Assembly: GCF_027923905.1 (NCBI RefSeq) | Contig: NZ_AP026966.1 | Span: 1,613,001 to 1,677,000 of the forward strand | From: Massilia varians | GTDB taxonomy: Bacteria > Pseudomonadota > Gammaproteobacteria > Burkholderiales > Burkholderiaceae_D | Direction: 5' to 3' | DNA length: 64,000 bases | In this document: positions 1 through 64,000 of the stretch, in pieces | Layout of the letters: each line of letters opens with the position of its first letter | Position numbering within the stretch: position 1 is the first letter of the stretch | Notes under the pieces: generated by a model | What the model was told of the DNA's origin: nothing | Databases searched by the model: none | The model's input: only the letters and a program-made list of their open reading frames with translations | Program-made: the position numbers and the translations under genes

Positions 1-1
1 C

Positions 2-145
2 CTGGAGCCGCAGCACTTCCCGGATTCGCCCAACCAGCCGCATTTCCCGAACGTGATCCTGCGTCCGGGCGAGGTGTACCAGACCGAGTCGCGCTTCCGC
101 TTCTCTGTCGATTCCGCTGTCGATGCGAGCGCCCGCCAGGCTTGA
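2..145 (+). CDS. galM: Aldose 1-epimerase, C-terminal fragment (gene begins before the window)
   Basis: The last 47 codons of a gene that starts outside the window. The residues [16 protein letters not shown] and the following VILRPGEVY match the conserved C-terminal end of galactose mutarotases, which interconvert alpha and beta anomers of galactose at the entry of the Leloir pathway. The LRPGE-Y stretch is the last beta-strand region of the family. The galactose genes galT and galK lie about 12 kb downstream on the same strand, so the pathway is split over at least two loci. Only the C-terminus is visible, so the start, operon partners and full length cannot be judged. Confidence 0.8.
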
Positions 146-152
146 TCGACCA

Positions 153-1538
153 TCACTCCAGCGAGATACCCAGGCGCTCGATCAGGCCGTCGCGGTCCTG
201 GTGCAGCGCCATCAACGCTGTCTCGTTCTCGAACAGGAAGCGGTAGCGCGCCTGCTTGCCGCTTCCTTCGCTGCTGCGTGCCAGCACCTCCACCGTGCGC
301 AGCGCACCGTAATCGCGGAACTCGGCCGCGATCTGCGTGACCCAGCGTTGGTTGTAGCGGCCGCGTTCGCTGGCCGACAGTCCCTCCGGGATGCGGCCGG
401 CGAGCAGCGCTTCCATCGCCTTGCGCGCGCGGTCGGTGCCGGCCGGATCGCGGTCGGCGATGGCCGGCGGACGGGGCGTCGCCAGTGCCGGCACGTAGTG
501 GGCGGCGGCCAGGTCGGCGATCTTGCCCTGGCGCGCCGCCGCCGAATTGGCCAGTACCACCACGGTCATGCGCTGGTCGGGATAACGCTGGAGGGCGGCC
601 TTGAAGCCTTGCCAGGCGCCGCCATGCTGGACCACACGGTGGCCATTCTGGCTGCCCAGGTACCAGCCCAGGCCATAGGGTCCGCTGCTGCCGTCGTTCA
701 GGCGCGCCGGCGTCCAGCTGGCCTCCTTGGCGCGGGCGTCCAGGACGGCCTCGCCATCCAGCGCCATGCTCCAGCGCGCCAGGTCGCGCGCGCTCAGCGC
801 GATGGTGCCGTCCGCGGTCCGGTTCAGGCTGGGCGCCACCCAGCGCTGGTTCTGCAGCTTGCCGTCGATGCGCTCGTAGCCGGCGGCGCGTCCCGGCACG
901 ATGTCGGCTTCGCTGATCACGCCGGCGGTCTTCATACCGAGCGGGGCGAAGATGCGCTCCTCCAGCTGGTCGCCGAAGAACTTGCCGCCGACCCGCCTGG
1001 CGATGAAGCCGAGCAGGTGGTAGCCGGCGTTGCTGTACGCGAAGCGCTCGCCGGGGGCGGACAGCAGCGGCATCGATGCTTCGAGCGCGATCAGTTCCTC
1101 GTCCGTGTAGTCCTTGCGCAGGTCGATCTTCGTGTATGGATCGCCCAGGCCGGAGGTGTGCGTGAGCAGGTGGCGGATCGTGATGCCTTTCCATGCTGTC
1201 GGGGTGTTGTCCAGGTAGCGCGAGATCGGGTCGTCGAGTTTCAGCTTGCCGTCCTTCTCCAGCAGCAGGAACAGCGCGGCCGTGAAGGTCTTGCCGGTCG
1301 AGGCGACCTGGAACACGGTGTCGGGCGTGACCGGCACGCCGTGCTCCACGTTGGCCAGGCCATAGCCCTGTGCGCGGACGATCTTCCCGTCCTTGACCAC
1401 CACCAGGGCCAGGCCCGGGACCTGGCGGCTCTGCATCATGCCTCGAATGGCATCGTCGAGCGCATTGCGATATTCTCCTGCATGAATGGAAACGGAGCGC
1501 ATTGTAAGGGCCGGGACGTTGACATTCATGCCAATCAT
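153..1538 (-). CDS. Serine beta-lactamase-like hydrolase (class C / PF00144 family)
   Basis: A 461-residue serine hydrolase of the class C beta-lactamase/penicillin-binding-protein-like family. The SxxK nucleophile motif is S80-T-G-K83, the YxN motif is Y168-S-N170 and an HGG near residues 305-307 takes the place of the KTG box. These motifs identify the fold, not the substrate: relatives include esterases, D-aminopeptidases and peptidases as well as lactamases. About 100 residues after the HGG form a C-terminal extension typical of the esterase-like members. No clear signal peptide is seen, so it may be cytoplasmic, which argues against a role in beta-lactam resistance. The start is uncertain: ATG at 1538, 1529 or 1502 are possible and none has a good Shine-Dalgarno sequence. 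It is divergent from the GlxA-type regulator at 1557, so the two may share a control region. Confidence 0.75.
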   Translation of the reverse strand: MIGMNVNVPALTMRSVSIHAGEYRNALDDAIRGMMQSRQVPGLALVVVKDGKIVRAQGYGLANVEHGVPVTPDTVFQVASTGKTFTAALFLLLEKDGKLKLDDPISRYLDNTPTAWKGITIRHLLTHTSGLGDPYTKIDLRKDYTDEELIALEASMPLLSAPGERFAYSNAGYHLLGFIARRVGGKFFGDQLEERIFAPLGMKTAGVISEADIVPGRAAGYERIDGKLQNQRWVAPSLNRTADGTIALSARDLARWSMALDGEAVLDARAKEASWTPARLNDGSSGPYGLGWYLGSQNGHRVVQHGGAWQGFKAALQRYPDQRMTVVVLANSAAARQGKIADLAAAHYVPALATPRPPAIADRDPAGTDRARKAMEALLAGRIPEGLSASERGRYNQRWVTQIAAEFRDYGALRTVEVLARSSEGSGKQARYRFLFENETALMALHQDRDGLIERLGISLE

Positions 1539-1556
1539 CGCGGAATATCTGCCACG

Positions 1557-2570
1557 ATGAGCATTCCACCCGACACGCATACCGGTACCGGCGCCGGCGC
1601 CGGCACATCCGGCATCGACATCTGGCTGCTGGTGTTCCCGAACTTCATGCTGCTGGACGCGACCGGCCCGATCCAGGTCTTTTCCACCGCCAATGACGAA
1701 GCCCGGGATGCCGGACGTGCGCCGCCCTACCGGCTGCACCTGGTCGCCGACGGCGGCGGGCAGCTAGCGTCGTCGTCCGGCATCGCGGTCATGACCGCGC
1801 CGCTGCCGTCCGCACTGCCGGCCGGCGCCACCCTCGTCGTCTCCGGCGGAAAGCTCGCCGACTTGCCGGCCGAGGGCAGCGTTCTGCTTGACTGGGTCAG
1901 GCAGGCCGACAGTACGACGGCGCGTACCTGCGGCGTGTGCACCGGCGCCTTCGTGCTGGCCCGCGCCGGCCTGCTCGCCGGCCGCCGCGCCGCCACCCAT
2001 TGGCAGGAAGTCCCCGATCTGCGGATCCAGCATCCGGACCTGGCGGTCCAGGACGACGCCTTCACCGTCAGGGACGGCAAGTACCATACCTCGGCCGGCA
2101 TCAGCGCGGGCATGGACCTGGCGCTCGACCTGGTCGAGGAAGACCTGGGCCGCGCCGCGGCGCTGGCGGTGGCGCGGCGGGTGGTCATGTTCCTGAAGCG
2201 CCCCGGGGGCCAGCGCCAGTTCGGTTCCCGCATGCCGCCGCCTGGCGCAGAGCAGGGCACCTGCGCCATACTCACGGCCTGGCTGCGTCCGCGTCTGCAG
2301 CAGGACATCGAGGTGGAAGACATGGCCGCGGCCTGCGCGCTGTCGGTGCGCACCCTGCACCGGCGGCTGCGCCAGGAAGCCGGCATCACGCCCGCCCAGC
2401 TGCTGGCGCGCCTGCGCCTGGACGCCGCCTGCCGGCTGCTGGAGCGGCCGGGCATGACGGTCAAGCGGGCGGCGCGCGACAGCGGCCATGGCACGGAATA
2501 CAACCTGCGCCGCGCGTTTTCGATGCAACTCGGGGTGCTGCCCAGCGAGTATCAGGCGCGTTTTGCATGA
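1557..2570 (+). CDS. GlxA-family transcriptional regulator (DJ-1/PfpI domain plus AraC-type HTH)
   Basis: A 337-residue two-domain regulator. Residues about 20-195 form a DJ-1/PfpI-like domain with a cysteine at the nucleophile-elbow position (C128 within CGVCTGAF). Residues about 235-335 form an AraC/XylS double helix-turn-helix (ALSVRTLHRRLRQEAG for the first helix pair). GlxA-type proteins bind DNA as activators; the DJ-1 domain is thought to sense small molecules or be catalytically dead. The ATG at 1557 was chosen because the frame upstream runs antisense through the neighbouring hydrolase. The divergent hydrolase at 153-1538 is the obvious candidate target, but that is inference from position only. 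Confidence 0.85.
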   Translation: MSIPPDTHTGTGAGAGTSGIDIWLLVFPNFMLLDATGPIQVFSTANDEARDAGRAPPYRLHLVADGGGQLASSSGIAVMTAPLPSALPAGATLVVSGGKLADLPAEGSVLLDWVRQADSTTARTCGVCTGAFVLARAGLLAGRRAATHWQEVPDLRIQHPDLAVQDDAFTVRDGKYHTSAGISAGMDLALDLVEEDLGRAAALAVARRVVMFLKRPGGQRQFGSRMPPPGAEQGTCAILTAWLRPRLQQDIEVEDMAAACALSVRTLHRRLRQEAGITPAQLLARLRLDAACRLLERPGMTVKRAARDSGHGTEYNLRRAFSMQLGVLPSEYQARFA

Positions 2571-2607
2571 CCCTGTCTATCGCGCGCGGCTCATCTGGAT
2601 AGCTCGT

Positions 2608-2613
2608 TATAAT
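2608..2613 (+). promoter_or_regulatory. Candidate -10 box upstream of the hybrid kinase
   Basis: A perfect TATAAT about 100 bases before the kinase start. No convincing -35 hexamer is found 16-18 bases upstream, so this is a weak promoter call based on the -10 alone. Confidence 0.3.
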
Positions 2614-2715
2614 CGTCCGATTACAAAAAAGTTGGCGGCGATACAACAAACCACGGCGACAGGTTTCCCACCCCTGCGACCGGACACCGCGTGGAATCGA
2701 ACCGGGACTATCCTG

Positions 2716-5460
<2,745 letters not shown>

Positions 5461-5523
5461 GGCAGTCCTGCGGCCGCGGCGGCGAGGCTTTATCATGGGC
5501 GTCCCGTCCCTGAAAGGATCAGC

Positions 5524-6213
5524 ATGTCCAGTTATGTCATTACCGCTCCCGTCCAGCCCTCGCTGGCCGTGGCGGGCAGCGAGGAACGCTTCCCGATCCG
5601 CCGCGTGTTCTGCGTCGGCCGCAACTACGGCGCCCATGCGCGCGAGATGGGGAGCGACCCGGACCGCGAGCCGCCCTTCTTCTTCACCAAGCCGGCCGAC
5701 GCCGTGCTGCCCGCCAGCGGCGCCGTGCCGTACCCGCCGGCCACGCGGGACCTGCACCACGAGGTCGAGCTGGTGGTGGCCCTGGGCGCCGCCGGGAGCG
5801 ATATCGACCCGCTCGACGCCATGTCGCTCGTGTGGGGCTACGGGGTGGGCCTGGACCTGACCCGGCGCGACCTGCAGGCCGTGGCCAAGGATGCGGGCCG
5901 GCCCTGGGACATGGCGAAAGGCTTCGACGCCTCGGCACCGTGCAGCCCGCTCATTCCCGCGGCGCGGCTCGGCCATCCGCAGGATGCGCGCATCTGGCTG
6001 GAAGTGAACGGCGCGCTGCGCCAGGAGGGGAACCTGAACGAGATGATCTGGCCGATCGCGGACGTGATCGCCCATCTGTCGCGCCTAGTCACGCTGGCGC
6101 CCGGGGACCTGATCTATACCGGCACGCCGGCGGGCGTCGCGGCCTTGCAGCCGGGCGACCGGGTGCGCGGCGGCGTGGATGGGGTCACGGAGTTCGAATT
6201 ATCTATAGCGTAG
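5524..6213 (+). CDS. Fumarylacetoacetate hydrolase family protein (fumarylpyruvate hydrolase-like)
   Basis: A 229-residue single-domain FAH-fold enzyme that would cleave a beta-diketo acid with a divalent metal. The metal ligands are visible as E80 and E82 in HHEVELVVALG and D111 in GLDLTRRDLQ. The size and the motif FCVGRNYGAHAREMG resemble fumarylpyruvate and acylpyruvate hydrolases of gentisate-type pathways, but no dioxygenase is nearby, so the substrate is unknown. A Shine-Dalgarno AAAGGA lies before the ATG. The stop codon TAG at 6211-6213 lies inside the left arm of a REPIN-like repeat, so the last residues may have been altered when the repeat arrived. Confidence 0.82.
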   Translation: MSSYVITAPVQPSLAVAGSEERFPIRRVFCVGRNYGAHAREMGSDPDREPPFFFTKPADAVLPASGAVPYPPATRDLHHEVELVVALGAAGSDIDPLDAMSLVWGYGVGLDLTRRDLQAVAKDAGRPWDMAKGFDASAPCSPLIPAARLGHPQDARIWLEVNGALRQEGNLNEMIWPIADVIAHLSRLVTLAPGDLIYTGTPAGVAALQPGDRVRGGVDGVTEFELSIA

Positions 6214-6315
6214 GGTGGACGGGTCTCCCGTCCGCGCGTTCGAATCACTTTCGAACGGATGTGCGGCTGACCTTCAACTGGTTGAACGCGCGGACGGCGA
6301 AGCCGTCCACCCTAC
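6210..6315. repeat. REPIN-like element: two inverted REP sequences
   Basis: Two 32-base arms, 6210-6241 and 6284-6315, are inverted copies identical at 28 of 32 positions; all four differences fall in the central loop. Each arm is itself a small imperfect palindrome (GGACGG followed by CCGTCC). Two REP-type palindromes in opposite orientation about 100 bases apart is the definition of a REPIN, a non-autonomous repeat usually mobilised by a RAYT transposase encoded elsewhere. The arms provide the TAG stop codons of both convergent flanking genes. No second copy was noticed in this window. Confidence 0.8.
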
Positions 6316-7106
6316 GAAGGCCGGGCAGCGATCAGCGCTTCCATCTGCGCCAGCAGCCGCTCTCTCGCCGCATCGATCTGCGCCCCATTGGTCTTGCTAG
6401 AGAGCGCCGCGCGCTCCTTGCGGCCTAAAAAATACGCGACCCGCTCCGCATTCGCTCCCGACGGATGCGGCAACCCGTGCAGCACGCGCCCGGCGGCGAT
6501 CACGCCTTCGCCGACCAGCCAGTCCAGCGTCTCGCTGACGCTGGCGCCCATCGGAATGTACAGCGCCTCCGGCAGCTGGCGCGCCTCCTCGGCGAACCAG
6601 CGCAGTACCTGCTCGCGCAGGAAGGCCTGGCGCAAGGGCGAGGGCGAGCCGCTGTAGTTCTTGCCGTCCACGAAGATCGGGTGGCGCAGGATCGCGCTCA
6701 CCTGCACCAGGCCGGCATCCTCGCCGAACAGCGTGACGCAGCCGGCGATGCCGAGCCAGCGCTGCACGCCGATCGCATCGAGCAGGGCCACGAAGTTGGG
6801 CCGGATCGCGCCGCTGAAGGCGCCCGCCAGCCGCGCTGCGCGCAGCACCGTGGCGTCGTCGCTGCCGGCCGCCAGCTGGCGCTGCGCCTCGCGCATCGCG
6901 TTCTTCCATTGCGCGAAGCCGGGCGTGATGCCGGCGACCACGATGCGCGCCTGCGGGTGGATCGATTCGAAGGGAATGTAGTGGGCGCTGTAGCGTCCTT
7001 CGCGGCCCAGCAGGAAGGCCTCCGGGATCTGGGCGGGCGCCGCGACCTGCGCCAGGTCGAGGCTGCGGATCGCTTCGCGGTAGCGGGGAAAGAGCGGTTC
7101 TGGCAT
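6312..7106 (-). CDS. Uracil-DNA-glycosylase-like family protein, function unknown
   Basis: A 264-residue protein I cannot assign to a characterised enzyme. It contains VVAGITPGFAQWKNA near residue 60, resembling the N-terminal GxxPG loop of the UDG superfamily, and HGLPHPSGANAERV near residue 215, resembling the second active-site motif of that fold. The resemblance is to the fold rather than to any DNA-repair subfamily. It has no signal peptide or membrane segment. It converges with the FAH-family gene, and its TAG stop lies in the right arm of the REPIN at 6210-6315. Confidence 0.6.
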   Translation of the reverse strand: MPEPLFPRYREAIRSLDLAQVAAPAQIPEAFLLGREGRYSAHYIPFESIHPQARIVVAGITPGFAQWKNAMREAQRQLAAGSDDATVLRAARLAGAFSGAIRPNFVALLDAIGVQRWLGIAGCVTLFGEDAGLVQVSAILRHPIFVDGKNYSGSPSPLRQAFLREQVLRWFAEEARQLPEALYIPMGASVSETLDWLVGEGVIAAGRVLHGLPHPSGANAERVAYFLGRKERAALSSKTNGAQIDAARERLLAQMEALIAARPS

Positions 7107-7256
7107 CGGGATCGGCGCTCGCTGAAAACCTTATGGTAGCGCAGGCCGGCACGGCAGCGCGAACGCATGCATGGCGGCGAAAACTGGTAGGCTATCTCCA
7201 TCGATGGACGGCCGCACGACACATACAAACACGCGGCCCGGGACGGGGAGGATGCC

Positions 7257-8114
7257 ATGGCCGACGTGGCGCTGATCACGGTGCACGGGATGGGGGAAAC
7301 CCCGCCCACCTATGCCGACGCTCTGATGGACCGGCTGCGCGGGCAGTTGGGTAGCCTGGCGGGGCAGGTGGCGATGCGCTCCGTGTACTACCAGAAGATC
7401 CTGCAGGACAACCAGAACGCCATCTGGGAGATGACGCGGGAACGCGCCACGGTACGCTACCCGGACCTGCGCAAGTTCGTGCTGTTCGGCTTCGGCGACG
7501 CGGCCGGGCTCGAGAACCGCAAGGAGATTCCCGGCTCGGTCTACGAGCTGGCGCAGGGCGAGATCGCGCGCACCCTGCTGTCGGTGCACGCGCTGCGGCC
7601 CGGCATGCCGGTGGTGTTCGTGGCGCAGTCGCTCGGCTGTCAGGTCCTGTCGAGCTACATCTACGACGCCCAGAAGGCGGCCAGGGGCCAGCCGGTCGGC
7701 GCCGGGATCTGGCGCAACATCGATGCCTGGGCGGCTGCCAGCGTCGGGCGCGCCCTCACCGCGAGCGAAAAGACCTTCCTGGGGGCGGGCACCTGCGCGG
7801 CCCTGGTCACCACCGGCTGCAACATCCCGGTCTTCATCGCCGCCCACAAGATCATGCACATCATCCCGATCGAGCGCCCGACCTCGCTGTTCAAGTGGAT
7901 CAATTTTTATGATCCGGACGACGTGCTGGGCTGGCCGCTGCAGCCGCTGCCGGGCGGCTACCGCGAACTGGTGGAAGACCGCGTCGTCAACGCCAGCGGC
8001 AGCGTGGCCAGCCTGCTGCTGCGCAGCTGGAACCCGCTCGCGCACAACAGCTACTGGGACGACGCCACGGTGATTACGGCCATCGCCGCCATGCTGCGCC
8101 GCTTGAGCGCTTAG
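7257..8114 (+). CDS. Alpha/beta-hydrolase-like protein
   Basis: A 285-residue protein beginning with the ALITVHGMGE stretch that forms the first strand and oxyanion loop of alpha/beta hydrolases. AQSLGCQVLSSY near residue 125 is a nucleophile elbow of the form xxSxG, with serine as the probable nucleophile. The remaining catalytic acid and histidine cannot be assigned confidently, though a late HNSYWDD stretch is a candidate. There is no signal peptide. Bacterial relatives are uncharacterised. Its stop overlaps the end of the convergent asparaginase gene by four bases. Confidence 0.65.
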   Translation: MADVALITVHGMGETPPTYADALMDRLRGQLGSLAGQVAMRSVYYQKILQDNQNAIWEMTRERATVRYPDLRKFVLFGFGDAAGLENRKEIPGSVYELAQGEIARTLLSVHALRPGMPVVFVAQSLGCQVLSSYIYDAQKAARGQPVGAGIWRNIDAWAAASVGRALTASEKTFLGAGTCAALVTTGCNIPVFIAAHKIMHIIPIERPTSLFKWINFYDPDDVLGWPLQPLPGGYRELVEDRVVNASGSVASLLLRSWNPLAHNSYWDDATVITAIAAMLRRLSA

Positions 8115-9136
8115 GCCTGCGGCGTCAGCGAGAACAAGGTGCGGATGTCGCCCGCCACCGTGCCGCGTGCGTTGCGGATCGGCGGCTGGCGCAAGCCTTC
8201 CAGCTGCGCGCGCCGCTCGTCGTCGAGCAGGCCGAGCTGGTCGAGCACGGCGTACACCGCCGGGTGCAGGGCGCGGCTGTTGCCGTCCGCAATCTTGATC
8301 GCGATGCCCAGGCCCGCCGAGCGGATGCCGATCGCCTGCACCGCGTCGGCGCCGATCTTCGCCACCCAGTCGCCGCCGCCGGCGCTCATCCAGGCCAGGT
8401 CGGTGCGCGCCGTGCCCGAGACCATGTCGGGCCGCGCCGTCATCGCATCGAACAGCATGCCCATGGCGCCGCCCAGCTGCGCGTCGGCACTGCCTTGCGC
8501 GAGGCGCGCATACAGGTGCGCCAGGGTCGACAGGGGCATCGCATAGTTCGGCGCCGAGCAGCCATCGAGCCCCACCGGCATCCAGTCGGCCGGCATGCCG
8601 ACCGCCTCGGCCAGCGTCGCGCGGATCGCCTGCTGCAGCGGATGGCTGCGCTCGACATAGCCGCGGGTGGGGGCGCCATGCAGGCGGCACCAGGCAAGGA
8701 AGCCGCTGTGCTTGCCCGAGCAATTGTGGTGCAGCGGGGTCCAGCTGCGGTCCTGGGGCAGCGGCTGGCCGGTGAATTCGTAGAACAGCGGCGTCGCGCA
8801 GCCGCATTCCAGATGGCCGGGATCGAGGCCGATCTTGGCGAGGATCGACTCCACGCCTTCCAGGTGCTTGTCTTCGCCCGAGTGGCTGGCGCACAGCAGC
8901 GCCAGTTCGTCGCGCGTCAATCCGAAGCGCGCGGGGCCGTCGGACAAGATGAAGGGCAGGGCCTGGAAGGGCTTGAGGGCCGAGCGCGTGAAGGTGGGAT
9001 AGCGAGGGTCGCCGCTCGCGTAGAGCAGGCGGCCCTGCACGTCGACGACCGCGATCGAGCCGGCGTGGATGTTCTCGACGACGTAGCCGGAATCGGGGTA
9101 GCCGCGCGTGGTGGCGACGAGGGCGGTAGCTTGCAT
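8111..9136 (-). CDS. Asparaginase, Rhizobium-type (PF06089 family)
   Basis: A 341-residue member of the asparaginase family related to the inducible thermolabile enzyme of Rhizobium etli, unrelated to E. coli AnsA/AnsB. Visible family motifs are FTRSALKPFQALP (about 49-61), CASHSGEDKH (about 84-93) and HNCSGKHSGFLAWC (about 129-142), where the family's catalytic serine/lysine and metal-binding residues lie. It would hydrolyse L-asparagine to aspartate and ammonia in the cytoplasm; specificity is not provable from sequence. It converges with the alpha/beta hydrolase. The region upstream of its start is a 397-base gene-free stretch. Confidence 0.82.
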   Translation of the reverse strand: MQATALVATTRGYPDSGYVVENIHAGSIAVVDVQGRLLYASGDPRYPTFTRSALKPFQALPFILSDGPARFGLTRDELALLCASHSGEDKHLEGVESILAKIGLDPGHLECGCATPLFYEFTGQPLPQDRSWTPLHHNCSGKHSGFLAWCRLHGAPTRGYVERSHPLQQAIRATLAEAVGMPADWMPVGLDGCSAPNYAMPLSTLAHLYARLAQGSADAQLGGAMGMLFDAMTARPDMVSGTARTDLAWMSAGGGDWVAKIGADAVQAIGIRSAGLGIAIKIADGNSRALHPAVYAVLDQLGLLDDERRAQLEGLRQPPIRNARGTVAGDIRTLFSLTPQA

Positions 9137-9533
9137 GCTGGTCTTGGCAGTGGGTGATGGAATGCGGTCGGAGCCCTACTGTAAGGCATTGCGCGACATG
9201 CTGCCGCACGTTCGCGCGTATGCATCGGAATAGCCCGTTTCGCCCGTCAAATAGGGCGTTCTTCGATATCTGCACGGCATGCGGACGTCGACGAGCGGCG
9301 CCGATATGCATGCCCCGTCTGGTATCGGTTTTCGGCATTTCGTCACGCGTTTTCGGCGTTCCGGCGCTTCCGGCTTGAGCCCCCATGGCGCGCCGCTACA
9401 CTTCCCTCATCGCCAGACAAACCGAGACAGACGCTGGCGAAACCGAACGACGTGGACCGCGCGGCGCGAACGAAAGTAGCCCCTGCCGCACAGGTCCGAG
9501 CCCAATCAATTTCGACCTGAAAGGAAGTACATC
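9137..9533. other. Gene-free stretch between asparaginase and a small exported protein
   Basis: Nearly 400 bases between divergent starts. No convincing coding frame was found. It contains the candidate promoter at 9375-9402 and an AAGGAAG ribosome binding site just before the start at 9534. Otherwise nothing recognisable is seen. Confidence 0.5.
9375..9402 (+). promoter_or_regulatory. Candidate sigma-70 promoter for the small exported protein
   Basis: TTGAGC and TACACT separated by 16 bases, about 130 bases upstream of the start at 9534. Both hexamers match the consensus at four of six positions. No operator was recognised. Confidence 0.35.
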
Positions 9534-9932
9534 ATGCGCACCAAACTGCTGCTGGCCGCCGCCGCCACCTTCTTCACCCTGACCGCCAGCGCGGCACCGC
9601 AGGGCGCCGTCTCCGAGCGCGTCGACGTGGTCGGCGCCCAGCCGAAGCACGCGCAGATGACCGCCTTCATGTTCGACGGGGTGCAGGGCGACTACCAGCT
9701 CGACGATGGCCGCATCCTCACCGTGAGCGGCAAGCGCGACGGCCAGGCGCGCAAGCTGTACGCCGACTTTGGCGACGGTGCAAGCGAGATCGTCCACGTC
9801 GGCAAGAACCGCTTCGTTGCGGTGGGCAAGGACCTGCGCCTGTCCTTCGACCGTCCGAACGCGCGCCGCGTGGTGGACACCGTCCGCGTCAGCAACCAGG
9901 CCGGCCGCCACGTCGCGCTAGCCCAGCGCTGA
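9534..9932 (+). CDS. Small exported protein of unknown function
   Basis: A 132-residue protein with a typical signal peptide: basic MRTK, a hydrophobic Ala/Leu/Phe core and a cleavage site near TASA-AP around residue 21. The mature part of about 110 residues contains the pattern DGRILTVSGKRDGQARKLYADFGDG, split here by a short turn, suggesting a small beta-rich periplasmic domain. No catalytic motif is visible. A good AAGGAAG Shine-Dalgarno precedes the ATG. Its 3' end overlaps the convergent pirin gene by 15 bases. Confidence 0.6.
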   Translation: MRTKLLLAAAATFFTLTASAAPQGAVSERVDVVGAQPKHAQMTAFMFDGVQGDYQLDDGRILTVSGKRDGQARKLYADFGDGASEIVHVGKNRFVAVGKDLRLSFDRPNARRVVDTVRVSNQAGRHVALAQR

Positions 9933-10784
9933 GCCGAAACGCCCGGCCTGGTAGTCGTCGATGGCCTGCGCGATCTCCTCGCGCGTGTTCATCACGAAGG
10001 GGCCGTGCGCGACCACCGGTTCCCGGATCGGCTCGGCATGGCCGAACACCACCAGCGCGTCCTGGCCGGCACGGATCTCGACCGTGTCGCCGTTCTCGTC
10101 CAGCTCCACCAGGTGCATCGGGCTGACCAGGTCGGCATGGCTGCCCACCTGGATCACCCCGCGCGCGACGTAGAGGAACACGTTGCGTCCCTCCAGTCCG
10201 TCGAAGCGGATGGCGCCCCCTGGACGCATTTCCAGCGTGCTCATGAATACGCCGGTGAGCGAGCGCACCGGGCCCGTCCTGCCTTCCCATTCCCCTGCAA
10301 TCAGGTTCAGCAGCACCTTGCCGCCATCGACCGGCAGGGCAGGGATGTCGGCGCGCTGCAGGCCCGTATACGCCGGCTCGCTCATCTTCAGGCGCGAGGG
10401 CAGGTTGACCCACAGCTGCAGGATCTCGATCGGGCCGCCCCGCTCAAGGAATTCGCGCGGCGAGACCTCGGCATGCACGATGCCGCGCCCGGCGGTCATC
10501 CACTGCACGCCGCCGGCGTGGATCACGCTTTCGTGGCCGGCACTGTCGCGGTGGGCCAGCATGCCCTCGAGGATGAAGGTGACGGTCTCGAAGCCGCGGT
10601 GCGGGTGCGGCCCGAAAGGCAGGCCGCGGTTGTGCGGCGGGTAGGTCTGCGGCCCGTGGTGGTTGAGGAAGAGGAAGGGATCGATCTGGTCGACGAGGCG
10701 GCCGGGCAGCGGACGCTGCGTGATGAGGTCGCCGATATCGTCGCGCACCGCGGGAAGGAGGCGGTGGACACTGCGGGCAGTCAT
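9918..10784 (-). CDS. Pirin family protein
   Basis: A 288-residue bicupin. The N-terminal cupin carries the pirin signature PFGPHPHRGFETVTFILEG, whose histidines and a later H-E (IVHAEVSPREF) bind iron in characterised pirins. The C-terminal cupin is more divergent. Bacterial pirins such as E. coli YhhW can act as quercetinases, while others bind dehydrogenase subunits; the role here is unknown. The ATG at 10784 has AGGAG nine bases upstream. It is convergent with the small exported protein. Confidence 0.88.
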   Translation of the reverse strand: MTARSVHRLLPAVRDDIGDLITQRPLPGRLVDQIDPFLFLNHHGPQTYPPHNRGLPFGPHPHRGFETVTFILEGMLAHRDSAGHESVIHAGGVQWMTAGRGIVHAEVSPREFLERGGPIEILQLWVNLPSRLKMSEPAYTGLQRADIPALPVDGGKVLLNLIAGEWEGRTGPVRSLTGVFMSTLEMRPGGAIRFDGLEGRNVFLYVARGVIQVGSHADLVSPMHLVELDENGDTVEIRAGQDALVVFGHAEPIREPVVAHGPFVMNTREEIAQAIDDYQAGRFGSALG

Positions 10785-10911
10785 GATGGGTCGCTCCTGT
10801 GATTCATCGGCCCTCACGATACTCCAAGGGCCGGTTCCGGGCGCACACGCCTGTGCTAGACTTCTTGCGCTTTTGCAACCATTGCTTTTGCTTGTGGAGA
10901 CGGCATCCCAT

Positions 10912-12432
10912 ATGAGAAAAACACTGCTCGCCAGCCTGCTGCTGGCTTCCTTCACGCTGCCGGCAGGCGCGGCCCCGGCACCCGGCAAGGCGCCGAGCGA
11001 GGTCGCCGTCAAGACCGCCAAGTACGCGGCCAGCACCTATCGCAAGGACATCGTCGATACGCTGGCCAAGCTGGTGAGCTACAACACGGTGGCCGACAAG
11101 AACGTCCCGTCCGACAAGAACCCGGTCCACATCGCCTTCAAGGAAGCGCTGAAGGCCGAGGCCCAGCGCCTGGGCCTGGACTACGCCGACCACGGCTGGA
11201 CCGTGATCATCGGCCTGGGCCAGGGCAGCGAACGCGTCGGCGTCATCACGCACGGCGACGTGCAGCCGGTCGACCCGAGCAAGTGGAAGAAATCGCCCTT
11301 CGTGCTGGACCGCACCAGCGAGCCGGGCAAGCTGCTGGCGCGCGGCGCCGAGGACGACAAGGGCCCGATCGCCACCGCGCTGTACGCGATGAAGTCGATC
11401 AAGGACCGGGGCCTGCCGCTGTCCAAGCGCATCGAACTCTATGTGTACATGGGCGAGGAGTCCGACTGGCAGCCGCTGGTGGAGTTCCTCAAGACCCACC
11501 AGCCGCCGCAGGTCAACATCACGCTCGATGCCGAATACCCGGCGGTGACGGCGGAAAAGGGATCGGGCCTGGTCGCCGTGACGATCCCGAAGGCGGGCGC
11601 GGCCGTGCCACCGGAGGGCGAAGCCTATGTGGCGCAATTCGGGGGTGGTTTCTTCATCACCCAGATCCCCGAAGATGCCAGCGCCGTGATCGCCAATGCG
11701 ACGCCGGAGATCCAGCAGGCCATCCGTGCGCGCGCTGCAAGGCAGGAGGACATGCAGTACAGCTTCGACTGGGAAGGCAGCAATCTGACCGTGAAGGCGA
11801 AGGGGGGCTCGGCCCACTCGTCCAAGCCGGAAGACGGCGTCAACGCGGTCAGCATGCTGGCCGATGCGCTGGCCGTGCGTCCCTGGGCCAATACCACCGC
11901 CGGCGGCGCGGTGAACTACCTGAACGAGATGGTCGGTACCGGCATCTATGGCGAGAAGTTCGGCGCCATCGCCTACCGCGACAGCTTCATGGGACCGATG
12001 AGCTTTGCGCCCACCGTGATCAAGCAGAACGACGACGGCATCGAAGTGCAGATCAACCTGCGCCGCCCGCAGGGCAAGAGCAGCGAGCAGCTGACCAATG
12101 AAATCAATGCCGCGCTGGCGCAGTGGCAGGCACGCCGCCTGCCGCTGGCCAACGTCAAGGTCCGCATCGGCGAGCCGTGGGTGCAGAAGAACGCGCCGCA
12201 CCTGCCGACCCTGATGAACGTGTTCTCGTACTTTACCGGCATGAAGGATCCGCAGCCGATCGCGATCGGCGGCGGCACCAATTCGCGCCTGTTCCCGGGC
12301 GCCGTGAGCTTCGGACCGGCGATGCCGGGCAAGGTCTATACCGGCCACTCCGAGCACGAATTCATCACCGAGAAGCAGCTGCTGCTGAATCTGCAGATGT
12401 ACACGGCGGTGCTGGTCGAGCTGGCAAAGTAA
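10912..12432 (+). CDS. Exported M20-family dipeptidase (PepV/Xaa-His dipeptidase-like)
   Basis: A 506-residue metallopeptidase with an N-terminal signal peptide (MRKTLLASLLLASFTLPAGA-A). Zinc ligands and catalytic residues of M20 peptidases are visible: HGDVQP (first His and Asp), GAEDDKG (bridging Asp), YMGEESDW (catalytic Glu pair), DAEYPA and the C-terminal GHSEHEF. An inserted lid domain lies between about residues 210 and 390, including the GGSAHSSKPEDG stretch. It would hydrolyse dipeptides in the periplasm, unlike the cytoplasmic PepV of Lactobacillus. The GGAG-like ribosome site is weak. Transcription ends at the terminator directly downstream. Confidence 0.85.
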   Translation: MRKTLLASLLLASFTLPAGAAPAPGKAPSEVAVKTAKYAASTYRKDIVDTLAKLVSYNTVADKNVPSDKNPVHIAFKEALKAEAQRLGLDYADHGWTVIIGLGQGSERVGVITHGDVQPVDPSKWKKSPFVLDRTSEPGKLLARGAEDDKGPIATALYAMKSIKDRGLPLSKRIELYVYMGEESDWQPLVEFLKTHQPPQVNITLDAEYPAVTAEKGSGLVAVTIPKAGAAVPPEGEAYVAQFGGGFFITQIPEDASAVIANATPEIQQAIRARAARQEDMQYSFDWEGSNLTVKAKGGSAHSSKPEDGVNAVSMLADALAVRPWANTTAGGAVNYLNEMVGTGIYGEKFGAIAYRDSFMGPMSFAPTVIKQNDDGIEVQINLRRPQGKSSEQLTNEINAALAQWQARRLPLANVKVRIGEPWVQKNAPHLPTLMNVFSYFTGMKDPQPIAIGGGTNSRLFPGAVSFGPAMPGKVYTGHSEHEFITEKQLLLNLQMYTAVLVELAK

Positions 12433-12454
12433 GACGGCATCCACGCGCTCCAGT

Positions 12455-12480
12455 CCCCGGCCTGTCCGGGGATTTTTTTG
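12455..12480 (+). terminator. Rho-independent terminator after the dipeptidase gene
   Basis: Stem CCCCGG (12455-12460) pairs with CCGGGG (12466-12471) around a five-base loop and is followed by seven T residues. Confidence 0.85.
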
Positions 12481-12827
12481 CTTGCCTCCAAGCAGATGAG
12501 CGCTACCGTGTTCAGGTCGAGCTGCTAGGAGCCAGGCTCGCCAAAATGTGTAAATAATTCCAATCGTTTTGTAGGACTGTACTTACATAACCGGACGCTG
12601 CTGTAGAGGCAAAACTGCCCTTCTCTCGGAGTGACAGGGCAGGCTGCAAAGCTGGCTTTTTCCACCGGCGCCGCTCCCATTGATGGCCGGAAAATGTCAC
12701 CGTGCTAGAGGGAAAATGTGGCGAAAACAGCATGGTAGGATCATCGTGACAGACCGCGAGGGCACCGGAATCCCCGGTGCCGGCTCGCGCTCCTTGCTTT
12801 ACGAATGCCCGACATTTTTTGGATGCC
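12481..12827. other. Leader region of the galactose operon
   Basis: About 350 bases without a supportable gene, between the dipeptidase terminator and galT. It is less GC-rich in its first half (around 12545-12590), where a promoter would be expected, but no clear -35/-10 pair stands out. Two copies of GGAAAATGT about 22 bases apart (near 12690-12720) could be a regulator site; this is speculative. Confidence 0.35.
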
Positions 12828-13943
12828 ATGCACAGCAAAGATCTCAAGAAGCCGGACGGACGCAACCTGACGCTGTACAGCAACCATCCGATCCCGGAAG
12901 GGATCGTCGCGCCCAGCCCTTTCCTTGAGCCCCAGCATGCCAATCCCCACCTGCGCTGGCACCCGCTGCGCGGCGAATGGGTGAGCTACGCCGCCTTCCG
13001 GCAGAACCGCACCTACCAGCCGCCGCCCCAGTACAACCCGCTGGCGCCGATGAGCGACCCGCAGCACCCGACCGAGATGCCGGCCGGCGACTACGAGATC
13101 GCGGTGTTCGACAACCGCTTCCCCTCGCTCGCGCTGGAGTCGCACGAGCCGCCCAGCGTGACGGTGCCGACCGCCCCGGCCAACGGCCACTGCGAGGTGG
13201 TGGTGTTCACGCAGGACCCGCAGTCCTCGCTGTCTTCGCTGCCGCTGTCGCGGATCGAGCTGCTGCTGTCGGTATGGGGCGACCGCACGACGCGCATCGG
13301 GCGCCGCCAGCACATCCACTACGTGCTGCCGTTCGAGAACCGCGGCGCCGAAGTCGGCGTGACCCTGCACCATCCGCACGGCCAGATCTACGCCTATCCC
13401 TTCGTGCCGGCGGTGCCGGCGCGCATGCTGGCGCAGGAGCGCGAGTACTTCCTGCAGCACGGCACCAGCCTGCTGTGCGACATGGCGCGCGTCGAGGCGG
13501 CGGACGGCAAGCGCGTGCTGTACCACGACGACTATGCGATCGCCTTCGTGCCGGCCTGCGCGCGCTATCCCTACGAGGTGTGGGTGATGCCGACCGCGCC
13601 CTGCCAGGATTTCGCCGCGCTCACGCCGCCGCAGCGCGAAAGCCTGGCCCGCGCGCTCAAGACCGTGCTGCTGAAGTTCGACACGCTGTGGAACCGTCCC
13701 TTCCCCTACCTGATGGCCTGGTACCAGGCCCCCACCGATGGCGCCGCGCATCCCGAAACCCAGCTGCACGCGCAGTTCTACCCGCCTTACCGCACCAGGG
13801 ACCGCCTGAAGTACCTGGCCGGCACCGAGCTGGCGGCCGGGATGTTCGCGATGGACGTGCTGCCCGAGACCACCGCCTACGAACTGCAGCAGGTCGAGGT
13901 CAGCCTGGACGACAGCGGCGAACCGGCGGAGGTCCGCGCATGA
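12828..13943 (+). CDS. galT: Galactose-1-phosphate uridylyltransferase
   Basis: A 371-residue HIT-superfamily transferase that swaps UMP between UDP-glucose and galactose-1-phosphate in the Leloir pathway. The active-site motif is H182-P-H184-G-Q, with H184 the residue that forms the uridylylated intermediate. The substrate loop FENRGAEVGVTLHH and the C-terminal LHAQFYPPYRTRDRLKYLAG also fit. It lacks the CxxC pair that binds structural zinc in E. coli GalT (around residues 52-55 there); the equivalent segment YNPLAPMSDPQHPTEM has no cysteine. The ATG at 12828 follows a short leader. It heads a four-gene operon and ends in an ATGA overlap with the next gene. Confidence 0.93.
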   Translation: MHSKDLKKPDGRNLTLYSNHPIPEGIVAPSPFLEPQHANPHLRWHPLRGEWVSYAAFRQNRTYQPPPQYNPLAPMSDPQHPTEMPAGDYEIAVFDNRFPSLALESHEPPSVTVPTAPANGHCEVVVFTQDPQSSLSSLPLSRIELLLSVWGDRTTRIGRRQHIHYVLPFENRGAEVGVTLHHPHGQIYAYPFVPAVPARMLAQEREYFLQHGTSLLCDMARVEAADGKRVLYHDDYAIAFVPACARYPYEVWVMPTAPCQDFAALTPPQRESLARALKTVLLKFDTLWNRPFPYLMAWYQAPTDGAAHPETQLHAQFYPPYRTRDRLKYLAGTELAAGMFAMDVLPETTAYELQQVEVSLDDSGEPAEVRA

Positions 13944-15043
13944 CCCCGGTCCGGCAGCGCGCCGCCGAGGTCGCGGACAAGCTGGCGCTGCTGCGCGCCC
14001 ATCTGGCTGCGGCCGGCGCCGGCGCCATCCGCCTGCGCGGCGTCGACTGGTTCGCCTGGGTGACGGCGGGCGGCTCGAGCGCCGTGCTGCAGACCACCGA
14101 CGAGGGCGTGGCCGAGGTGCTGGTGACGCTGGAGGAAGCCTGCATCCTGACCGATGACATCGAGGCCGAGCGCCTGCGCGCCGAGGAACTGCCGGATGGC
14201 TTCACCTTCCACATCGAACCCTGGACCGAGCCCGAACTGCGCGAACGCTACGTGCAGAATGCCGCCGCCGGCCGCACGGTCCTGTCCGACCGTCCCGCGA
14301 ACGGCGAGCAGCCGCTGCCGAACGCGCTGCGCCAGCGCCGCATGGTGCTTGGCCCTGATGAGCGCGAACGCTACCGCCTGCTTGGCCGCGAGGCCGCCGA
14401 GGCGATGAGCGACTCCCTGCGCCGGGCGCGCCCCGACTGGACCGAGTTCGAGCTGGCGGGCGCGGGCGCCGAGGCGCTGTGGCGGCGCGGCATCCACCCG
14501 GCCCTGGTGCTGGCCGCCGGCGCGCGGCGCCTGCCGGCCTGGCGCCATCCGATCCCGACCGCCGAGCCGCTGGGGGCGCGCGCGATGCTGGTGTTCTGCG
14601 CGCGCCGCCACGGCCTGTATGCCAACCTGACCCGCTTCGTGAGTTTCGGTCCTGCGCCGCTGGACGAGCAGCGCGCCCTGATGGAGATCGAGGCCACCGG
14701 CCTGGCGGCGATCCAGCCGGGCAAGTCGCTTTCGGCCGTGTACCACGCGCTCGAGGCGGCCTACAAGCACGCCGACCGCGAGGCGGCGATCCGCGAGCAC
14801 CACCAGGGTGGCATCACCGGCTACCGGGCGCGCGAGATCGTCACCGGTCCCACCACCGCGACCCTGCTGGAAGAGGGCATGGCATTCGCCTTCAACCCGA
14901 GCTTCGCGGGCGTGAAAATCGAAGAAACTTTCCTGCTCGGCCCCGACGGGCTCGAGAATCTCACGTTCGACCCCGGCTGGCCGGCGGCGGACGTACATGG
15001 CCGCAAACGGCCCCTTTGGCTGGAGACGCAAGCACCATCATGA
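13940..15043 (+). CDS. M24 peptidase-like protein with lost metal ligands, inside the gal operon
   Basis: A 367-residue protein with the two-domain layout of Xaa-Pro aminopeptidases: an N-terminal creatinase-like half (about 1-130) and a C-terminal pita-bread M24 half (about 140-360). The HHQGGITGY stretch and late IEETFLL resemble the His and Glu ligand regions. The two Asp ligands are missing: the usual D-x-G-x-x-x-x-Y-x-x-D-x-T-R region reads FCARRHGLYANLTRF, with Cys/Ala and Asn instead. It is therefore probably not a dinuclear-metal peptidase. Overlaps of four bases with galT and galK show translational coupling, which suggests a role tied to galactose use, perhaps sugar or protein binding. 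The role is inference. Confidence 0.75.
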   Translation: MTPVRQRAAEVADKLALLRAHLAAAGAGAIRLRGVDWFAWVTAGGSSAVLQTTDEGVAEVLVTLEEACILTDDIEAERLRAEELPDGFTFHIEPWTEPELRERYVQNAAAGRTVLSDRPANGEQPLPNALRQRRMVLGPDERERYRLLGREAAEAMSDSLRRARPDWTEFELAGAGAEALWRRGIHPALVLAAGARRLPAWRHPIPTAEPLGARAMLVFCARRHGLYANLTRFVSFGPAPLDEQRALMEIEATGLAAIQPGKSLSAVYHALEAAYKHADREAAIREHHQGGITGYRAREIVTGPTTATLLEEGMAFAFNPSFAGVKIEETFLLGPDGLENLTFDPGWPAADVHGRKRPLWLETQAPS

Positions 15044-16128
15044 CCAACACCGACACCTTCTTCGGCGGCGCCCCCGAGGTGAACGCGTCGGCGCCCGGGC
15101 GCGTCAACCTGCTGGGCGAGCATACCGACTACAACGACGGCTTCATGCTGCCGGTGGCGACCCCGCAGCGCACCCTGGTGGCGATGAGCCGCAGCGGGGA
15201 CGACCACTTCCACTTCTATTCGCCGACGTTCGACAACACCGTCACCTTCGCGCAGGGCGGCAGCGCGCCGCAGGGCTACGGCAGCTACATCGAGGGCTGC
15301 ATCCGCCTGGTGCAGGCGCAAGGGGTGGAAGTGCCGCCGCTGCGCGTGTACATCACCACAAGCCTGCCGGTCGGCTCGGGCCTGTCCTCGTCCGCCGCGC
15401 TCGAGGTGGCGACCCTGCGCGCCATGCGCGCGCTGCTCGGCTTCGAGCTCGACGACGTCAAGCTGGCCCGCATCGCCCAGCGCGCCGAGATCGAATTCGC
15501 GCACGTGAACTGCGGGATCATGGACCAGATGGCGTCCAGCCTGGCCGACGAGACCAGCATGCTGTTCATCGACGCGCGCACGCTGGAGCACCGCCTGGTC
15601 AGGATGCCGCCCGATAGCGAGCTGATCGTGATCGACTCGGGCGTGGCGCGCAAGCTCGCCGCCAGCAAGTACAACGAGCGGCGCGCCGAATGCGAGGAGG
15701 CATCGCGCAAGCTGGGCGTGCCGGCGCTGCGCGACGTCAGCGACCCCGCCGCGGTCGAAAGCCTGCCGTCGCCGATGCGCGAGCGGGCCCGCCACGTGGT
15801 GCAGGAAAACCTGCGCGTGCTGGAAGCGGCGGGCGGCGTGAGCGCCGAGCGCTTCGGCGAACTGATGAACGCGTCGCACTTCAGCCTGCGCGACGACTAC
15901 GAAGTTTCGATCCCCGAGCTGGACGAGCTGTGCGCGCACCTGCGTGCGGCGCCCGGCGTGCTCGGGGCACGCCTGACAGGCGCCGGCTTCGGCGGCGCCT
16001 GTGTGGCGCTGTGCCGTGCAGGACAGGCACAGGAAGCGGCCGCCGCCGCGCTGGCGGCCTACAACAAGAACGGACGACAGGGCCGGATCCTGATTCCGGT
16101 TCCGACTGAACAGAAAGGACAACAATGA
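15040..16128 (+). CDS. galK: Galactokinase
   Basis: A 362-residue GHMP kinase that phosphorylates alpha-D-galactose at C1 with ATP. All three GHMP motifs are present: the galactokinase signature PGRVNLLGEHTDYNDGF (about 19-35), the phosphate-binding LPVGSGLSSSAALEV (about 109-123) and the C-terminal GARLTGAGFGGACVAL (about 307-322). The catalytic Asp lies in NCGIMDQMAS. It starts within the stop of the M24-like gene (ATGA at 15040-15043) and ends within the start of the GH2 gene. Confidence 0.95.
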   Translation: MTNTDTFFGGAPEVNASAPGRVNLLGEHTDYNDGFMLPVATPQRTLVAMSRSGDDHFHFYSPTFDNTVTFAQGGSAPQGYGSYIEGCIRLVQAQGVEVPPLRVYITTSLPVGSGLSSSAALEVATLRAMRALLGFELDDVKLARIAQRAEIEFAHVNCGIMDQMASSLADETSMLFIDARTLEHRLVRMPPDSELIVIDSGVARKLAASKYNERRAECEEASRKLGVPALRDVSDPAAVESLPSPMRERARHVVQENLRVLEAAGGVSAERFGELMNASHFSLRDDYEVSIPELDELCAHLRAAPGVLGARLTGAGFGGACVALCRAGQAQEAAAAALAAYNKNGRQGRILIPVPTEQKGQQ

Positions 16129-17951
16129 ATCAGTTTGAATATCCCCGTCCCCAATTGGTGCGCGACAACTGGATCAACCTCAACGGAAAATGGCGCTTCA
16201 CCTTCGACGACGAGATGCGCTATGCGAAACCGGAAGACGTCGCCGAGTGGACCCATGACATCAACGTGCCGTTTGCGGTCGAGACCGAACTGAGCGGCAT
16301 TCAGGACACCGGTTTCCATACCGCCGTCTGGTACCAGCGCGAGTTCGAGCTGACGCCGAACGACAAGCGCACCATCCTGCATTTCGGCGCGGTCGACTAC
16401 GCGGCGCGGGTGTGGGTGAACGGGCGCCTGGTGGCCGAGCACGAGGGCGGCCATACGCCCTTCCAGGCCGACATCACCGACGTCATGAATGCCGACGGCA
16501 AGCAGGTGGTGACCGTGTTCGTCGAAGACGATCCGGCCGACCTGGCCAAGCCGCGCGGCAAGCAGGACTGGCTGCTGGAGCCGCACTCGATCTGGTATCC
16601 GCGCACCACCGGAATCTGGCAGACGGTCTGGGTCGAGCAGGTCGAGGACACCTACATCGCCTCGCTGCGCTGGACCCCGATCTTCGAGACCTACGAGATC
16701 GGCTGTGAGGTGTTCGCTGCCGGCCACACCCACCAGGAGCTGTTTGTCGAGGTCAAGATCTGGCATGGCGAGCAGCTGCTGGCGGACGACTACTACAAGC
16801 TGCTTGCCGGCGAGGCGAACCGCAAGATCGCGCTGTCCGACCCCGGCATCGATGACTCGCGCAACGAGATCCTCTGGAGCCCGGAACGTCCCACCCTGCT
16901 CGATGCCGAAGTGACCCTGCGCTGCGGCGACCGCGTGCTCGACCGCATCCGTTCGTACACGGCGCTGCGCTCGGTCTCGATCAACCGCGACCGCTTCATG
17001 CTCAACGGCCGTCCCTACCAGCTGCGCCTGGTGCTCGACCAGGGCTACTGGCCCGAGTCCTTCATGACGGCGCCGTCGGACCAGCACCTGAAGCGCGACG
17101 TCGAACTGGTCAAGCTGATGGGCTTTAACGGCGTGCGCAAGCACCAGAAGATCGAGGACCCGCGCTTCCTGTACTGGGCCGACAAGCTGGGCCTGCTGGT
17201 GTGGGAAGAAATGCCCTCGGCCTACCGCTTCAGCTCGCGCGCCATCAGCCGCATGGTGAGTGAATGGACCGAAGCGATCCAGCGCGACTACAGCCACCCC
17301 TGCATCATCGTGTGGGTCGCGTTCAACGAATCCTGGGGCGTGCCGAACCTGACCTTGACGCAGGCGCACCGCAACGCGGTCGAGGCCTTGTACCACCTGA
17401 CCCGCACGCTCGACTCGACCCGGCCGGTGATCGGTAACGACGGCTGGGAAGCCTCGGCCACCGACATCCTCGGCATCCACGACTACGACTGCGACCCCGA
17501 GAAGCTGCAGGCGCGCTATGCCGTCACCGACCCGGTGCGCACCCTGTTCGACCAGCGGCGCCCGGGCGGCCGCATCCTGACCCTGGACGGCTTCCCGCAC
17601 CGCGGCCAGCCGATCGTGCTGACCGAGTTCGGCGGCATCGCCTACGATCCGAGCCAGGATCCGGACGCGGACAAGACCACCTGGGGCTATTCGCGGGCGC
17701 ACACGGCCGAGAGCTACCTGTCGCTGTACCGCGAGCTTCTGCGGGTAGTGAACGAGACCTTCATGTTCAGCGGCTTCTGCTACACGCAGTTCACCGACAC
17801 CTTCCAGGAAGCCAACGGCCTGCTCAACGCGGACCGCACGCCGAAGCTGCCGCTGGAGGTGATCAGCGCCGCGACCCGCAACGTGGCGCTGCAGCGCAAG
17901 GAGGTCGAAGCCGAAGGCGACGGCATCCCGGGCGGAACCGGCATGCCGTAA
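16125..17951 (+). CDS. Glycoside hydrolase family 2 enzyme (beta-galactosidase/beta-glucuronidase-like)
   Basis: A 608-residue GH2 enzyme with the family order of sugar-binding jelly roll (about 1-190), immunoglobulin-like domain (about 190-290) and TIM barrel (about 290-590). The acid/base is E402 in FNESWGVPN and the nucleophile is E501 in LTEFGGIA. There is no signal peptide, so it acts on imported oligosaccharide. As the last gene of the galT-galK operon it plausibly releases galactose from a beta-galactoside, although the catalytic-region pattern is also close to beta-glucuronidases. AAAGGA precedes its ATG, and the ATG overlaps the galK stop. Confidence 0.85.
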   Translation: MNQFEYPRPQLVRDNWINLNGKWRFTFDDEMRYAKPEDVAEWTHDINVPFAVETELSGIQDTGFHTAVWYQREFELTPNDKRTILHFGAVDYAARVWVNGRLVAEHEGGHTPFQADITDVMNADGKQVVTVFVEDDPADLAKPRGKQDWLLEPHSIWYPRTTGIWQTVWVEQVEDTYIASLRWTPIFETYEIGCEVFAAGHTHQELFVEVKIWHGEQLLADDYYKLLAGEANRKIALSDPGIDDSRNEILWSPERPTLLDAEVTLRCGDRVLDRIRSYTALRSVSINRDRFMLNGRPYQLRLVLDQGYWPESFMTAPSDQHLKRDVELVKLMGFNGVRKHQKIEDPRFLYWADKLGLLVWEEMPSAYRFSSRAISRMVSEWTEAIQRDYSHPCIIVWVAFNESWGVPNLTLTQAHRNAVEALYHLTRTLDSTRPVIGNDGWEASATDILGIHDYDCDPEKLQARYAVTDPVRTLFDQRRPGGRILTLDGFPHRGQPIVLTEFGGIAYDPSQDPDADKTTWGYSRAHTAESYLSLYRELLRVVNETFMFSGFCYTQFTDTFQEANGLLNADRTPKLPLEVISAATRNVALQRKEVEAEGDGIPGGTGMP

Positions 17952-17972
17952 GCGCACGCGCAGGCGATGAAG

Positions 17973-18002
17973 ACGCGCACCGGTGACGGTGCGCGTTTTT
18001 TT
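17973..18002 (+). terminator. Rho-independent terminator of the gal operon
   Basis: A perfect 10-base-pair stem (17973-17982 with 17987-17996), GTGA tetraloop and a T tract to 18002. It lies 21 bases after the GH2 stop. Confidence 0.92.
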
Positions 18003-18060
18003 GTGGGTGGCGTGGGGCGATGGGAACGCTGCAGCGGATGCCGCAGCGCGATCGAAACGC

Positions 18061-18735
18061 TTAGCGCTGGATGACGCCGCTGGTGACGTTCACGCGGTCG
18101 CCGCTGCGGAAATCGGGCGTGCTGGCATGGCTGACAACCTGGGTGCTGCCGTCGTCCATGCGCACCGTGACGCGGTAGCTGTTGGCGCCGCTGGCCCCGG
18201 CTGCGCCGCTCGATCCGGTGCTGCCGGCCGTGCCCGAGCTGCCCGCGCTCATGCTCTCGCTCGGGACGACCTCGATGGCGAGCACCGTGCTGTTGGGGGC
18301 AGCGCTGCCGGCGGTCGAGGTGCCGGTCGCTGCCGACAAGCCGGACGAGCCGGTGCTGCCCGATGCGCCGCTGCTGCCGGACTGGTCCCAGCCCGAGGAG
18401 CCGCTGCTGCCCGAGGTGCCCGAGGTGCCAGAGCTGCCAGAGCTGCCCGAGGTGCCGGTGCCGGTGCCCATGGTGCCCTGGCTGCTCGAGCTGCCGCTGC
18501 TGCCGGTGGGGTTGCCGGAGGCGTCGGTGGCGCTGCCGGAGCCGTAGCTGCTGGAGCCGCCGGTGCCGGTCGCACCGGAGGTGCCGCTCGAGCCGCCCGA
18601 GGTCGTGCCGCTGCTGCTGGTGCCGCTCGTGCCACTGGATGCGTCGCCGCCGCCGCGCATGCCGGCGCACCCGGTCAGGCCCAGCGATACAGCCAGCAAG
18701 CCCGCCAGGAGCATGCTCTGGTGTTTTTGCTTCAT
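18061..18735 (-). CDS. Gly/Ser/Thr-rich lipoprotein
   Basis: A 224-residue protein with a lipoprotein signal peptide; the lipobox LTGC places the acylated cysteine at C23. Residues about 25-145 are low-complexity Gly/Ser/Thr with repeated SGSSG, SGTSG and TGTGTS units. A folded C-terminal segment of about 60 residues contains TVRMDDGSTQVVSH and FRSGDRVNV, a pattern seen in outer-membrane lipoproteins of the SlyB/PcP-like type where it forms a small beta-barrel. AAGGAG precedes the ATG at 18735. It is probably an envelope-anchored protein on a flexible linker; function unknown. Confidence 0.7.
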   Translation of the reverse strand: MKQKHQSMLLAGLLAVSLGLTGCAGMRGGGDASSGTSGTSSSGTTSGGSSGTSGATGTGGSSSYGSGSATDASGNPTGSSGSSSSQGTMGTGTGTSGSSGSSGTSGTSGSSGSSGWDQSGSSGASGSTGSSGLSAATGTSTAGSAAPNSTVLAIEVVPSESMSAGSSGTAGSTGSSGAAGASGANSYRVTVRMDDGSTQVVSHASTPDFRSGDRVNVTSGVIQR

Positions 18736-18896
18736 GGTCAACTCCTTATGGTGGATGTTCAATCGGATGCGTGACGATGCCTCGTGCCACTGGAGTGAGA
18801 GGGGAGAAGCGCGTTAGCGTTCCAGCTGACTCGGGTTGAGCCTGAGCTGTATCAAGCTGCCCACGAGGCTGGTGGATTTTTTTGCGGGGTGGAAGG

Positions 18897-19298
18897 TCAG
18901 GGCTGGCGCACGCTGCCGTGCTGCGGCACGATCACCGCCAGCAGGGTGCTGGTCAGCACCGCGGCGCTCACGTCGATCATCCAGTCGCGCACGTCGCCGC
19001 TGCGGTAGGGCAGGAAGCTTTGCACCAGCTCGTCGCCGGCGCCCATCAGGGCGATCGCCAGTACCGCCTTGCCTGCGCGCACGGGAGCGCTGCCGGTGCT
19101 GCCGAGGAACCACAGCAGGGTCAGGAAGGCATAGCTCAGGCCATGCAGCACGATGCCGGGCGCGAGTTCGCCCACTTCGGCGCGCGCCCCCGGGATCGAT
19201 CCGGCAATGATGATGCCCGCGAACAGGACGAGGGCCGTCTTGATGCGGGCGGAGCGCAGGCGGGGATCGAGTAACAGGAAGGACAGGAAAGCGGGCAT
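18897..19298 (-). CDS. VanZ-like family membrane protein
   Basis: A 133-residue protein with about four predicted hydrophobic segments (near residues 17-35, 47-66, 74-90 and 106-125). HGLSYAFLTLLWF, DELVQSFLPYRSGD and DWMIDVSAA match the conserved polar positions of the VanZ-like family (His in the second helix; the Gln-hydrophobic-R-x-x-D and D-x-x-x-N/S pattern). VanZ gives low-level teicoplanin resistance in enterococci, but most family members are uncharacterised. No resistance genes are adjacent. Confidence 0.75.
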   Translation of the reverse strand: MPAFLSFLLLDPRLRSARIKTALVLFAGIIIAGSIPGARAEVGELAPGIVLHGLSYAFLTLLWFLGSTGSAPVRAGKAVLAIALMGAGDELVQSFLPYRSGDVRDWMIDVSAAVLTSTLLAVIVPQHGSVRQP

Positions 19299-19402
19299 GG
19301 CGGTGGAACGCTGGCAAAAGCCAACGATATCACAGCACTTGTCTTTCCTGTCGCACCGCCCGGTCCAGCGCGCCGGCCTCCGGCAAGCCGGCGGACCGAC
19401 TG

Positions 19403-19717
19403 TCAGATCGTCAGCGCGGGGACGCCGTTCGTATAGTGGGCGTCGAAGCAGCTTTCGCAGTCGGCGCAGAACAGGTGTGCCATGCGGACGCTGTTCTGTC
19501 GCAGCACGAGCTTGAGATGGGTATGCTGGCACTTGGGACAGATTTCGCGCACGCTGCCGAAGGTCAGCAGGTTCAGCGGGGCGCTGTCGCCGTCGAGCTG
19601 GTCGATGACGGCCAGGGGATTCAGTTCGCTCAGCACCAGATTGCCGTCGGTATGGTGGCGGCGGCAGGCGCTGGCTTCAGGCGGATGTGCGTAGTTCTCG
19701 GATACACGTAGATTCAT
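19403..19717 (-). CDS. Small protein with two CxxC pairs, function unknown
   Basis: A 104-residue protein that carries a putative zinc ribbon: CPKCQHTH near residue 60 and CADCESCFDAH near residue 85. The spacing suggests one structural zinc site. The N-terminal half has no recognised domain. A GGAG lies upstream of ATG 19717; an alternative ATG at 19732 would add five residues. It is separated from its neighbours and may be monocistronic. Confidence 0.6.
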   Translation of the reverse strand: MNLRVSENYAHPPEASACRRHHTDGNLVLSELNPLAVIDQLDGDSAPLNLLTFGSVREICPKCQHTHLKLVLRQNSVRMAHLFCADCESCFDAHYTNGVPALTI

Positions 19718-19855
19718 AGGACAAGCTCCCATTATCGTATTGTCTCCGCAACCCTGCGAAGCAGGAAAACACAGGGCGGGAGCTTCATCATAGCGAAATC
19801 CTGCAGGGCTTCAAGCTCGGCGAGCGATTTTTATGATTGTGTTGCTGAGGTGAAG

Positions 19856-19988
19856 AAAAAAATGCCCGTCAGGAACTGACGGGCACAACCCAAGATCGGG
19901 CCAAGAGACGTAAATCGGTTGGTGTGTTGCACGCCTGGTGCAGCACACCTGCTGCCATCACGCATATCGGTTGCGTGTATCGCAGGTG
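19856..19988 (-). ncRNA. Candidate structured small RNA ending at an intrinsic terminator
   Basis: A gene-free stretch that, read on the minus strand, starts after a TATACT -10-like box (19995-20000) and ends at a strong terminator: a perfect 9-bp stem (19863-19871 with 19877-19885), five-base loop and seven U residues (from the A run at 19856-19862). Between them lie a nested hairpin, 19946-19952 pairing with 19982-19988 and 19959-19964 with 19972-19977, and an 11-bp stem with one mismatch, 19922-19932 with 19938-19948; the latter competes with the first at three bases. No -35 hexamer matches well. The length of about 133 nt and terminal structure fit a regulatory RNA. No known family was recognised. 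Confidence 0.45.
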
Positions 19989-19994
19989 ATTCAA

Positions 19995-20000
19995 AGTATA
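19995..20000 (-). promoter_or_regulatory. Candidate -10 box of the small RNA
   Basis: TATACT on the minus strand, a five-of-six match, about seven bases before the presumed RNA start. A -35 box at normal spacing is not convincing. Confidence 0.3.
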
Positions 20001-20300
20001 CGTGGCGAATGTGACCACGCCATGACAGTGATCAAACGTGAACCGTCACGACCGAACTGTTCAGCATGTCGGTGATCTCAACAATATCGCGCAGGACGCG
20101 CTGATCGGGTCGCATTTGCAACAGAAACGATGGGCAAAAAAAAGCCCGCTATTGGCGGGCTTAAAACTATTTTCTTGGAGGAGAATAGTGGAGACAGATG
20201 AGATTATGCTGCGTCGCCATATATACGTCCAATTTAGAATACAGATACCAGACATTGATATTTCGAATATCTCTTCTGCCAAGGCGGTTGTGCGGCGCGC
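20001..20300. other. Gene-free stretch downstream of the SDR gene
   Basis: About 300 bases between the small-RNA promoter and the SDR stop codon. Apart from the minus-strand terminator at 20136-20162, nothing is recognised. The stretch next to the SDR stop is AT-richer than the surroundings (20165-20290). A short plus-strand reading frame here has no ribosome site or recognisable product. Confidence 0.45.
20136..20162 (-). terminator. Rho-independent terminator for the SDR gene
   Basis: On the minus strand, AAGCCCGC and GCGGGCTT (20142-20149, 20155-20162) form the stem around a five-base loop, followed by eight U residues from the A run at 20136-20143. Confidence 0.88.
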
Positions 20301-21065
20301 TCATTCGCGCACCGGTACCGTGTAGTTCAGCGCCATGCGGCCACCGTCTGCGTACAGTGTCTGGCCCGTGATGTAGGACGCATCGTCGCTGGCCAGGAAG
20401 GCGCAGATGCCGGCGACTTCCTCGGGCTCCCCGCAGCGTCCGAGCGGCGTGCGCGACAGGATCGTCTGGCGCGCTTGCGGACTGCCGAGGACCGCTTTTT
20501 TCGCCAGTTCGGTCAGGATCGTGCCCGGGCCGATGGCGTTGACGCGAATGCCGTGCTCGGCCAGGCTGATCGCAGCCACACGCGTCAGCTGGTTGACGCC
20601 GCCTTTCGAAACCACATACGGCACCTGGTTCGGGATGGTCAGCTCGGCGTTCACGCTGGACATGTTGATGATGCAGCCTGTCTGGCGTTTCACCATCTCG
20701 CGCGCTGCTGCCTGGCTGCACAGGAACATCGATTTCAGGTTGATGCGCAGCACGCGGTCGAAGTCTTCTTCGGCCAGATCGAGGAAGTCCGCCGCATGCG
20801 TAACGCCGGCATTGTTGACGAGAATGTCGATCTGTCCGAATGCCTGCAGCGTGGCGGCGACCATTGCATCCACATCGGCCTTCAGGCTGACGTCGGCCCC
20901 GTGGAAGCGGGCGGCTTCGCCGAGCCCGGCTGCGGCATCCCGGCCTTCGGGGCGGACATCGACGAGCATGACGCGCGCGCCTTCCTGCACCAGGCGCGCG
21001 GCACAGGCCAGGCCGATGCCCTGGCTGGCGCCCGTCACGATGGCGGTCTTGTTGGCGAGTCTCAT
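20301..21065 (-). CDS. Short-chain dehydrogenase/reductase
   Basis: A 254-residue classical SDR. The NAD(P)-binding motif TGASQGIG lies at 12-19, NNAG at about 87-90, and the catalytic residues S (NMSSVNAELT), Y and K (YVVSKGG) are all present. The acidic residue after the second strand (LVDVRPEG) favours NAD over NADP. The C-terminal PLGRCGEPEEVAG and YITGQTLYADGG match FabG/sugar-dehydrogenase-like SDRs. The substrate cannot be told from sequence and no pathway neighbours help. It ends at its own terminator after a 3' untranslated stretch of about 140 bases. Confidence 0.85.
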   Translation of the reverse strand: MRLANKTAIVTGASQGIGLACAARLVQEGARVMLVDVRPEGRDAAAGLGEAARFHGADVSLKADVDAMVAATLQAFGQIDILVNNAGVTHAADFLDLAEEDFDRVLRINLKSMFLCSQAAAREMVKRQTGCIINMSSVNAELTIPNQVPYVVSKGGVNQLTRVAAISLAEHGIRVNAIGPGTILTELAKKAVLGSPQARQTILSRTPLGRCGEPEEVAGICAFLASDDASYITGQTLYADGGRMALNYTVPVRE

Positions 21066-21137
21066 GGCGGCATCCTTGGTTGTAAAGCCGTCATTGTATC
21101 GAGCCCGCGGTGGGACGCCCGTTTTGCCGCCGCTGGC

Positions 21138-21683
21138 CTAAGCCCATTGCGGAACCAGCGGCATGATGACGAACAGGACCGTTCCGTTCTGCACCGCGTG
21201 TGCCGTCGCCGCAGCCAGGGCGGCGGGTGCGAAGCCGGCCCAGCGCATGCTCACATAGGCGCAGGCGAAGATCAGCCCGCCGGAGAAGGTCGTCACGCCA
21301 TGGGCCAGTCCGCCATTCAGGTAATGGCCGCATGCGAACAGCAGTGCGCTCAGCAGGATACCGGCGATCGGCGGCGCGCCCAGGCGGTGTACGGCTTCCA
21401 TCGGCAGGACCTGGCCGAGCGCGGTTTCAATGATGGGCGCGTAGATGACGGCTGCCAGGAAGACGCCGGCCGGCGTGAGGCGAGCGAGCCCGGCAGCAGC
21501 GGAATGTCCCCATGGCTCGGGCGGTAAGAACTGCAGCACGATGCCCGCCACCAGGAGCGCGCAGAGCGTTCCTGCGTTGCCCAGGCATGCACCCAGCGTT
21601 GCCGCGGCGCGGTAGGGGGCGTGTTCCAGGCTGGCGCGCCAACGGGCCAGTGGGGGCGGAATGCTCGTGATCCAGTGTGCCAT
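21138..21683 (-). CDS. CPBP-like intramembrane protein, degenerate
   Basis: A 181-residue membrane protein with about four or five hydrophobic segments. IYAPIIETALGQ, CGHYLNGG and ATAHAVQNG fall where CPBP (CAAX protease/bacteriocin-processing) proteins have their EExxxR, FxxxH and HxxxN/D motifs. The first motif has only one of two Glu and no Arg, so peptidase activity is doubtful. An alternative ATG at 21734 would add 17 residues; neither start has a good ribosome site. Confidence 0.55.
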   Translation of the reverse strand: MAHWITSIPPPLARWRASLEHAPYRAAATLGACLGNAGTLCALLVAGIVLQFLPPEPWGHSAAAGLARLTPAGVFLAAVIYAPIIETALGQVLPMEAVHRLGAPPIAGILLSALLFACGHYLNGGLAHGVTTFSGGLIFACAYVSMRWAGFAPAALAAATAHAVQNGTVLFVIMPLVPQWA

Positions 21684-21750
21684 GGGCGCCGCGTGAGGTA
21701 GGAGATACCGCCCATGATAGGCCTGCGCTGCCATCGCCGGCAGCGCTGCA

Positions 21751-22260
21751 TCAGAGCATCAGTGGCTTGTCCGGCAACTCGTTGGCGCGGCTGCCGTTGG
21801 CCGGGAAATGCTGGCGCAGCAGTTCGTTGACCTGCCCGATGGCGGCCAGAGTCGCGTCGTGGAAGCGGCCCTGGCTGAAGCCCTCCGTCATGGTGCGGCA
21901 TACCGTCTGCCAGGTGGCGCTGTCGATTCTCCGGTCGATGCCGCGGTCGGCCACGATGTCGACCTTGTGCTCGGCCAGGTTGATGTAGATGAGCACGCCG
22001 CAATTGTCCTCGGTATCCCACACGCCGTAGTCGGCGAACAGGGCCAGTGCGCGCTGGCGGTTGCTCACGCCGTCCCAGGCGTCCTCGAAGGGCAGGCCTT
22101 TTTCCACGATCAGCCGGACTTCACCGCGGTGGGTCTGCTCGCCGGCGGTAATCGCCTCGCTGATCGCGCTGAGCGTGGTTTCCGGGAAGGCGCGCTTGGC
22201 CTCGCCGCTGCTGCTGCGCAGGTGGCGCCAGGCGCGCCCGATGCGTTGCTTGAATCCCAT
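21751..22260 (-). CDS. TPM-domain protein, second in the lemA operon
   Basis: A 169-residue cytoplasmic protein with a TPM (YgcG-like) domain over residues about 25-150; EVRLIVEKGLPF and NCGVLIYINLAEHKVDIVADRGI are the recognisable strands. It has no signal peptide, unlike the upstream paralogue. The ATG at 22260 shares one base with the stop of that gene (TGATG). It lies downstream of lemA and the ygcG-like gene and is likely to be co-transcribed. TPM proteins are often adjacent to LemA, but their role is unclear. Confidence 0.75.
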   Translation of the reverse strand: MGFKQRIGRAWRHLRSSSGEAKRAFPETTLSAISEAITAGEQTHRGEVRLIVEKGLPFEDAWDGVSNRQRALALFADYGVWDTEDNCGVLIYINLAEHKVDIVADRGIDRRIDSATWQTVCRTMTEGFSQGRFHDATLAAIGQVNELLRQHFPANGSRANELPDKPLML

Positions 22261-23123
22261 CACCAGTCTCCCGAGGCGCCGCCGCCGTCGAAGCTGCCCC
22301 CGCCGCCGGAGAATCCGCCGCCGCCGAATCCGCCGCCACCGCCACCGCCACCGAAACCGCCGCCGCGTCCCATGCCGCTCATGATGTTGCCGAGAATGAT
22401 GCCGGTCGCGACATCGCCCAGGCCGCTGCTACGACGGCCCCAGTGGTGCGGCGAGAGCCGGCTGCGGCGCGGACGGAAGATCGAACGCAGCACGAAAAAG
22501 CCGATCAGGAGAGGGATGATGCCGAACAGCGAAAACCCGCCGCCGGTGTCGACCTGCACTTGACGCTGCGGGACTTGCTGCTGTGCCGGGGCAGGGAAGC
22601 TTTCCTTGTTCAGCAGCGTGGCGATGGCGCCGACGCCGGCCACCAAGCCCTCGTAGTAATGGTTCTGGCGGAAGTGTGGGGCGATCACGTCTTGCAGGAT
22701 GCGTTTTGACTGCGCATCCGTCAGCACGCCCTGCACGCCGCGCCCGGCCTCGATGCGCAGCCGACGCAGCGAACTCGGATTATCACGCGCCACCATCAGG
22801 AGCACGCCGTCGTCGATGCCCTTGCGGCCCAGTTTCCAGGCGTCGGTGACGCGGATGCTGAACTGCTCGATCGCCTCCGGCTCAGTCGATTTGACCAGCA
22901 GCACCGCGATCTGGCTCCCGGTGCGCGCCTCGTAGTCGGCCAGCACCGCGCTCAAGCGCTCGCGCTGGGCGGCGTCGAGCATGCCGGCTTCGTCGACCAC
23001 GCGCCCGGTCAGCGCGGGCACCGGCTTGAGCTGGGCGAACGCCGGCGTGGCCAGGCCCGCTGCCAGCATGCAGGCCAGCAGCAGGACCCTCAGGTTACGC
23101 AGGAAGCTGCATCCAATTCGCAT
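22260..23123 (-). CDS. Exported TPM-domain protein of the YgcG family
   Basis: A 287-residue protein with a signal peptide ending near ATPAFA (residue 31), a TPM domain (about 35-180) with GRVVDEAGMLDAAQRERL and RIEAGRGVQGVLTD, one transmembrane helix (about 200-218, SLFGIIPLLIGFFVL) and a Gly/Ser-rich tail (about 250-287). This is the standard layout of YgcG-type proteins, possibly membrane-repair or photosystem-maintenance-like factors. It is 3 bases from the lemA stop and overlaps the next TPM gene. Confidence 0.85.
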   Translation of the reverse strand: MRIGCSFLRNLRVLLLACMLAAGLATPAFAQLKPVPALTGRVVDEAGMLDAAQRERLSAVLADYEARTGSQIAVLLVKSTEPEAIEQFSIRVTDAWKLGRKGIDDGVLLMVARDNPSSLRRLRIEAGRGVQGVLTDAQSKRILQDVIAPHFRQNHYYEGLVAGVGAIATLLNKESFPAPAQQQVPQRQVQVDTGGGFSLFGIIPLLIGFFVLRSIFRPRRSRLSPHHWGRRSSGLGDVATGIILGNIMSGMGRGGGFGGGGGGGGFGGGGFSGGGGSFDGGGASGDW

Positions 23124-23126
23124 CGA

Positions 23127-23738
23127 TTACTTACCGAAGTCGACCGTCGGCGCTGTCGAGATCGCCTTTTCGTTCTCGACCGTGAACGAGGGCTTGGTCT
23201 CGTAGCCGAACATCATCGCGGTCAGGTTGGTCGGGAACTTGCGCACGGTGACGTTATAGTCCTGCACCGAGGCGATATAGCGCTGGCGTGCGACCGTGAT
23301 GCGGTTCTCGGTGCCTTCGAGCTGCGACTGCAGGTCGCGGAACTGGGTGTCGGCCTTCAGGTCCGGGTATTTCTCGGACACGGCCATCAGGCGCGACAAT
23401 GCGCCGGACAGCTCGCCCTGCACCTGCTGGAACTTGTTGAATGCGGCCGGGTCGTTCAGGACTTCCGGCGTGATCTGGAAGCTGGTCGCGGCGGCGCGGG
23501 CCCGGGTGACGGCCTCGAGCGTCTCGCGCTCGTGCGAGGCATAGCCCTTGACGGTGTTGACCAGGTTCGGGATCAGGTCGGCGCGGCGCTGGTACTGGTT
23601 GACCACTTCGCCCCAGGCCGCAATGGTGGCCTCGTCCTTGGTCTGGAACTCATTGTAGCCGCAGCCGGACAGCAGCGTGCCGGTGAGGACGGCCACTGCC
23701 AGGGTTCGGGTCCAGCGTGAGAAGAGAGTGGATGTCAT
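23127..23738 (-). CDS. lemA: LemA family lipoprotein
   Basis: A 203-residue LemA protein with lipobox LSGC (C26). The family core is clear: EVVNQYQRRADLIPNLVNTVK (split across one helix), HERETLEAVTRARAAA and ALSRLMAVSEKYPDLKA, which form a long helical bundle. The C-terminal FPTNLTAMMFGYETKPSF is also conserved. LemA is anchored at the inner membrane with the helical domain outside. It is first in an operon with the YgcG-like and TPM genes; the function is unknown. Confidence 0.9.
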   Translation of the reverse strand: MTSTLFSRWTRTLAVAVLTGTLLSGCGYNEFQTKDEATIAAWGEVVNQYQRRADLIPNLVNTVKGYASHERETLEAVTRARAAATSFQITPEVLNDPAAFNKFQQVQGELSGALSRLMAVSEKYPDLKADTQFRDLQSQLEGTENRITVARQRYIASVQDYNVTVRKFPTNLTAMMFGYETKPSFTVENEKAISTAPTVDFGK

Positions 23739-23889
23739 GTTCGTTCCATGGCTATTGTCGAATGGTTAAAATATACATGATGTAAAGATATTTTGGCGCA
23801 TTTTCCGGCATCGCGGCCCGTCGCAGCCCCGGTCGCATGGGTGACGGTACAATATTGGGTTCGCAATCACTGACAGACAAGAGGCCCGG

Positions 23890-24708
23890 ATGACATTCAT
23901 CGACAAACTTTCCGCAGCATGGACCCGCAACGATTCCCTGCTGTGCGTCGGGCTGGACCCGGACCTGGCGCGCTTCCCGGCACAGCTGCAAGGGCAGCCG
24001 GACGCCATTGTGCAGTTCTGCAAGGCGATCATCGACGCCACCGCCGACCTGGCCTGCGCCTTCAAGCCGCAGATCGCCTATTTCGCGGCGCTCGGGGCCG
24101 AAGCCCAGCTGGAAGAAATCTGCCGCTACCTGCGCGAGCGCTATCCGCACATTCCGCTGGTGCTCGACGCCAAACGCGGCGACATCGGCGCCACCGCGCA
24201 CCAGTACGCGCGCGAAGCCTTCGAGCGCTACGGCGCCGACGCCGTCACGGTCAGCCCCTACATGGGCTTCGATTCGGTCGAGCCTTACCTGGAATGGGCC
24301 GACCGCGGCGTGATCGTGCTGTGCCGCACCTCGAATGCGGGCGGCTCGGACCTGCAGTTCCTGGACGTGGGCGGGCGTCCGCTGTACCAGCACGTGGCCC
24401 AGCTGGTGGCCGAGAAATGGAACCGCAATGGCCAGCTGGCGCTGGTGGTGGGGGCGACTTTCCCGGAAGAGATCGCGCAGGTGCGCGCGCTGGTGGGCGA
24501 CATGCCGCTCCTGATTCCGGGCGTGGGCGCGCAGGGTGGGGACGTGGACGCGACCGTGCGGGCAGGGCGTAGCGCGAACGGTACCGGGATGATGATCAAT
24601 TCGTCGCGCGCGATCCTGTATGCGGCGCCGCAGGCGGGAGAAGATTTCGCCGCCGCCGCAAGGCGCGTCGCGATGGAGACGCGCGACGCGATCAACGCGG
24701 CGCGCTAA
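23890..24708 (+). CDS. pyrF: Orotidine 5'-phosphate decarboxylase (type 2)
   Basis: A 272-residue enzyme that decarboxylates OMP to UMP, the last step of pyrimidine synthesis. The catalytic tetrad is in LDAKRGDIG (D93, K95, D98). [12 protein letters not shown] near the N-terminus and [13 protein letters not shown] are typical of the long type-2 subfamily found in Actinobacteria and Burkholderiales. [12 protein letters not shown] and [10 protein letters not shown] near the C-terminus bind phosphate. A TACAAT -10-like hexamer lies about 40 bases upstream (23848-23853), without a clear -35. Confidence 0.93.
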
Positions 24709-24735
24709 GGAGGCGCGTCAAGGAGGCGCCCGGCC

Positions 24736-26184
24736 TCAATACCTGCTCGGCGCGATCGTCTCCGCATAGTCGTACAGCGCGCCGAGGATGTCCTCCGCGC
24801 GCTCGTCCGCATGCTCGGACAGCGCATCGATCTCCATGAACAGCTGGTCGACCGTGCGCGCCCCGGCCGCGCCCTCGAACAGCCGCGCTGCCCGGTGCGC
24901 TTCCCACAGCTCGCTTTCGTCTTCCGACAGGGTGTCGGGGAAGTTGCGCGCCCGGTAGCGGAAGAACAGCTCGCCGAGGCGCTCGTCCTCGAACGAGGGC
25001 CGCATGGCGGCCAGCGCCGCGGGTTGTTCCTGGCGCAGCGACTCCAGCTTGCGGCGGTCGCCGTTGCCCACGAAACCGCCGTACAAGTCCTCGTCGACGT
25101 CGATCACGCCATCCGGCGCCGGCTTCTTGAACACCTCGGCCCAGATCGCGCTCATGTTGCGACCGCCCGCAGCCAGCGCCGCATGCGCGCGCGCCTGCTC
25201 GACGTCGATGTTCCAGCGCGCCGCCATGGCGGGCTGCAGGGTCTTGAGGTTCCCGACCAGCATCGGCGACTTGTTCAGGTGCACGCTCTTGATCGGCAGG
25301 CGCGTCATCCCTTCCGGCATCTCGGCGCTGCGGGTGAACAGGCGGGTGCGGATCGTCTCGACGTCGAGCTCGAACAGCTCGGACGGATCGTGGCGGCAGT
25401 CCCAGACCAGGATCTCGTTCTTGTTGGTCGGATGCTGGGCCAGCGGCCAGACCAGGCCCAGGCAGCCGTGTTCGACCGGGAACATGCCGGACACGTGCAG
25501 GAAGGGCTGGCGCTGGCCCGGGTCGAGGTGCAGGCCCATCTCGGCGGCCACGCGCTCCTTGCGGCGCAGTTCCAGACAGAAGTCGAACAGCTTGGGCTGC
25601 TTGCTCCTGATGAGGCGGGCGAGGGCGATGGTGGCGCGCACGTCCGACAGCGCATCGTGGGCCGCATCGTGCACCAGGCCGTTGGCTTTGGTCAGGTCTT
25701 CCAGGCGGAAGCTCGGCTTGCCGTCTTCCTTGCGCGGCCATTCGATGCCGTCCGGACGCAGCGCGTGGGTCATGCGCACCACGTCCAGCAGGTCCCAGCG
25801 GCCGCAGCCGTTCTGCCACTCGCGCGCGTACGGGTCGATCAGGTTGCGCCAGAACAGGTGGCGCGTGACCTCGTCGTCGAAACGGATCGTGTTGTAGCCG
25901 ACGCCAATGGTGCCGGGCTCGCTGAAGGCGGCCTCGATCTGGCGCGCGAATGCGTGTTCCGGCACGCCATGTTCCAGGCAGTGCTGCGGAGTGATGCCGG
26001 TGATCAGGCAGGACTGCGGGTCGGGCAGGAAATCCGGCGCCGGCCGGCAGTACAGCATGATCGGCTCGCCGATCTCGTTGAGCTCGGCATCGGTACGGAT
26101 GGCGGCGAACTGGGCCGGGCGGTCGCGGCGCGGGGTCGCGCCGAAGGTTTCATAGTCGTGCCAGAGGAAGGTATGCGTGCTCAT
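24736..26184 (-). CDS. sbcB: Exodeoxyribonuclease I
   Basis: A 482-residue DnaQ-like 3'-5' exonuclease that degrades single-stranded DNA in recombination and mismatch repair. The first metal-binding Asp and Glu are D10 and E12 in HDYETFG. HDALSDVRATIALARLI carries the late catalytic His-x-x-x-x-Asp. The C-terminal SH3-like and helical ExoI extensions, with FFRYRARNFPDTL, complete the family length. The start at 26184 is the first position that aligns with the exonuclease N-terminus; its ribosome site is weak. It converges with pyrF. Confidence 0.92.
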   Translation of the reverse strand: MSTHTFLWHDYETFGATPRRDRPAQFAAIRTDAELNEIGEPIMLYCRPAPDFLPDPQSCLITGITPQHCLEHGVPEHAFARQIEAAFSEPGTIGVGYNTIRFDDEVTRHLFWRNLIDPYAREWQNGCGRWDLLDVVRMTHALRPDGIEWPRKEDGKPSFRLEDLTKANGLVHDAAHDALSDVRATIALARLIRSKQPKLFDFCLELRRKERVAAEMGLHLDPGQRQPFLHVSGMFPVEHGCLGLVWPLAQHPTNKNEILVWDCRHDPSELFELDVETIRTRLFTRSAEMPEGMTRLPIKSVHLNKSPMLVGNLKTLQPAMAARWNIDVEQARAHAALAAGGRNMSAIWAEVFKKPAPDGVIDVDEDLYGGFVGNGDRRKLESLRQEQPAALAAMRPSFEDERLGELFFRYRARNFPDTLSEDESELWEAHRAARLFEGAAGARTVDQLFMEIDALSEHADERAEDILGALYDYAETIAPSRY

Positions 26185-26282
26185 GTATTGCTCGGGTATT
26201 TTTATTGTGTCGCCGTCGCGGCGGGCAGGCGCCATGGTGGCACAGAATCGGCGCGGCGTCAGCCAAAGGCGCGGATGCGTGA

Positions 26283-27248
26283 CTAGATGCTGACGCGGTC
26301 GCGGCCTGCCTGCTTGGCACGATACAAGGCCGCGTCGGCCGCGGCCATCAGTCCATGCTCGTCGTCGCCGGGCGCCAGGCTGGCCACGCCAAACGATCCG
26401 GTGACGTGGGGCAGCGGCAGGCGCATGTCCGGGAACACCATGGTGGTGCGCAGGCGCTCGGCCAGGCGTTCGGCCACCATCTCGGCCAGGGCGGTCGGGG
26501 TGTCCGGCAGCACCGCCATCAGTTCCTCGCCGCCGTAGCGCACCGCGAAGTCCGAGGGCCGCAGCGATTCGCGGATCACGCCGGCCGCACTCGACAAGGC
26601 GGCATCCCCCGCCAGGTGGCCGTGGGTGTCGTTGAAGCGCTTGAAGTGGTCGAGGTCGATCATGATGACCGACAGCGGGCTGCCGTCCTGGCGCGCGCGC
26701 ATCGCCAGCTTGGGCAGCATCTCGCCCAGCCAGGCGCGGTTGTACAGGCCGGTCAGGCCGTCGTTGAGCGAGAGCTGGCGGTAGAACTCGCCCAGTTTCT
26801 GGCGCCGCTTGAGCTGGGCGTTGGCCGCCCGCACCCGGAAGGACAGCAGGCGCAGCAGGTTGCGGGCGAGCACGTTCGAGCGGTCGATCAACTGCCACAC
26901 CAGCTCCGGCTCGATGACCAGCAGTTCGCAGTCTTCCAGCGCCGTCATCGCGGCCAGGTTGACGGCATCGTCCAGCACGGCCTGCTCACCCACGCTCTCG
27001 CCGGGCAGCACACGCGTGACGCCGCCGTCCTCGCTGCCGCTATGGGCATCCGGCGCCACCTCCAGCGTGCCCGACAGCACGATGTACAGGCGGGCGCGCA
27101 ATCCGTCCTCGACCCGGCGGCCGGCGGCCACCCGGATCACCGCGCACGGGGCGAGCGCGGCCGTCACGGCCGGATCGTCGGCGTCGCGGAACAGTTGCAG
27201 GTCGTGCGTGGTATAGGGGGAAGCACCAAAGGTGCCGATCGGGTCCAA
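26283..27248 (-). CDS. Diguanylate cyclase with N-terminal cyclic-nucleotide-binding-like domain
   Basis: A 321-residue soluble protein. Residues about 20-135 form a cNMP-binding-like beta roll (LYIVLSGTLEVAP, LPGESVGEQAVLDD). Residues about 160-320 are a GGDEF domain with active-site motif RYGGEEL. The RxxD inhibitory site is intact (RPSD, five residues before GGEEL), so product inhibition is likely. It would make c-di-GMP in response to a nucleotide or redox cue. The start appears to be TTG at 27248, because an in-frame stop lies about 33 bases upstream and no ATG intervenes. It is divergent from the BtuF-like gene. Confidence 0.85.
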   Translation of the reverse strand: MDPIGTFGASPYTTHDLQLFRDADDPAVTAALAPCAVIRVAAGRRVEDGLRARLYIVLSGTLEVAPDAHSGSEDGGVTRVLPGESVGEQAVLDDAVNLAAMTALEDCELLVIEPELVWQLIDRSNVLARNLLRLLSFRVRAANAQLKRRQKLGEFYRQLSLNDGLTGLYNRAWLGEMLPKLAMRARQDGSPLSVIMIDLDHFKRFNDTHGHLAGDAALSSAAGVIRESLRPSDFAVRYGGEELMAVLPDTPTALAEMVAERLAERLRTTMVFPDMRLPLPHVTGSFGVASLAPGDDEHGLMAAADAALYRAKQAGRDRVSI

Positions 27249-27367
27249 GGCTTGCTCGAGCGGAAAAGGAACTGGCGGTTAATGTCATTACCTTACGGCA
27301 TGATAACTCATTGCAACTCCGGCGCATGGGCTGGCGTTCCAGAAACAACAGTGGTCAAATGGCGGCC

Positions 27368-28174
27368 ATGACGAATCCTGCCCACCTGGTCGACGCGCTC
27401 GGCCACCAACACCATCCCGCACCCGGTGCCCGCATCGTGTCGCTGGTGCCTTCGATTACCGAACTCCTGTGCGAGCTCGGCCTGGCCGGGCAGCTGGTCG
27501 GCCGCACCGGCTTTTGCATCCATCCGCGCGCGACGGTGGAGGCGATTCCGAAAATCGGCGGCACCAAGGACGTGAACATCGAGAAGATCCGCAAGCTGGC
27601 GCCGACCCACCTGGTGGTCAACATCGACGAGAACGAAAAGCCGACCGTGGACACATTGGCGCAGTTCGTGCCGCACATCGTCGTCACCCATCCGGTGAAG
27701 CCGGGTGACAACCTGGCGCTGGCGCGCCTGATGGGCGGCATCTTCGGGGCGGAAGCGGCGGCTGAACGCTGGTGCGCCGCTTTTGAACAGGAATACGCGG
27801 CCTTGCGGGCGCTGCCGCCGGCGCCGCCGCGCACCGTGCTGTACTGTATCTGGCAGGACCCGTGGATGAGCGTGTCGAACGACACGTATATCGCCGCCAT
27901 GCTGGCCGAGATCGGCTGGAGGGTGCCTGCGCTGGGGGAGGCGCGCTACCCGCGCTTCGACTGGTCGCCGCAACTGGTGGACGGGCTCGACGCCGTGCTG
28001 CTGTCCACCGAGCCCTACCGGTTTACCGAGGCGCATGCGGATGCGCTCGAGAAGCAGCTCGGCATTCCGGTGTTCCTGGTGGATGGGGAAATGATGTCGT
28101 GGTACGGCAGCCGCGCGCTGGCCGGCCTGCGCTACCTGCGCGAACTGCGGGGAATGCTGGAAGGCGCGGCCTGA
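27368..28174 (+). CDS. BtuF-like helical-backbone metal-receptor protein without signal peptide
   Basis: A 268-residue type III periplasmic-binding-protein fold. RIVSLVPSITELLCELG and HLVVNIDENEKPTVD match the two lobes of BtuF/FhuD-like vitamin B12 and siderophore receptors. Unlike those, it has no signal peptide, and no ABC permease or ATPase gene is adjacent, so it is probably not a classical transporter subunit. Cytoplasmic relatives with this layout are common in proteobacteria and uncharacterised. ATG 27359 is an alternative start three codons upstream. Confidence 0.75.
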   Translation: MTNPAHLVDALGHQHHPAPGARIVSLVPSITELLCELGLAGQLVGRTGFCIHPRATVEAIPKIGGTKDVNIEKIRKLAPTHLVVNIDENEKPTVDTLAQFVPHIVVTHPVKPGDNLALARLMGGIFGAEAAAERWCAAFEQEYAALRALPPAPPRTVLYCIWQDPWMSVSNDTYIAAMLAEIGWRVPALGEARYPRFDWSPQLVDGLDAVLLSTEPYRFTEAHADALEKQLGIPVFLVDGEMMSWYGSRALAGLRYLRELRGMLEGAA

Positions 28175-28227
28175 AGCGATTGAAGGAACAAGCGCGCGCC
28201 CAGGAGCAGGGCGCGCGTGCGCACCAC

Positions 28228-28605
28228 TTAGGAATCGGTCAGGTGCTTGTCCGCGAGCGCATCGATTGCCGGCGCGGCGTGGCCGTGGCGGTCCTTGTCC
28301 TGCAGGCGGCCCAGGGCGCTGTCGAGGGCGCGCGCCAGCTTGCCGCCGGCGTTCTTGATCGACTGGCGCAGGTCGTCCGAATGCTCGTGCACCACGATCG
28401 GCTGGTAGCCGCGCACGCGTGCTTCCATCATGCACGAGTTGCCGCCATCGGCGCCTTTCTGCCGGTTCTCGTTACTCAGGTGTACTTCGACGCTGGTGAT
28501 GTGGTCGCCGAAACGGTCGATCGAGCTGCGGACCACCGATTCCACGTGTTCGTCCAGGCCCTGGTGGTTGGCAATGGTGCGGTCGGTATTGACATTGATT
28601 TGCAT
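28228..28605 (-). CDS. HPF/RaiA-like ribosome-associated protein
   Basis: A 125-residue protein with the HPF/RaiA N-terminal fold: residues about 1-95 include VNTDRTIANHQGLDEHVES and VEVHLSNENR. In family members this domain binds the 30S decoding centre in stationary phase. The tail of about 30 residues is short, as in short HPF/YfiA rather than long HPF. An AGGAG ribosome site precedes the ATG. Several HPF-like proteins can coexist in one genome, so hibernation activity is not assured. Confidence 0.75.
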   Translation of the reverse strand: MQINVNTDRTIANHQGLDEHVESVVRSSIDRFGDHITSVEVHLSNENRQKGADGGNSCMMEARVRGYQPIVVHEHSDDLRQSIKNAGGKLARALDSALGRLQDKDRHGHAAPAIDALADKHLTDS

Positions 28606-28721
28606 AGGTTTGCTCCTGTTGTCATAACGGCTTGATCTTACCCGCGGCCGCGTTTTGCCCGCGTCCCGTTATGACAGGTGGGGCCGGCATGGCAAGTTGC
28701 AAGGCCGACCACAACCGAAAC

Positions 28722-29600
28722 TCAGCGGCGGTGCTGCGCGAAGAATTGCCAGATGAGTTCGTTCGCATCGACATCCCGCGTAGTCTTGCCGATCGGTAAG
28801 CCAACATTGAAGGCATCGGCGCCGGGCCAGGTATGGCCGCCTTCCTGCACCGTCACCAGGGCAACGCGCAGGCCGGCGTCGCCTTGCTCGCGGTAGCTGA
28901 CCTCGGTCCCGTCACCGGCGTCGCCATTGAAGCTGCGCAGCCGTTCGGGAGCTCGCTCGAGCCCGTTGCGCTTGATCCAGTAGCGGTGGCTTTCCATGGC
29001 CGACAGGTAGCCGCTTGCCTTGCCGTCGTAGGCGACGACCTGATCGGCCGTGCCATGGATCAGCATCACGCCGACCTTGCCCGGCCTGGTGTGGTGCTGG
29101 ACCACCGGTTCCGGCATCGGGCCGCCCACCGAGGCCACGGCGGCGAATGCCTGCGGCAGCTCGGCCGCCAGGCGCAGGGCGAAGAAGCCGCCGCGCGACA
29201 GCCCGGTCGCATACACCCGCGAGGTGTCGACACGGTAGTCCTTCTTGAGTTTCTCGAGCAGGGCCTCGGTGAAGCCGACATCGTCGCTGCCGCCCAGGTA
29301 GGGCATGTCGAAGCCGACGTTCCAGTCGTGCTTGATGCCCAGCGGGTAGACCACAATGAAGCGGTGGCGGTCGGCGGCCCGGTTCATGCCGGTGTAGAGC
29401 ATCTGCTCGGCCATCGTCATGCCGCTGCCGTGGAAGTTGAACACGACCGGGTAGGACTGCTGCGCGTCGGCATGGTAGGAGGCAGGGGTGTAGACGATGT
29501 AGCGGCGTTTTTCTTCCTTGTGGACCAGCGTGCTCCTCTGGGCCAGGGCGGTGCCGCACATGCTGGAGAGGACCAGCAGGGCGATCAGGATTTTTTTCAT
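28722..29600 (-). CDS. Exported LpqC/PHB-depolymerase-like esterase
   Basis: A 292-residue alpha/beta hydrolase with a signal peptide (MKKILIALLVLSSMCGTALA-Q). The nucleophile elbow is GLSRGGFF (serine near residue 144), the acid lies in HGTADQVV and the histidine in GGHTWPG. The pattern is that of LpqC and feruloyl-esterase-like CE1 enzymes and polyhydroxybutyrate depolymerases; substrate unknown. GGGAGC precedes the ATG. It lies just beyond the histidine kinase gene on the same strand. Confidence 0.82.
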   Translation of the reverse strand: MKKILIALLVLSSMCGTALAQRSTLVHKEEKRRYIVYTPASYHADAQQSYPVVFNFHGSGMTMAEQMLYTGMNRAADRHRFIVVYPLGIKHDWNVGFDMPYLGGSDDVGFTEALLEKLKKDYRVDTSRVYATGLSRGGFFALRLAAELPQAFAAVASVGGPMPEPVVQHHTRPGKVGVMLIHGTADQVVAYDGKASGYLSAMESHRYWIKRNGLERAPERLRSFNGDAGDGTEVSYREQGDAGLRVALVTVQEGGHTWPGADAFNVGLPIGKTTRDVDANELIWQFFAQHRR

Positions 29601-29675
29601 TGGATGCTCCCGAGTGAATGGAGCACCCAGCCTAAGGGGGAGGCGGTGAAATCGCGGTGAAATCCGCCGGCTTTT

Positions 29676-30899
29676 TCAGGGCGCGGGCAAGGGAAGGATC
29701 TCGACCCGGTAGCACATGTCGCCCGGCTGGAACGCGATCTCCCAGCCCATGCTGCGGGCGGCCCGTTGCAAGAGATTCTGCCCGTGCGCGAAGCCCTGCA
29801 CCCGGCCGGCGTGCGCCGCGTCCACGGTATTGGCGATGAACAGCCGCCCGTTCTCATGAGCGATGGCGAGCCGGGTATGCGGCCCGCCATGGAACAAGGC
29901 ATTGCCCAGGCAATTGGTGACGAGCAGGTGGGCGAGGTGCTGGTTGCCCTGTACCTGCAGCCGTTCCGGAAGCGTGAGCGCCAGCCGCTCCTCGTCCCAG
30001 GCCTGCGCGCCCGGCAGGCGCAGCAGCGCCGCCTCGATGCAGGCACGCAGGTCGAAGTTCTCCAGCCCGACGTGTTCGGCCCGCGCCAACGCGAACAGGA
30101 CCTCGGTGGTGGCGCGCAGTTCGTCGACGCCGGCCTGCAACTGCCCGAGCTCGTGCAGGCCCAGCGGACGCGTGCTGGCGAGCGCCAGGGTGTTGTTCAT
30201 GACGGTGAGCGGGGTGCGCAGTTCGTGCCCGACGTCGCGCGTGAAATCGCGCTCGCGGCGCAGGGCCGCCTGCAGCGCGCTGAACCCGGTTTCCAGGCGC
30301 TCCGCGAGGATGCCGATCTCGTCCGGCCGTCCGCGCGCGCTGAAGCTGGCCGTGCCGCCGGGACGCAGGGCCTGGGCTTCGTGCGCCAGGAGCCGCAGCG
30401 GCCGGACCAGGCGCCGCGCCAGCAGCCAGGCCAGCAGCAGGGCCAGCCCGATCAGTGCCATGGCAACAAAGATCAGCACCCCGCCCACGTCCTGCACCAC
30501 CTTCGACACCACCAGCACGGGAGCGACGTCGGCCAGCAGGTACATGCGCCGTGTGCCCGCGCCATCGGGCAGTTCGCGCACCATCAGGTGATAGTGCTGG
30601 CCGGTCCGGGTAAACACCTCGGCGCGCAGGTCGCCGGGCGCGGCGGCTAGCCGCACCACGGCCGGCAGCGTGTCGCGGCTGGTGTGAACGGTGACCAGGT
30701 CGCTGGCGGGGCGGGGCGGGCCGCCGCCGCGGGCGGCCTGCGCTTCGATGGCGGCCGCTTCGCGCTCCAGCAAGCGCTCCACCAGCACGTCTTCGGTGAC
30801 GTAGGCGATCACCACCGCCAGGCCCGTATAGCACAGGCAGATCAGGATGGTGAAGCCGGCCAGGGCGGCGAACAGGCTGCGGCGGATCGACCCGGGCAT
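29676..30899 (-). CDS. Sensor histidine kinase with a degenerate ATP-binding region
   Basis: A 407-residue membrane kinase: TM1 about 8-32, a short periplasmic sensor of about 110 residues, TM2 about 145-165, HAMP (about 165-220) and HisKA with HELRTPLTV. The N-box NCLGNALFHGG is recognisable, but G1 (normally DxGxG) is replaced by ANTVDAAHAG and the G2 GLGL is AHGQNLL, so the ATP-binding site is altered. The gene is third in an MFS-regulator-kinase operon, five bases after the regulator stop. It probably pairs with that regulator, but with unusual kinase chemistry or as a phosphatase. Confidence 0.8.
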   Translation of the reverse strand: MPGSIRRSLFAALAGFTILICLCYTGLAVVIAYVTEDVLVERLLEREAAAIEAQAARGGGPPRPASDLVTVHTSRDTLPAVVRLAAAPGDLRAEVFTRTGQHYHLMVRELPDGAGTRRMYLLADVAPVLVVSKVVQDVGGVLIFVAMALIGLALLLAWLLARRLVRPLRLLAHEAQALRPGGTASFSARGRPDEIGILAERLETGFSALQAALRRERDFTRDVGHELRTPLTVMNNTLALASTRPLGLHELGQLQAGVDELRATTEVLFALARAEHVGLENFDLRACIEAALLRLPGAQAWDEERLALTLPERLQVQGNQHLAHLLVTNCLGNALFHGGPHTRLAIAHENGRLFIANTVDAAHAGRVQGFAHGQNLLQRAARSMGWEIAFQPGDMCYRVEILPLPAP

Positions 30900-30903
30900 G
30901 GTC

Positions 30904-31593
30904 CTAGTCCTCCAGGTCGAGCCGGTAGCCCAGCTGCAGGATGGTGGCAAGCATCCTGCGCCCGCACGCCCCTTCCAGCGTCTTGCGCAAGGTGTAGATG
31001 TGCGACTTGAGCGCATCGCTGTCGGGGGGATTGGCGCCCCACAGGTGCTGGACCAGGGCCGAGCGCGACACCGGATGCGGATGCTCCCTGCACAGCAGCT
31101 GCAGGATGCTGAAGCCGGCCTGGGTCAGGACCAGGGGCCGGTCCTCGTAGAACGCGCGCTTTTCCCGCGCCAGCAGGGTCAAGGGGCCGACCCGCATCTC
31201 CTGCTGCCGGTGCAGCGTCCCGCGGCGCGCCAGCGCCTCGCAGCGCAGGGCCACCTCGCGCAGGTCGAAGGGCTTGGCCAGGTAGTCGTCGGCGCCTTCG
31301 CGAAAGCCCTGGGCCTTGTCCTCGAAGGCGTCGCGCGCGGTCAGCATCAGCACCGGCACGTTGCTCGGCGCCTGCGCCTTGATCGCGCGGCAGACCTGCA
31401 GGCCGTCCATGTCGGGCAGGTTGAGGTCGAGCAGCACCACGTCGTAAGAATGCTGGGTGGCCAGCCGCACGGCCAGGCTGCCGGTTGCGGCATGGTCAAG
31501 CTGCCAGCCCAGGCCGTCGAGGAAATCGACCAGCTGGCGGGCGATGGTCGGGTGGTCTTCGACCACCAGCACACTGAGCGCCTCGCGCTTCAT
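30904..31593 (-). CDS. OmpR-family response regulator
   Basis: A 229-residue regulator: receiver domain (about 5-120) with phosphoacceptor D56 in LLDLNLPDMDG and the conserved Lys in LAKPFDLRE, then a winged-helix OmpR/PhoB output domain (about 130-228) ending ILQLGYRLDLE. It overlaps the MFS gene by four bases and precedes the kinase by ten bases between start and stop, so the three are co-transcribed. It likely controls its own operon; targets are unknown. Confidence 0.9.
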   Translation of the reverse strand: MKREALSVLVVEDHPTIARQLVDFLDGLGWQLDHAATGSLAVRLATQHSYDVVLLDLNLPDMDGLQVCRAIKAQAPSNVPVLMLTARDAFEDKAQGFREGADDYLAKPFDLREVALRCEALARRGTLHRQQEMRVGPLTLLAREKRAFYEDRPLVLTQAGFSILQLLCREHPHPVSRSALVQHLWGANPPDSDALKSHIYTLRKTLEGACGRRMLATILQLGYRLDLED

Positions 31594-32849
31594 GCGCGCA
31601 TCCTTTCGCCGTTGTCGTCCTTGTGGTGGGGGAAGCGGTCCATCCGCGACAGCACCGGGAACAGCCACGCCCACAGGCCGGCGACGGCAAGCGTGGCGGC
31701 GCCGCCCAGCAGGATGGCGCGCACCAGGCCCAGCCAGCCGGCGGTGACGCCCGATTCGAATTCGCCCAGCTCGTTGGAGGCGCCGATGAACACCGAGTTG
31801 ACGGCGCTGACGCGTCCGCGGATGTCGTCCGGCGTTTCGTACTGCACCAGGAGGTGGCGGATGTAGACGCTGACCATGTCGCCGGCGCCGAGGAGGAACA
31901 GGGCGCCCAGGGCGACCGGGAAGCTGCGGGTCCAGCCCATCAGCAGGGTGGAGAGGCCGAACACGGCGACGCCGCCGAACATCCACAGGCCGACGCGGCG
32001 CGTAATCGGGAAGAAGGCCAGCGCGATCGAGCACAGGGCCGCCCCCAGGCCTGGCGCGCTGCGCAGCCAGCCCAGTTCGGACGGGCCCACCTGCAGCACG
32101 TCGTGCGCATAGGCGGGCAGCAGGGCGGTGGCGCCGCCGAACAGCACCGCGAACAGGTCGAGCGAGATCGCGCCCAGCACGATCGGACGCGACCACACGA
32201 AGCGCAGGCCCTCCATCAGCGAATGCCAGCTGACCGGTCCCTGGCTGCGCGCCTGCCGGGCCGCACGGGTGCGCGACATGCACAGCACCGCGATGCTCAA
32301 GAGGCTGGCCGCCACCATGTGCACGGTCATCGGGCCGAAGACGTACAGCAGGCCGCCGACGATCGGGCCGGCGATCACGGCCACGTGGAAGGTCGAGGAA
32401 CTCAGGGCCACGGCCTGGCTGAAGTCGCGATCCGGCACCAGGTTCTTCAGCACCGCCTGCGAGGCCGGCATCATGAAGGCGCGCGCGGAGCCGAACAGCA
32501 CCAGGATCGCGAACACCGGCCACACGATGCTGCTGGCGCTTGCCGTGAAGCCCACCAGGAGCAGGCTGCACAGCAGTTGCGTGGCCATGCACAGCAGGAC
32601 GATGTTGCGGCGGTTGTAGCGGTCGGCCACGTGCCCGGCCCACAGGATCAGCACTAGGAAGGGCGCGAACTGCGCCAGCCCGATCAGGCCGAGGTCGAAC
32701 AGGCTCTTGGTGATCTGGTAGACCTGCCAGCCGATGGCGACGCTCTGCATCTGCACCGCCAGGGTGCCGAGGAAGCGGCTGGACAGGTAGAAGGCGAGGT
32801 TGGGGTTGCGCAGGACGGCCAGGCCGCTGGACGGGGACAGCAGGGACAT
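31590..32849 (-). CDS. MFS transporter, EntS/TetV-like
   Basis: A 419-residue transporter of about 12 transmembrane helices in the MFS_3 group (enterobactin exporter EntS and relatives). GHVADRYNRRNIVLL is the conserved loop 2-3 motif. A start at TTG 32867 would add six residues, but ATG 32849 gives the standard N-terminus. The gene heads the operon with the response regulator and kinase, so its expression may be tied to the signal they sense. Substrate unknown. Confidence 0.82.
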   Translation of the reverse strand: MSLLSPSSGLAVLRNPNLAFYLSSRFLGTLAVQMQSVAIGWQVYQITKSLFDLGLIGLAQFAPFLVLILWAGHVADRYNRRNIVLLCMATQLLCSLLLVGFTASASSIVWPVFAILVLFGSARAFMMPASQAVLKNLVPDRDFSQAVALSSSTFHVAVIAGPIVGGLLYVFGPMTVHMVAASLLSIAVLCMSRTRAARQARSQGPVSWHSLMEGLRFVWSRPIVLGAISLDLFAVLFGGATALLPAYAHDVLQVGPSELGWLRSAPGLGAALCSIALAFFPITRRVGLWMFGGVAVFGLSTLLMGWTRSFPVALGALFLLGAGDMVSVYIRHLLVQYETPDDIRGRVSAVNSVFIGASNELGEFESGVTAGWLGLVRAILLGGAATLAVAGLWAWLFPVLSRMDRFPHHKDDNGERMRA

Positions 32850-32919
32850 GAAGGGCTTTCGGGACAATGCTTGGGCTCGTTAACCCTGCATTGTGCCCGA
32901 ATTGCCGCCTTGCGGTTCC

Positions 32920-33945
32920 TTATTGCGCCAGGTCCGCTTCGCTGGTGAAGGCGTCGGCGAAGAACTCGTCTTCCGGCAGTGCGCATTGGGCCACGTAGTC
33001 GCGCCGCGCCGACTCCACCATGATGGGTGCGCCGCAGGCATAGACCTGGTGGCCGGAAAGGTCGGGGAGGTCCTGCATCACGGCCGCGTGCACGTAGCCG
33101 GTGCGGCCCTGCCAGGCGTCTTCCGGCAGCGCGTCCGAGATCACCGGGATGTACTGGAAATCCGGCAGCGTGGTTTCCCATGCGCGGCACAGCTCGTCCA
33201 TGTACAGGTCCTGGGGACGGCGCCCGCCCCAGTACAGGCGTACCGGGCGCGTCGACTTCAGGTGCATCAGGTGCTCGACCAGGGCCTTCACCGGCGCGAA
33301 GCCGGTGCCGGAAGCGAGCAGCACGATCGGCTTGTCGGACTCTTCGCGCAGGAAGAAGGTGCCGAGCGGGCCTTCGAAGCGCAGGATGTCGCGCTCCTTC
33401 ATGGCGCCGAAGACGTGGTCGGTGAACAGGCCGCCTGGCAGGTGCCGGATGTGCAGCTCGAGCGGGCCGCTGAACGAAGGCGCGCAGGCGATGCTGTAGG
33501 CGCGGCGCTTGCCGTCCTTGAGCAGGAATTCGATGTACTGGCCGGCGCGGTAGGCCAGCGCTTCGTTGGCCGGCAGCTGCAGCGTGACGATGGCGACGTC
33601 CGGCGCGGCCCGGCGGATCGAGGCGATCCGGGTCGGCATCTTGCGCACCGGGTACTCCGAACTGCCGCCGACCTCGCGCGCTTCGATCACCAGGTCCTGC
33701 TGCGGCACCGCGCAGCAGAACAGCGACATGCCCTGGGTCTTCTCGATGTCGCTCAGGGCGCGCTGCTGGTGCGGCTTGTGGGTCAGCTCGCCATCGAGGA
33801 CCTTGCCCTTGCAGGAACCGCAGGCGCCGTTCTTGCAGCCGTAGGGCAGGCCGATGCCGGCGCGGATGGCGGCGGAGAGGACGGTTTCATCGGCTTCGCA
33901 GGTGAACTGGTGGCCGCTGGGTTGGACGGTGATCTGGAAAGTCAT
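32920..33945 (-). CDS. 2Fe-2S/FAD/NAD(P) oxidoreductase (glucoseen-reductase-like)
   Basis: A 341-residue electron-transfer protein in three parts. A plant-type 2Fe-2S ferredoxin (about 1-90) has ligands C37, C42, C45 and a late Cys at 77-78. An FAD domain (about 100-200) includes RAYSIACAPS. An NAD(P) domain (about 205-335) includes LLASGTGFAPVKAL. Betaproteobacterial copies are usually annotated as CDP-6-deoxy-delta-3,4-glucoseen reductase, but their role is not established, since no dehydratase or sugar operon is adjacent. It would pass electrons from NAD(P)H to an unidentified partner. Confidence 0.82.
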   Translation of the reverse strand: MTFQITVQPSGHQFTCEADETVLSAAIRAGIGLPYGCKNGACGSCKGKVLDGELTHKPHQQRALSDIEKTQGMSLFCCAVPQQDLVIEAREVGGSSEYPVRKMPTRIASIRRAAPDVAIVTLQLPANEALAYRAGQYIEFLLKDGKRRAYSIACAPSFSGPLELHIRHLPGGLFTDHVFGAMKERDILRFEGPLGTFFLREESDKPIVLLASGTGFAPVKALVEHLMHLKSTRPVRLYWGGRRPQDLYMDELCRAWETTLPDFQYIPVISDALPEDAWQGRTGYVHAAVMQDLPDLSGHQVYACGAPIMVESARRDYVAQCALPEDEFFADAFTSEADLAQ

Positions 33946-34096
33946 GCGGGATCTGGAGTTGGTGGCCGCGCGTGGCAAGCCGTTGATTCGACGGTGTTGA
34001 ATGCGCGGTATTCTACACCGGGGCCAGCGCGGCCGGGAAACGCCAGGACGGCGCTGTGCTAGAGTGGCAGGCTTCCCAATCCGCCCCCCCCTCGTC

Positions 34097-35020
34097 ATGA
34101 TCCAGCCTATTGCCTTCCACCGCCCGCGCCTGCTCATCGTCGGCTGCGGCGACGTCGGCATGCGCCTGCTGCCGCTGCTCGGCGGGCGCTTCCGGGTGTT
34201 CGCCCTGACCAGCCGGCGCGAACGCTGCGCCGAGCTGCGCGGCGCGGGCGCGGTGCCGATCGTCGCCGACCTGGACCGGCCCGGCACCTTGCGCCGCCTG
34301 CGCGGACTGGCCGACTGGGTGCTGCACCTGGCGCCGCCGCAGCCGGACGGCGCCATCGACCGCCGCACCCGCCACCTGGCGGCCGCACTGGGCAGGACGG
34401 CGCGCCTGGTCTACGTGAGCACCAGCGGCGTGTACGGCGATTGCGGCGGCGAACTGGTGCGCGAAACACGCCCGGTGGCGCCGCGCAATGCGCGCGCGCA
34501 GCGGCGCGTCGATGCCGAGCGGGTGCTGCGCGCCTGGGCGCTTGCGGGCGGCACGCGGCTGTCCATCCTGCGCGTGCCCGGCATTTATGCCGCCGAGCGG
34601 CTGCCGCTCAAGCGCCTGGAGCAGGGCACCCCGGCCCTGCGGCCGGAAGACGACGTGTACACCAACCACATCCATGCCGACGACCTGGCGCGCATCGCCC
34701 TGCTGGCGCTGCTCCGGGCGCGTGGCGCCGGTCGGGTGGTGCACGCGGTGGACGACACGCGCATGAAGATGGGCGACTATTTCGACGCCGTGGCCGATGC
34801 CTTCCATCTGGCGCGGCCGCCGCGCCTGGCGCGCGCCGAACTGCGGAAGGCAGTCACGCCGATGCTGCTGTCCTTCATGTCCGAGTCGCGCCGCCTGGAC
34901 AATACGCGCCTCAAGCGCGAGCTGCGGGTGCGGCTGCGCTATCCGGACGTGGCGGCGGCGCTGGCGCAACTTGCCGCGGCTCCCGTACAATCGGGCACCC
35001 AGAACGAGAGGCCAGCATGA
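34097..35020 (+). CDS. NAD(P)-dependent epimerase/dehydratase-like protein
   Basis: A 307-residue extended-SDR-like protein. The Rossmann motif is LIVGCGDVGMRLLP at the N-terminus. The STSGVYGDCGG stretch resembles the STxxVYG region of the family, but no clear YxxxK pair follows it, so catalysis is uncertain. It is related to YeeZ-like proteins of unknown role. ATG 34097 was chosen because it gives the Rossmann start. Its stop overlaps the next start (ATGA), so the two are coupled. Confidence 0.75.
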   Translation: MIQPIAFHRPRLLIVGCGDVGMRLLPLLGGRFRVFALTSRRERCAELRGAGAVPIVADLDRPGTLRRLRGLADWVLHLAPPQPDGAIDRRTRHLAAALGRTARLVYVSTSGVYGDCGGELVRETRPVAPRNARAQRRVDAERVLRAWALAGGTRLSILRVPGIYAAERLPLKRLEQGTPALRPEDDVYTNHIHADDLARIALLALLRARGAGRVVHAVDDTRMKMGDYFDAVADAFHLARPPRLARAELRKAVTPMLLSFMSESRRLDNTRLKRELRVRLRYPDVAAALAQLAAAPVQSGTQNERPA

Positions 35021-35247
35021 CTTATGAAGAATACCTCGACGAGGTGACCACCCTGATCGTCGAAAAATACGGCATCGCGGACGCCGCCGCGATCAAGATC
35101 GTCGTCGACGCGCAGGACAAGGAATACTTCGTCGCCCACGACGACAAGCCCGAGATGCGCACCGTCGAACGTGCGCACGCCGACGCCAGGACCCTGTACC
35201 AGGCGAGCGGCCTGGCGCAAAAGGCCGCTCCCGGCAAGAAAAAGTAA
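35017..35247 (+). CDS. Small acidic protein, coupled to the epimerase-like gene
   Basis: A 76-residue unrecognised protein. MTYEEYLDEVTTLIVEKYG suggests an amphipathic N-terminal helix; the C-terminus is lysine-rich (APGKKK). It begins in the stop of the epimerase-like gene (ATGA), indicating co-translation. There is no signal peptide or domain. The function is unknown. Confidence 0.65.
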   Translation: MTYEEYLDEVTTLIVEKYGIADAAAIKIVVDAQDKEYFVAHDDKPEMRTVERAHADARTLYQASGLAQKAAPGKKK

Positions 35248-35471
35248 CGCCTTCCGCCGCCCTGCTCACGGGGCGGCAACTCCCCATTCCATCGATGCTT
35301 CCGCCCGGCCGGAGGCATGCCCCTGCGCCGTGTGCAAGCGCCTGGCCGAATGTGTATCATTTCGTCCCTAGCGAAAAATGCAATACAAACGATGCCATAT
35401 CGGGCTCGCATGCAAAGAATTCGCATTAGATCACACAAAGTGACAAATATTTAACAATCCTGAAAGAAGCC

Positions 35472-35741
35472 ATGCCCATCAGACGCCTTCCGCCCGGTGC
35501 GGAATACGACCCCAACCGGCTCCTCGACGCCATCATTGCCAGGCTGCGCCTGAAGAACGACGCCGCACTGTCGCGCGTGCTCGAAGTGGCGCCGCCGGTG
35601 ATCAGCAAGATCCGCCACAGCACGCTGCCGATCGGCGCCACGCTCCTGCTGCGCATGCATGAAGAGAGCGAGTTCAGCATTCGTGAGCTGCGCGAGTTGA
35701 TGGTCAAGTCGAAAGAGGACGGGCACGCGCTCGCGGTTTAA
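35472..35741 (+). CDS. Small HTH-like DNA-binding protein
   Basis: An 89-residue protein with a central segment NDAALSRVLEVAPPVISKI followed by RHSTLPIGATLLLRMHEESE that fits a Cro/C1-type helix-turn-helix, with the second helix VAPPVISKIR as recognition helix. The rest is a short charged tail. It converges with the cysteine-repeat gene, with a terminator between them. The target is unknown. A GAAAGA-like ribosome site precedes the ATG. Confidence 0.65.
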   Translation: MPIRRLPPGAEYDPNRLLDAIIARLRLKNDAALSRVLEVAPPVISKIRHSTLPIGATLLLRMHEESEFSIRELRELMVKSKEDGHALAV

Positions 35742-35744
35742 ATG

Positions 35745-35784
35745 AAAAACGGCCGGCGGGACGCAAGCGTCGTCGGCCGGCCGT
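35745..35784 (-). terminator. Rho-independent terminator after the cysteine-repeat gene
   Basis: On the minus strand a 9-bp stem (35749-35757 with 35776-35784) is followed by five U residues. The loop is long (18 bases) and may hold a small inner hairpin. Confidence 0.7.
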
Positions 35785-35796
35785 CGAGGGGAGGGA

Positions 35797-36435
35797 TCAG
35801 GCCGCGTGTGCCAGCTTCTTGCCCGATGCGCCGCAACGTTCAGCGGTCTCCGGCTGTGCATGGGATGGCTTTCCCGGCGCGGCGCAGAAAGCGGTCGCAG
35901 CGCTGGGGGCTTCGCGCGGCTTGCCAGGCGCGGCGCAGAATGCCATCGCAGCGCTGGCGGCTTGGCGCGGCTTGCCAGGCGCGGCGCAGAATGCCATCGC
36001 AGCGTTGGCAGCTTGGCGTGGCTTGCCTGGCCCGGCGCAGAATGCGGTCGCGGCATGGGGGACAGGTCCGGTACCGAATTCTGCTTCGTAAATCTCACGC
36101 ATGCGTTCGCCTGCCTGCTCGTGTTCGCCTTCATCGGCGGTGCCAATACCGACGTAGGGATAGTGGTGCAGGAAGTAGCCGAACAAGGCTGCGCAGTCGC
36201 GCGCATACTTCATCGTGTCGAGGATGTGGTAGTGCCAGAAGATGTCCACGTCGACGGTCGGCGATGCCTCCGCGTCAGGGTATTTCTTCATCAGGAACAG
36301 GAAGCGGCGGTATTCCGTTTCCACTGCATCGGTCCGCAACGCGGACCAGCCTTCGCCGGATTCCACATGCATCAGTTTCATTTTGATCGGGGCAAGATCA
36401 AGCGTTTCAAATGCTGCGAATTCGTTGGTCGACAT
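35797..36435 (-). CDS. GRDP-like protein with five C-terminal 17-residue cysteine repeats
   Basis: A 212-residue protein. Residues 1-125 resemble the N-terminal domain of glycine-rich-domain (DUF1399/GRDP-like) proteins: VDIFWHYHILDTMKYARDC and FGYFLHHYPYVGI. Residues 129-212 are tandem 17-residue units of consensus A-x-AFCAAPGKPRxAxSA with a cysteine in each, at 133, 150, 167, 184 and 201; the fifth unit is degenerate. AAGGTG lies eight bases before ATG 36435. No maturation enzyme, exporter or immunity gene is recognised nearby. The arrangement resembles a leader plus multi-core peptide precursor, but it could also be a metal-binding or structural tail. The function is unknown. Confidence 0.75.
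   Translation of the reverse strand: MSTNEFAAFETLDLAPIKMKLMHVESGEGWSALRTDAVETEYRRFLFLMKKYPDAEASPTVDVDIFWHYHILDTMKYARDCAALFGYFLHHYPYVGIGTADEGEHEQAGERMREIYEAEFGTGPVPHAATAFCAGPGKPRQAANAAMAFCAAPGKPRQAASAAMAFCAAPGKPREAPSAATAFCAAPGKPSHAQPETAERCGASGKKLAHAA
35800..36051 (-). repeat. Five tandem 51-base coding repeats
   Basis: Units of exactly 51 bases, visible on the plus strand as recurring GCGCAGAA starts at 35882, 35933, 35984 and 36035, followed by a fifth degenerate unit at the 3' end of the gene. They encode the cysteine repeats of the GRDP-like protein. Two central units are nearly identical at the DNA level, indicating recent duplication. Confidence 0.85.
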
Positions 36436-36681
36436 AGTTATCACCTTTTGTTGTAGATCTGTTTGTCAAGGCATTCTTTTTTATCCCTAGTGTTGAAGCG
36501 GTACGTCAGAGAATCCTCCTCGAAGAACATGGCGCAATTAATCGGAAGTCAGGAACTGCGTGTTGAGCGGTGGCAGTGGTGACAATTGTCCTGCGACCCG
36601 TCAGGCTTAATGTTGAGTTCTGTCAACCGATAAACTGCTGTGCTGAAACGAGACAGCCTGGCCGCAACACTCGGCCAATGT

Positions 36682-38544
36682 TCATGCGATGGCCGGCAGC
36701 ACGGCATCGCTGTCGTATTTTGGGGTAGCGGGCGTTTCGGATGGATACCCGGTCACGGGAATGGTAACAACGATGGTGGTGCCGGTATCCGGGCCGCTGC
36801 TGATCGAGAAGCTGCCGCCCAGGATGTTGACGCGCTCCTCGATGCCCACCAACCCAAAGGAACCGTTGCGGTTGCGGCTGCCCGGCTGCATGCCGATGCC
36901 GTTGTCGCGGATCGTCATGGTCAACATGTCGGCATGCTGGTGCAGGTCGATCCGTACCCTGGTCGCGCGCGCGTGCCGGGCCACGTTGTTGAGCGACTCC
37001 TGCAGAATGCGAAAGAAGGCGGTGGCGCATTGGTCGTCGAGGTGGTGTTCGGTTTCGTCCTCGACCAGTTCGCATTCGATCCCGGTACGGCGCGCGAAAT
37101 CAGTCACCTGCCAGTCCACCGCCGCGTTCAGGCCGAGGTCGAGCACATTCGGCCGTAGGTCGTTGATGATCTGGCGCACACTGCGGATGGTGAGGTCAAT
37201 CTGGCGTACGGTCGCGTTGGCGCGTTCGTACAGGCGGCCATGGCGGTCGCGCGTGCGGTTGGCGAGGATCTCGGCCTCGATCTTCAGCGCCAGCAGATTC
37301 TGCCCGAGTTCGTCGTGGATTTCGCGCGCGATGCGCTTGCGCTCGCCCTCCTTGATCTGCTCCGCGTGCGCGGCCAGTTGGCGCAGCTTTTCATTAGTGG
37401 CCTGCAGTTTGGCCTGGCTGGCGCGCAGTTCCCGGGTCATGTCCTCGGCCATGCGCAACGCGCTGCGACGCGAGGAAGCCATCGTCTGGAACAGCGCGAA
37501 GAGCAGCGCGGTGCTGAGCGCACCGGCGAGGGCTGCCAGCCAGGGATAGTAGAAGTCGAAGCGGGTGTACAGTGCGGACCTTGCGATGCTGAAATCGGCG
37601 CGCCACACCCGGTGGTTGAAGTGGATCGGCAGGTCGGCGTGCAGCATGTTGCCCTTGTCTGTGATGGCCGGCGGGAGCGGCTGCGCTGCCGTCGCATGGC
37701 TGTCATAAAGGATTGCGCTGTGCTGAGGCTCACCCGGCTCGAGCGGTACCTCGTTCAGGTCGGTGAGTATCAGGCGCACCCCGTCGGCCGGGAATCCCTC
37801 GAGCACCCCGTTGACCATGCGGTTGACGCCGAAACCGATGCCGACAGAGCCGAGGTAAGCGGCGCGGCGTCTGGCGACGGTGTCGACCGGCATGTCGTTG
37901 CGGTACACCGGCAAGCGCATCGCGAGTACGTTCTGGATGGGACCGGGCAGTATCTTGACGCGGAAGCCCGAGGCGGTCATGGTATTGTTGTCGCGCGACT
38001 CTGCCACTGTGTGGCGGATGTAGCTGCGCGCCTCCAGGTCGAGGCCGAGTGTGCCGAGGGTTTGCGGAGTAGCGGGTTCCATGTAGACAATGACCGTGTA
38101 GCTGTCGCGGCCGGGCACGGGACGCAGTGGCGTCGCAGGCTCGGGCATGCCGTACTGCCGCAGACGGCGACGTACGTCGGCCTCGATCGCCGGCAGTCCA
38201 GTCGGGCCGACGGTACGCGCATAATTCATGGCCTCGATGCCAGGAAAGTTGCGGGGCGTGTCGAGCTGCTCGACGTAGTAGCGAAATTCGTCGGCGCTAG
38301 CATTCGGTTTGGCATGGAACAGCCCGGCCATGCCGCGCAGCACGTCGGTATAGCTTTTGATACGGGCCTCGATCGCAAACTGGGCGGTGCGTGCCATGGC
38401 GCGAAAGCGCGTCTGGGCATCGGTTTCGATTGCCTTGGCGGTCGCCAGGTAGAGAGCAGCGCCGACCGTTACGGACAGCACGGCCCCTGTCAGCACCGCC
38501 GTCGGCATGACGACATGATGAGTGGAGTGGCTGCGGTGAGACAT
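36682..38544 (-). CDS. CHASE-domain sensor histidine kinase (NarL/HisKA_3 type)
   Basis: A 620-residue membrane kinase: an N-terminal transmembrane helix (about 12-35), an extracytoplasmic CHASE domain (about 75-290) with FPGIEAMNYARTV, a second helix near residues 330-350, a coiled-coil (about 355-400), HisKA_3 with EIHDELGQNLLALK and a HATPase with RDNGIGM. CHASE domains bind small extracellular ligands. NarL-type kinases usually pair with a LuxR/NarL regulator, but no regulator gene is adjacent. The intergenic region upstream is short and shows no recognisable promoter. Confidence 0.87.
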   Translation of the reverse strand: MSHRSHSTHHVVMPTAVLTGAVLSVTVGAALYLATAKAIETDAQTRFRAMARTAQFAIEARIKSYTDVLRGMAGLFHAKPNASADEFRYYVEQLDTPRNFPGIEAMNYARTVGPTGLPAIEADVRRRLRQYGMPEPATPLRPVPGRDSYTVIVYMEPATPQTLGTLGLDLEARSYIRHTVAESRDNNTMTASGFRVKILPGPIQNVLAMRLPVYRNDMPVDTVARRRAAYLGSVGIGFGVNRMVNGVLEGFPADGVRLILTDLNEVPLEPGEPQHSAILYDSHATAAQPLPPAITDKGNMLHADLPIHFNHRVWRADFSIARSALYTRFDFYYPWLAALAGALSTALLFALFQTMASSRRSALRMAEDMTRELRASQAKLQATNEKLRQLAAHAEQIKEGERKRIAREIHDELGQNLLALKIEAEILANRTRDRHGRLYERANATVRQIDLTIRSVRQIINDLRPNVLDLGLNAAVDWQVTDFARRTGIECELVEDETEHHLDDQCATAFFRILQESLNNVARHARATRVRIDLHQHADMLTMTIRDNGIGMQPGSRNRNGSFGLVGIEERVNILGGSFSISSGPDTGTTIVVTIPVTGYPSETPATPKYDSDAVLPAIA

Positions 38545-38696
38545 GGTCCGTAAACTCGCTTAGAAGGTGAACTCGTCGCGTTAATGCGACATACATTCAT
38601 ACGCTAAGCCTCTTTACTGAACGAAGAACCTATCAGACTTACTAGCTATAGCAAATATGCAACAAAGTGAGCGGAATGGAAAGCTCGCCGACTGGT

Positions 38697-38734
38697 AAAA
38701 AACAAAGGGAGTAATGCCTTCCAGCATTACTCCC
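38697..38734 (-). terminator. Rho-independent terminator of glnS
   Basis: On the minus strand a perfect 11-bp stem (38707-38717 with 38724-38734) with a six-base loop is followed by a U-rich tract (TTTGTTTTTT, from 38697-38706). It lies 38 bases beyond the glnS stop. Confidence 0.92.
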
Positions 38735-38772
38735 CCTTGAACTGCCTCCTCAGCAGGATGACATAAGAGAAA

Positions 38773-40530
38773 TTATTTCCCCCAGCTATCCTTCAAGGTC
38801 GTGACGCGGTTGAACACCGGCTTGCCCGGCTGCGAATCCACGCGGTCGGCCACAAAATAGCCGTGGCGCTCGAACTGGAAGCGCTGGTCGGCCACCGCGT
38901 CCTTCATGCCCGGCTCCAGGTAGGCGGTCACGGTCTCGAGCGCGTTCGGGTTGAGCGCGGCCTTGAAGTCCTTGCCGCCGGCGTCCGGCTGCGGTTCAAG
39001 GAACAGGCGGTCGTACAGGCGCACCTCGGCCTCGAGCGCGGTGGCCGCGCTGACCCAGGTGATGTTGCCCTTGACCTTGTAGTTGTCCGCGCCCGGCGTG
39101 CCCGACTTCGAATCCTCGAAGTACTTCACGTGCACGGCCGTCACCTTGCCGTTCTCGTCCTTGTCGTAGCCGGTGCACTCGACCACGAAGCCGTACTTCA
39201 GGCGCACGCGCGAACCCGGCTGGTCGCCGCTAGGTGGGGTGAAGCGGTGGTAGCCCTTGGTCGGGGTTTCCATGAAGTCTTCCTGCTCGATCCACAGCTC
39301 GCGCGTGAACGGGAAGCTGCGCACGCCCATCTCCGGGTGGTGCGGATGGACCGGCGACGAGCACGCGACCGACTCGCCTTCCGGGAAGTTGTCGACGATG
39401 AGCTTGAGCGGACGCAGCACGGCGATGGCGCGCGGCGCCTTCGGATCGAGGTCGTCGCGCAGCGCGCCTTCCAGCGTGCTCATGTCGATCCAGCCGTCGG
39501 CCTTGGACACCCCGATGCGCTCGCAGAACAGCTGGATCGATTCCGGCGTATAGCCGCGGCGGCGCAGGCCGACGATGGTCGGCATGCGCGGATCGTCCCA
39601 GCCGGTCACCACGCCGGTATCGACCAGCTCGCGCAGTTTGCGCTTGGAGGTCACGACGTAGGTCAGGTTCAGGCGCGCCATCTCGTACTGGCGCGGCACC
39701 GGGCGCTGGAAGAAGCCGCCGTCGGCCAGGGTGTCGACCAGCCAGTCGTACATCGGGCGGTGGTCCTGGAACTCGAGCGTGCAGATCGAATGGGTGATGT
39801 TTTCCAGTGCGTCCGAGATCGGGTGCGTGTAGTCGTACATCGGGTAGATGCACCAGGCGTCGCCCGTGCGGTGGTGGTGCGCATGGCGGATGCGGTACAG
39901 GGCCGGATCGCGGTTGGTCATGTTGGGCGAGGACATCGCGTCTTCCGACATCTTGGCGCGCAGGATGTGCTCGCCATCCTTGTACTTGCCGGCCTTCATG
40001 TCGCGGAAGAGCTGCAGCGATTCTTCCACCGGACGGTTGCGGAAGGGCGAGTTGGTGCCCGGCGTGCTGAAATTGCCGCGGTTCTTCGCCATCTCTTCGG
40101 GGCTCTGGCTGTCCACGTAGGCCTTGCCTTCGCGGATCAGGTATTCCGCCATCTCGTACAGCTTGTCGAAATAGTCGCTGGCGTAGTGCAGGTACTCGCC
40201 GTCGCCCTGTTCCCAGGTAAAGCCGAGCCATTTCACGGAATCCATGATGGTGTCGACGTATTCCTGGTCTTCCTTCTCCGGATTGGTGTCGTCGAAGCGC
40301 AGGTGGCAGCGGCCGTCATAGTCGCGCGCCAGGCCGAAGTTCAGGCAGATCGACTTGGCATGGCCCACGTGCAGATAGCCGTTCGGCTCCGGCGGAAAAC
40401 GGGTGATCACGGGCGGCATGCCCTCGCGCTTGTGGGTGCCGGCTGCCAGGTCGTTTTCGATGATGGCGCGCAGGAAGTTCGACGATGGGGGATTGCCCGC
40501 AGCCGCCGGGGTATTTTTGTCGTTGCTCAT
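38773..40530 (-). CDS. glnS: Glutaminyl-tRNA synthetase
   Basis: A 585-residue class I synthetase that charges tRNA-Gln with glutamine. The HIGH motif is PNGYLHVGH (about 48-56) and the KMSKS equivalent is VTSKRKL (about 289-295). The anticodon-binding beta-barrels occupy the C-terminal half, ending in SQPGKPVFNRVTTLKDSW. Presence of GlnRS means direct charging of tRNA-Gln, as is usual in beta- and gammaproteobacteria. It is followed by its own terminator. Confidence 0.96.
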   Translation of the reverse strand: MSNDKNTPAAAGNPPSSNFLRAIIENDLAAGTHKREGMPPVITRFPPEPNGYLHVGHAKSICLNFGLARDYDGRCHLRFDDTNPEKEDQEYVDTIMDSVKWLGFTWEQGDGEYLHYASDYFDKLYEMAEYLIREGKAYVDSQSPEEMAKNRGNFSTPGTNSPFRNRPVEESLQLFRDMKAGKYKDGEHILRAKMSEDAMSSPNMTNRDPALYRIRHAHHHRTGDAWCIYPMYDYTHPISDALENITHSICTLEFQDHRPMYDWLVDTLADGGFFQRPVPRQYEMARLNLTYVVTSKRKLRELVDTGVVTGWDDPRMPTIVGLRRRGYTPESIQLFCERIGVSKADGWIDMSTLEGALRDDLDPKAPRAIAVLRPLKLIVDNFPEGESVACSSPVHPHHPEMGVRSFPFTRELWIEQEDFMETPTKGYHRFTPPSGDQPGSRVRLKYGFVVECTGYDKDENGKVTAVHVKYFEDSKSGTPGADNYKVKGNITWVSAATALEAEVRLYDRLFLEPQPDAGGKDFKAALNPNALETVTAYLEPGMKDAVADQRFQFERHGYFVADRVDSQPGKPVFNRVTTLKDSWGK

Positions 40531-40798
40531 GAAAAAGGATTTGAATAGGTTATTCCGGGCATTTTACCGTAACGCAGGGGCCAGCCTCCCCAGTATGTGG
40601 TGAAGCGCACGGTACGCCCTGTTTGGCAGAGACATACTTGGGGGTAGCGTCGGCCATTCGCAAGCTTCCACCATGATCGGCCGCCGCCGAGACCCGCTCT
40701 CGCCAACTTGTCGTTTTCTATAGGATAATCTCGTCCTTGCCGTTTTGCGGCCTCAGCTTTATGGCCCAGACCGTGGCCCATTCCCGGGAGAGTTCCAA

Positions 40799-41089
40799 TT
40801 GGAAAATTTATACGCGATCCTCGGCGTTGCCCCGAATGCCGGCGACGACGAGATCAAGAAGGTCTATCGTTCGCTCGCGATGCGTTATCACCCGGACCGC
40901 AACCAGGCGCCGGGCGCCGAAGCGCGTTTCAAGGCCGTCACCAAGGCCTATGAAGTGCTGTCGGATCCGGTCAAGCGTGCCGAATACAACCAGAGCGTCA
41001 ACCACCGCATCGTGCTCGATGCCGAGGCCGAAGCCTTCGAGCTGTGGCGCTCGCTGTTCGCGCTGAATGGCGTGAATCTACAGCAATGA
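40799..41089 (+). CDS. J-domain protein (DnaJ-like co-chaperone), first gene of a four-gene cassette
   Basis: A 96-residue protein that is almost entirely a J domain (about 1-65): helix [13 protein letters not shown], the HPD motif at 31-33 (YHPDRN) and DPVKRAEYN. It would stimulate the ATPase of a DnaK-type Hsp70. There is no zinc finger or substrate-binding domain, so specificity would come from the short tail or partners. TTG at 40799 is preferred because GGGAG lies eight bases upstream and the family N-terminus (ENLYAILGV) begins there; an ATG-equivalent start further upstream would add unrelated residues. It is followed at once by three unrecognised genes. Confidence 0.82.
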
Positions 41090-41105
41090 ACCAACAGGAC
41101 ACACA

Positions 41106-41612
41106 ATGAAAAACGTACATCCCGAATTCTCGTTCCAGTCGCGCGAACTGGACGGCCAGATCGAGGGCACGCTGGGCGACCCGCCCAACAAGAAGAACTA
41201 TGACATGATGGTCGACGCCCTGGTCTCGGAATACGCGGGCGGATCCGGCCTGGACGACGTCAACCTGATGGCCTTCGCGCTCGTTGACTGTATCAAGTTC
41301 AAGGATCCGAAGGGTTTGCTGCGTGAAGCCGCCGACTACGAAAGCGACGATCCTTCGCGCGTGTTCGCGATGGCCGAGTGCGCGGGGGAGCAGGGCAGCG
41401 CCATGTATGAGGCGATGACGGCGAACTATCCCGAGCTGGCGCGCCAGGCCATCATCACGGCCTTCCTGTACAAGAACCAGGGACGCTGGGAAGACGAGGA
41501 CCGCGACTTCGCGCGCCTCGGCGAAGGCGACGAAGGCGACGACGACGTCGAAGACACGGCCGCCACCGACGACTTCACCCAGCTGTTCGATGCAGACGGA
41601 GAGCGCGAATGA
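41106..41612 (+). CDS. Uncharacterised acidic protein of the J-domain cassette
   Basis: A 168-residue cytoplasmic protein with no recognised domain. The last 40 residues are strongly acidic (GEGDEGDDDVEDTA). The body is predicted mostly helical. It starts 17 bases after the J-domain gene and overlaps the next gene by four bases (ATGA), so the set is co-translated. The function is unknown; a client or partner of the J-domain protein is a reasonable guess only. Confidence 0.7.
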   Translation: MKNVHPEFSFQSRELDGQIEGTLGDPPNKKNYDMMVDALVSEYAGGSGLDDVNLMAFALVDCIKFKDPKGLLREAADYESDDPSRVFAMAECAGEQGSAMYEAMTANYPELARQAIITAFLYKNQGRWEDEDRDFARLGEGDEGDDDVEDTAATDDFTQLFDADGERE

Positions 41613-42391
41613 GCGACGAGAACAAAGCCAACCTGCCGGCACTGACGAAGCAGGTCAGCGAACTGGTGCTGGCCGGCTCGCTCGAGCACGCCGAAGAGGC
41701 GTTCTCGCAGGCGGCTGACGAGCACGGCGACTATGCCGTGGTCGAAGTGCTGTCGACCCTGCCGCCGCAGGTCACCGCGCTGCACCTGTCCGGCTTCGAC
41801 GGCGCCAAGACCTCGCTGGCCACCATGCTGGTGCCGCCCAAGGCCTGGGCCGACAGCCTGGCCTACATCGCCGCCACCTGGCCGGACAACCTGATCGAGG
41901 ATGATCCGGAACGCATCGCCGAGAACCTGTTCAACCACGTGCATGGCATCGTCTACGCGAACGACGACGAAGACCGCCGCCACGAACTGCTCCAGGAAGC
42001 GTCCGCCACCGACCACGGCGCCACCGTGTTCGCCATCCTGTGGTCGCTGGCCCCGAAGGAGATCCTCGAGCTCGCCGGCGAAATCCTGTCGAAGGGCCGC
42101 TACGTCACCGCCCAGACCAGCGGCGACAGCGACATCGCGCCGCTGGCGGTCGACCTGGCCAAGGCCAGCGAGGATGGCTGGGAGCGTTCGCTGCTCGAGC
42201 TGTTCCCGGAATTCCGCCACAGCGCCGAGATGGCCGACGTCGAGCTGCCGGACGACCCGGACGAAGAGTCGCCCTTCATGCAGCGCAGCACGCGCGAACT
42301 GCTGTACCGCCTGCGCAAGCAGGTGCCGTCGGTGCGCAGCATGCCGCGCCGCGGCAGCCGCCGCAGCATGGGCACGGACATCTTCTCGTGA
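41609..42391 (+). CDS. Uncharacterised protein of the J-domain cassette (260 aa)
   Basis: A 260-residue protein, no recognised family. The first 230 residues are acidic and mostly helical (SELVLAGSLEHAEEAFSQAA; WSLAPKEILELAGEIL), while the last 30 residues are basic (VRSMPRRGSRRSMGTD). There is no signal peptide or membrane segment. It overlaps its neighbours on both sides by four bases if the next gene uses its upstream GTG. The opposite charges of the tail and the acidic neighbours suggest a protein-protein or RNA contact; this is inference. Confidence 0.7.
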   Translation: MSDENKANLPALTKQVSELVLAGSLEHAEEAFSQAADEHGDYAVVEVLSTLPPQVTALHLSGFDGAKTSLATMLVPPKAWADSLAYIAATWPDNLIEDDPERIAENLFNHVHGIVYANDDEDRRHELLQEASATDHGATVFAILWSLAPKEILELAGEILSKGRYVTAQTSGDSDIAPLAVDLAKASEDGWERSLLELFPEFRHSAEMADVELPDDPDEESPFMQRSTRELLYRLRKQVPSVRSMPRRGSRRSMGTDIFS

Positions 42392-42408
42392 GCGGAGCGC
42401 CAGGAACC

Positions 42409-43281
42409 ATGCTGCCCGCAATCGTCATCGAGAAGCCGCCGCGCCTGGTGCGCGCGATCAAGCTGCTGTCCACCGAGGCCACGCCCGACGAGGCCTCCCT
42501 GCTGGCGGAGGAGCTTGCCGGCATCACCGCCATGGTGGCCGAGAAGTTCACCAACGACCGCACCGCCGAGGGCATCCAGCGCGCGCTGCTGCTCACCGTG
42601 GGCGGGGTCTCGCTCGGCCTCGAGCATCTGGTCGACAGCGACGACGACCTCGACGCGCTCGATATCCTGATCGAGGAGGGCGCCGAGCTGGTGTTCCAGC
42701 AGGGCTTCCGTCTCGTCAAGGACTTGTCCGCGCTGCCCGAGGACAGCCTGGTGGGCGAATACGACCTCGATCCGATCTATTCCCAGCGCCGCCTGAAGGA
42801 ACTGTTCGTCGACCTGTGCACGGCCGACCCGGGCGAGAGCTGGTCCGGCTACGAGCGCTACATCGGCCAGCTGAAGCAGCGCCAGGGCGTGCAGGCGATC
42901 GTGCGTGCGGCCCAGTGGATCCGCCGCCACCATTACGAAGGCCCGGTCAACGACCCGGACCTGAACGCCGAAGGCGTGATCGCGCTGGCGATCATCTTCG
43001 CGGTCGAGGGCGGCGGGCGCATCACGGCGCGCACCGGGCAGAAGGAGTTCGAACGCCTGGTGAAGTCGGTGCGCAAGAACGATCCGGACTTCGAAGCCGG
43101 CTGGGCCGCGCTGATGGCGCAGGTCCCGGCGCAGCACCAGCCCATCATCGCCGAGCGCATCGCCACCTACCGCGAGCACTGCACGGTGCTGCAGCACATC
43201 AAGACCAAGGCCACCATGAAGCAGCTCTTTACCGAGCTGGAAAACTACGCCGGGTCCGAACTCGACCCGGACCTGCCGTAA
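42409..43281 (+). CDS. Uncharacterised protein of the J-domain cassette (290 aa)
   Basis: A 290-residue cytoplasmic protein with no recognised domain. Its segment RRLKELFVDLCTADPGESW and VIALAIIFAVEGGGRITA suggest a helical fold. ATG 42409 has AGGA six bases upstream; a GTG at 42388 would overlap the preceding stop and add seven residues. It closes the J-domain cassette; the MFS gene begins 11 bases later and may be in the same transcript. Confidence 0.7.
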   Translation: MLPAIVIEKPPRLVRAIKLLSTEATPDEASLLAEELAGITAMVAEKFTNDRTAEGIQRALLLTVGGVSLGLEHLVDSDDDLDALDILIEEGAELVFQQGFRLVKDLSALPEDSLVGEYDLDPIYSQRRLKELFVDLCTADPGESWSGYERYIGQLKQRQGVQAIVRAAQWIRRHHYEGPVNDPDLNAEGVIALAIIFAVEGGGRITARTGQKEFERLVKSVRKNDPDFEAGWAALMAQVPAQHQPIIAERIATYREHCTVLQHIKTKATMKQLFTELENYAGSELDPDLP

Positions 43282-43291
43282 CGGGTCCGCC

Positions 43292-44506
43292 GTGACGGAT
43301 GCACGCAGTCCGATCGCGGCGGGAAGTCCGGCTTTCCGCCGCATCAACCGCGCCATGGCCTTCGGCGGCTTCTCCGTCTTCGCGCTGCTCTACTGCGTCC
43401 AGCCGCTGATGCCGCTGCTGGCGCGCGACTTTTCCCTCACACCCGCACAATCGAGCCTGGCCTTGTCGGTCTCCACCGCCACGCTGGCGGTGGCGCTGCT
43501 GCTGTCGGGCAGCGTGGCCGAGCGCATCGGCCGCAAGCAGCTGATGGTGGCCTCGATGGTCGGCGGGGCGCTGCTCACCTTGCTGTCCGCCTTCGCGTTC
43601 GATTACACCCAGCTGGTGGGTGCACGCATGCTGCTCGGCCTGGTGCTGGGCGGCCTGCCGGCGGTGGCGATGGCCTACCTGAGCGACGAAGTCGAAGGGG
43701 GCTCGCTCGGCCTGTCGATGGGAATGTACATCAGCGGCAGCGCCTTCGGCGGCATGAGCGGGCGGGTGCTGTCCTCGGTGATCAGCGACTTCGTCTCGTG
43801 GCGCATCGCGGTCGGGCTGCTGGGCGTGGCCGGGCTGGTCGCGGCCTGGGAGTTCTCGCGCAGCCTGCCGCCATCGCGCCATGGGACATCGAAGCGGGCG
43901 CGGGGGCCGGGCTTTGTCGATGGCCTGCGCACGCACCTGGCGGACGAAGGCCTGCCCTGGCTGTTCGTGCTGCCGTTTCTCCTGATGGGCTGTTTCGTCA
44001 GCCTGTACAACTACATCAGCTACCGATTGCTGGCGCCGCCCTTTGGCCTGAGCCAGAGCGCGGTGGGCGCGGTGTCGCTGCTCTACCTGCTCGGCATGTT
44101 CAGTTCGATGTGGGCGGGCAAGCTGGCCGACCGGCTGGGGCGGCGCAACGTGCTGTGGCTGGTAATTAGCGTGATGATCGCTGGACTTCTCGTGACGCTG
44201 CACGATTCGGTGCCCGCCATCGTGCTCGGCGTCGGCCTGGCCACCTTCGGCTTCTTCGCCTCGCATTCGGTGGCCAGCAGCTGGGTCGGACGGCGCGCCC
44301 GTCCGCCGCAGGCGCTGGCTTCCGGCATCTACCTGTTCTGCTACTACCTGGGGTCGAGCGTGGTGGGCTGGTTCACCGGCTATGTGTGGGAACACCGGGG
44401 CTGGCCGGGCGTGGTGGGCGTGCTCGGGGCGCTGCTCGGGGTGGGGATGCTGATTGCCTTGCGGCTGCGCCGGCTGGCGCCGGTGGCTGGCGTCCGTTCG
44501 TCGTGA
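43292..44506 (+). CDS. MFS transporter, YnfM-like
   Basis: A 404-residue transporter with about 12 transmembrane helices. The loop 2-3 motif GSVAERIGRKQLMVAS and the helix-4 motif GARMLLGLVLGG are those of the arabinose-efflux/YnfM group. It starts at GTG 43292, 11 bases after the J-domain cassette. Substrate unknown. Confidence 0.82.
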   Translation: MTDARSPIAAGSPAFRRINRAMAFGGFSVFALLYCVQPLMPLLARDFSLTPAQSSLALSVSTATLAVALLLSGSVAERIGRKQLMVASMVGGALLTLLSAFAFDYTQLVGARMLLGLVLGGLPAVAMAYLSDEVEGGSLGLSMGMYISGSAFGGMSGRVLSSVISDFVSWRIAVGLLGVAGLVAAWEFSRSLPPSRHGTSKRARGPGFVDGLRTHLADEGLPWLFVLPFLLMGCFVSLYNYISYRLLAPPFGLSQSAVGAVSLLYLLGMFSSMWAGKLADRLGRRNVLWLVISVMIAGLLVTLHDSVPAIVLGVGLATFGFFASHSVASSWVGRRARPPQALASGIYLFCYYLGSSVVGWFTGYVWEHRGWPGVVGVLGALLGVGMLIALRLRRLAPVAGVRSS

Positions 44507-44517
44507 TACGGGGCGGG

Positions 44518-45006
44518 CTAGGCGTAGCCGTGATAGTCGAAACGGCCGAGACGTTTTTCCAGCGGATCGTATTCGGCATCGAAATAGCACTGACCGCCAT
44601 CGTTCACGTTGAAAAAGGTCTCCGACAGCCGCCATCGGGGCGTGTCGCGGACATTGCAGGCGCCGGCCAGCCGCACAACATACCTGTCGTCGCGGGACTC
44701 GCCGCGGAACTGGATGGCGTATGTCGTGATGCGGGCCTTGTCGCCAAATAGCTTGTTGGCGCCGATCCTGGCCTCGACCAGCGCTTGTATTTGCCGCACG
44801 GTTTCCAGCGGCACCTGCCACGCGCCGCCGCGCACTTCATGCCAATTCGGCAACGGGCTGATGGGCGCAAGGTATGCCGCTGCGCCGGGAGGCCTGACGG
44901 CCCAGTCCGGCGCTGCGATCCTGATGTCCTGGACGCCAGGCGCCGCGTGTGCCGGACCGGCAAGCAGGAAGGCTGCAAGCAGCAGTGGATGGGCTGGGCT
45001 GGGCAT
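44518..45006 (-). CDS. Exported protein of unknown function
   Basis: A 162-residue protein with a signal peptide (MPSPAHPLLLAAFLLAGPAHA-A). The mature part has two cysteines (CNVRDTPRW and GQCYFDAEYD), plausibly a disulphide in the periplasm. No family was recognised. It converges with the MFS gene, 12 bases apart. Confidence 0.65.
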   Translation of the reverse strand: MPSPAHPLLLAAFLLAGPAHAAPGVQDIRIAAPDWAVRPPGAAAYLAPISPLPNWHEVRGGAWQVPLETVRQIQALVEARIGANKLFGDKARITTYAIQFRGESRDDRYVVRLAGACNVRDTPRWRLSETFFNVNDGGQCYFDAEYDPLEKRLGRFDYHGYA

Positions 45007-45176
45007 GATCAGTCAAGGAGGAAGGGAGAATTGCATGACTCTACCGTATTTCGCCTTGCGCCACGCGCCCCAGCATTGACGCGCGCACGCCAGAAACGCG
45101 TGCTTGATATCCCTGCTGGGAGGACTAAAGTGATTGATCCGAGCGGTTTCACCGCCTTACTTTCAGGAGGTCAATC

Positions 45177-45500
45177 ATGTTGCAAGCTGCCGAAATCCAA
45201 CAACGCTTCAGCCAGATCCAGCAGACCATCAACCAGGCCGAAGAAGTCACCCGGAACGACCAGGGCGCGCCGAGCGAGATCCGCGACTGCATCCAGAAGA
45301 TCGCCCACGAAATGCCGGAAGCCCAACGCGTGATGCAGTCGAACGACCAGATGCGGATGGTGCAATGCATCGACCGGCTGGAAGAGATGGGCGACGAAGC
45401 CAAGCGCATGTGCCGCAGCGCCCAGCCTTCGCCCCAGGTCGCCTCGGTGGTGACGCGGGTGCATGACGTCCTGTCGGACCTCAAGCACCAGCTGCATTGA
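45177..45500 (+). CDS. Small helical protein of unknown function
   Basis: A 107-residue protein, predicted almost all helical, with EIQQRFSQIQQTINQAEEV at the start. It has three cysteines (residues about 38, 64 and 79). AGGAGG lies six bases before the ATG, so it is well translated. No family was recognised. It is the immediate convergent neighbour of the CoA transferase gene; their ends are adjacent. Confidence 0.65.
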   Translation: MLQAAEIQQRFSQIQQTINQAEEVTRNDQGAPSEIRDCIQKIAHEMPEAQRVMQSNDQMRMVQCIDRLEEMGDEAKRMCRSAQPSPQVASVVTRVHDVLSDLKHQLH

Positions 45501-46754
45501 TCACACCACCCCTTTGCCGCGCAAGGCGGCAATCTCCGCCTCGCCGAGGCCCAGCACCTCGCCGAGTACCTCGTCGGTGTGCTGGCCCAGCAGGGGCGGG
45601 GCCTTGTCGCTGGTGGCGGGCGTGGCCGACATCCGGATCGGATTGCGCACCAGTTTCACCTTGCCCGCGCGCGGATGCGGCAGTTCGATCGCGACTTCAC
45701 GCGCCCGCACCTGCTCGTTGGCGAACACCTCGCCGATGTCGTTGATCGGCCCGCAGGGCACACCGACCGCTTCCAGCAGGGCGATCCACTCGTCGCGCCG
45801 CTTCTCCTTGACCATCCCGGCCAGGATCGGCACGAGAAGGTCGCGGTTCTGCACGCGCAGCGGGTTGGTGGCGAAACGCGGATCGCTCCCCAGCTCGGGA
45901 CGGCCGCCCGCTTCGACGAATTTCTGGTACTGCCCGTCGTTGCCGGTGGCGACGATGATGTGGCCATCGAGGCAGGCGAAGGTCTGGTAGGGCACGATGT
46001 TGGCATGCGCATTGCCCCAGCGCTTGGGCGGCTTGCCGCTGTTGAGGTAATTGCTGCCCACGTTGGCCAGCATCGCCACCTGGGTGTCGAGCAGGGCCAT
46101 GTCGATGTGCTGCCCCTCGCCGGTACGGTCACGGTGGGTCAGGGCGGCCAGCACCGCCACGGTCGCGTACATGCCGGTCATCAGGTCGGTGAGGGCCACG
46201 CCCACTTTCTGCGGGCCGCCGCCCGGCAGGTCGTCGCGTTCGCCGGTGACCGACATTAGGCCGCCCATGCCCTGGATCAGGAAATCGTAGCCGGCGCGGT
46301 GGGCGTAGGGGCCGTCCTGGCCGAAGCCGGTGATCGAGCAGTAGACCAGGTCGGGCTTGATGGCCCTCAGGCTGTCGTAGTCGAGGCGGTAGCGTTTGAG
46401 GTGGCCGACCTTGAAGTTTTCCAGCACCACGTCGCAATGCTTGACCAGTTCGTGCAGCAGGGCCTGGCCTTCGCCGCTGGCGATGTCCACCGTCACCGAG
46501 CGCTTGCCGCGGTTCGCGGTCAGGTAATAGGCGGCTTCGCTGGTGTCCTGCCCTTGCGCATCCTTGGCGTAGGGCGGGCCCCAGGCGCGGGTGTCGTCGC
46601 CGTTGCCGGGGCGTTCGATCTTGATCACGTCGGCGCCGAGGTCGGCCAGGTTTTGCGAGCACCACGGGCCGGCGAGCACGCGCGACAGGTCGAGCACGCG
46701 GATGTGGCCGAGCGCCTTCGGCAGCGCGGCGGAAGGGGAAGCAGCTTGCGTCAT
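45501..46754 (-). CDS. CaiB/BaiF-family (class III) CoA transferase
   Basis: A 417-residue class III CoA transferase. LDLSRVLAGPWCSQNLADLGA and IERPGNGDDTR near the N-terminus are family signatures, and GLIS-like region ITGFGQDGPYAHRAGYD carries the active-site Asp. Such enzymes move CoA between carboxylic acids; succinyl-CoA:glutarate-type activity is common for this type, but the substrate cannot be told. AGGAAC precedes ATG 46754. It lies 35 bases after the Kef antiporter gene, possibly in the same transcript. Confidence 0.85.
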   Translation of the reverse strand: MTQAASPSAALPKALGHIRVLDLSRVLAGPWCSQNLADLGADVIKIERPGNGDDTRAWGPPYAKDAQGQDTSEAAYYLTANRGKRSVTVDIASGEGQALLHELVKHCDVVLENFKVGHLKRYRLDYDSLRAIKPDLVYCSITGFGQDGPYAHRAGYDFLIQGMGGLMSVTGERDDLPGGGPQKVGVALTDLMTGMYATVAVLAALTHRDRTGEGQHIDMALLDTQVAMLANVGSNYLNSGKPPKRWGNAHANIVPYQTFACLDGHIIVATGNDGQYQKFVEAGGRPELGSDPRFATNPLRVQNRDLLVPILAGMVKEKRRDEWIALLEAVGVPCGPINDIGEVFANEQVRAREVAIELPHPRAGKVKLVRNPIRMSATPATSDKAPPLLGQHTDEVLGEVLGLGEAEIAALRGKGVV

Positions 46755-46789
46755 TCTGTTCCTGTGGGGTTGTTCTTGCCAAGCCCGGA

Positions 46790-48562
46790 TTATAGCTGTC
46801 CGCACGCGCCTTCCGGCTCCAGCAGCTTGGCCGTGAGCAGCTCGCGCTCATGGTCGACGATGCCGTCGACCAGACGCCCGTCCAGCCCCATCGCCTCCAG
46901 CACGAAGGCCGACAGCTGCAGGCTCGCTTCCAGCGTTTCCGGCACCACCACGCTGGCGCCGGCCAGGCGCAGGGCGCGCGCATGCTTCTCGTCGCGCGAG
47001 CGCACGAACAGGCGCGCGTGCGGGAACTCGCGGCGGATGCCGCGCACCGCCTGCATGCTCGATGCCGGATGGTCCATGGTCAGTACGATCGCCGGCGCTT
47101 CGTCGGCGTGAACCCTGCGCAGCAGCTCGGGGCGCGAGGCATTGCCGAAGTAGACCGGCTTGCCCTCGGCATGCAGCTTCGAAACCAGCTTGGCGTCGCA
47201 CTCGAAGGCCACGAAGGGGATGTTCTGCTCGGCGAGCAGCTTGCCCAGCTGCTGGCCCACGCGGCCGAAGCCGGCGATGATCACGCGCCCGCGCGCCGGG
47301 TCCAGGGCCGCGTCGTCGCCGGCCGCGGCACGTTCGGCGCGCGCGTGTTCGCCGCGCTCGCCGATGGCGCGTCCCAGGCGCGCCAGCAGGGGCGTGACGA
47401 ACAACGACAGTCCGACCACCAGCATCACCTGTCCGCCCAGGCTTGGGTCGAGCACCCGCGCGCTGACCGCGTAGCCGATCGCGACGAACGCGAATTCGCC
47501 GCCCTGGCCCAGCAGCAGGCCGCCTTCGATCGCGCGGCTCCAGGGCTGGCCGCCGATGCGCAGCAGGCTTGCCGTCACCAGGGTTTTCAGCAGCACCAGC
47601 CCGGCCAGCGAGGCCGCCAGGAGCAGGGGCGCGGCCAGGATCTGGCGGGTGTCGATGCTCATCCCGACGGTCATGAAGAACAGGCCCATGAGCAGACCCT
47701 TGAAGGGCTCGACCATCAGCTCGACTTCGTGCTTGAACTCGGTCTCGGCCAGCAGCAGGCCGGCGATCATCGCCCCCAGCGCCATCGACAGGCCGGCCGC
47801 GGCCGACAAGCCGGCGATGCCGAAGGTGCTCAGCAGGATCAGCGCCATGAACACGTCCGGCTGGCGGTGCTCGGTGAACGCGCGGAACAGCTTGTGGACG
47901 ACGCGCCCTCCGACCAGGTAGATGAGGGTGATGGCGATGCCGGCCTTGAGCAGGGTGGTGAGCGCCAGGACGGCGACGCTGCCCCCGTCGCTGCCGCCGC
48001 CGCCGAGGGCGCCGATCAGGAGCAGGATCGGCACCACGGCGAGGTCTTGCAGCATCAGGATGGCGAAGGCCGCCTGGCCCAGCGGGGTGCCGGTGGTCCC
48101 CTGCTGGGCCAGCAACTGCAGCACGACCGCGGTGGAGGACAGCGACAGCACCAGGCCGATCACCACGGCGGACTGCGCATCGAGGCCGTAGGCCAGCAGC
48201 AGGACGCCGCCGACCAGCGCCGCGCTGGCCAGCACCTGCGCGGTGCCGGCGCCGAACACCCAGCGCCGCATCGCCCACAGGCGCGCCGCGGACAGCTCCA
48301 GGCCGATCATGAACATCAGGAACAGCACGCCGATCTCGGCCAGCGCCGCGATGCCCTGGTCGCGCGGGAAGGTGAGGAAGGCCAGCCAGGGGACCTCGCC
48401 GGCCAGCAGGCCCAGGCCGAAGGGGCCGACCAGAGTGCCGACGGCGAGGAAGCCGAGCACCTGGTTGATGCGCAAGCGCTGCAGGATGGGAATCAGGATG
48501 CCGGAGAGGATCAGGAAGAGGAGGATCTCCCGCAGGAAGGGAAAAGCGTGTTGTTCTTGCAC
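46790..48562 (-). CDS. Monovalent cation:proton antiporter, CPA2/Kef type
   Basis: A 590-residue CPA2 antiporter: 12-13 transmembrane helices (about 8-400) with the family helix LQDLAVVPILLLIGALG, then an RCK_N NAD-binding domain (about 425-545) with IIAGFGRVGQQLGKLL. RCK domains gate K+ efflux in KefB/KefC. No ancillary flavoprotein KefF/KefG gene is adjacent, so glutathione regulation is not certain. The two genes downstream are on the same strand. Confidence 0.87.
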   Translation of the reverse strand: MQEQHAFPFLREILLFLILSGILIPILQRLRINQVLGFLAVGTLVGPFGLGLLAGEVPWLAFLTFPRDQGIAALAEIGVLFLMFMIGLELSAARLWAMRRWVFGAGTAQVLASAALVGGVLLLAYGLDAQSAVVIGLVLSLSSTAVVLQLLAQQGTTGTPLGQAAFAILMLQDLAVVPILLLIGALGGGGSDGGSVAVLALTTLLKAGIAITLIYLVGGRVVHKLFRAFTEHRQPDVFMALILLSTFGIAGLSAAAGLSMALGAMIAGLLLAETEFKHEVELMVEPFKGLLMGLFFMTVGMSIDTRQILAAPLLLAASLAGLVLLKTLVTASLLRIGGQPWSRAIEGGLLLGQGGEFAFVAIGYAVSARVLDPSLGGQVMLVVGLSLFVTPLLARLGRAIGERGEHARAERAAAGDDAALDPARGRVIIAGFGRVGQQLGKLLAEQNIPFVAFECDAKLVSKLHAEGKPVYFGNASRPELLRRVHADEAPAIVLTMDHPASSMQAVRGIRREFPHARLFVRSRDEKHARALRLAGASVVVPETLEASLQLSAFVLEAMGLDGRLVDGIVDHERELLTAKLLEPEGACGQL

Positions 48563-48683
48563 GGTAGCGGCCAGGGAGTGTTCTTGGCCAAATTGTAACC
48601 GGAGCGTATGTACGGTGTGCGCGATGGCGGAACCATGCTGCAGGCATGGTTCCGCCCCTGCTTGCCGAGGCGCCCTTAGTGCC

Positions 48684-51002
48684 TCAGCAATTGCCGGCCT
48701 GGATCGCTTCCGGCGGCGTCTCTTCCTGCTGCCGGTGCCCGCTGGCCACCGGCTGGCGGCTTTCGGCGGTGTGCTGGAGTTCCTCGATTTCCGGATCGTG
48801 CACGTTGCGCAGTTCCAGGTAGCGGTCGAGGGCCTGGTCGAGGCGCGGCAGCAGGATGCCGCGCTCGCTGCTCAGGGCGCAGTAGGCGGGGCGCGCCGCC
48901 GGATAGGCAATGGCGCGCGCTTCCAGCCGGCTGGCATCGATGCCGGCCCGCTCGGCCGCCTTCAGGGCCAGTTCCGCCCAGGTGAGTTCGCCGCCATTGG
49001 CCAGGTGCCAGATGCCGGCTTCGCGGTCGATCGCCAGGTCGAGGCAGGCGTGCACCAGGTCCGGCACGTAGGTCGGCGTGATGGTCAGGTCGTTCGAGGC
49101 CGTGAAGGACTCGCCGCGCTCGAGGGCGTTCAGCGCCAGGGTGACGAAGTTGTACTGGTCCCAGGGGCCGAAGAAGGCGCTGGTGCGCACCACCAGCGCG
49201 CCCGGATGCGCTTCCAGCACCGCCGCCTCGGCCTCGGCCTTGCTGCGGCCGTAGACGTTCAGCGGCGCCACCGGGTCCGACTCCACGTAGGGACGGCTTT
49301 GCTTGCCGTCGAACACCAGGTCGCTCGAGAAGCTGGTCAGGTGGATGCCGTGGCGCGCGCAGGCCGCGGCCAGTGTCGCCGCACCCAGCGTGTTTTCGCG
49401 CAGGCAGCGCTCGGCGTCCTGCTCGGCGTCGTCCACCCGCACGTAGCCGCAGGTATTGATGACCGCCCACGGCTGGTGCTCGGCCAGGGCACGCTCGACC
49501 GAGCCGGCGTCGGCGATGTCCATTTCCTTGCGCGACAGCAGGCGGTAGGACAGGTTGCGCTTGCGGCACACGCGGGCAAAGGCGCGGCCCAGGGTGCCGG
49601 TGGCGCCCAGGATCAGGATCGGGGCGGCAGCCGTGCCCACCAGGCGGTGGCCGTCGGCCGAGATGGAGGTGAGCGCGGCGGGCGTGGCCACCGGCGGGTG
49701 GCACAGGAAGCGGCCCTGGCGGCGCCACCAGCCCTGGCCGCGCAGCACCGGATGCGACAGCGGAGTGCCCGAGGAAAGTTCCTTCATCATCCGTGCCAGC
49801 GCGGTCGGGCGCGGCATGGGCGAGCGCACGTCGAAGGGGCCCGGCTCGTAGTAGCCCCTGTTCTGCGTGACCAGGCTGTTCCAGTCGAAGGAACCGAGCA
49901 GCGACCAGACCGTGACGGCGCGCACGTCGATGCCGTTTTGCTGCGACTGCTGGGCCGCTTCCCAGATCTCGAGCAGCCAGCGCAGCTGGTCTTCGCGGTT
50001 GGCGTCGATGTGGGCTTCGGTGATGGCCAGCGGGATGCCGTAGCGGTCCCAGATCTCCGACAGCAGCGGGGCGATGCCCGGCGTCGGCGTGGCCAGCACG
50101 CGCGAAGCCTCGATGTCGGCGCAGGGGATGCCGTCGGCCACGCCGCGGTGGTGTTCGGGGAAGCGCTCCGGACGGTGGTCGAGCCAGCGCTCGGACGTGA
50201 CGTAGTAGTTGACGCCGATGATGTCGGGCGGGCAGGGGTTGTCGCGGAACCATAGGAATTCTTCGGCCGCGATGCCGGTCTTGATCAGGTAGTTCCACAG
50301 CCTGTGTTGCTGGTCGACCATGCCGCACAGCAGGTCCCAGGCCAGCCAGCGGCGCTCGTTGTAGAACTCGGCCACGTGGGCGAGTTCGGGCGTGCCGTAG
50401 GTCTTGCCGAGGTCGTCGGTCTGGACCAGCTTGGCGTTCGGGTTGACGGCGCGGATGGCGCGCATCGCCAGCACCACGGCGCGGCACTGGACCAGCAGGG
50501 CTTCGATGAAGGTGCGGTCGTCGCGGCCGTGCGGGTACCAGACGCCGTACAGGCCGGCGAAGCGCGCGGTGGTGCAGGGCTCGTTGACCGGGGTGTAGTA
50601 CTCGATCCAGGGATAGCGCGCGGCCACCGCGCCGGCATACTCGGCCAGGCGTTCGGCAAAGGCCGGGTCGACCAGGCTGGTGTCGCGCGGGCCGCTGCCG
50701 TGGTGGACCAGGCCGGCGATCGGCGTCACGCCGGCCTCGCGCAAGGCGTTCAGGCGCTCGTCGGCCCAGCGCCAGTCGGCGCTGGCCAGTCCGTCGGGCG
50801 CGGTGCGTTCCCATAGCACGGGATAGCGGATTGCGCGGATGCCGGTGGACGCGAAACGTTCGATGTCGCAGGCGCGGCCGTGGTGGCCGTTGCGCTCGAG
50901 CTGGCTGAAATACTCGTCGCGGACACGGTTGACCGTGCATTCGAGGCCGCCCCAGAGTTCGAGGGGACGGATTTGGCTGTTCGTGCTCTTTTGTGGATTC
51001 AT
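48684..51002 (-). CDS. Fusion protein: GH1-like glycosidase domain plus RmlD-like reductase domain
   Basis: A 772-residue two-domain protein. Residues about 10-420 resemble glycoside hydrolase family 1: acid/base E141 in PVNEP and nucleophile E329 in ITEAH. Residues about 460-735 resemble RmlD dTDP-4-dehydrorhamnose reductase: the Rossmann motif LGATGTLGRAFAR and YGRSKAEAE (YxxxK). A Pro/His-rich tail follows. No signal peptide, so both domains act in the cytoplasm. The arrangement suggests coupling of glycoside cleavage or transfer to nucleotide-sugar reduction, but no rhamnose or exopolysaccharide genes are nearby. ATG 51002 is preferred over the upstream GTG. Confidence 0.8.
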   Translation of the reverse strand: MNPQKSTNSQIRPLELWGGLECTVNRVRDEYFSQLERNGHHGRACDIERFASTGIRAIRYPVLWERTAPDGLASADWRWADERLNALREAGVTPIAGLVHHGSGPRDTSLVDPAFAERLAEYAGAVAARYPWIEYYTPVNEPCTTARFAGLYGVWYPHGRDDRTFIEALLVQCRAVVLAMRAIRAVNPNAKLVQTDDLGKTYGTPELAHVAEFYNERRWLAWDLLCGMVDQQHRLWNYLIKTGIAAEEFLWFRDNPCPPDIIGVNYYVTSERWLDHRPERFPEHHRGVADGIPCADIEASRVLATPTPGIAPLLSEIWDRYGIPLAITEAHIDANREDQLRWLLEIWEAAQQSQQNGIDVRAVTVWSLLGSFDWNSLVTQNRGYYEPGPFDVRSPMPRPTALARMMKELSSGTPLSHPVLRGQGWWRRQGRFLCHPPVATPAALTSISADGHRLVGTAAAPILILGATGTLGRAFARVCRKRNLSYRLLSRKEMDIADAGSVERALAEHQPWAVINTCGYVRVDDAEQDAERCLRENTLGAATLAAACARHGIHLTSFSSDLVFDGKQSRPYVESDPVAPLNVYGRSKAEAEAAVLEAHPGALVVRTSAFFGPWDQYNFVTLALNALERGESFTASNDLTITPTYVPDLVHACLDLAIDREAGIWHLANGGELTWAELALKAAERAGIDASRLEARAIAYPAARPAYCALSSERGILLPRLDQALDRYLELRNVHDPEIEELQHTAESRQPVASGHRQQEETPPEAIQAGNC

Positions 51003-51307
51003 CAGTTTCACCAATTATTAATTTTCTAACAACAAATTCCCTACAGCTCGGCGTCCCAGGCAAGAAATCGTCGAAAGGGGAGAACCGGCCACAGGCCAGG
51101 GACCCGGAAGCGGTTGACATCCTTGCGCCAACCTGCAACCATGCGGTCCATGAATTTTCCGAAAGCACATCACTTTTTGTCGACCTGGTGGCGCCGCTCC
51201 TAACGTGCGGCCACAGGAATGATGTGCATTTCGACTAACGCCGCCTCGATCCGGGCGGCGTTTTCGCATTCGGCGCAGGAGGATCGGGGCAATAACCAGG
51301 AAACCCG
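51003..51307. other. Leader region of trpS
   Basis: About 305 bases with no gene. It contains a perfect TTGACA at 51114-51119 (only a weak -10 follows), and the terminator-like hairpin at 51238-51264 before trpS. The stretch also holds the divergent start region of the GH1-RmlD fusion. Confidence 0.4.
51238..51264 (+). terminator. Terminator-like hairpin in the trpS leader
   Basis: An 8-bp stem (51238-51245 with 51254-51261), eight-base loop and TTTT. It sits between the candidate TTGACA and the trpS start, so it could act as an attenuator. No Trp-codon leader peptide was found. Confidence 0.45.
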
Positions 51308-52336
51308 ATGAGCTCCCCAACCCCAAACGCTTCCACGCCAATCATCCTGACCGGCGACCGTCCTACCGGTCCGCTGCACCTCGGCCACTTCGTCGGCAGC
51401 CTGCGCAACCGCGTCGAGTACCAGAATACGTATCGCCAATTCGTCATGCTCGCAGACGCCCAGGCGCTGACCGACAACATGGATGACATCGGTAAGGTAC
51501 ACCGGAACGTGGTCGAAGTGGCGCTCGATTACCTCGCCTGCGGCATCGATCCGGCCCGCACCACCATCCTGATCCAGTCGCAGATTCCGGAACTGACCGA
51601 GCTCACCTTCTACTACCTGAACCTGGTGACCGTGGCGCGCCTCGAGCGCAACCCGACCGTGAAGCAGGAAATCATCCTGCGCGGCTTCGAGCGCGACATC
51701 CCGGCCGGCTTCCTGACCTACCCGGCCAGCCAGGCTGCCGACATCACCGCCTTCAAGGCCAGCGTGGTGCCGGTGGGCGAGGACCAGATCCCGATGATCG
51801 AGCAGTGCAACGAAATCGTGCGCAGGTTCAACCGTACCTACAGCCCTGACAAGGACATCCTGGTCGAGTGCAAGGCGATCGTGCCGGAAGTCGGCCGCCT
51901 GCCGGGCATCGACGGCCGCGCCAAGATGAGCAAGTCGCTGGGCAACACCATCAACCTGGGCGCCAGCGCCGACGAGATCCGCGCCGCGGTCAAGCAGGTG
52001 TACACCGACCCGCTGCACCTGAAGGTGTCCGATCCGGGCCACCTGGAAGGCAACGTCGCCTTCATCTACCTGGACGCTTTCGATACCGACAAGGAAGGCC
52101 TGGCCGAGATGAAGGCCCACTACACCCGCGGCGGCCTGGGCGACAGCGTGGTGAAGAAGCGCCTGGAGGGCATCCTGCAGGAGCTGCTGGCGCCGATCCG
52201 CGCCCGCCGCGAAGAGTTTGCCAAGGACCGCGGCCAGGTGCTGCAGATCCTCAAGGAAGGCACCATGCGGGCGCGTGAAGTGGCGGCCCAGACCACCGAC
52301 GAAGTGAAGAAGGCCTTGGGTCTGTCGTACTTCTGA
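51308..52336 (+). CDS. trpS: Tryptophanyl-tRNA synthetase
   Basis: A 342-residue class I synthetase that charges tRNA-Trp. The HIGH motif is HLGH at about residues 24-27 and the KMSKS motif is AKMSKSLG near residue 205. [19 protein letters not shown] and [14 protein letters not shown] are typical of the family. The gene is monocistronic as far as can be seen; its leader holds a terminator-like hairpin. Confidence 0.95.
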
Positions 52337-52352
52337 TTTCCCGCGGTATCGT

Positions 52353-52377
52353 GTGCCGGTACTCGTGGTATCGGCAC
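52353..52377 (+). repeat. Hairpin downstream of trpS
   Basis: A 10-base stem with one G-T wobble (52353-52362 with 52368-52377) just after trpS. It has no T tract, so it is not called an intrinsic terminator; it could protect the 3' end. Confidence 0.4.
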
Positions 52378-52459
52378 GGATCTCCCTCGCGGCCGACGCT
52401 GGCCCGCGGCTCCCTCCAGTGGCAATCTTGCGCCATCAATGTCACTGGAGGACCATTTC

Positions 52460-53509
52460 ATGAGCAAAGGCCTGCGCCTGACCGAACAATGGATGCAACG
52501 CGCCCTGTGGCTGGTCGCGTTCGCGTTCGCCTCCTTCCTGATCGGCCTGGGCGGCAAAGTCGTCGATAACTTGTGGGATGTCGAGCGGCCCCTGGGCATC
52601 GAGCAGTTCATGGACCGCAATCAGGTCGATGCCCTGCGCGCCGGCGAGCAAGCGGCACAGGCGCGGCGCGAGACGGCGCAGCTCGAGCTGGAGCAGGCGA
52701 CCCAGCAGCACGAGGTGGCGCGCGCGAACACCCGTTCGGCGCGCGAGACGTTTGACAACTGGCTGGCCACGCGCCGCGCGACCGCGCGGCCCGACCAGGA
52801 CCCCGCGCTGCTCGAACGTACTCGTGGACTGGACAAGCTGGAGAGCGAGGAACGGCGCGCGCTGGCGGCCGTCCAGGCCCAGCAGCAGGCCCTGCTGGAT
52901 GCCGACCAGGCCCTGCAGCGTGCCCGGATGCGCTGGGAGCGCATGGAAACGCCGGCGCGCGCCGCCTATGAAAAGGCCGCCAACGCCAAGGAGCTGCGCG
53001 TCTTCCTGTACCGCCTGGCGCTGACCCTGCCGCTCCTGGTGCTGGCCGGCTGGCTGTTCGCGCGCAAGCGCCGCAGCCCCTACTGGCCCTTCGTGTGGGG
53101 ATTCATCTTCTTCGCACTGTTCGCCTTTTTCTTCGAACTCGTGCCTTACCTGCCGAGCTACGGCGGCTACGTGCGCTACCTGGTCGGCATCGCCGTCACC
53201 GTGCTGGTGGGGCGCTATGCGATCGTCTCGCTGCAGCACTACCTGGCGCGCCAGCGGCAGGCCGAGGCGCTGCCGGACGTGCAGCGCCGCCAGACCCTGC
53301 GCTACGACGCCGCCCTTGCCCGGCTGGGCAAGGGCGTGTGCCCGGGATGCGAGCGGCCGGTCGACCTGCAGGATGCGGGCGTCGACTTCTGCCCGCACTG
53401 CGGCATCGGCCTGTTCGACCGCTGCGGCTGCTGCAACAGCCGCAAGAACGCCTTCGCCCGCTTCTGCTTCGCGTGCGGGACGGCGGCCAACACCTCGCTG
53501 GCCGACTAG
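52460..53509 (+). CDS. Membrane protein with coiled-coil and C-terminal zinc ribbon
   Basis: A 349-residue protein: one N-terminal transmembrane helix (about 15-33), a long Glu/Ala/Gln-rich coiled-coil (about 50-165), two or three hydrophobic segments (about 175-255, including LALTLPLLVLAGWLFA and FFALFAFFFELVPYL), then a cytoplasmic-looking zinc-ribbon pair with CPGCERPV, CPHCGIG, CGCCNSR and CFACGTAA. GGAGG precedes ATG 52460. No family name was recognised. It could be a membrane scaffold or envelope sensor; this is inference. Confidence 0.7.
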   Translation: MSKGLRLTEQWMQRALWLVAFAFASFLIGLGGKVVDNLWDVERPLGIEQFMDRNQVDALRAGEQAAQARRETAQLELEQATQQHEVARANTRSARETFDNWLATRRATARPDQDPALLERTRGLDKLESEERRALAAVQAQQQALLDADQALQRARMRWERMETPARAAYEKAANAKELRVFLYRLALTLPLLVLAGWLFARKRRSPYWPFVWGFIFFALFAFFFELVPYLPSYGGYVRYLVGIAVTVLVGRYAIVSLQHYLARQRQAEALPDVQRRQTLRYDAALARLGKGVCPGCERPVDLQDAGVDFCPHCGIGLFDRCGCCNSRKNAFARFCFACGTAANTSLAD

Positions 53510-53513
53510 ACCA

Positions 53514-54470
53514 TCAATCGCGCAGGTCGGCCGGCACCTTGCCGCCGTTGGCCGCCAGCTTGTTCATGACCTGGCGGTGCAACCAGATGTTCATCGAGGC
53601 CGAATCGCTGGTGTCGCCGGTGTAGTGCAGCTCGGCGGCCAGTTCCTTGCGCGCCTGCAGGCTGCTGTCCAGGCCAAGCAGCTTGAGCAGGTCGACGATC
53701 GAGCTGCGCCAGTTCAGCTGCTGGCCCGAGGACTTCTGCATATTGGTCAGGATTGCCTCGACGTCGACCTGCTCCATCATGGCCGGCGCGGCCTGGGGCT
53801 GGACCTGTGGCTGGGCTTGCGGCTGGGCCTGGGGAGCAGCCTGCGGCTGGGCCTGTGGCGCCGGCGCCTGGGGCTGTGCCTGCGGGCCCTTGTTGGCGGC
53901 GTGCGCCTTCGGGAAGATCTTGCCGAAAATATTGCTCAGGATGCCCATGTCATCTCCTTGGTGAATGGTGGATTGGGAACGCATGCGTTGTGCTACGTGG
54001 CCAAGCGCGAGCGCCAGTGCGGCGCCGCCGATCGCCTTGACCAGGGTCGGGTGTTCGGCATAGAAGGCGCTCATGCGGTCGACGATGCCGGGATTTTGCT
54101 GCTCTGCCTGCTCGGCCAGCTCGCGCACCTGCTCGGGGGAGACCTGCGACGCCTGTTCCGGCGTGACCTTGCCGGCGCCGAACAACTTGCCGAACACGCC
54201 GCCTGCCACCGAGGACAGCTGTGCCGGGTTCAGGGAACCCAGCAGCTGGTTCAGCATGCCGGCGCGGCCGTTCGCATCGCTTTGCCCGAACAGCTGGCTG
54301 ACCACTTGCGGGAAGGGCGGGGTCTGGTCGGAACGCAAGGCATTGGCGACACCTTCGGCGACCGTGGTGCGCGGCGCGCTCTGGGTCACGCGGTCGAAGT
54401 CGTCCGCCGCGCGGTCCTGGTTGCCGCCGCCAAGGTATTGCGATAACAGATTGCCCAAATCAAATGCCAT
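53514..54470 (-). CDS. Fused protein: duplicated small domain plus DUF3597-like domain
   Basis: A 318-residue in-frame fusion. Residues 1-166 closely match the 179-residue neighbour encoded at 54564-55103 (MAFDLGNLL at the start; KAIGGAALALALGHVAQ at the end), where that protein stops. Residues 175-318 begin MGILSNIFGKIF and resemble stand-alone DUF3597 proteins; a Gln/Pro/Ala-rich linker (about 195-225) separates the parts. A strong AGGAG and ATG survive at the junction (53948), so the DUF3597 part, 144 residues, may also be made alone. The original stop codon seems to have been lost by mutation. No function is known for either part. Confidence 0.8.
   Translation of the reverse strand: MAFDLGNLLSQYLGGGNQDRAADDFDRVTQSAPRTTVAEGVANALRSDQTPPFPQVVSQLFGQSDANGRAGMLNQLLGSLNPAQLSSVAGGVFGKLFGAGKVTPEQASQVSPEQVRELAEQAEQQNPGIVDRMSAFYAEHPTLVKAIGGAALALALGHVAQRMRSQSTIHQGDDMGILSNIFGKIFPKAHAANKGPQAQPQAPAPQAQPQAAPQAQPQAQPQVQPQAAPAMMEQVDVEAILTNMQKSSGQQLNWRSSIVDLLKLLGLDSSLQARKELAAELHYTGDTSDSASMNIWLHRQVMNKLAANGGKVPADLRD
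53946..53959 (-). promoter_or_regulatory. Internal ribosome binding site and start for the DUF3597 part
   Basis: On the minus strand AGGAG (53954-53958) lies five bases before an in-frame ATG (53946-53948) that begins MGILSNIFGKIF. It probably marks the former separate gene. Confidence 0.65.
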
Positions 54471-54563
54471 ATTCGTTCTCCTGACTACATACGGTTGAAT
54501 AGCTAGCGTAGGCGTTTTGCCAATGCCTGCTCTGTACGCTATTCAACGCTGAAGCCCGATGGA

Positions 54564-55103
54564 TCACTGGCGGCGCATGTTCTGCGCCATATGGCCGAGG
54601 GCGATGGCAAGGGCGGCGCCGCCGATTGCCTTCACCAGGGTCGGGTTCTGGGCATAGAAGTCGCCCATGCGGTCGACGATGCCCGGGTTTTCCTGCTCGG
54701 CTTTTTCGGCCAGTTCGCGCACCTCGTCGGGCGATACCTGCGCGGCCTGTTCGGGCGTGACCTCGCTTGGCGCACGGCCGCCGCCGAACAGGCTGCCCAG
54801 GCCCCCGAGGCCCCCGGACCGGCTGGCAAGCTGGGCCAGCACGGCAGGCCCGACGGTGGCCAGCAACTGGTTGAGCATGCCGGCGCGCTGGTTCGGATTG
54901 CTCTGGCCGAACATCTGGCTCACCATGTTGGCGAAGGGCGGGGTCTGGTCGGAGCGCAGTGCGCCGCTCACGCCGCGCGCTAGCACCTCGGGCGGCGCGT
55001 TCGAGGCCACCCGGTCGAAATCGTCGTTGGCCTGCTGGTCCTTGCCGGCGCCGGCAGCGCCGCCCAGGTACTGGTTCAGAAGATTGCCGAGATCGAAAGC
55101 CAT
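54564..55103 (-). CDS. Uncharacterised protein, paralogue of the N-terminal half of its neighbour
   Basis: A 179-residue protein, unrecognised family. It is mostly helical with a Gly-rich middle (SRSGGLGGLGSLFGGG), a conserved TPEQAAQVSPDEVRELAEKA and a C-terminal hydrophobic segment TLVKAIGGAALAIALGH that could be a membrane anchor. It is a tandem duplicate of the first half of the gene just downstream. The pair is on one strand with 93 bases between them, so they may be co-transcribed. Confidence 0.7.
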   Translation of the reverse strand: MAFDLGNLLNQYLGGAAGAGKDQQANDDFDRVASNAPPEVLARGVSGALRSDQTPPFANMVSQMFGQSNPNQRAGMLNQLLATVGPAVLAQLASRSGGLGGLGSLFGGGRAPSEVTPEQAAQVSPDEVRELAEKAEQENPGIVDRMGDFYAQNPTLVKAIGGAALAIALGHMAQNMRRQ

Positions 55104-55250
55104 TTCGCACTCCCTGTATTGACGCGATAGAAGGAGGAGGGTAGCGCCTTCGACATGGCATGCTCTGTTCGTTATCCAACGGAGGCTGGTCGAAAGCAGT
55201 ATTTTCTTTCCATGTAGACATCCAGGCCGTGGCGGGAGTAAGCTTTCCGT

Positions 55251-55601
55251 ATGCCTTACCTGCCCCTATTGCTGTTCCTTGTCCTGTACGCCGCCGCCAC
55301 CTGGAAGTGGGGCCTGCCGCTGCAGGTGGGCGCTGCCTACCTGGCGATGAGCCTGAGCTGCTTCGTGGCCTATGCGATCGACAAGTCGGCGGCGCGCAAG
55401 GGCAACTGGCGCACGCCGGAATCGACCCTGCTGCTGCTCGGCCTGGTCGGCGGCTGGCCAGGCGCCGTGCTGGCGCAGCAGTGGCTGCGGCACAAGACCT
55501 CGAAGACCTCGTTCCAATGGAAGTTTTACCTGACCGTGGTGCTGAACCTCGTACTCTTCCTGTACCTGTCACGGCAGCTCGGCGCATCGGCGGTTTCCTG
55601 A
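55251..55601 (+). CDS. DUF1294 membrane protein
   Basis: A 116-residue DUF1294 protein with about three or four transmembrane helices. DKSAARKGNWRTPESTLL, GGWPGAVLAQQ and RHKTSKTSFQ are the family signature. Some members are fused to cold-shock domains; this one is alone. The glycerophosphodiesterase gene follows 21 bases after its stop. Confidence 0.85.
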   Translation: MPYLPLLLFLVLYAAATWKWGLPLQVGAAYLAMSLSCFVAYAIDKSAARKGNWRTPESTLLLLGLVGGWPGAVLAQQWLRHKTSKTSFQWKFYLTVVLNLVLFLYLSRQLGASAVS

Positions 55602-55622
55602 TTCCTGTGAAAGGAGGTGGGC

Positions 55623-56381
55623 ATGTGGCGATATCCGCGGATCCTGGCGCATCGCGGCGGCGGCACCCTGGCGCCCGAGAACACCTTCGCCGGTGTGCGG
55701 CGCGGCATGGACTTCGGTTTCCGCGCCCTCGAGTTCGACGTGATGCTGGCGCGCGACGGCGTGCCGGTGGTCATCCACGACCCCTACCTCGGCCGCACCG
55801 TGAGCGGCGCCGGCCATGTGTTCGACTACGATGCGCATGAGCTGGCCCGGATGGATGCCGGCAGCTGGTTCGGCGCCGATTTCGGCGGCGAGCCGGTGCC
55901 GCTGTTCGTCGAGTTCGCCCAGTACTGCAAGGCGCACGGCATCTGGATGAACATCGAACTCAAGCCGGCGCGCGGCTTCGACCGCGAAACCGGCCAGACC
56001 GTGGCGCGCATCGCCCGCGCCCTGTTCGCGGACGAGATCGCAGCCGGCGACCTGGCGCGGGTGCCGCTGCTGTCCTCATTCAGCCTGGCGGCCCTGGAAA
56101 GCGCGCGCGCCGCCGCCCCGGACCTGCCGCGCGCCTTCCTGATGAGCGAGCTGCCGCCCGGCTGGGAGCCGCTGGCGCGCTCGGTCGACGCCGTCGCGAT
56201 CCATGCCAACCACAAGCACCTGAGCCCGGCGCTGGCAAAGGCCGTGCGCGACGCCGGCTTCGGCCTGTTCTGCTACACCGTCAACGAGCCGGAGAGGGCG
56301 CGCGAACTGCTGGACTGGGGCGTCGAGGCCTTTTGTACCGACCGCATCGATCTGATCGGACCTGACACGTCTAGGCTATAA
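55623..56381 (+). CDS. ugpQ: Glycerophosphodiester phosphodiesterase, UgpQ-like
   Basis: A 252-residue GDPD enzyme that hydrolyses glycerophosphodiesters to glycerol-3-phosphate and an alcohol. The catalytic residues are in ILAHRGGG (His), ENTFAG and EFDV (Glu/Asp for the metal) and IHDPYLGRT (His). There is no signal peptide, so it is the cytoplasmic UgpQ type rather than GlpQ. AGGAGG precedes ATG 55623. The stop TAA sits inside a TATAAT that may serve as the -10 box of alaS. Confidence 0.88.
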
Positions 56382-56382
56382 T
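56377..56382 (+). promoter_or_regulatory. Candidate -10 box for alaS
   Basis: A perfect TATAAT overlapping the stop codon of the phosphodiesterase gene, 43 bases before alaS. No good -35 hexamer is found at 16-18 bases. Confidence 0.35.
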
Positions 56383-56424
56383 CGTTTTTTTATAGCGCAT
56401 GCTCCCTCATTCCGCCCTTACGAC

Positions 56425-59034
56425 ATGAAATCCTCCGAAATCCGCGAAAAGTTCCTCAAGTTCTTCGAGTCCAAAGGCCATACCATCGTCCGTTCCAGCC
56501 CTCTGGTTCCGGGGAACGACCCAACCATGTTGTTGACCAACAGCGGAATGGTGCAGTTCAAGGATGTGTTCCTGGGCCTGGATACGCGCCCGTACTCGCG
56601 CGCCACCACCGTGCAGCGCTGCGTGCGCGCCGGCGGCAAGCACAATGACCTGGAAAACGTCGGCTACACCGCGCGCCACCACACCTTCTTCGAAATGCTG
56701 GGTAACTTCAGCTTCGGCGACTATTTCAAGCGCGACGCCATCCACTACTGCTGGGAGCTGCTGACCAAGGTCTACATGCTGCCGGCCGAGAAGCTCACCG
56801 TCACCGTCTACTTCGAGGACGACGAGGCCTATGACATCTGGGCCAACGAGATCGGCGTGCCGAAAGAGCGCATCATCCGCATCGGCGACAACAAGGGCGC
56901 GCGCTACGCATCCGACAACTTCTGGCAGATGGCCGACACCGGCCCCTGCGGTCCGTGCACCGAGGTGTTCTACGACCACGGCGCCGACATCTGGGGCGGT
57001 CCTCCGGGCTCGCCTGAAGAAGACGGCGACCGCTTCATCGAGATCTGGAACCTGGTGTTCATGCAGTTCAACCGCGACGAAGCGGGCGTCTTGAGCCCGC
57101 TGCCGAAGCCGTCGATCGACACCGGCATGGGCATGGAGCGCCTGGCCGCCGTGCTGCAGCACGTGCACAGCAACTACGAGATCGACCTGTTCCAGAACCT
57201 GATCAAGGCGGCGGCCCGCGAAACCGGCGCGCTTGATCTGGAAAACAACTCGCTGAAGGTCATCGCCGACCACATCCGCGCTGCGTCCTTCCTGATCGTC
57301 GACGGCATCATTCCGAGCAGCGAAGGCCATGGCTACGTCCTGCGCCGCATCATCCGCCGCGCGCTGCGCCACGGCCACAAACTGGGCCAGACGAAACCGT
57401 TCTTCCACAAGCTGGTGGCGGACCTCGACATCGAGATGGGCGAGGCCTATCCGGAACTGCGCGAAGCGAAAGAGCGCGTGGTCCAGGTGCTGAAGACCGA
57501 GGAAGAGCGTTTCGGCGAAACCCTCGAAAACGGCATGAAGATCCTGGAAGCTCAACTCTCCAAGGATGCCAGGAACCTGGACGGCGCCACCGCCTTCACC
57601 CTGTACGACACCTACGGCTTCCCGCTCGACCTCACCGCGGACATCTGCCGCGAGCGCGGCGTGACGCTGGACGAGGAGGGCTTTGCCGCCGCCATGGAGC
57701 AGCAGAAGAAGACCGCGCGCGCCGCCGGCAAGTTCAAGATGGCCGCCAAGGTCGAGTATGCGGGCGAGAAGACCAAGTTCGTCGGCTACGAATCGCTGGC
57801 CCACAACACCCACGTGCTGGCCCTGTATTCCGAAGGTGTGTCGGTCGAGGAACTGAAGGCCGGCCAGGAAGGCATCGTGGTGCTCGACACCACCCCGTTC
57901 TATGCGGAGTCGGGCGGCCAGGTGGGCGACCAGGGTGTCATCAAGGGCGGCGCCAACCTGTTCGAAGTCGAGGACACCCTGAAGATCCAGGCCGAGGTCT
58001 TCGGCCACCATGGCGTGCTGCGCGAGGGTTCGCTCAAGGTCGGCGACACGGTCGACGCGCAGGTCGACACCGTCAAGCGCGCGCGCACCATCCGCAACCA
58101 CTCGGCGACCCACCTGATGCACAAGGCCCTGCGCGAAGTGCTGGGCAGCCACGTGCAGCAGAAGGGCTCGCTGGTCGATCCGGACAAGACCCGCTTCGAC
58201 TTCAGCCATGGCGCACCGCTGACCGCGGAAGAGATTGCGAAGGTCGAGATGATCGTCAACCGCGAGATCCTCGAGAACCACGCCACCCAGGCCCAGCACA
58301 TGAGCTTCGACGACGCCGTCAAGCACGGCGCGATGGCGCTGTTCGGCGAGAAGTACGGCGACAGCGTGCGCGTGCTGGACATCGGCTCCTCGAAAGAGCT
58401 GTGCGGCGGCGTGCACGTCACCCGCACCGGCGACATCGGCCTGTTCAAGATCGTCTCGGAAGGCGGCGTCGCCGCCGGCATCCGCCGCGTCGAGGCCGTG
58501 ACCGGCGAGGGGGCGCTGGCGCTGGTGCAGTCGATCAACCGCAAGCTGCAGGAAGCCGCCGCGCTTCTCAAGACCAGCCCGGACGAGCTGCCGACCCGTA
58601 TCGCCCAGGCGCAGGACCAGGTCAAGTCGCTGGAGAAGGAAGTGGCGGCGCTCAAGTCGAAGCTGGCCGCGGGGCAGGGCGACGAGCTGGTGACCAAGGC
58701 CATCGACGTGAACGGCATCAAGGTGCTGGCCGCGACCATGGAAGGCGCGGACGTCACCGCGCTGCGCGAGACCATGGACAAGCTCAAGGACAAGCTGGGA
58801 ACCGCCGCTATCGTGCTGGCCAGCGTGCTTGAGGGCAAGGTCAGCCTGATCGCGGGCGTGACCAAGGACGCCACCGGCAAAGTGAAGGCTGGCGAGCTGG
58901 TGAACTTCGTCGCCCAGCAGGTGGGCGGCAAGGGTGGCGGCCGTCCGGACATGGCGCAGGCCGGCGGTACCGATCCGGCGGGCCTGCCGCAGGCGCTGGC
59001 CGGCGTGGCCGGCTGGGTGGGCGAGCGCGCCTGA
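56425..59034 (+). CDS. alaS: Alanyl-tRNA synthetase
   Basis: An 869-residue class II synthetase that charges tRNA-Ala. The catalytic domain begins [19 protein letters not shown]. The editing domain carries [13 protein letters not shown] and [13 protein letters not shown], where His and Cys bind zinc. A coiled-coil (about 700-760) and the C-Ala domain with [12 protein letters not shown] complete the family length. A minor terminator-like hairpin follows the stop. Confidence 0.97.
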
Positions 59035-59063
59035 GCGTTTCCTGACCATCTGGTAAAAAACAG

Positions 59064-59085
59064 CGCCGCCTTCGGGCGGCGTTGT
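59064..59085 (+). terminator. Weak terminator-like hairpin after alaS
   Basis: A 7-bp GC stem (59064-59070 with 59075-59081) closed by a TTCG tetraloop and followed by TTGTC. The T tract is poor, so termination may be partial. Confidence 0.5.
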
Positions 59086-59149
59086 CATTGGGGCCTGATC
59101 ATGCGCCGCGCATGAGCGCGCACGATTGCTTATGCGCAGTAACTAGCCG

Positions 59150-59178
59150 TTGCGGCCATGCCAGTCCGTTTCTAGAAT
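59150..59178 (+). promoter_or_regulatory. Candidate promoter of the OmpA-family gene
   Basis: TTGCGG and TAGAAT separated by 17 bases, 35 bases before the start at 59213. The -10 matches five of six, the -35 three of six. Confidence 0.4.
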
Positions 59179-59212
59179 CGTCCGTTGACTTTCATTCAAC
59201 AAGGGAACGGAC

Positions 59213-60223
59213 ATGCGCACTTATCATCGACTTCTGGGCGTTTTTCTTCTTTGTGCCGGGGTGGTATCGCTGGTGCAGGCCAAGATGCCAGCGGCGGACA
59301 CGGTCAAGGGCGCCAAGGATCATCCCTTGGTGTCGCGCTTCGAAGGTGCGAAGATGGTTGCCTACGAGGTCAAGGAGTTCGACGAAACCAGCTTGCCAGC
59401 AGGCAGGCGCAGTCATCGAAGCGAACCGCAGGGCTATTACTTCGAAAAGAAGCTCGACCTGGAAGGCAAGCTCACCCGTATCGCCTACCTGGTGCCGCGC
59501 GAGCGTTCCTCATTGGAGGTGTTGCGCAATTACCAGGCTGCGCTGGAAAAAGGCGGGCTCAACATCCTCTACGCCTGCGCCAAGGAGGCCTGCGGCGAAA
59601 GCCTCGGCGACTACTGGCTGTCTGCCAAGCTCGACAGGAACTTCCTGAAGAGCGGCGACGCCGACGGCGCCTTCCGGTATGGCAGCATGGAACCGCGCTA
59701 CCTGCTGGCGTCCGGCAAACGCCCGGATGGCTCGCCCCTGCATGTCGCGGTGTACGTGGTGACGCCGCGAGAGAACTACGAAGGAGGCGTGTATGTGGAG
59801 ATTGTCGAAGGCAAGCCGATGGAAACCGGCAAGGTCGCGGCCAGCCTGAGCGCCGCCGACATGGCGAGGAACATCGCCAATGAGGGCAGGGTGGCCGTTT
59901 ACGGCGTCTACTTCGACACTGGCAAGGCCGAGGTCAAGCCGGCATCCCAGCCGGCCCTGGCCGAGATGGCGAAACTGCTGCGGCAGGAGCCGAAGCTGAG
60001 GGTGCTCGTGGTCGGCCACACCGATAACCAGGGCGAGCTTGCCCACAACCTCGCGCTGTCGCAGCGGCGTGCCGAATCGGTGGTGAAGGCGCTGTCCGAC
60101 GGCTACAAGGTGAATGCGCAACGCCTGGCAGCGCGCGGCGTTGCCTCCTACGCGCCGATAGCGTCGAACCGCACGGATGCAGGAAGCCAGAAGAACCGCC
60201 GGGTCGAACTGGTCGAGCAGTAG
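59213..60223 (+). CDS. Exported OmpA-family protein with DUF4892-like N-terminus
   Basis: A 336-residue protein with a signal peptide ending near VQA-K (residue 23). Residues about 30-205 resemble DUF4892 (PLVSRFEGAKMVAYEVKEF; LSAADMARNIANEGRVAVYG), and residues about 215-335 are an OmpA C-terminal domain (VYFDTGKAEVKPASQPAL; VGHTDNQG; NRRVELVEQ) that binds peptidoglycan. It is probably periplasmic and may link a soluble domain to the cell wall. Confidence 0.85.
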   Translation: MRTYHRLLGVFLLCAGVVSLVQAKMPAADTVKGAKDHPLVSRFEGAKMVAYEVKEFDETSLPAGRRSHRSEPQGYYFEKKLDLEGKLTRIAYLVPRERSSLEVLRNYQAALEKGGLNILYACAKEACGESLGDYWLSAKLDRNFLKSGDADGAFRYGSMEPRYLLASGKRPDGSPLHVAVYVVTPRENYEGGVYVEIVEGKPMETGKVAASLSAADMARNIANEGRVAVYGVYFDTGKAEVKPASQPALAEMAKLLRQEPKLRVLVVGHTDNQGELAHNLALSQRRAESVVKALSDGYKVNAQRLAARGVASYAPIASNRTDAGSQKNRRVELVEQ

Positions 60224-60364
60224 GGGGAGGGCAGAGCAGGCATGCACCCGCCCGCTTGCAATCGGGGCGGGAAGCCGCATCTGCCATGTGTCGCACCATG
60301 GCGGTGCCAAGTGCTTCGTCTTTTGATGCGCCATGGCGCGCAAGCATAGATAATTTCACAATTG

Positions 60365-60380
60365 GTTGCAGTCCTGCAAC
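60365..60380. promoter_or_regulatory. Perfect inverted repeat upstream of tusA
   Basis: GTTGCAG and CTGCAAC separated by two bases, about 90 bases before the tusA start, in an AT-richer stretch. It may be an operator; the regulator is unknown. Confidence 0.35.
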
Positions 60381-60468
60381 AATGTGTGACTATTTTGGTG
60401 CGCTGCGTCATACTGCCGGAAAAGGAGTAGTATTCGACTTCCGAGCACCATCACTTTGCAGGCATGCG

Positions 60469-60726
60469 ATGAGCGACACCACTATCGACATTGATACCAT
60501 GGAATTCCAGAGAGACCTGGATGCGCGCGGACTGAACTGTCCGCTGCCGATCCTTAAAGCCAAGAAGGCACTCGCCGAGATGGAGAGCGGGCAGGTGCTG
60601 CGCATCGTGGCAACCGATACCGGCTCCGTGCGCGACTTCCAGGCGTTTGCCAAGCAGACCGGTAACGCCCTGCTGGCCCATACCGTGCAAAACGGCGAAT
60701 TCACCTTCCTGATGCGCCGCAAGTAA
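60469..60726 (+). CDS. TusA-family sulfurtransferase
   Basis: An 85-residue TusA-like sulfur carrier. The CPLP motif places the persulfide cysteine at C24 (GLNCPLPILKAKKAL). This family passes sulfur for tRNA 2-thiouridine and molybdenum-cofactor synthesis, or in sulfur oxidation; context does not decide which. No other tus genes are adjacent. ATG 60469 or the later ATG 60499 are possible starts. Confidence 0.85.
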   Translation: MSDTTIDIDTMEFQRDLDARGLNCPLPILKAKKALAEMESGQVLRIVATDTGSVRDFQAFAKQTGNALLAHTVQNGEFTFLMRRK

Positions 60727-60834
60727 TCCTTCCCGGCGGCGCGACAACGACGGGGCAGGCCTGCGCCAGCCCCGCGTTCCCCTTCCCAATCTCTGTAAGA
60801 TCGTACTTTAGTCGGAATCCTCTAACTAAAAATC

Positions 60835-60846
60835 GCACGATCGTGC
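60835..60846. promoter_or_regulatory. Palindromic operator candidate upstream of etfBA
   Basis: A perfect 12-base palindrome GCACGATCGTGC, about 30 bases before a TATAAT box (60877-60882). A related direct repeat GATCGTxCTTTA occurs at 60799-60810 and 60839-60850. Inverted repeats with GCACG half-sites are typical of TetR-type regulators of acyl-CoA metabolism; which one is not known here. Confidence 0.45.
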
Positions 60847-60876
60847 TTTAATTCTGAACTGAAGCCGAATTTCTCT

Positions 60877-60882
60877 TATAAT
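60877..60882 (+). promoter_or_regulatory. -10 box of the etfBA promoter
   Basis: Perfect TATAAT 48 bases before etfB, in an AT-rich stretch. CTGAAC at 60854-60859, with 17-base spacing, is a poor -35. Confidence 0.55.
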
Positions 60883-60929
60883 CTAGGCCATTTTCGTCTG
60901 TCACCCATTCCATTTTCTAAAGGCACCCT

Positions 60930-61679
60930 ATGAAAGTCCTGGTACCCGTCAAACGCGTGGTCGACTACAACGTCAAGGTCCGCGTCAAATCCGACGGCAG
61001 CGGCGTGGATATCGCCAATGTCAAAATGTCGATGAACCCGTTCGACGAGATCGCGCTGGAAGAAGCCACGCGCCTGAAGGAAGCCGGCAAGGTGACCGAA
61101 GTCGTCGCCGTTTCGGTGGGTGTGGCCCAGTGCCAGGAAACCCTGCGTACCGGCATGGCGATCGGCGCCGACCGCGGCATCCTGGTCGAGACGAGCGTCG
61201 AGACCGAGCCGCTGGCCGTGGCCAAGATCATGAAGGCGCTGGCCGACAAGGAACAGCCGCAGCTGATCATCCTGGGCAAGCAGGCGATCGACGACGATTC
61301 GAACCAGACCGGCCAGATGCTGGCCGCCCTGCTGGGCTGGCCGCAGGCCACCTTCGCATCGAAAGTGGTGCTGGAAGACGGTAAAGTCACTGTGACCCGC
61401 GAAGTGGACGGCGGCCTGGAAACAGTCAGCCTGAGCCTGCCGGCCATCGTCACCACCGACCTGCGCCTGAATGAGCCGCGCTACGTGACGCTGCCGAACA
61501 TCATGAAGGCCAAGAAGAAGCCGCTGGAAACCGTCAAGCCGGAAGACCTGGGCGTCGACGTGACTCCGCGCCTGAAGACCCTGAAAGTCACCGAGCCGGC
61601 CAAGCGCTCGGCCGGTGTCAAGGTGCCGGACGTGGCGACCCTGGTGCAGAAGCTGCGCACCGAAGCCAAAGTCATCTAA
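60930..61679 (+). CDS. etfB: Electron transfer flavoprotein, beta subunit
   Basis: A 249-residue EtfB that binds AMP and pairs with EtfA to carry electrons from acyl-CoA dehydrogenases to ETF-ubiquinone oxidoreductase. [19 protein letters not shown] and [19 protein letters not shown] are family signatures. It starts an operon with etfA 19 bases downstream and an acyl-CoA dehydrogenase. A good -10 box and a palindrome lie upstream. Confidence 0.96.
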
Positions 61680-61698
61680 ACATACTTAGGAAAAGAAC

Positions 61699-62628
61699 AT
61701 GGTCGCACTCGTCATTGCAGAACACGACAACGGCTCCCTCAAGGGCGCTACCCACCACACCGTGACCGCGGCGCTTCAATGCGGCGGCGAAGTCCACGTC
61801 CTGGTCGCCGGCGCCAATTGCGGCGCCGCTGCCGAAGCCGCCGCGCAGATCGCGGGTGTCGCCAAGGTGCTGGTCGCCGACGCGCCGCACTTCGCCGACG
61901 GCCTGGCCGAGAACGTCGCCGAGCAGATCCTGTCGATCGCCGCGAGCTACTCGCACATCCTGGCCCCGGCCACCGCCTACGGCAAGAACATCCTGCCGCG
62001 CGTGGCCGCCAAGCTGGACGTGGCCCAGATCTCGGAAATCACCAAGGTCGAGTCCCCGGACACCTTCGAGCGCCCGATCTACGCCGGCAACGCCATCGCC
62101 ACCGTGCAATCCGGCGACCCGGTGAAAGTCATCACCGTGCGCGGCACCGCGTTTGATGCCGCCGCCACTGGCGGTTCGGCTGCGGTCGAGCAGATCGCCG
62201 CCGTCGGCGACATGGGCAAGTCGGCGTTCGTCGGCCGCGAACTGGCCAAGTCGGACCGTCCGGAACTGACCGCCGCCAAGATCATCGTCTCGGGTGGCCG
62301 CGGCATCGGCTCGGCCGAGAACTTCAAGCTGCTCGAGCCGCTGGCCGACAAGCTGGGCGCCGCCATGGGTGCCTCGCGCGCGGCAGTCGACGCCGGCTTC
62401 GTGCCGAACGACTGGCAGGTCGGCCAGACCGGCAAGATCGTCGCCCCGACCCTGTACATCGCGGTCGGCATCTCGGGCGCGATCCAGCACCTGGCCGGGA
62501 TGAAGGACTCGAAGACCATCGTCGCCATCAACAAGGATCCGGAAGCGCCGATCTTCTCGGTGGCCGACTACGGCCTCGTGGGCGACCTGTTCGAGGTCGT
62601 GCCGCAGCTGGTCAAGGAACTGGGCTAA
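61699..62628 (+). CDS. etfA: Electron transfer flavoprotein, alpha subunit
   Basis: A 309-residue EtfA. The FAD-binding region is in the C-terminal half: [39 protein letters not shown] and [20 protein letters not shown]. Together with EtfB it accepts electrons from flavin dehydrogenases. It is 19 bases after etfB and is followed at 62709 by the acyl-CoA dehydrogenase. Confidence 0.96.
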
Positions 62629-62708
62629 TTACCCCCTAGCCGATTTACCGTCGTTCCCGTGCAGTTACAAGCTGCGCCGGAGCGACGTTTTCACATCAGG
62701 AGACAAAG

Positions 62709-64000
62709 GTGAGCTATCAAGCCCCGCTGAAAGACATGCAGTTCGTGCTGAACGAACTGGCGAATCTGGCCGAGATCAACCAGCTGCCTGGCTGCGAGGA
62801 CGCGACCCCGGACACCGTGGATGCCGTGCTCGAAGAAAGCGCGAAGTTCTGCGGCGAAGTCATCGCGCCGCTGAACCACGCCGGGGACAAGGAACCGAGC
62901 TTCTGGAAGGATGGATCGGTTACCACCTCGAAGGGCTTCCGCGACGCCTTCCGGGCCTTTGCCGACGGCGGCTGGCAGGGCATCCAGCATCCGAGCGAAT
63001 TCGGCGGACAAGGCTTGCCGAAGCTGGTCGCGACCCCGTGCATGGAGATGCTGCACGCCGCCAACCTGTCCTTCGCGCTGGCGCCGCTGCTGACCGACGG
63101 CGCCATCGAGGCGCTGCTCACCGCCGGGTCGGATGAACAGAAGAAGCTGTTCCTGGAGCCGCTCATCAGCGGCAAGTGGACCGGCACCATGAACCTGACC
63201 GAGCCGCAGGCCGGTTCGGACCTGGCCGCCGTGCGCACCCGCGCCGAGCCGCAGGGCGACGGCACCTACAAGATCTTCGGCACCAAGATCTTCATCACCT
63301 ACGGCGAGCACGACATGGCGGAGAACATCATCCACCTCGTGCTGGCGCGCACCCCCGACGCGCCGGCGGGCGTGAAGGGCATCTCGCTGTTCATCGTGCC
63401 GAAGTTCCTGGTGAACCTTGATGGCTCGCTGGGCGAGCGCAACGACGCGCACTGCGTCTCGATCGAACACAAGCTGGGCATCAAGGCTTCGCCCACCGCG
63501 GTGCTGCAGTTCGGCGACCACGGCGGCGCCATCGGCACCCTGGTGGGCGAAGAGAACCGCGGCCTCGAGTACATGTTCATCATGATGAACGCGGCCCGCT
63601 TCGGCGTCGGCATGCAGGGCGTCGGCCTGGCCGAACGCGCCTACCAGCAGGCGGTCGCTTTCGCCAAGGACCGCGTCCAGTCGCGCGAAGTCGCCGGCTC
63701 GCCGGGCCCGGTGGCCATCATCAACCACCCGGACGTGCGCCGCATGCTGATGTCGATGCGTTCGCAGACCGAGGCTGCGCGTGCGCTGGCCTACGTCGGC
63801 GCCGCCTTGTCCGACATCGCGCACAACCATGCGGACGAAGCAACCCGCAAGGCCAACTTGTCGGTGTACGAATACCTGGTCCCGATCATCAAGGGCTGGT
63901 CGACCGAGATGAGCGAGAACGTGGCGCGCGACGGCGTGCAGGTGCATGGCGGCATGGGCTTCATCGAAGAGACCGGCGCGGCCCAGCACTACCGCGATGC
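62709..64000 (+). CDS. Acyl-CoA dehydrogenase (FadE/DmdC-like), 5' part, runs off the window
   Basis: The first 430 codons of an acyl-CoA dehydrogenase. GTG 62709 follows AGGAG by seven bases. The FAD and substrate loops are clear: MNLTEPQAGSDLAAVRTRA, FGTKIFITYGEHDM and the C-terminal helical segment GVQVHGGMGFIEETGAAQHYRD at the very end. The family of about 590-600 residues (3-methylmercaptopropionyl-CoA dehydrogenase/long-chain type, with an extra C-terminal domain) is indicated by the DMAENIIHLVLAR insert and EYMFIMMN. Electrons would go to the EtfBA pair upstream. The 3' end is not in the window. Confidence 0.9.
   Translation, partial: MSYQAPLKDMQFVLNELANLAEINQLPGCEDATPDTVDAVLEESAKFCGEVIAPLNHAGDKEPSFWKDGSVTTSKGFRDAFRAFADGGWQGIQHPSEFGGQGLPKLVATPCMEMLHAANLSFALAPLLTDGAIEALLTAGSDEQKKLFLEPLISGKWTGTMNLTEPQAGSDLAAVRTRAEPQGDGTYKIFGTKIFITYGEHDMAENIIHLVLARTPDAPAGVKGISLFIVPKFLVNLDGSLGERNDAHCVSIEHKLGIKASPTAVLQFGDHGGAIGTLVGEENRGLEYMFIMMNAARFGVGMQGVGLAERAYQQAVAFAKDRVQSREVAGSPGPVAIINHPDVRRMLMSMRSQTEAARALAYVGAALSDIAHNHADEATRKANLSVYEYLVPIIKGWSTEMSENVARDGVQVHGGMGFIEETGAAQHYRD

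Follow-up and report, generated by a model that had tools for sequence, protein, structure and literature searches.

What could be the function of a gene that joins a GRDP-like domain to a tail of short, regularly spaced cysteine motifs? Such a gene lies on the minus strand of the window, by which we mean the whole stretch of 64,000 nucleotides of Massilia varians DNA analysed here. From sequence comparisons we propose, with a probability of about 0.55, that this repeat gene encodes the precursor of a multi-copy peptide signal, whose core is here about AFCAAPGKP, and that the adjacent CHASE kinase would be its receptor.

The repeat gene and its tail units

The repeat protein is composed of the following parts.

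35797..36435, minus strand: repeat protein of 212 aa, GRDP-like N-domain and repeat tail; relatives in 51 named-genome loci
36061..36435, minus strand: conserved N-terminal GRDP-like domain, residues 1-125 (Pfam, AlphaFold2 model)
35998..36048, minus strand: repeat unit 1, TAFCAGPGKPRQAANAA
35947..35997, minus strand: repeat unit 2, MAFCAAPGKPRQAASAA
35896..35946, minus strand: repeat unit 3, MAFCAAPGKPREAPSAA
35845..35895, minus strand: repeat unit 4, TAFCAAPGKPSHAQPET
35797..35844, minus strand: degenerate fifth unit, AERCGASGKKLAHAA and the stop, without an aromatic core

The open reading frame is real and lies on the minus strand, spanning 35797-36444 with a GTG start or beginning at the ATG at 36435. 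Its cysteines are at residues 81, 133, 150, 167, 184 and 201, the last five of which lie in the tail at a spacing of exactly 17 residues. The sequence-only reading of this DNA had described five cysteine units with a shared core; the spacing was borne out, but the core is present in four units only (TAFCAGPGKP, MAFCAAPGKP, MAFCAAPGKP and TAFCAAPGKP; consensus AFCA(A/G)PGKP). The fifth unit, AERCGASGKK, keeps the cysteine, lacks the aromatic residue and has a DNA identity of 38–48% to the other units. Likewise, the statement that neighbouring units are almost identical in DNA holds for units 1 to 3 (86% between units 1 and 2, 96% between 2 and 3, 82% between 1 and 3) and fails for unit 4, which shares 61–65% with them. 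TRF reported a 51-bp array of 3.5 copies with 90% matches, and none of 2000 shuffled tails contained four near-identical 5-mers at 17-residue spacing. TRF also reported other low-complexity tandem repeats in the window, at 18347-18545, 22279-22364 and 53785-53885.

The assignment of the N-terminal domain to the GRDP/DUF1399-like group was upheld, as the window protein passed the PF07173 cut-off (27.7 bits vs 22.7), although the match covers only profile positions 99-143 of 143, the last third. Two relatives were scanned with the same model; one scored 21.4 bits, just below the cut-off (L028), and the other gave no match at E<=0.001 (L126). Searches of PHROGs and NCBIfam gave no match. An alignment of 33 N-domains has 44 invariant columns, which take in most of the FWHYHILDT block as well as several His, Asp and Cys residues that could bind a metal. 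The AlphaFold2 model of the domain is all-helical with a pLDDT of 85.5, and it had no match at E<=0.001 in a fold search against the PDB, nor did a sequence search of the PDB give one at E<=1. Because a confident model is without a match among solved structures, the N-domain is possibly an unrecognised domain, and it may perhaps serve as a carrier, protease, export or catalytic domain.

Core codons are conserved and linkers vary

In relatives, the tail is hypervariable between species and uniform within a gene, and the N-domain is conserved. The general core pattern is (A/T)-(F/W/Y/H)-(C/S)-x-x in 2 (L027) to 24 (L064) copies, so that the repeat number does vary among homologues, as the sequence-only reading had proposed to check. 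Examples of the cores are AFCASPGKP, AYCSSPNKP, AWCTSPGKP, TAYCAGPWDK, KTAYSGRVAAEA, TAWSASPRK, KTAFCWVEG and TAFSTRVAADAK, among others. At the codons of the aromatic residue, the Cys/Ser and position -1, unit pairs differed nonsynonymously in.02–.05 and synonymously in.25–.49 of comparisons (712 units, 81 genes), whereas at linker positions -4 to -2 the nonsynonymous difference was.41–.63 in the same units. The units were located by the +1 to +3 triplet, so these positions are fixed by construction, decayed units are under-sampled and intact cores are favoured in these figures. Homologues thus generally share the layout of a folded domain with a multi-copy short core behind it, with core codons conserved against free linkers.

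These data also bear on whether the tail is a functionless, neutral tandem-repeat expansion. Such an expansion would fit the differences in copy number between species and the partly near-identical 51-bp units of the window, but it would not be expected to conserve core codons against free linkers, to keep a single aromatic-Cys/Ser dipeptide type in 70 of the 81 genes that have at least three cores, or to retain at least three such dipeptides in 64 of the 66 repeat proteins of the 51 named loci. The two exceptions were a copy interrupted by N stretches (L025) and the protein with two copies (L027). We therefore consider a neutral origin very improbable.

In a large branch, serine replaces the core cysteine (YSGRV, FSTRV, WSGAA). 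The cysteine is thus not essential, which argues against a simple metal-binding tail, one of the two functions that had been suggested for this protein from its sequence. Many of the Ser-type relatives (L028, L032, L038 and L050 among them) carry after the repeats a conserved terminal FY(S/T)xRPxL-like motif that resembles a core; it could be a processing signal, an export signal or an ancestral core.

A CHASE histidine kinase lies directly upstream

The earlier account of the neighbourhood omitted the gene directly upstream, which encodes a CHASE kinase. The relevant features are as follows.

36682..38544, minus strand: partner sensor histidine kinase, 620 aa (Pfam domains), directly upstream of the repeat gene
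37753..38301, minus strand: CHASE sensor domain, residues 82-264; the variable part, which tracks core class in related loci
36751..37344, minus strand: HisKA_3 and HATPase_c kinase core, residues 401-598; homogenised among the tandem copies that related genomes carry
36436..36681, minus strand: intergenic region from kinase to repeat gene, probable promoter; conserved columns in 18 loci
36586..36626, minus strand: conserved element TTGAnnnAnCnCAACAnT....CTGA.....CGCAnGAnAA; matched once in the own genome with 3 mismatches allowed

The kinase contains CHASE (1.5e-29), HisKA_3 and HATPase_c domains, and its sensor is flanked by a hydrophobic stretch on either side, at about residues 11-39 and 333-356. 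A receptor histidine kinase beside the signal gene is characteristic of two-component peptide pheromone systems, and here the kinase was directly upstream of the repeat gene in the window and in 51 of 51 named-genome loci, which had been chosen by the repeat gene. At E<=1e-60 it was found in all 61 genomes of the genus and in none of 40 others. Among 15 divergent loci, the repeat gene was head-to-head with a kinase in 10, the BLAST match covering the kinase part, and all four of these head-to-head kinases that were scanned had CHASE, PAS_3, HisKA_3 and HATPase_c domains; the neighbours other than the kinase differed between groups of divergent loci. The remaining five comprised a repeat gene with no kinase within 7.5 kb (L133), a kinase with a tail-less partner (L136), an apparently broken locus (L137), and two distant relatives with neither repeats nor kinase (L138, L139). 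In 11 of the 51 named loci, a single kinase precedes two repeat genes whose cores differ. This arrangement breaks a strict one-receptor-one-ligand logic, and because of it some receptors may read two cores.

The gap between the kinase and the first repeat gene was 102–376 bp (median 291, 70 pairs). In 18 loci of the window's clade it contained conserved blocks, among them a TTGA...TCAA element. When the own genome was searched for the long element as a mark of other genes, with 3 mismatches allowed, the only match was the one described here. The intergenic conservation would be compatible with feedback on the repeat gene.

Distribution of the family

The family is carried by soil bacteria akin to Massilia, and the 51 repeat-gene loci of the named-genome scan came mostly from records titled Massilia, Duganella, Rugamonas, Pseudoduganella and Janthinobacterium. 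When 101 relatives were scanned, the repeat gene was present in 60 of the 61 genomes of the window's genus. In the single exception (G016) a contig end truncates the kinase, and the repeat gene is probably missing only because the assembly stops there. Among the 40 non-genus genomes, from other families of the same order, only weaker matches were found, in five. Those five genomes encode a GRDP-like protein with a Ser/Gly/Cys-rich tail and, as judged by eye, a hydrophobic N-terminal stretch (L089-L093), perhaps the more general form that the GRDP-like family takes in bacteria; one of them also has a soluble form (L088). That soluble protein (L088:2664-3203), a distant GRDP-like protein, ends in two copies of PCVHDCTPA, and the next gene has a GGDEF motif (by eye). 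In a same-family sample, 95 of 245 genomes, from 13 of 44 genera, matched at E<=0.001 with weak matches counted, and in a class sample the Pfam model matched 4 of 274 genomes, the own genome counted. One contig with a kinase and repeat genes of the betaproteobacterial family stands in a record titled Streptosporangiaceae MAG (L037) and is probably misbinned.

Maturation enzymes, export and other neighbouring genes

Repeated short cores behind a folded domain also raise the possibility of a RiPP-like, multi-core natural product, whose cores would undergo modification and be set free as a bioactive peptide, with the kinase either regulating production or sensing the product. The folded N-domain with repeated cores and freely varying linkers fits this explanation, and so does a key position that takes both Cys and Ser, since both are substrate residues of several modifying enzymes. 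Moreover, distant GRDP-like proteins also have Cys-rich tails, and one pair of them lies beside a TauD-family gene. Classical RiPP precursors, however, have a conserved modifying enzyme nearby or co-occurring, and none was seen among the conserved neighbours of the named and divergent loci (clusters inspected by eye, eight window genes by Pfam). MNIO, YcaO and SPASM matches were found in 44, 57 and 20 of the 61 genus genomes, respectively, a distribution that does not match that of the repeat gene (60/61), and we rejected all three as dedicated maturases. The sequence-only interpretation as a RiPP precursor or metal-binding tail was not sustained, given these distributions, the lack of a conserved enzyme nearby and the replacement of Cys by Ser. 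In view of this evidence on both sides, we regard a modified natural product, possibly with an autocatalytic N-domain in place of a separate enzyme, as unlikely.

An MNIO-modified bufferin-type peptide was rejected as well, as 17 of the 61 genomes had no MNIO match at all; one genome without MNIO (G042) nevertheless has an AWCAAPGK tail of 24 copies (L064). The MNIO (PF05114) gene of the own genome (G000:C1:1704426-1705208) is about 55 kb from the repeat gene, outside the window. In several relatives, too, an MNIO gene and the repeat gene are tens of kilobases apart; with 17 of 61 genomes lacking a match, the MNIO gene appears to be unrelated. In one genome scored 100% complete (G005) the repeat gene is present and YcaO is absent, and the YcaO proteins of the genus appear to be of a standalone type. 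A search for a SPASM gene in the own genome gave none.

In two genus genomes there is a second GRDP-like protein with a C-terminal NCWHDCVGRCWHAC (L086:2744-3229 and L087:2806-3291). A TauD-family dioxygenase ORF overlaps or abuts both genes (PF02668, 1.3e-11, in L087, which was scanned) and is a candidate modifying enzyme for that tail.

Three further genes of the window were considered.

31590-32867, minus strand: MFS transporter gene; counterpart in 36/51 named loci and 1/12 divergent loci
29676-31016, minus strand: HAMP-HisKA kinase; counterpart in 5/51 named loci and 0/12 divergent loci
30904-31593, minus strand: OmpR-type regulator, paired with the HAMP-HisKA kinase; counterpart in 5/51 named loci and 0/12 divergent loci

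Flanks were at most 6 kb, and neighbour counts in the 51 loci are therefore lower bounds. The remark that no maturase or exporter lay nearby stood for the maturase and had to be qualified for the exporter because of the MFS gene. Shared synteny is the simplest reading of that gene, and an export role may be possible. The HAMP-HisKA/OmpR pair is a separate two-component system about 5 kb from the repeat gene and, occurring in 5 of 51 loci, was set aside as a part of the system. No response regulator was found among the conserved neighbours of the 51 named or 12 divergent loci, no protease was seen to be conserved beside the repeat gene, and the window repeat protein had neither a signal peptide nor a hydrophobic segment.

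Tandem arrays combine a uniform kinase with divergent sensors and tails

Alternating kinase-repeat units, at least two per genome, occur in nine genomes (L024, L025, L030, L098, L099, L100, L102, L103 and L104; L097, L101 and L105 were dropped as duplicates of L024, L030 and L025, respectively). Kinases shorter than 590 aa were excluded from the pair alignment, which left 70 pairs. In 13 within-genome kinase pairs, the kinase region was 91–100% identical and the CHASE region 51–64%. Sliding windows showed a sharp change in identity near residue 333-341 in three of four pairs examined and a milder one in the fourth. In 12 within-genome pairs the N-domain of the repeat protein was 84–100% identical. 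This comparison was made without L025, which was also omitted from the third-codon and tree-class analyses because of N stretches within its array.

At third codon positions, the mean identity of 12 within-genome pairs was.54 for CHASE,.92 for the kinase and.84 for the N-domain, compared with.67,.82 and.81 for 34 same-class pairs from different genomes. N-domain third-codon identity was.91–1.0 in six of the 12 array pairs and.70–.75 in the other six, all of which include a YCAGPW unit. Units with different cores thus share a homogenised kinase in general and, in half of the pairs, a homogenised N-domain, whereas their CHASE and tail are not homogenised, and we infer from this gene conversion of the middle.

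Core class follows the CHASE sensor

The hexamer divides the array cores into four classes, YCAGPW, YCA(S/G)PR, WCAGP(W/H/R) and FCA(S/G)P(R/H), of which the split of the Y class was noticed first on the CHASE matrix and afterwards found in the hexamer. One array genome (L102) has one YCAGPW among 16 YCASPR, and the three-unit array of L104 combines YCAGPW, WCAGPR and FCAGPH cores. For 18 kinases from eight genomes, the four classes required three changes on the CHASE tree, which is the minimum and was reached by none of 1000 within-genome shuffles. On the kinase tree the same 18 kinases required nine changes, a number reached by 296 of 1000 within-genome shuffles. For aromatic type, which was counted in 65 of the 70 kinases because five had mixed aromatic labels, there were 11 changes on the CHASE tree vs 19 on the kinase tree.

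In 39 single-pair loci, aromatic-type changes numbered 7 on the CHASE tree, 9 on the kinase tree, 10 on that of GlnS and 11 on that of the N-domain; the CHASE advantage in this sample is small and weaker than in arrays. Within the window's clade (16 loci), same-aromatic pairs had the higher CHASE identity after correction for kinase and GlnS identity (13 of 5000 label permutations, with phylogeny ignored). The linked polymorphism of signal and sensor against a conserved kinase that marks pheromone systems was thus found in the array genomes and was weaker in single-pair loci.

From these comparisons, the CHASE sensor of the kinase and the core of the tail appear to be two ends of one specificity, and a receptor-ligand relation would be the simplest mechanism for their match. 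Old co-inherited pairs could likewise produce the pattern seen in the arrays, but would not on their own account for the homogenised middle. They form part of another explanation, in which the repeat protein is an intracellular effector or scaffold under kinase control, CHASE senses an unrelated molecule, and the correlation arises only from old co-inherited paralogous pairs. Sensor domains of kinases generally diverge fast, which would agree with this explanation, as would the lack of a visible export signal, the separate upstream region with its conserved element and the weakness of the CHASE-core association in single-pair loci. On the other hand, the kinase domain, which lies between CHASE and tail, is homogenised across units whose cores differ, and yet the core class remains in phase with CHASE, and the extreme variability of the tail together with its uniformity within a gene suggests recognition rather than a bulk function. 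An effector or scaffold is, in our estimate, improbable.

A model of peptide signalling and its relation to known systems

If the repeat gene encodes a peptide-signal precursor, the tail would be cut into, or presented as, short peptides that would reach the periplasmic face, where each receptor would respond best to its own core class. The signal would then pass by phosphorelay through a response regulator encoded elsewhere, which might feed back on the promoter of the repeat gene itself. The N-domain would be a common handling module for carriage, processing or export. More tentatively, and with somewhat less than even chances, the system could represent a new class of Gram-negative cell-cell signalling. 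In this class a ribosomal precursor would carry up to two dozen near-identical aromatic-Cys/Ser cores on a GRDP-like handling domain, and a co-diversifying CHASE kinase would read them. Some species would have tandem arrays forming two or three private channels, with output kinases that gene conversion keeps near-identical, while ligand and sensor diverge in step.

The precursor of yeast alpha-factor contains several identical short peptides with linkers between them and is in this respect similar to the repeat protein; here, in contrast, a secretion signal is lacking, no processing protease is known, and the partner is a two-component kinase. In the ComX-ComP pair of Bacillus (ComQXPA), the signal gene adjoins that of a receptor histidine kinase, and the portion of the source available to us describes the ComX C terminus, which encodes the active peptide, and the ComP N-terminal domain as highly variable, so that both the peptide end and the sensor are polymorphic (PMC4008528). 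The present system differs by its many core copies, large GRDP-like domain, CHASE sensor and occurrence in Gram-negative Oxalobacteraceae; no ComQ-like gene was seen and no response regulator is adjacent. Vfm quorum sensing of Dickeya is Gram-negative and likewise shows linked polymorphism, between signal-production genes and the gene of a putative co-sensor transporter, according to the part of the report consulted (PMC9306890). As described there, Vfm is a 26-gene cluster with NRPS-type biosynthesis (PMC9306890), whereas the present system consists of two genes with a ribosomal repeat. Judged by analogy, the repeat-kinase system resembles ComX-ComP and Vfm in its polymorphism and is a member of neither.

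The plant protein AtGRDP2 also combines an N-terminal DUF1399, termed a domain of unknown function in the sections of the plant paper at hand, with a low-complexity C-terminus (PMC4299439). Its tail is glycine-rich with a putative RNA-binding motif, and the same sections mention neither aromatic-Cys/Ser cores nor a kinase partner (PMC4299439). In the literature we found no account of the present system, of a function for bacterial DUF1399, or of peptide quorum sensing together with CHASE kinases in this group.

Significance

Ribosomal peptide signalling in betaproteobacteria is, to our knowledge, little known. If the proposal is correct, it would provide a function for one bacterial branch of the GRDP-like (DUF1399) proteins, an endogenous candidate for the peptide ligand of bacterial CHASE kinases and, in betaproteobacteria, a set of parallel signal-receptor pairs that nature has replicated. 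The tandem arrays would then be a natural experiment in which the output is nearly identical and the input different, and each CHASE domain is predicted to prefer its own core of 6–9 residues.
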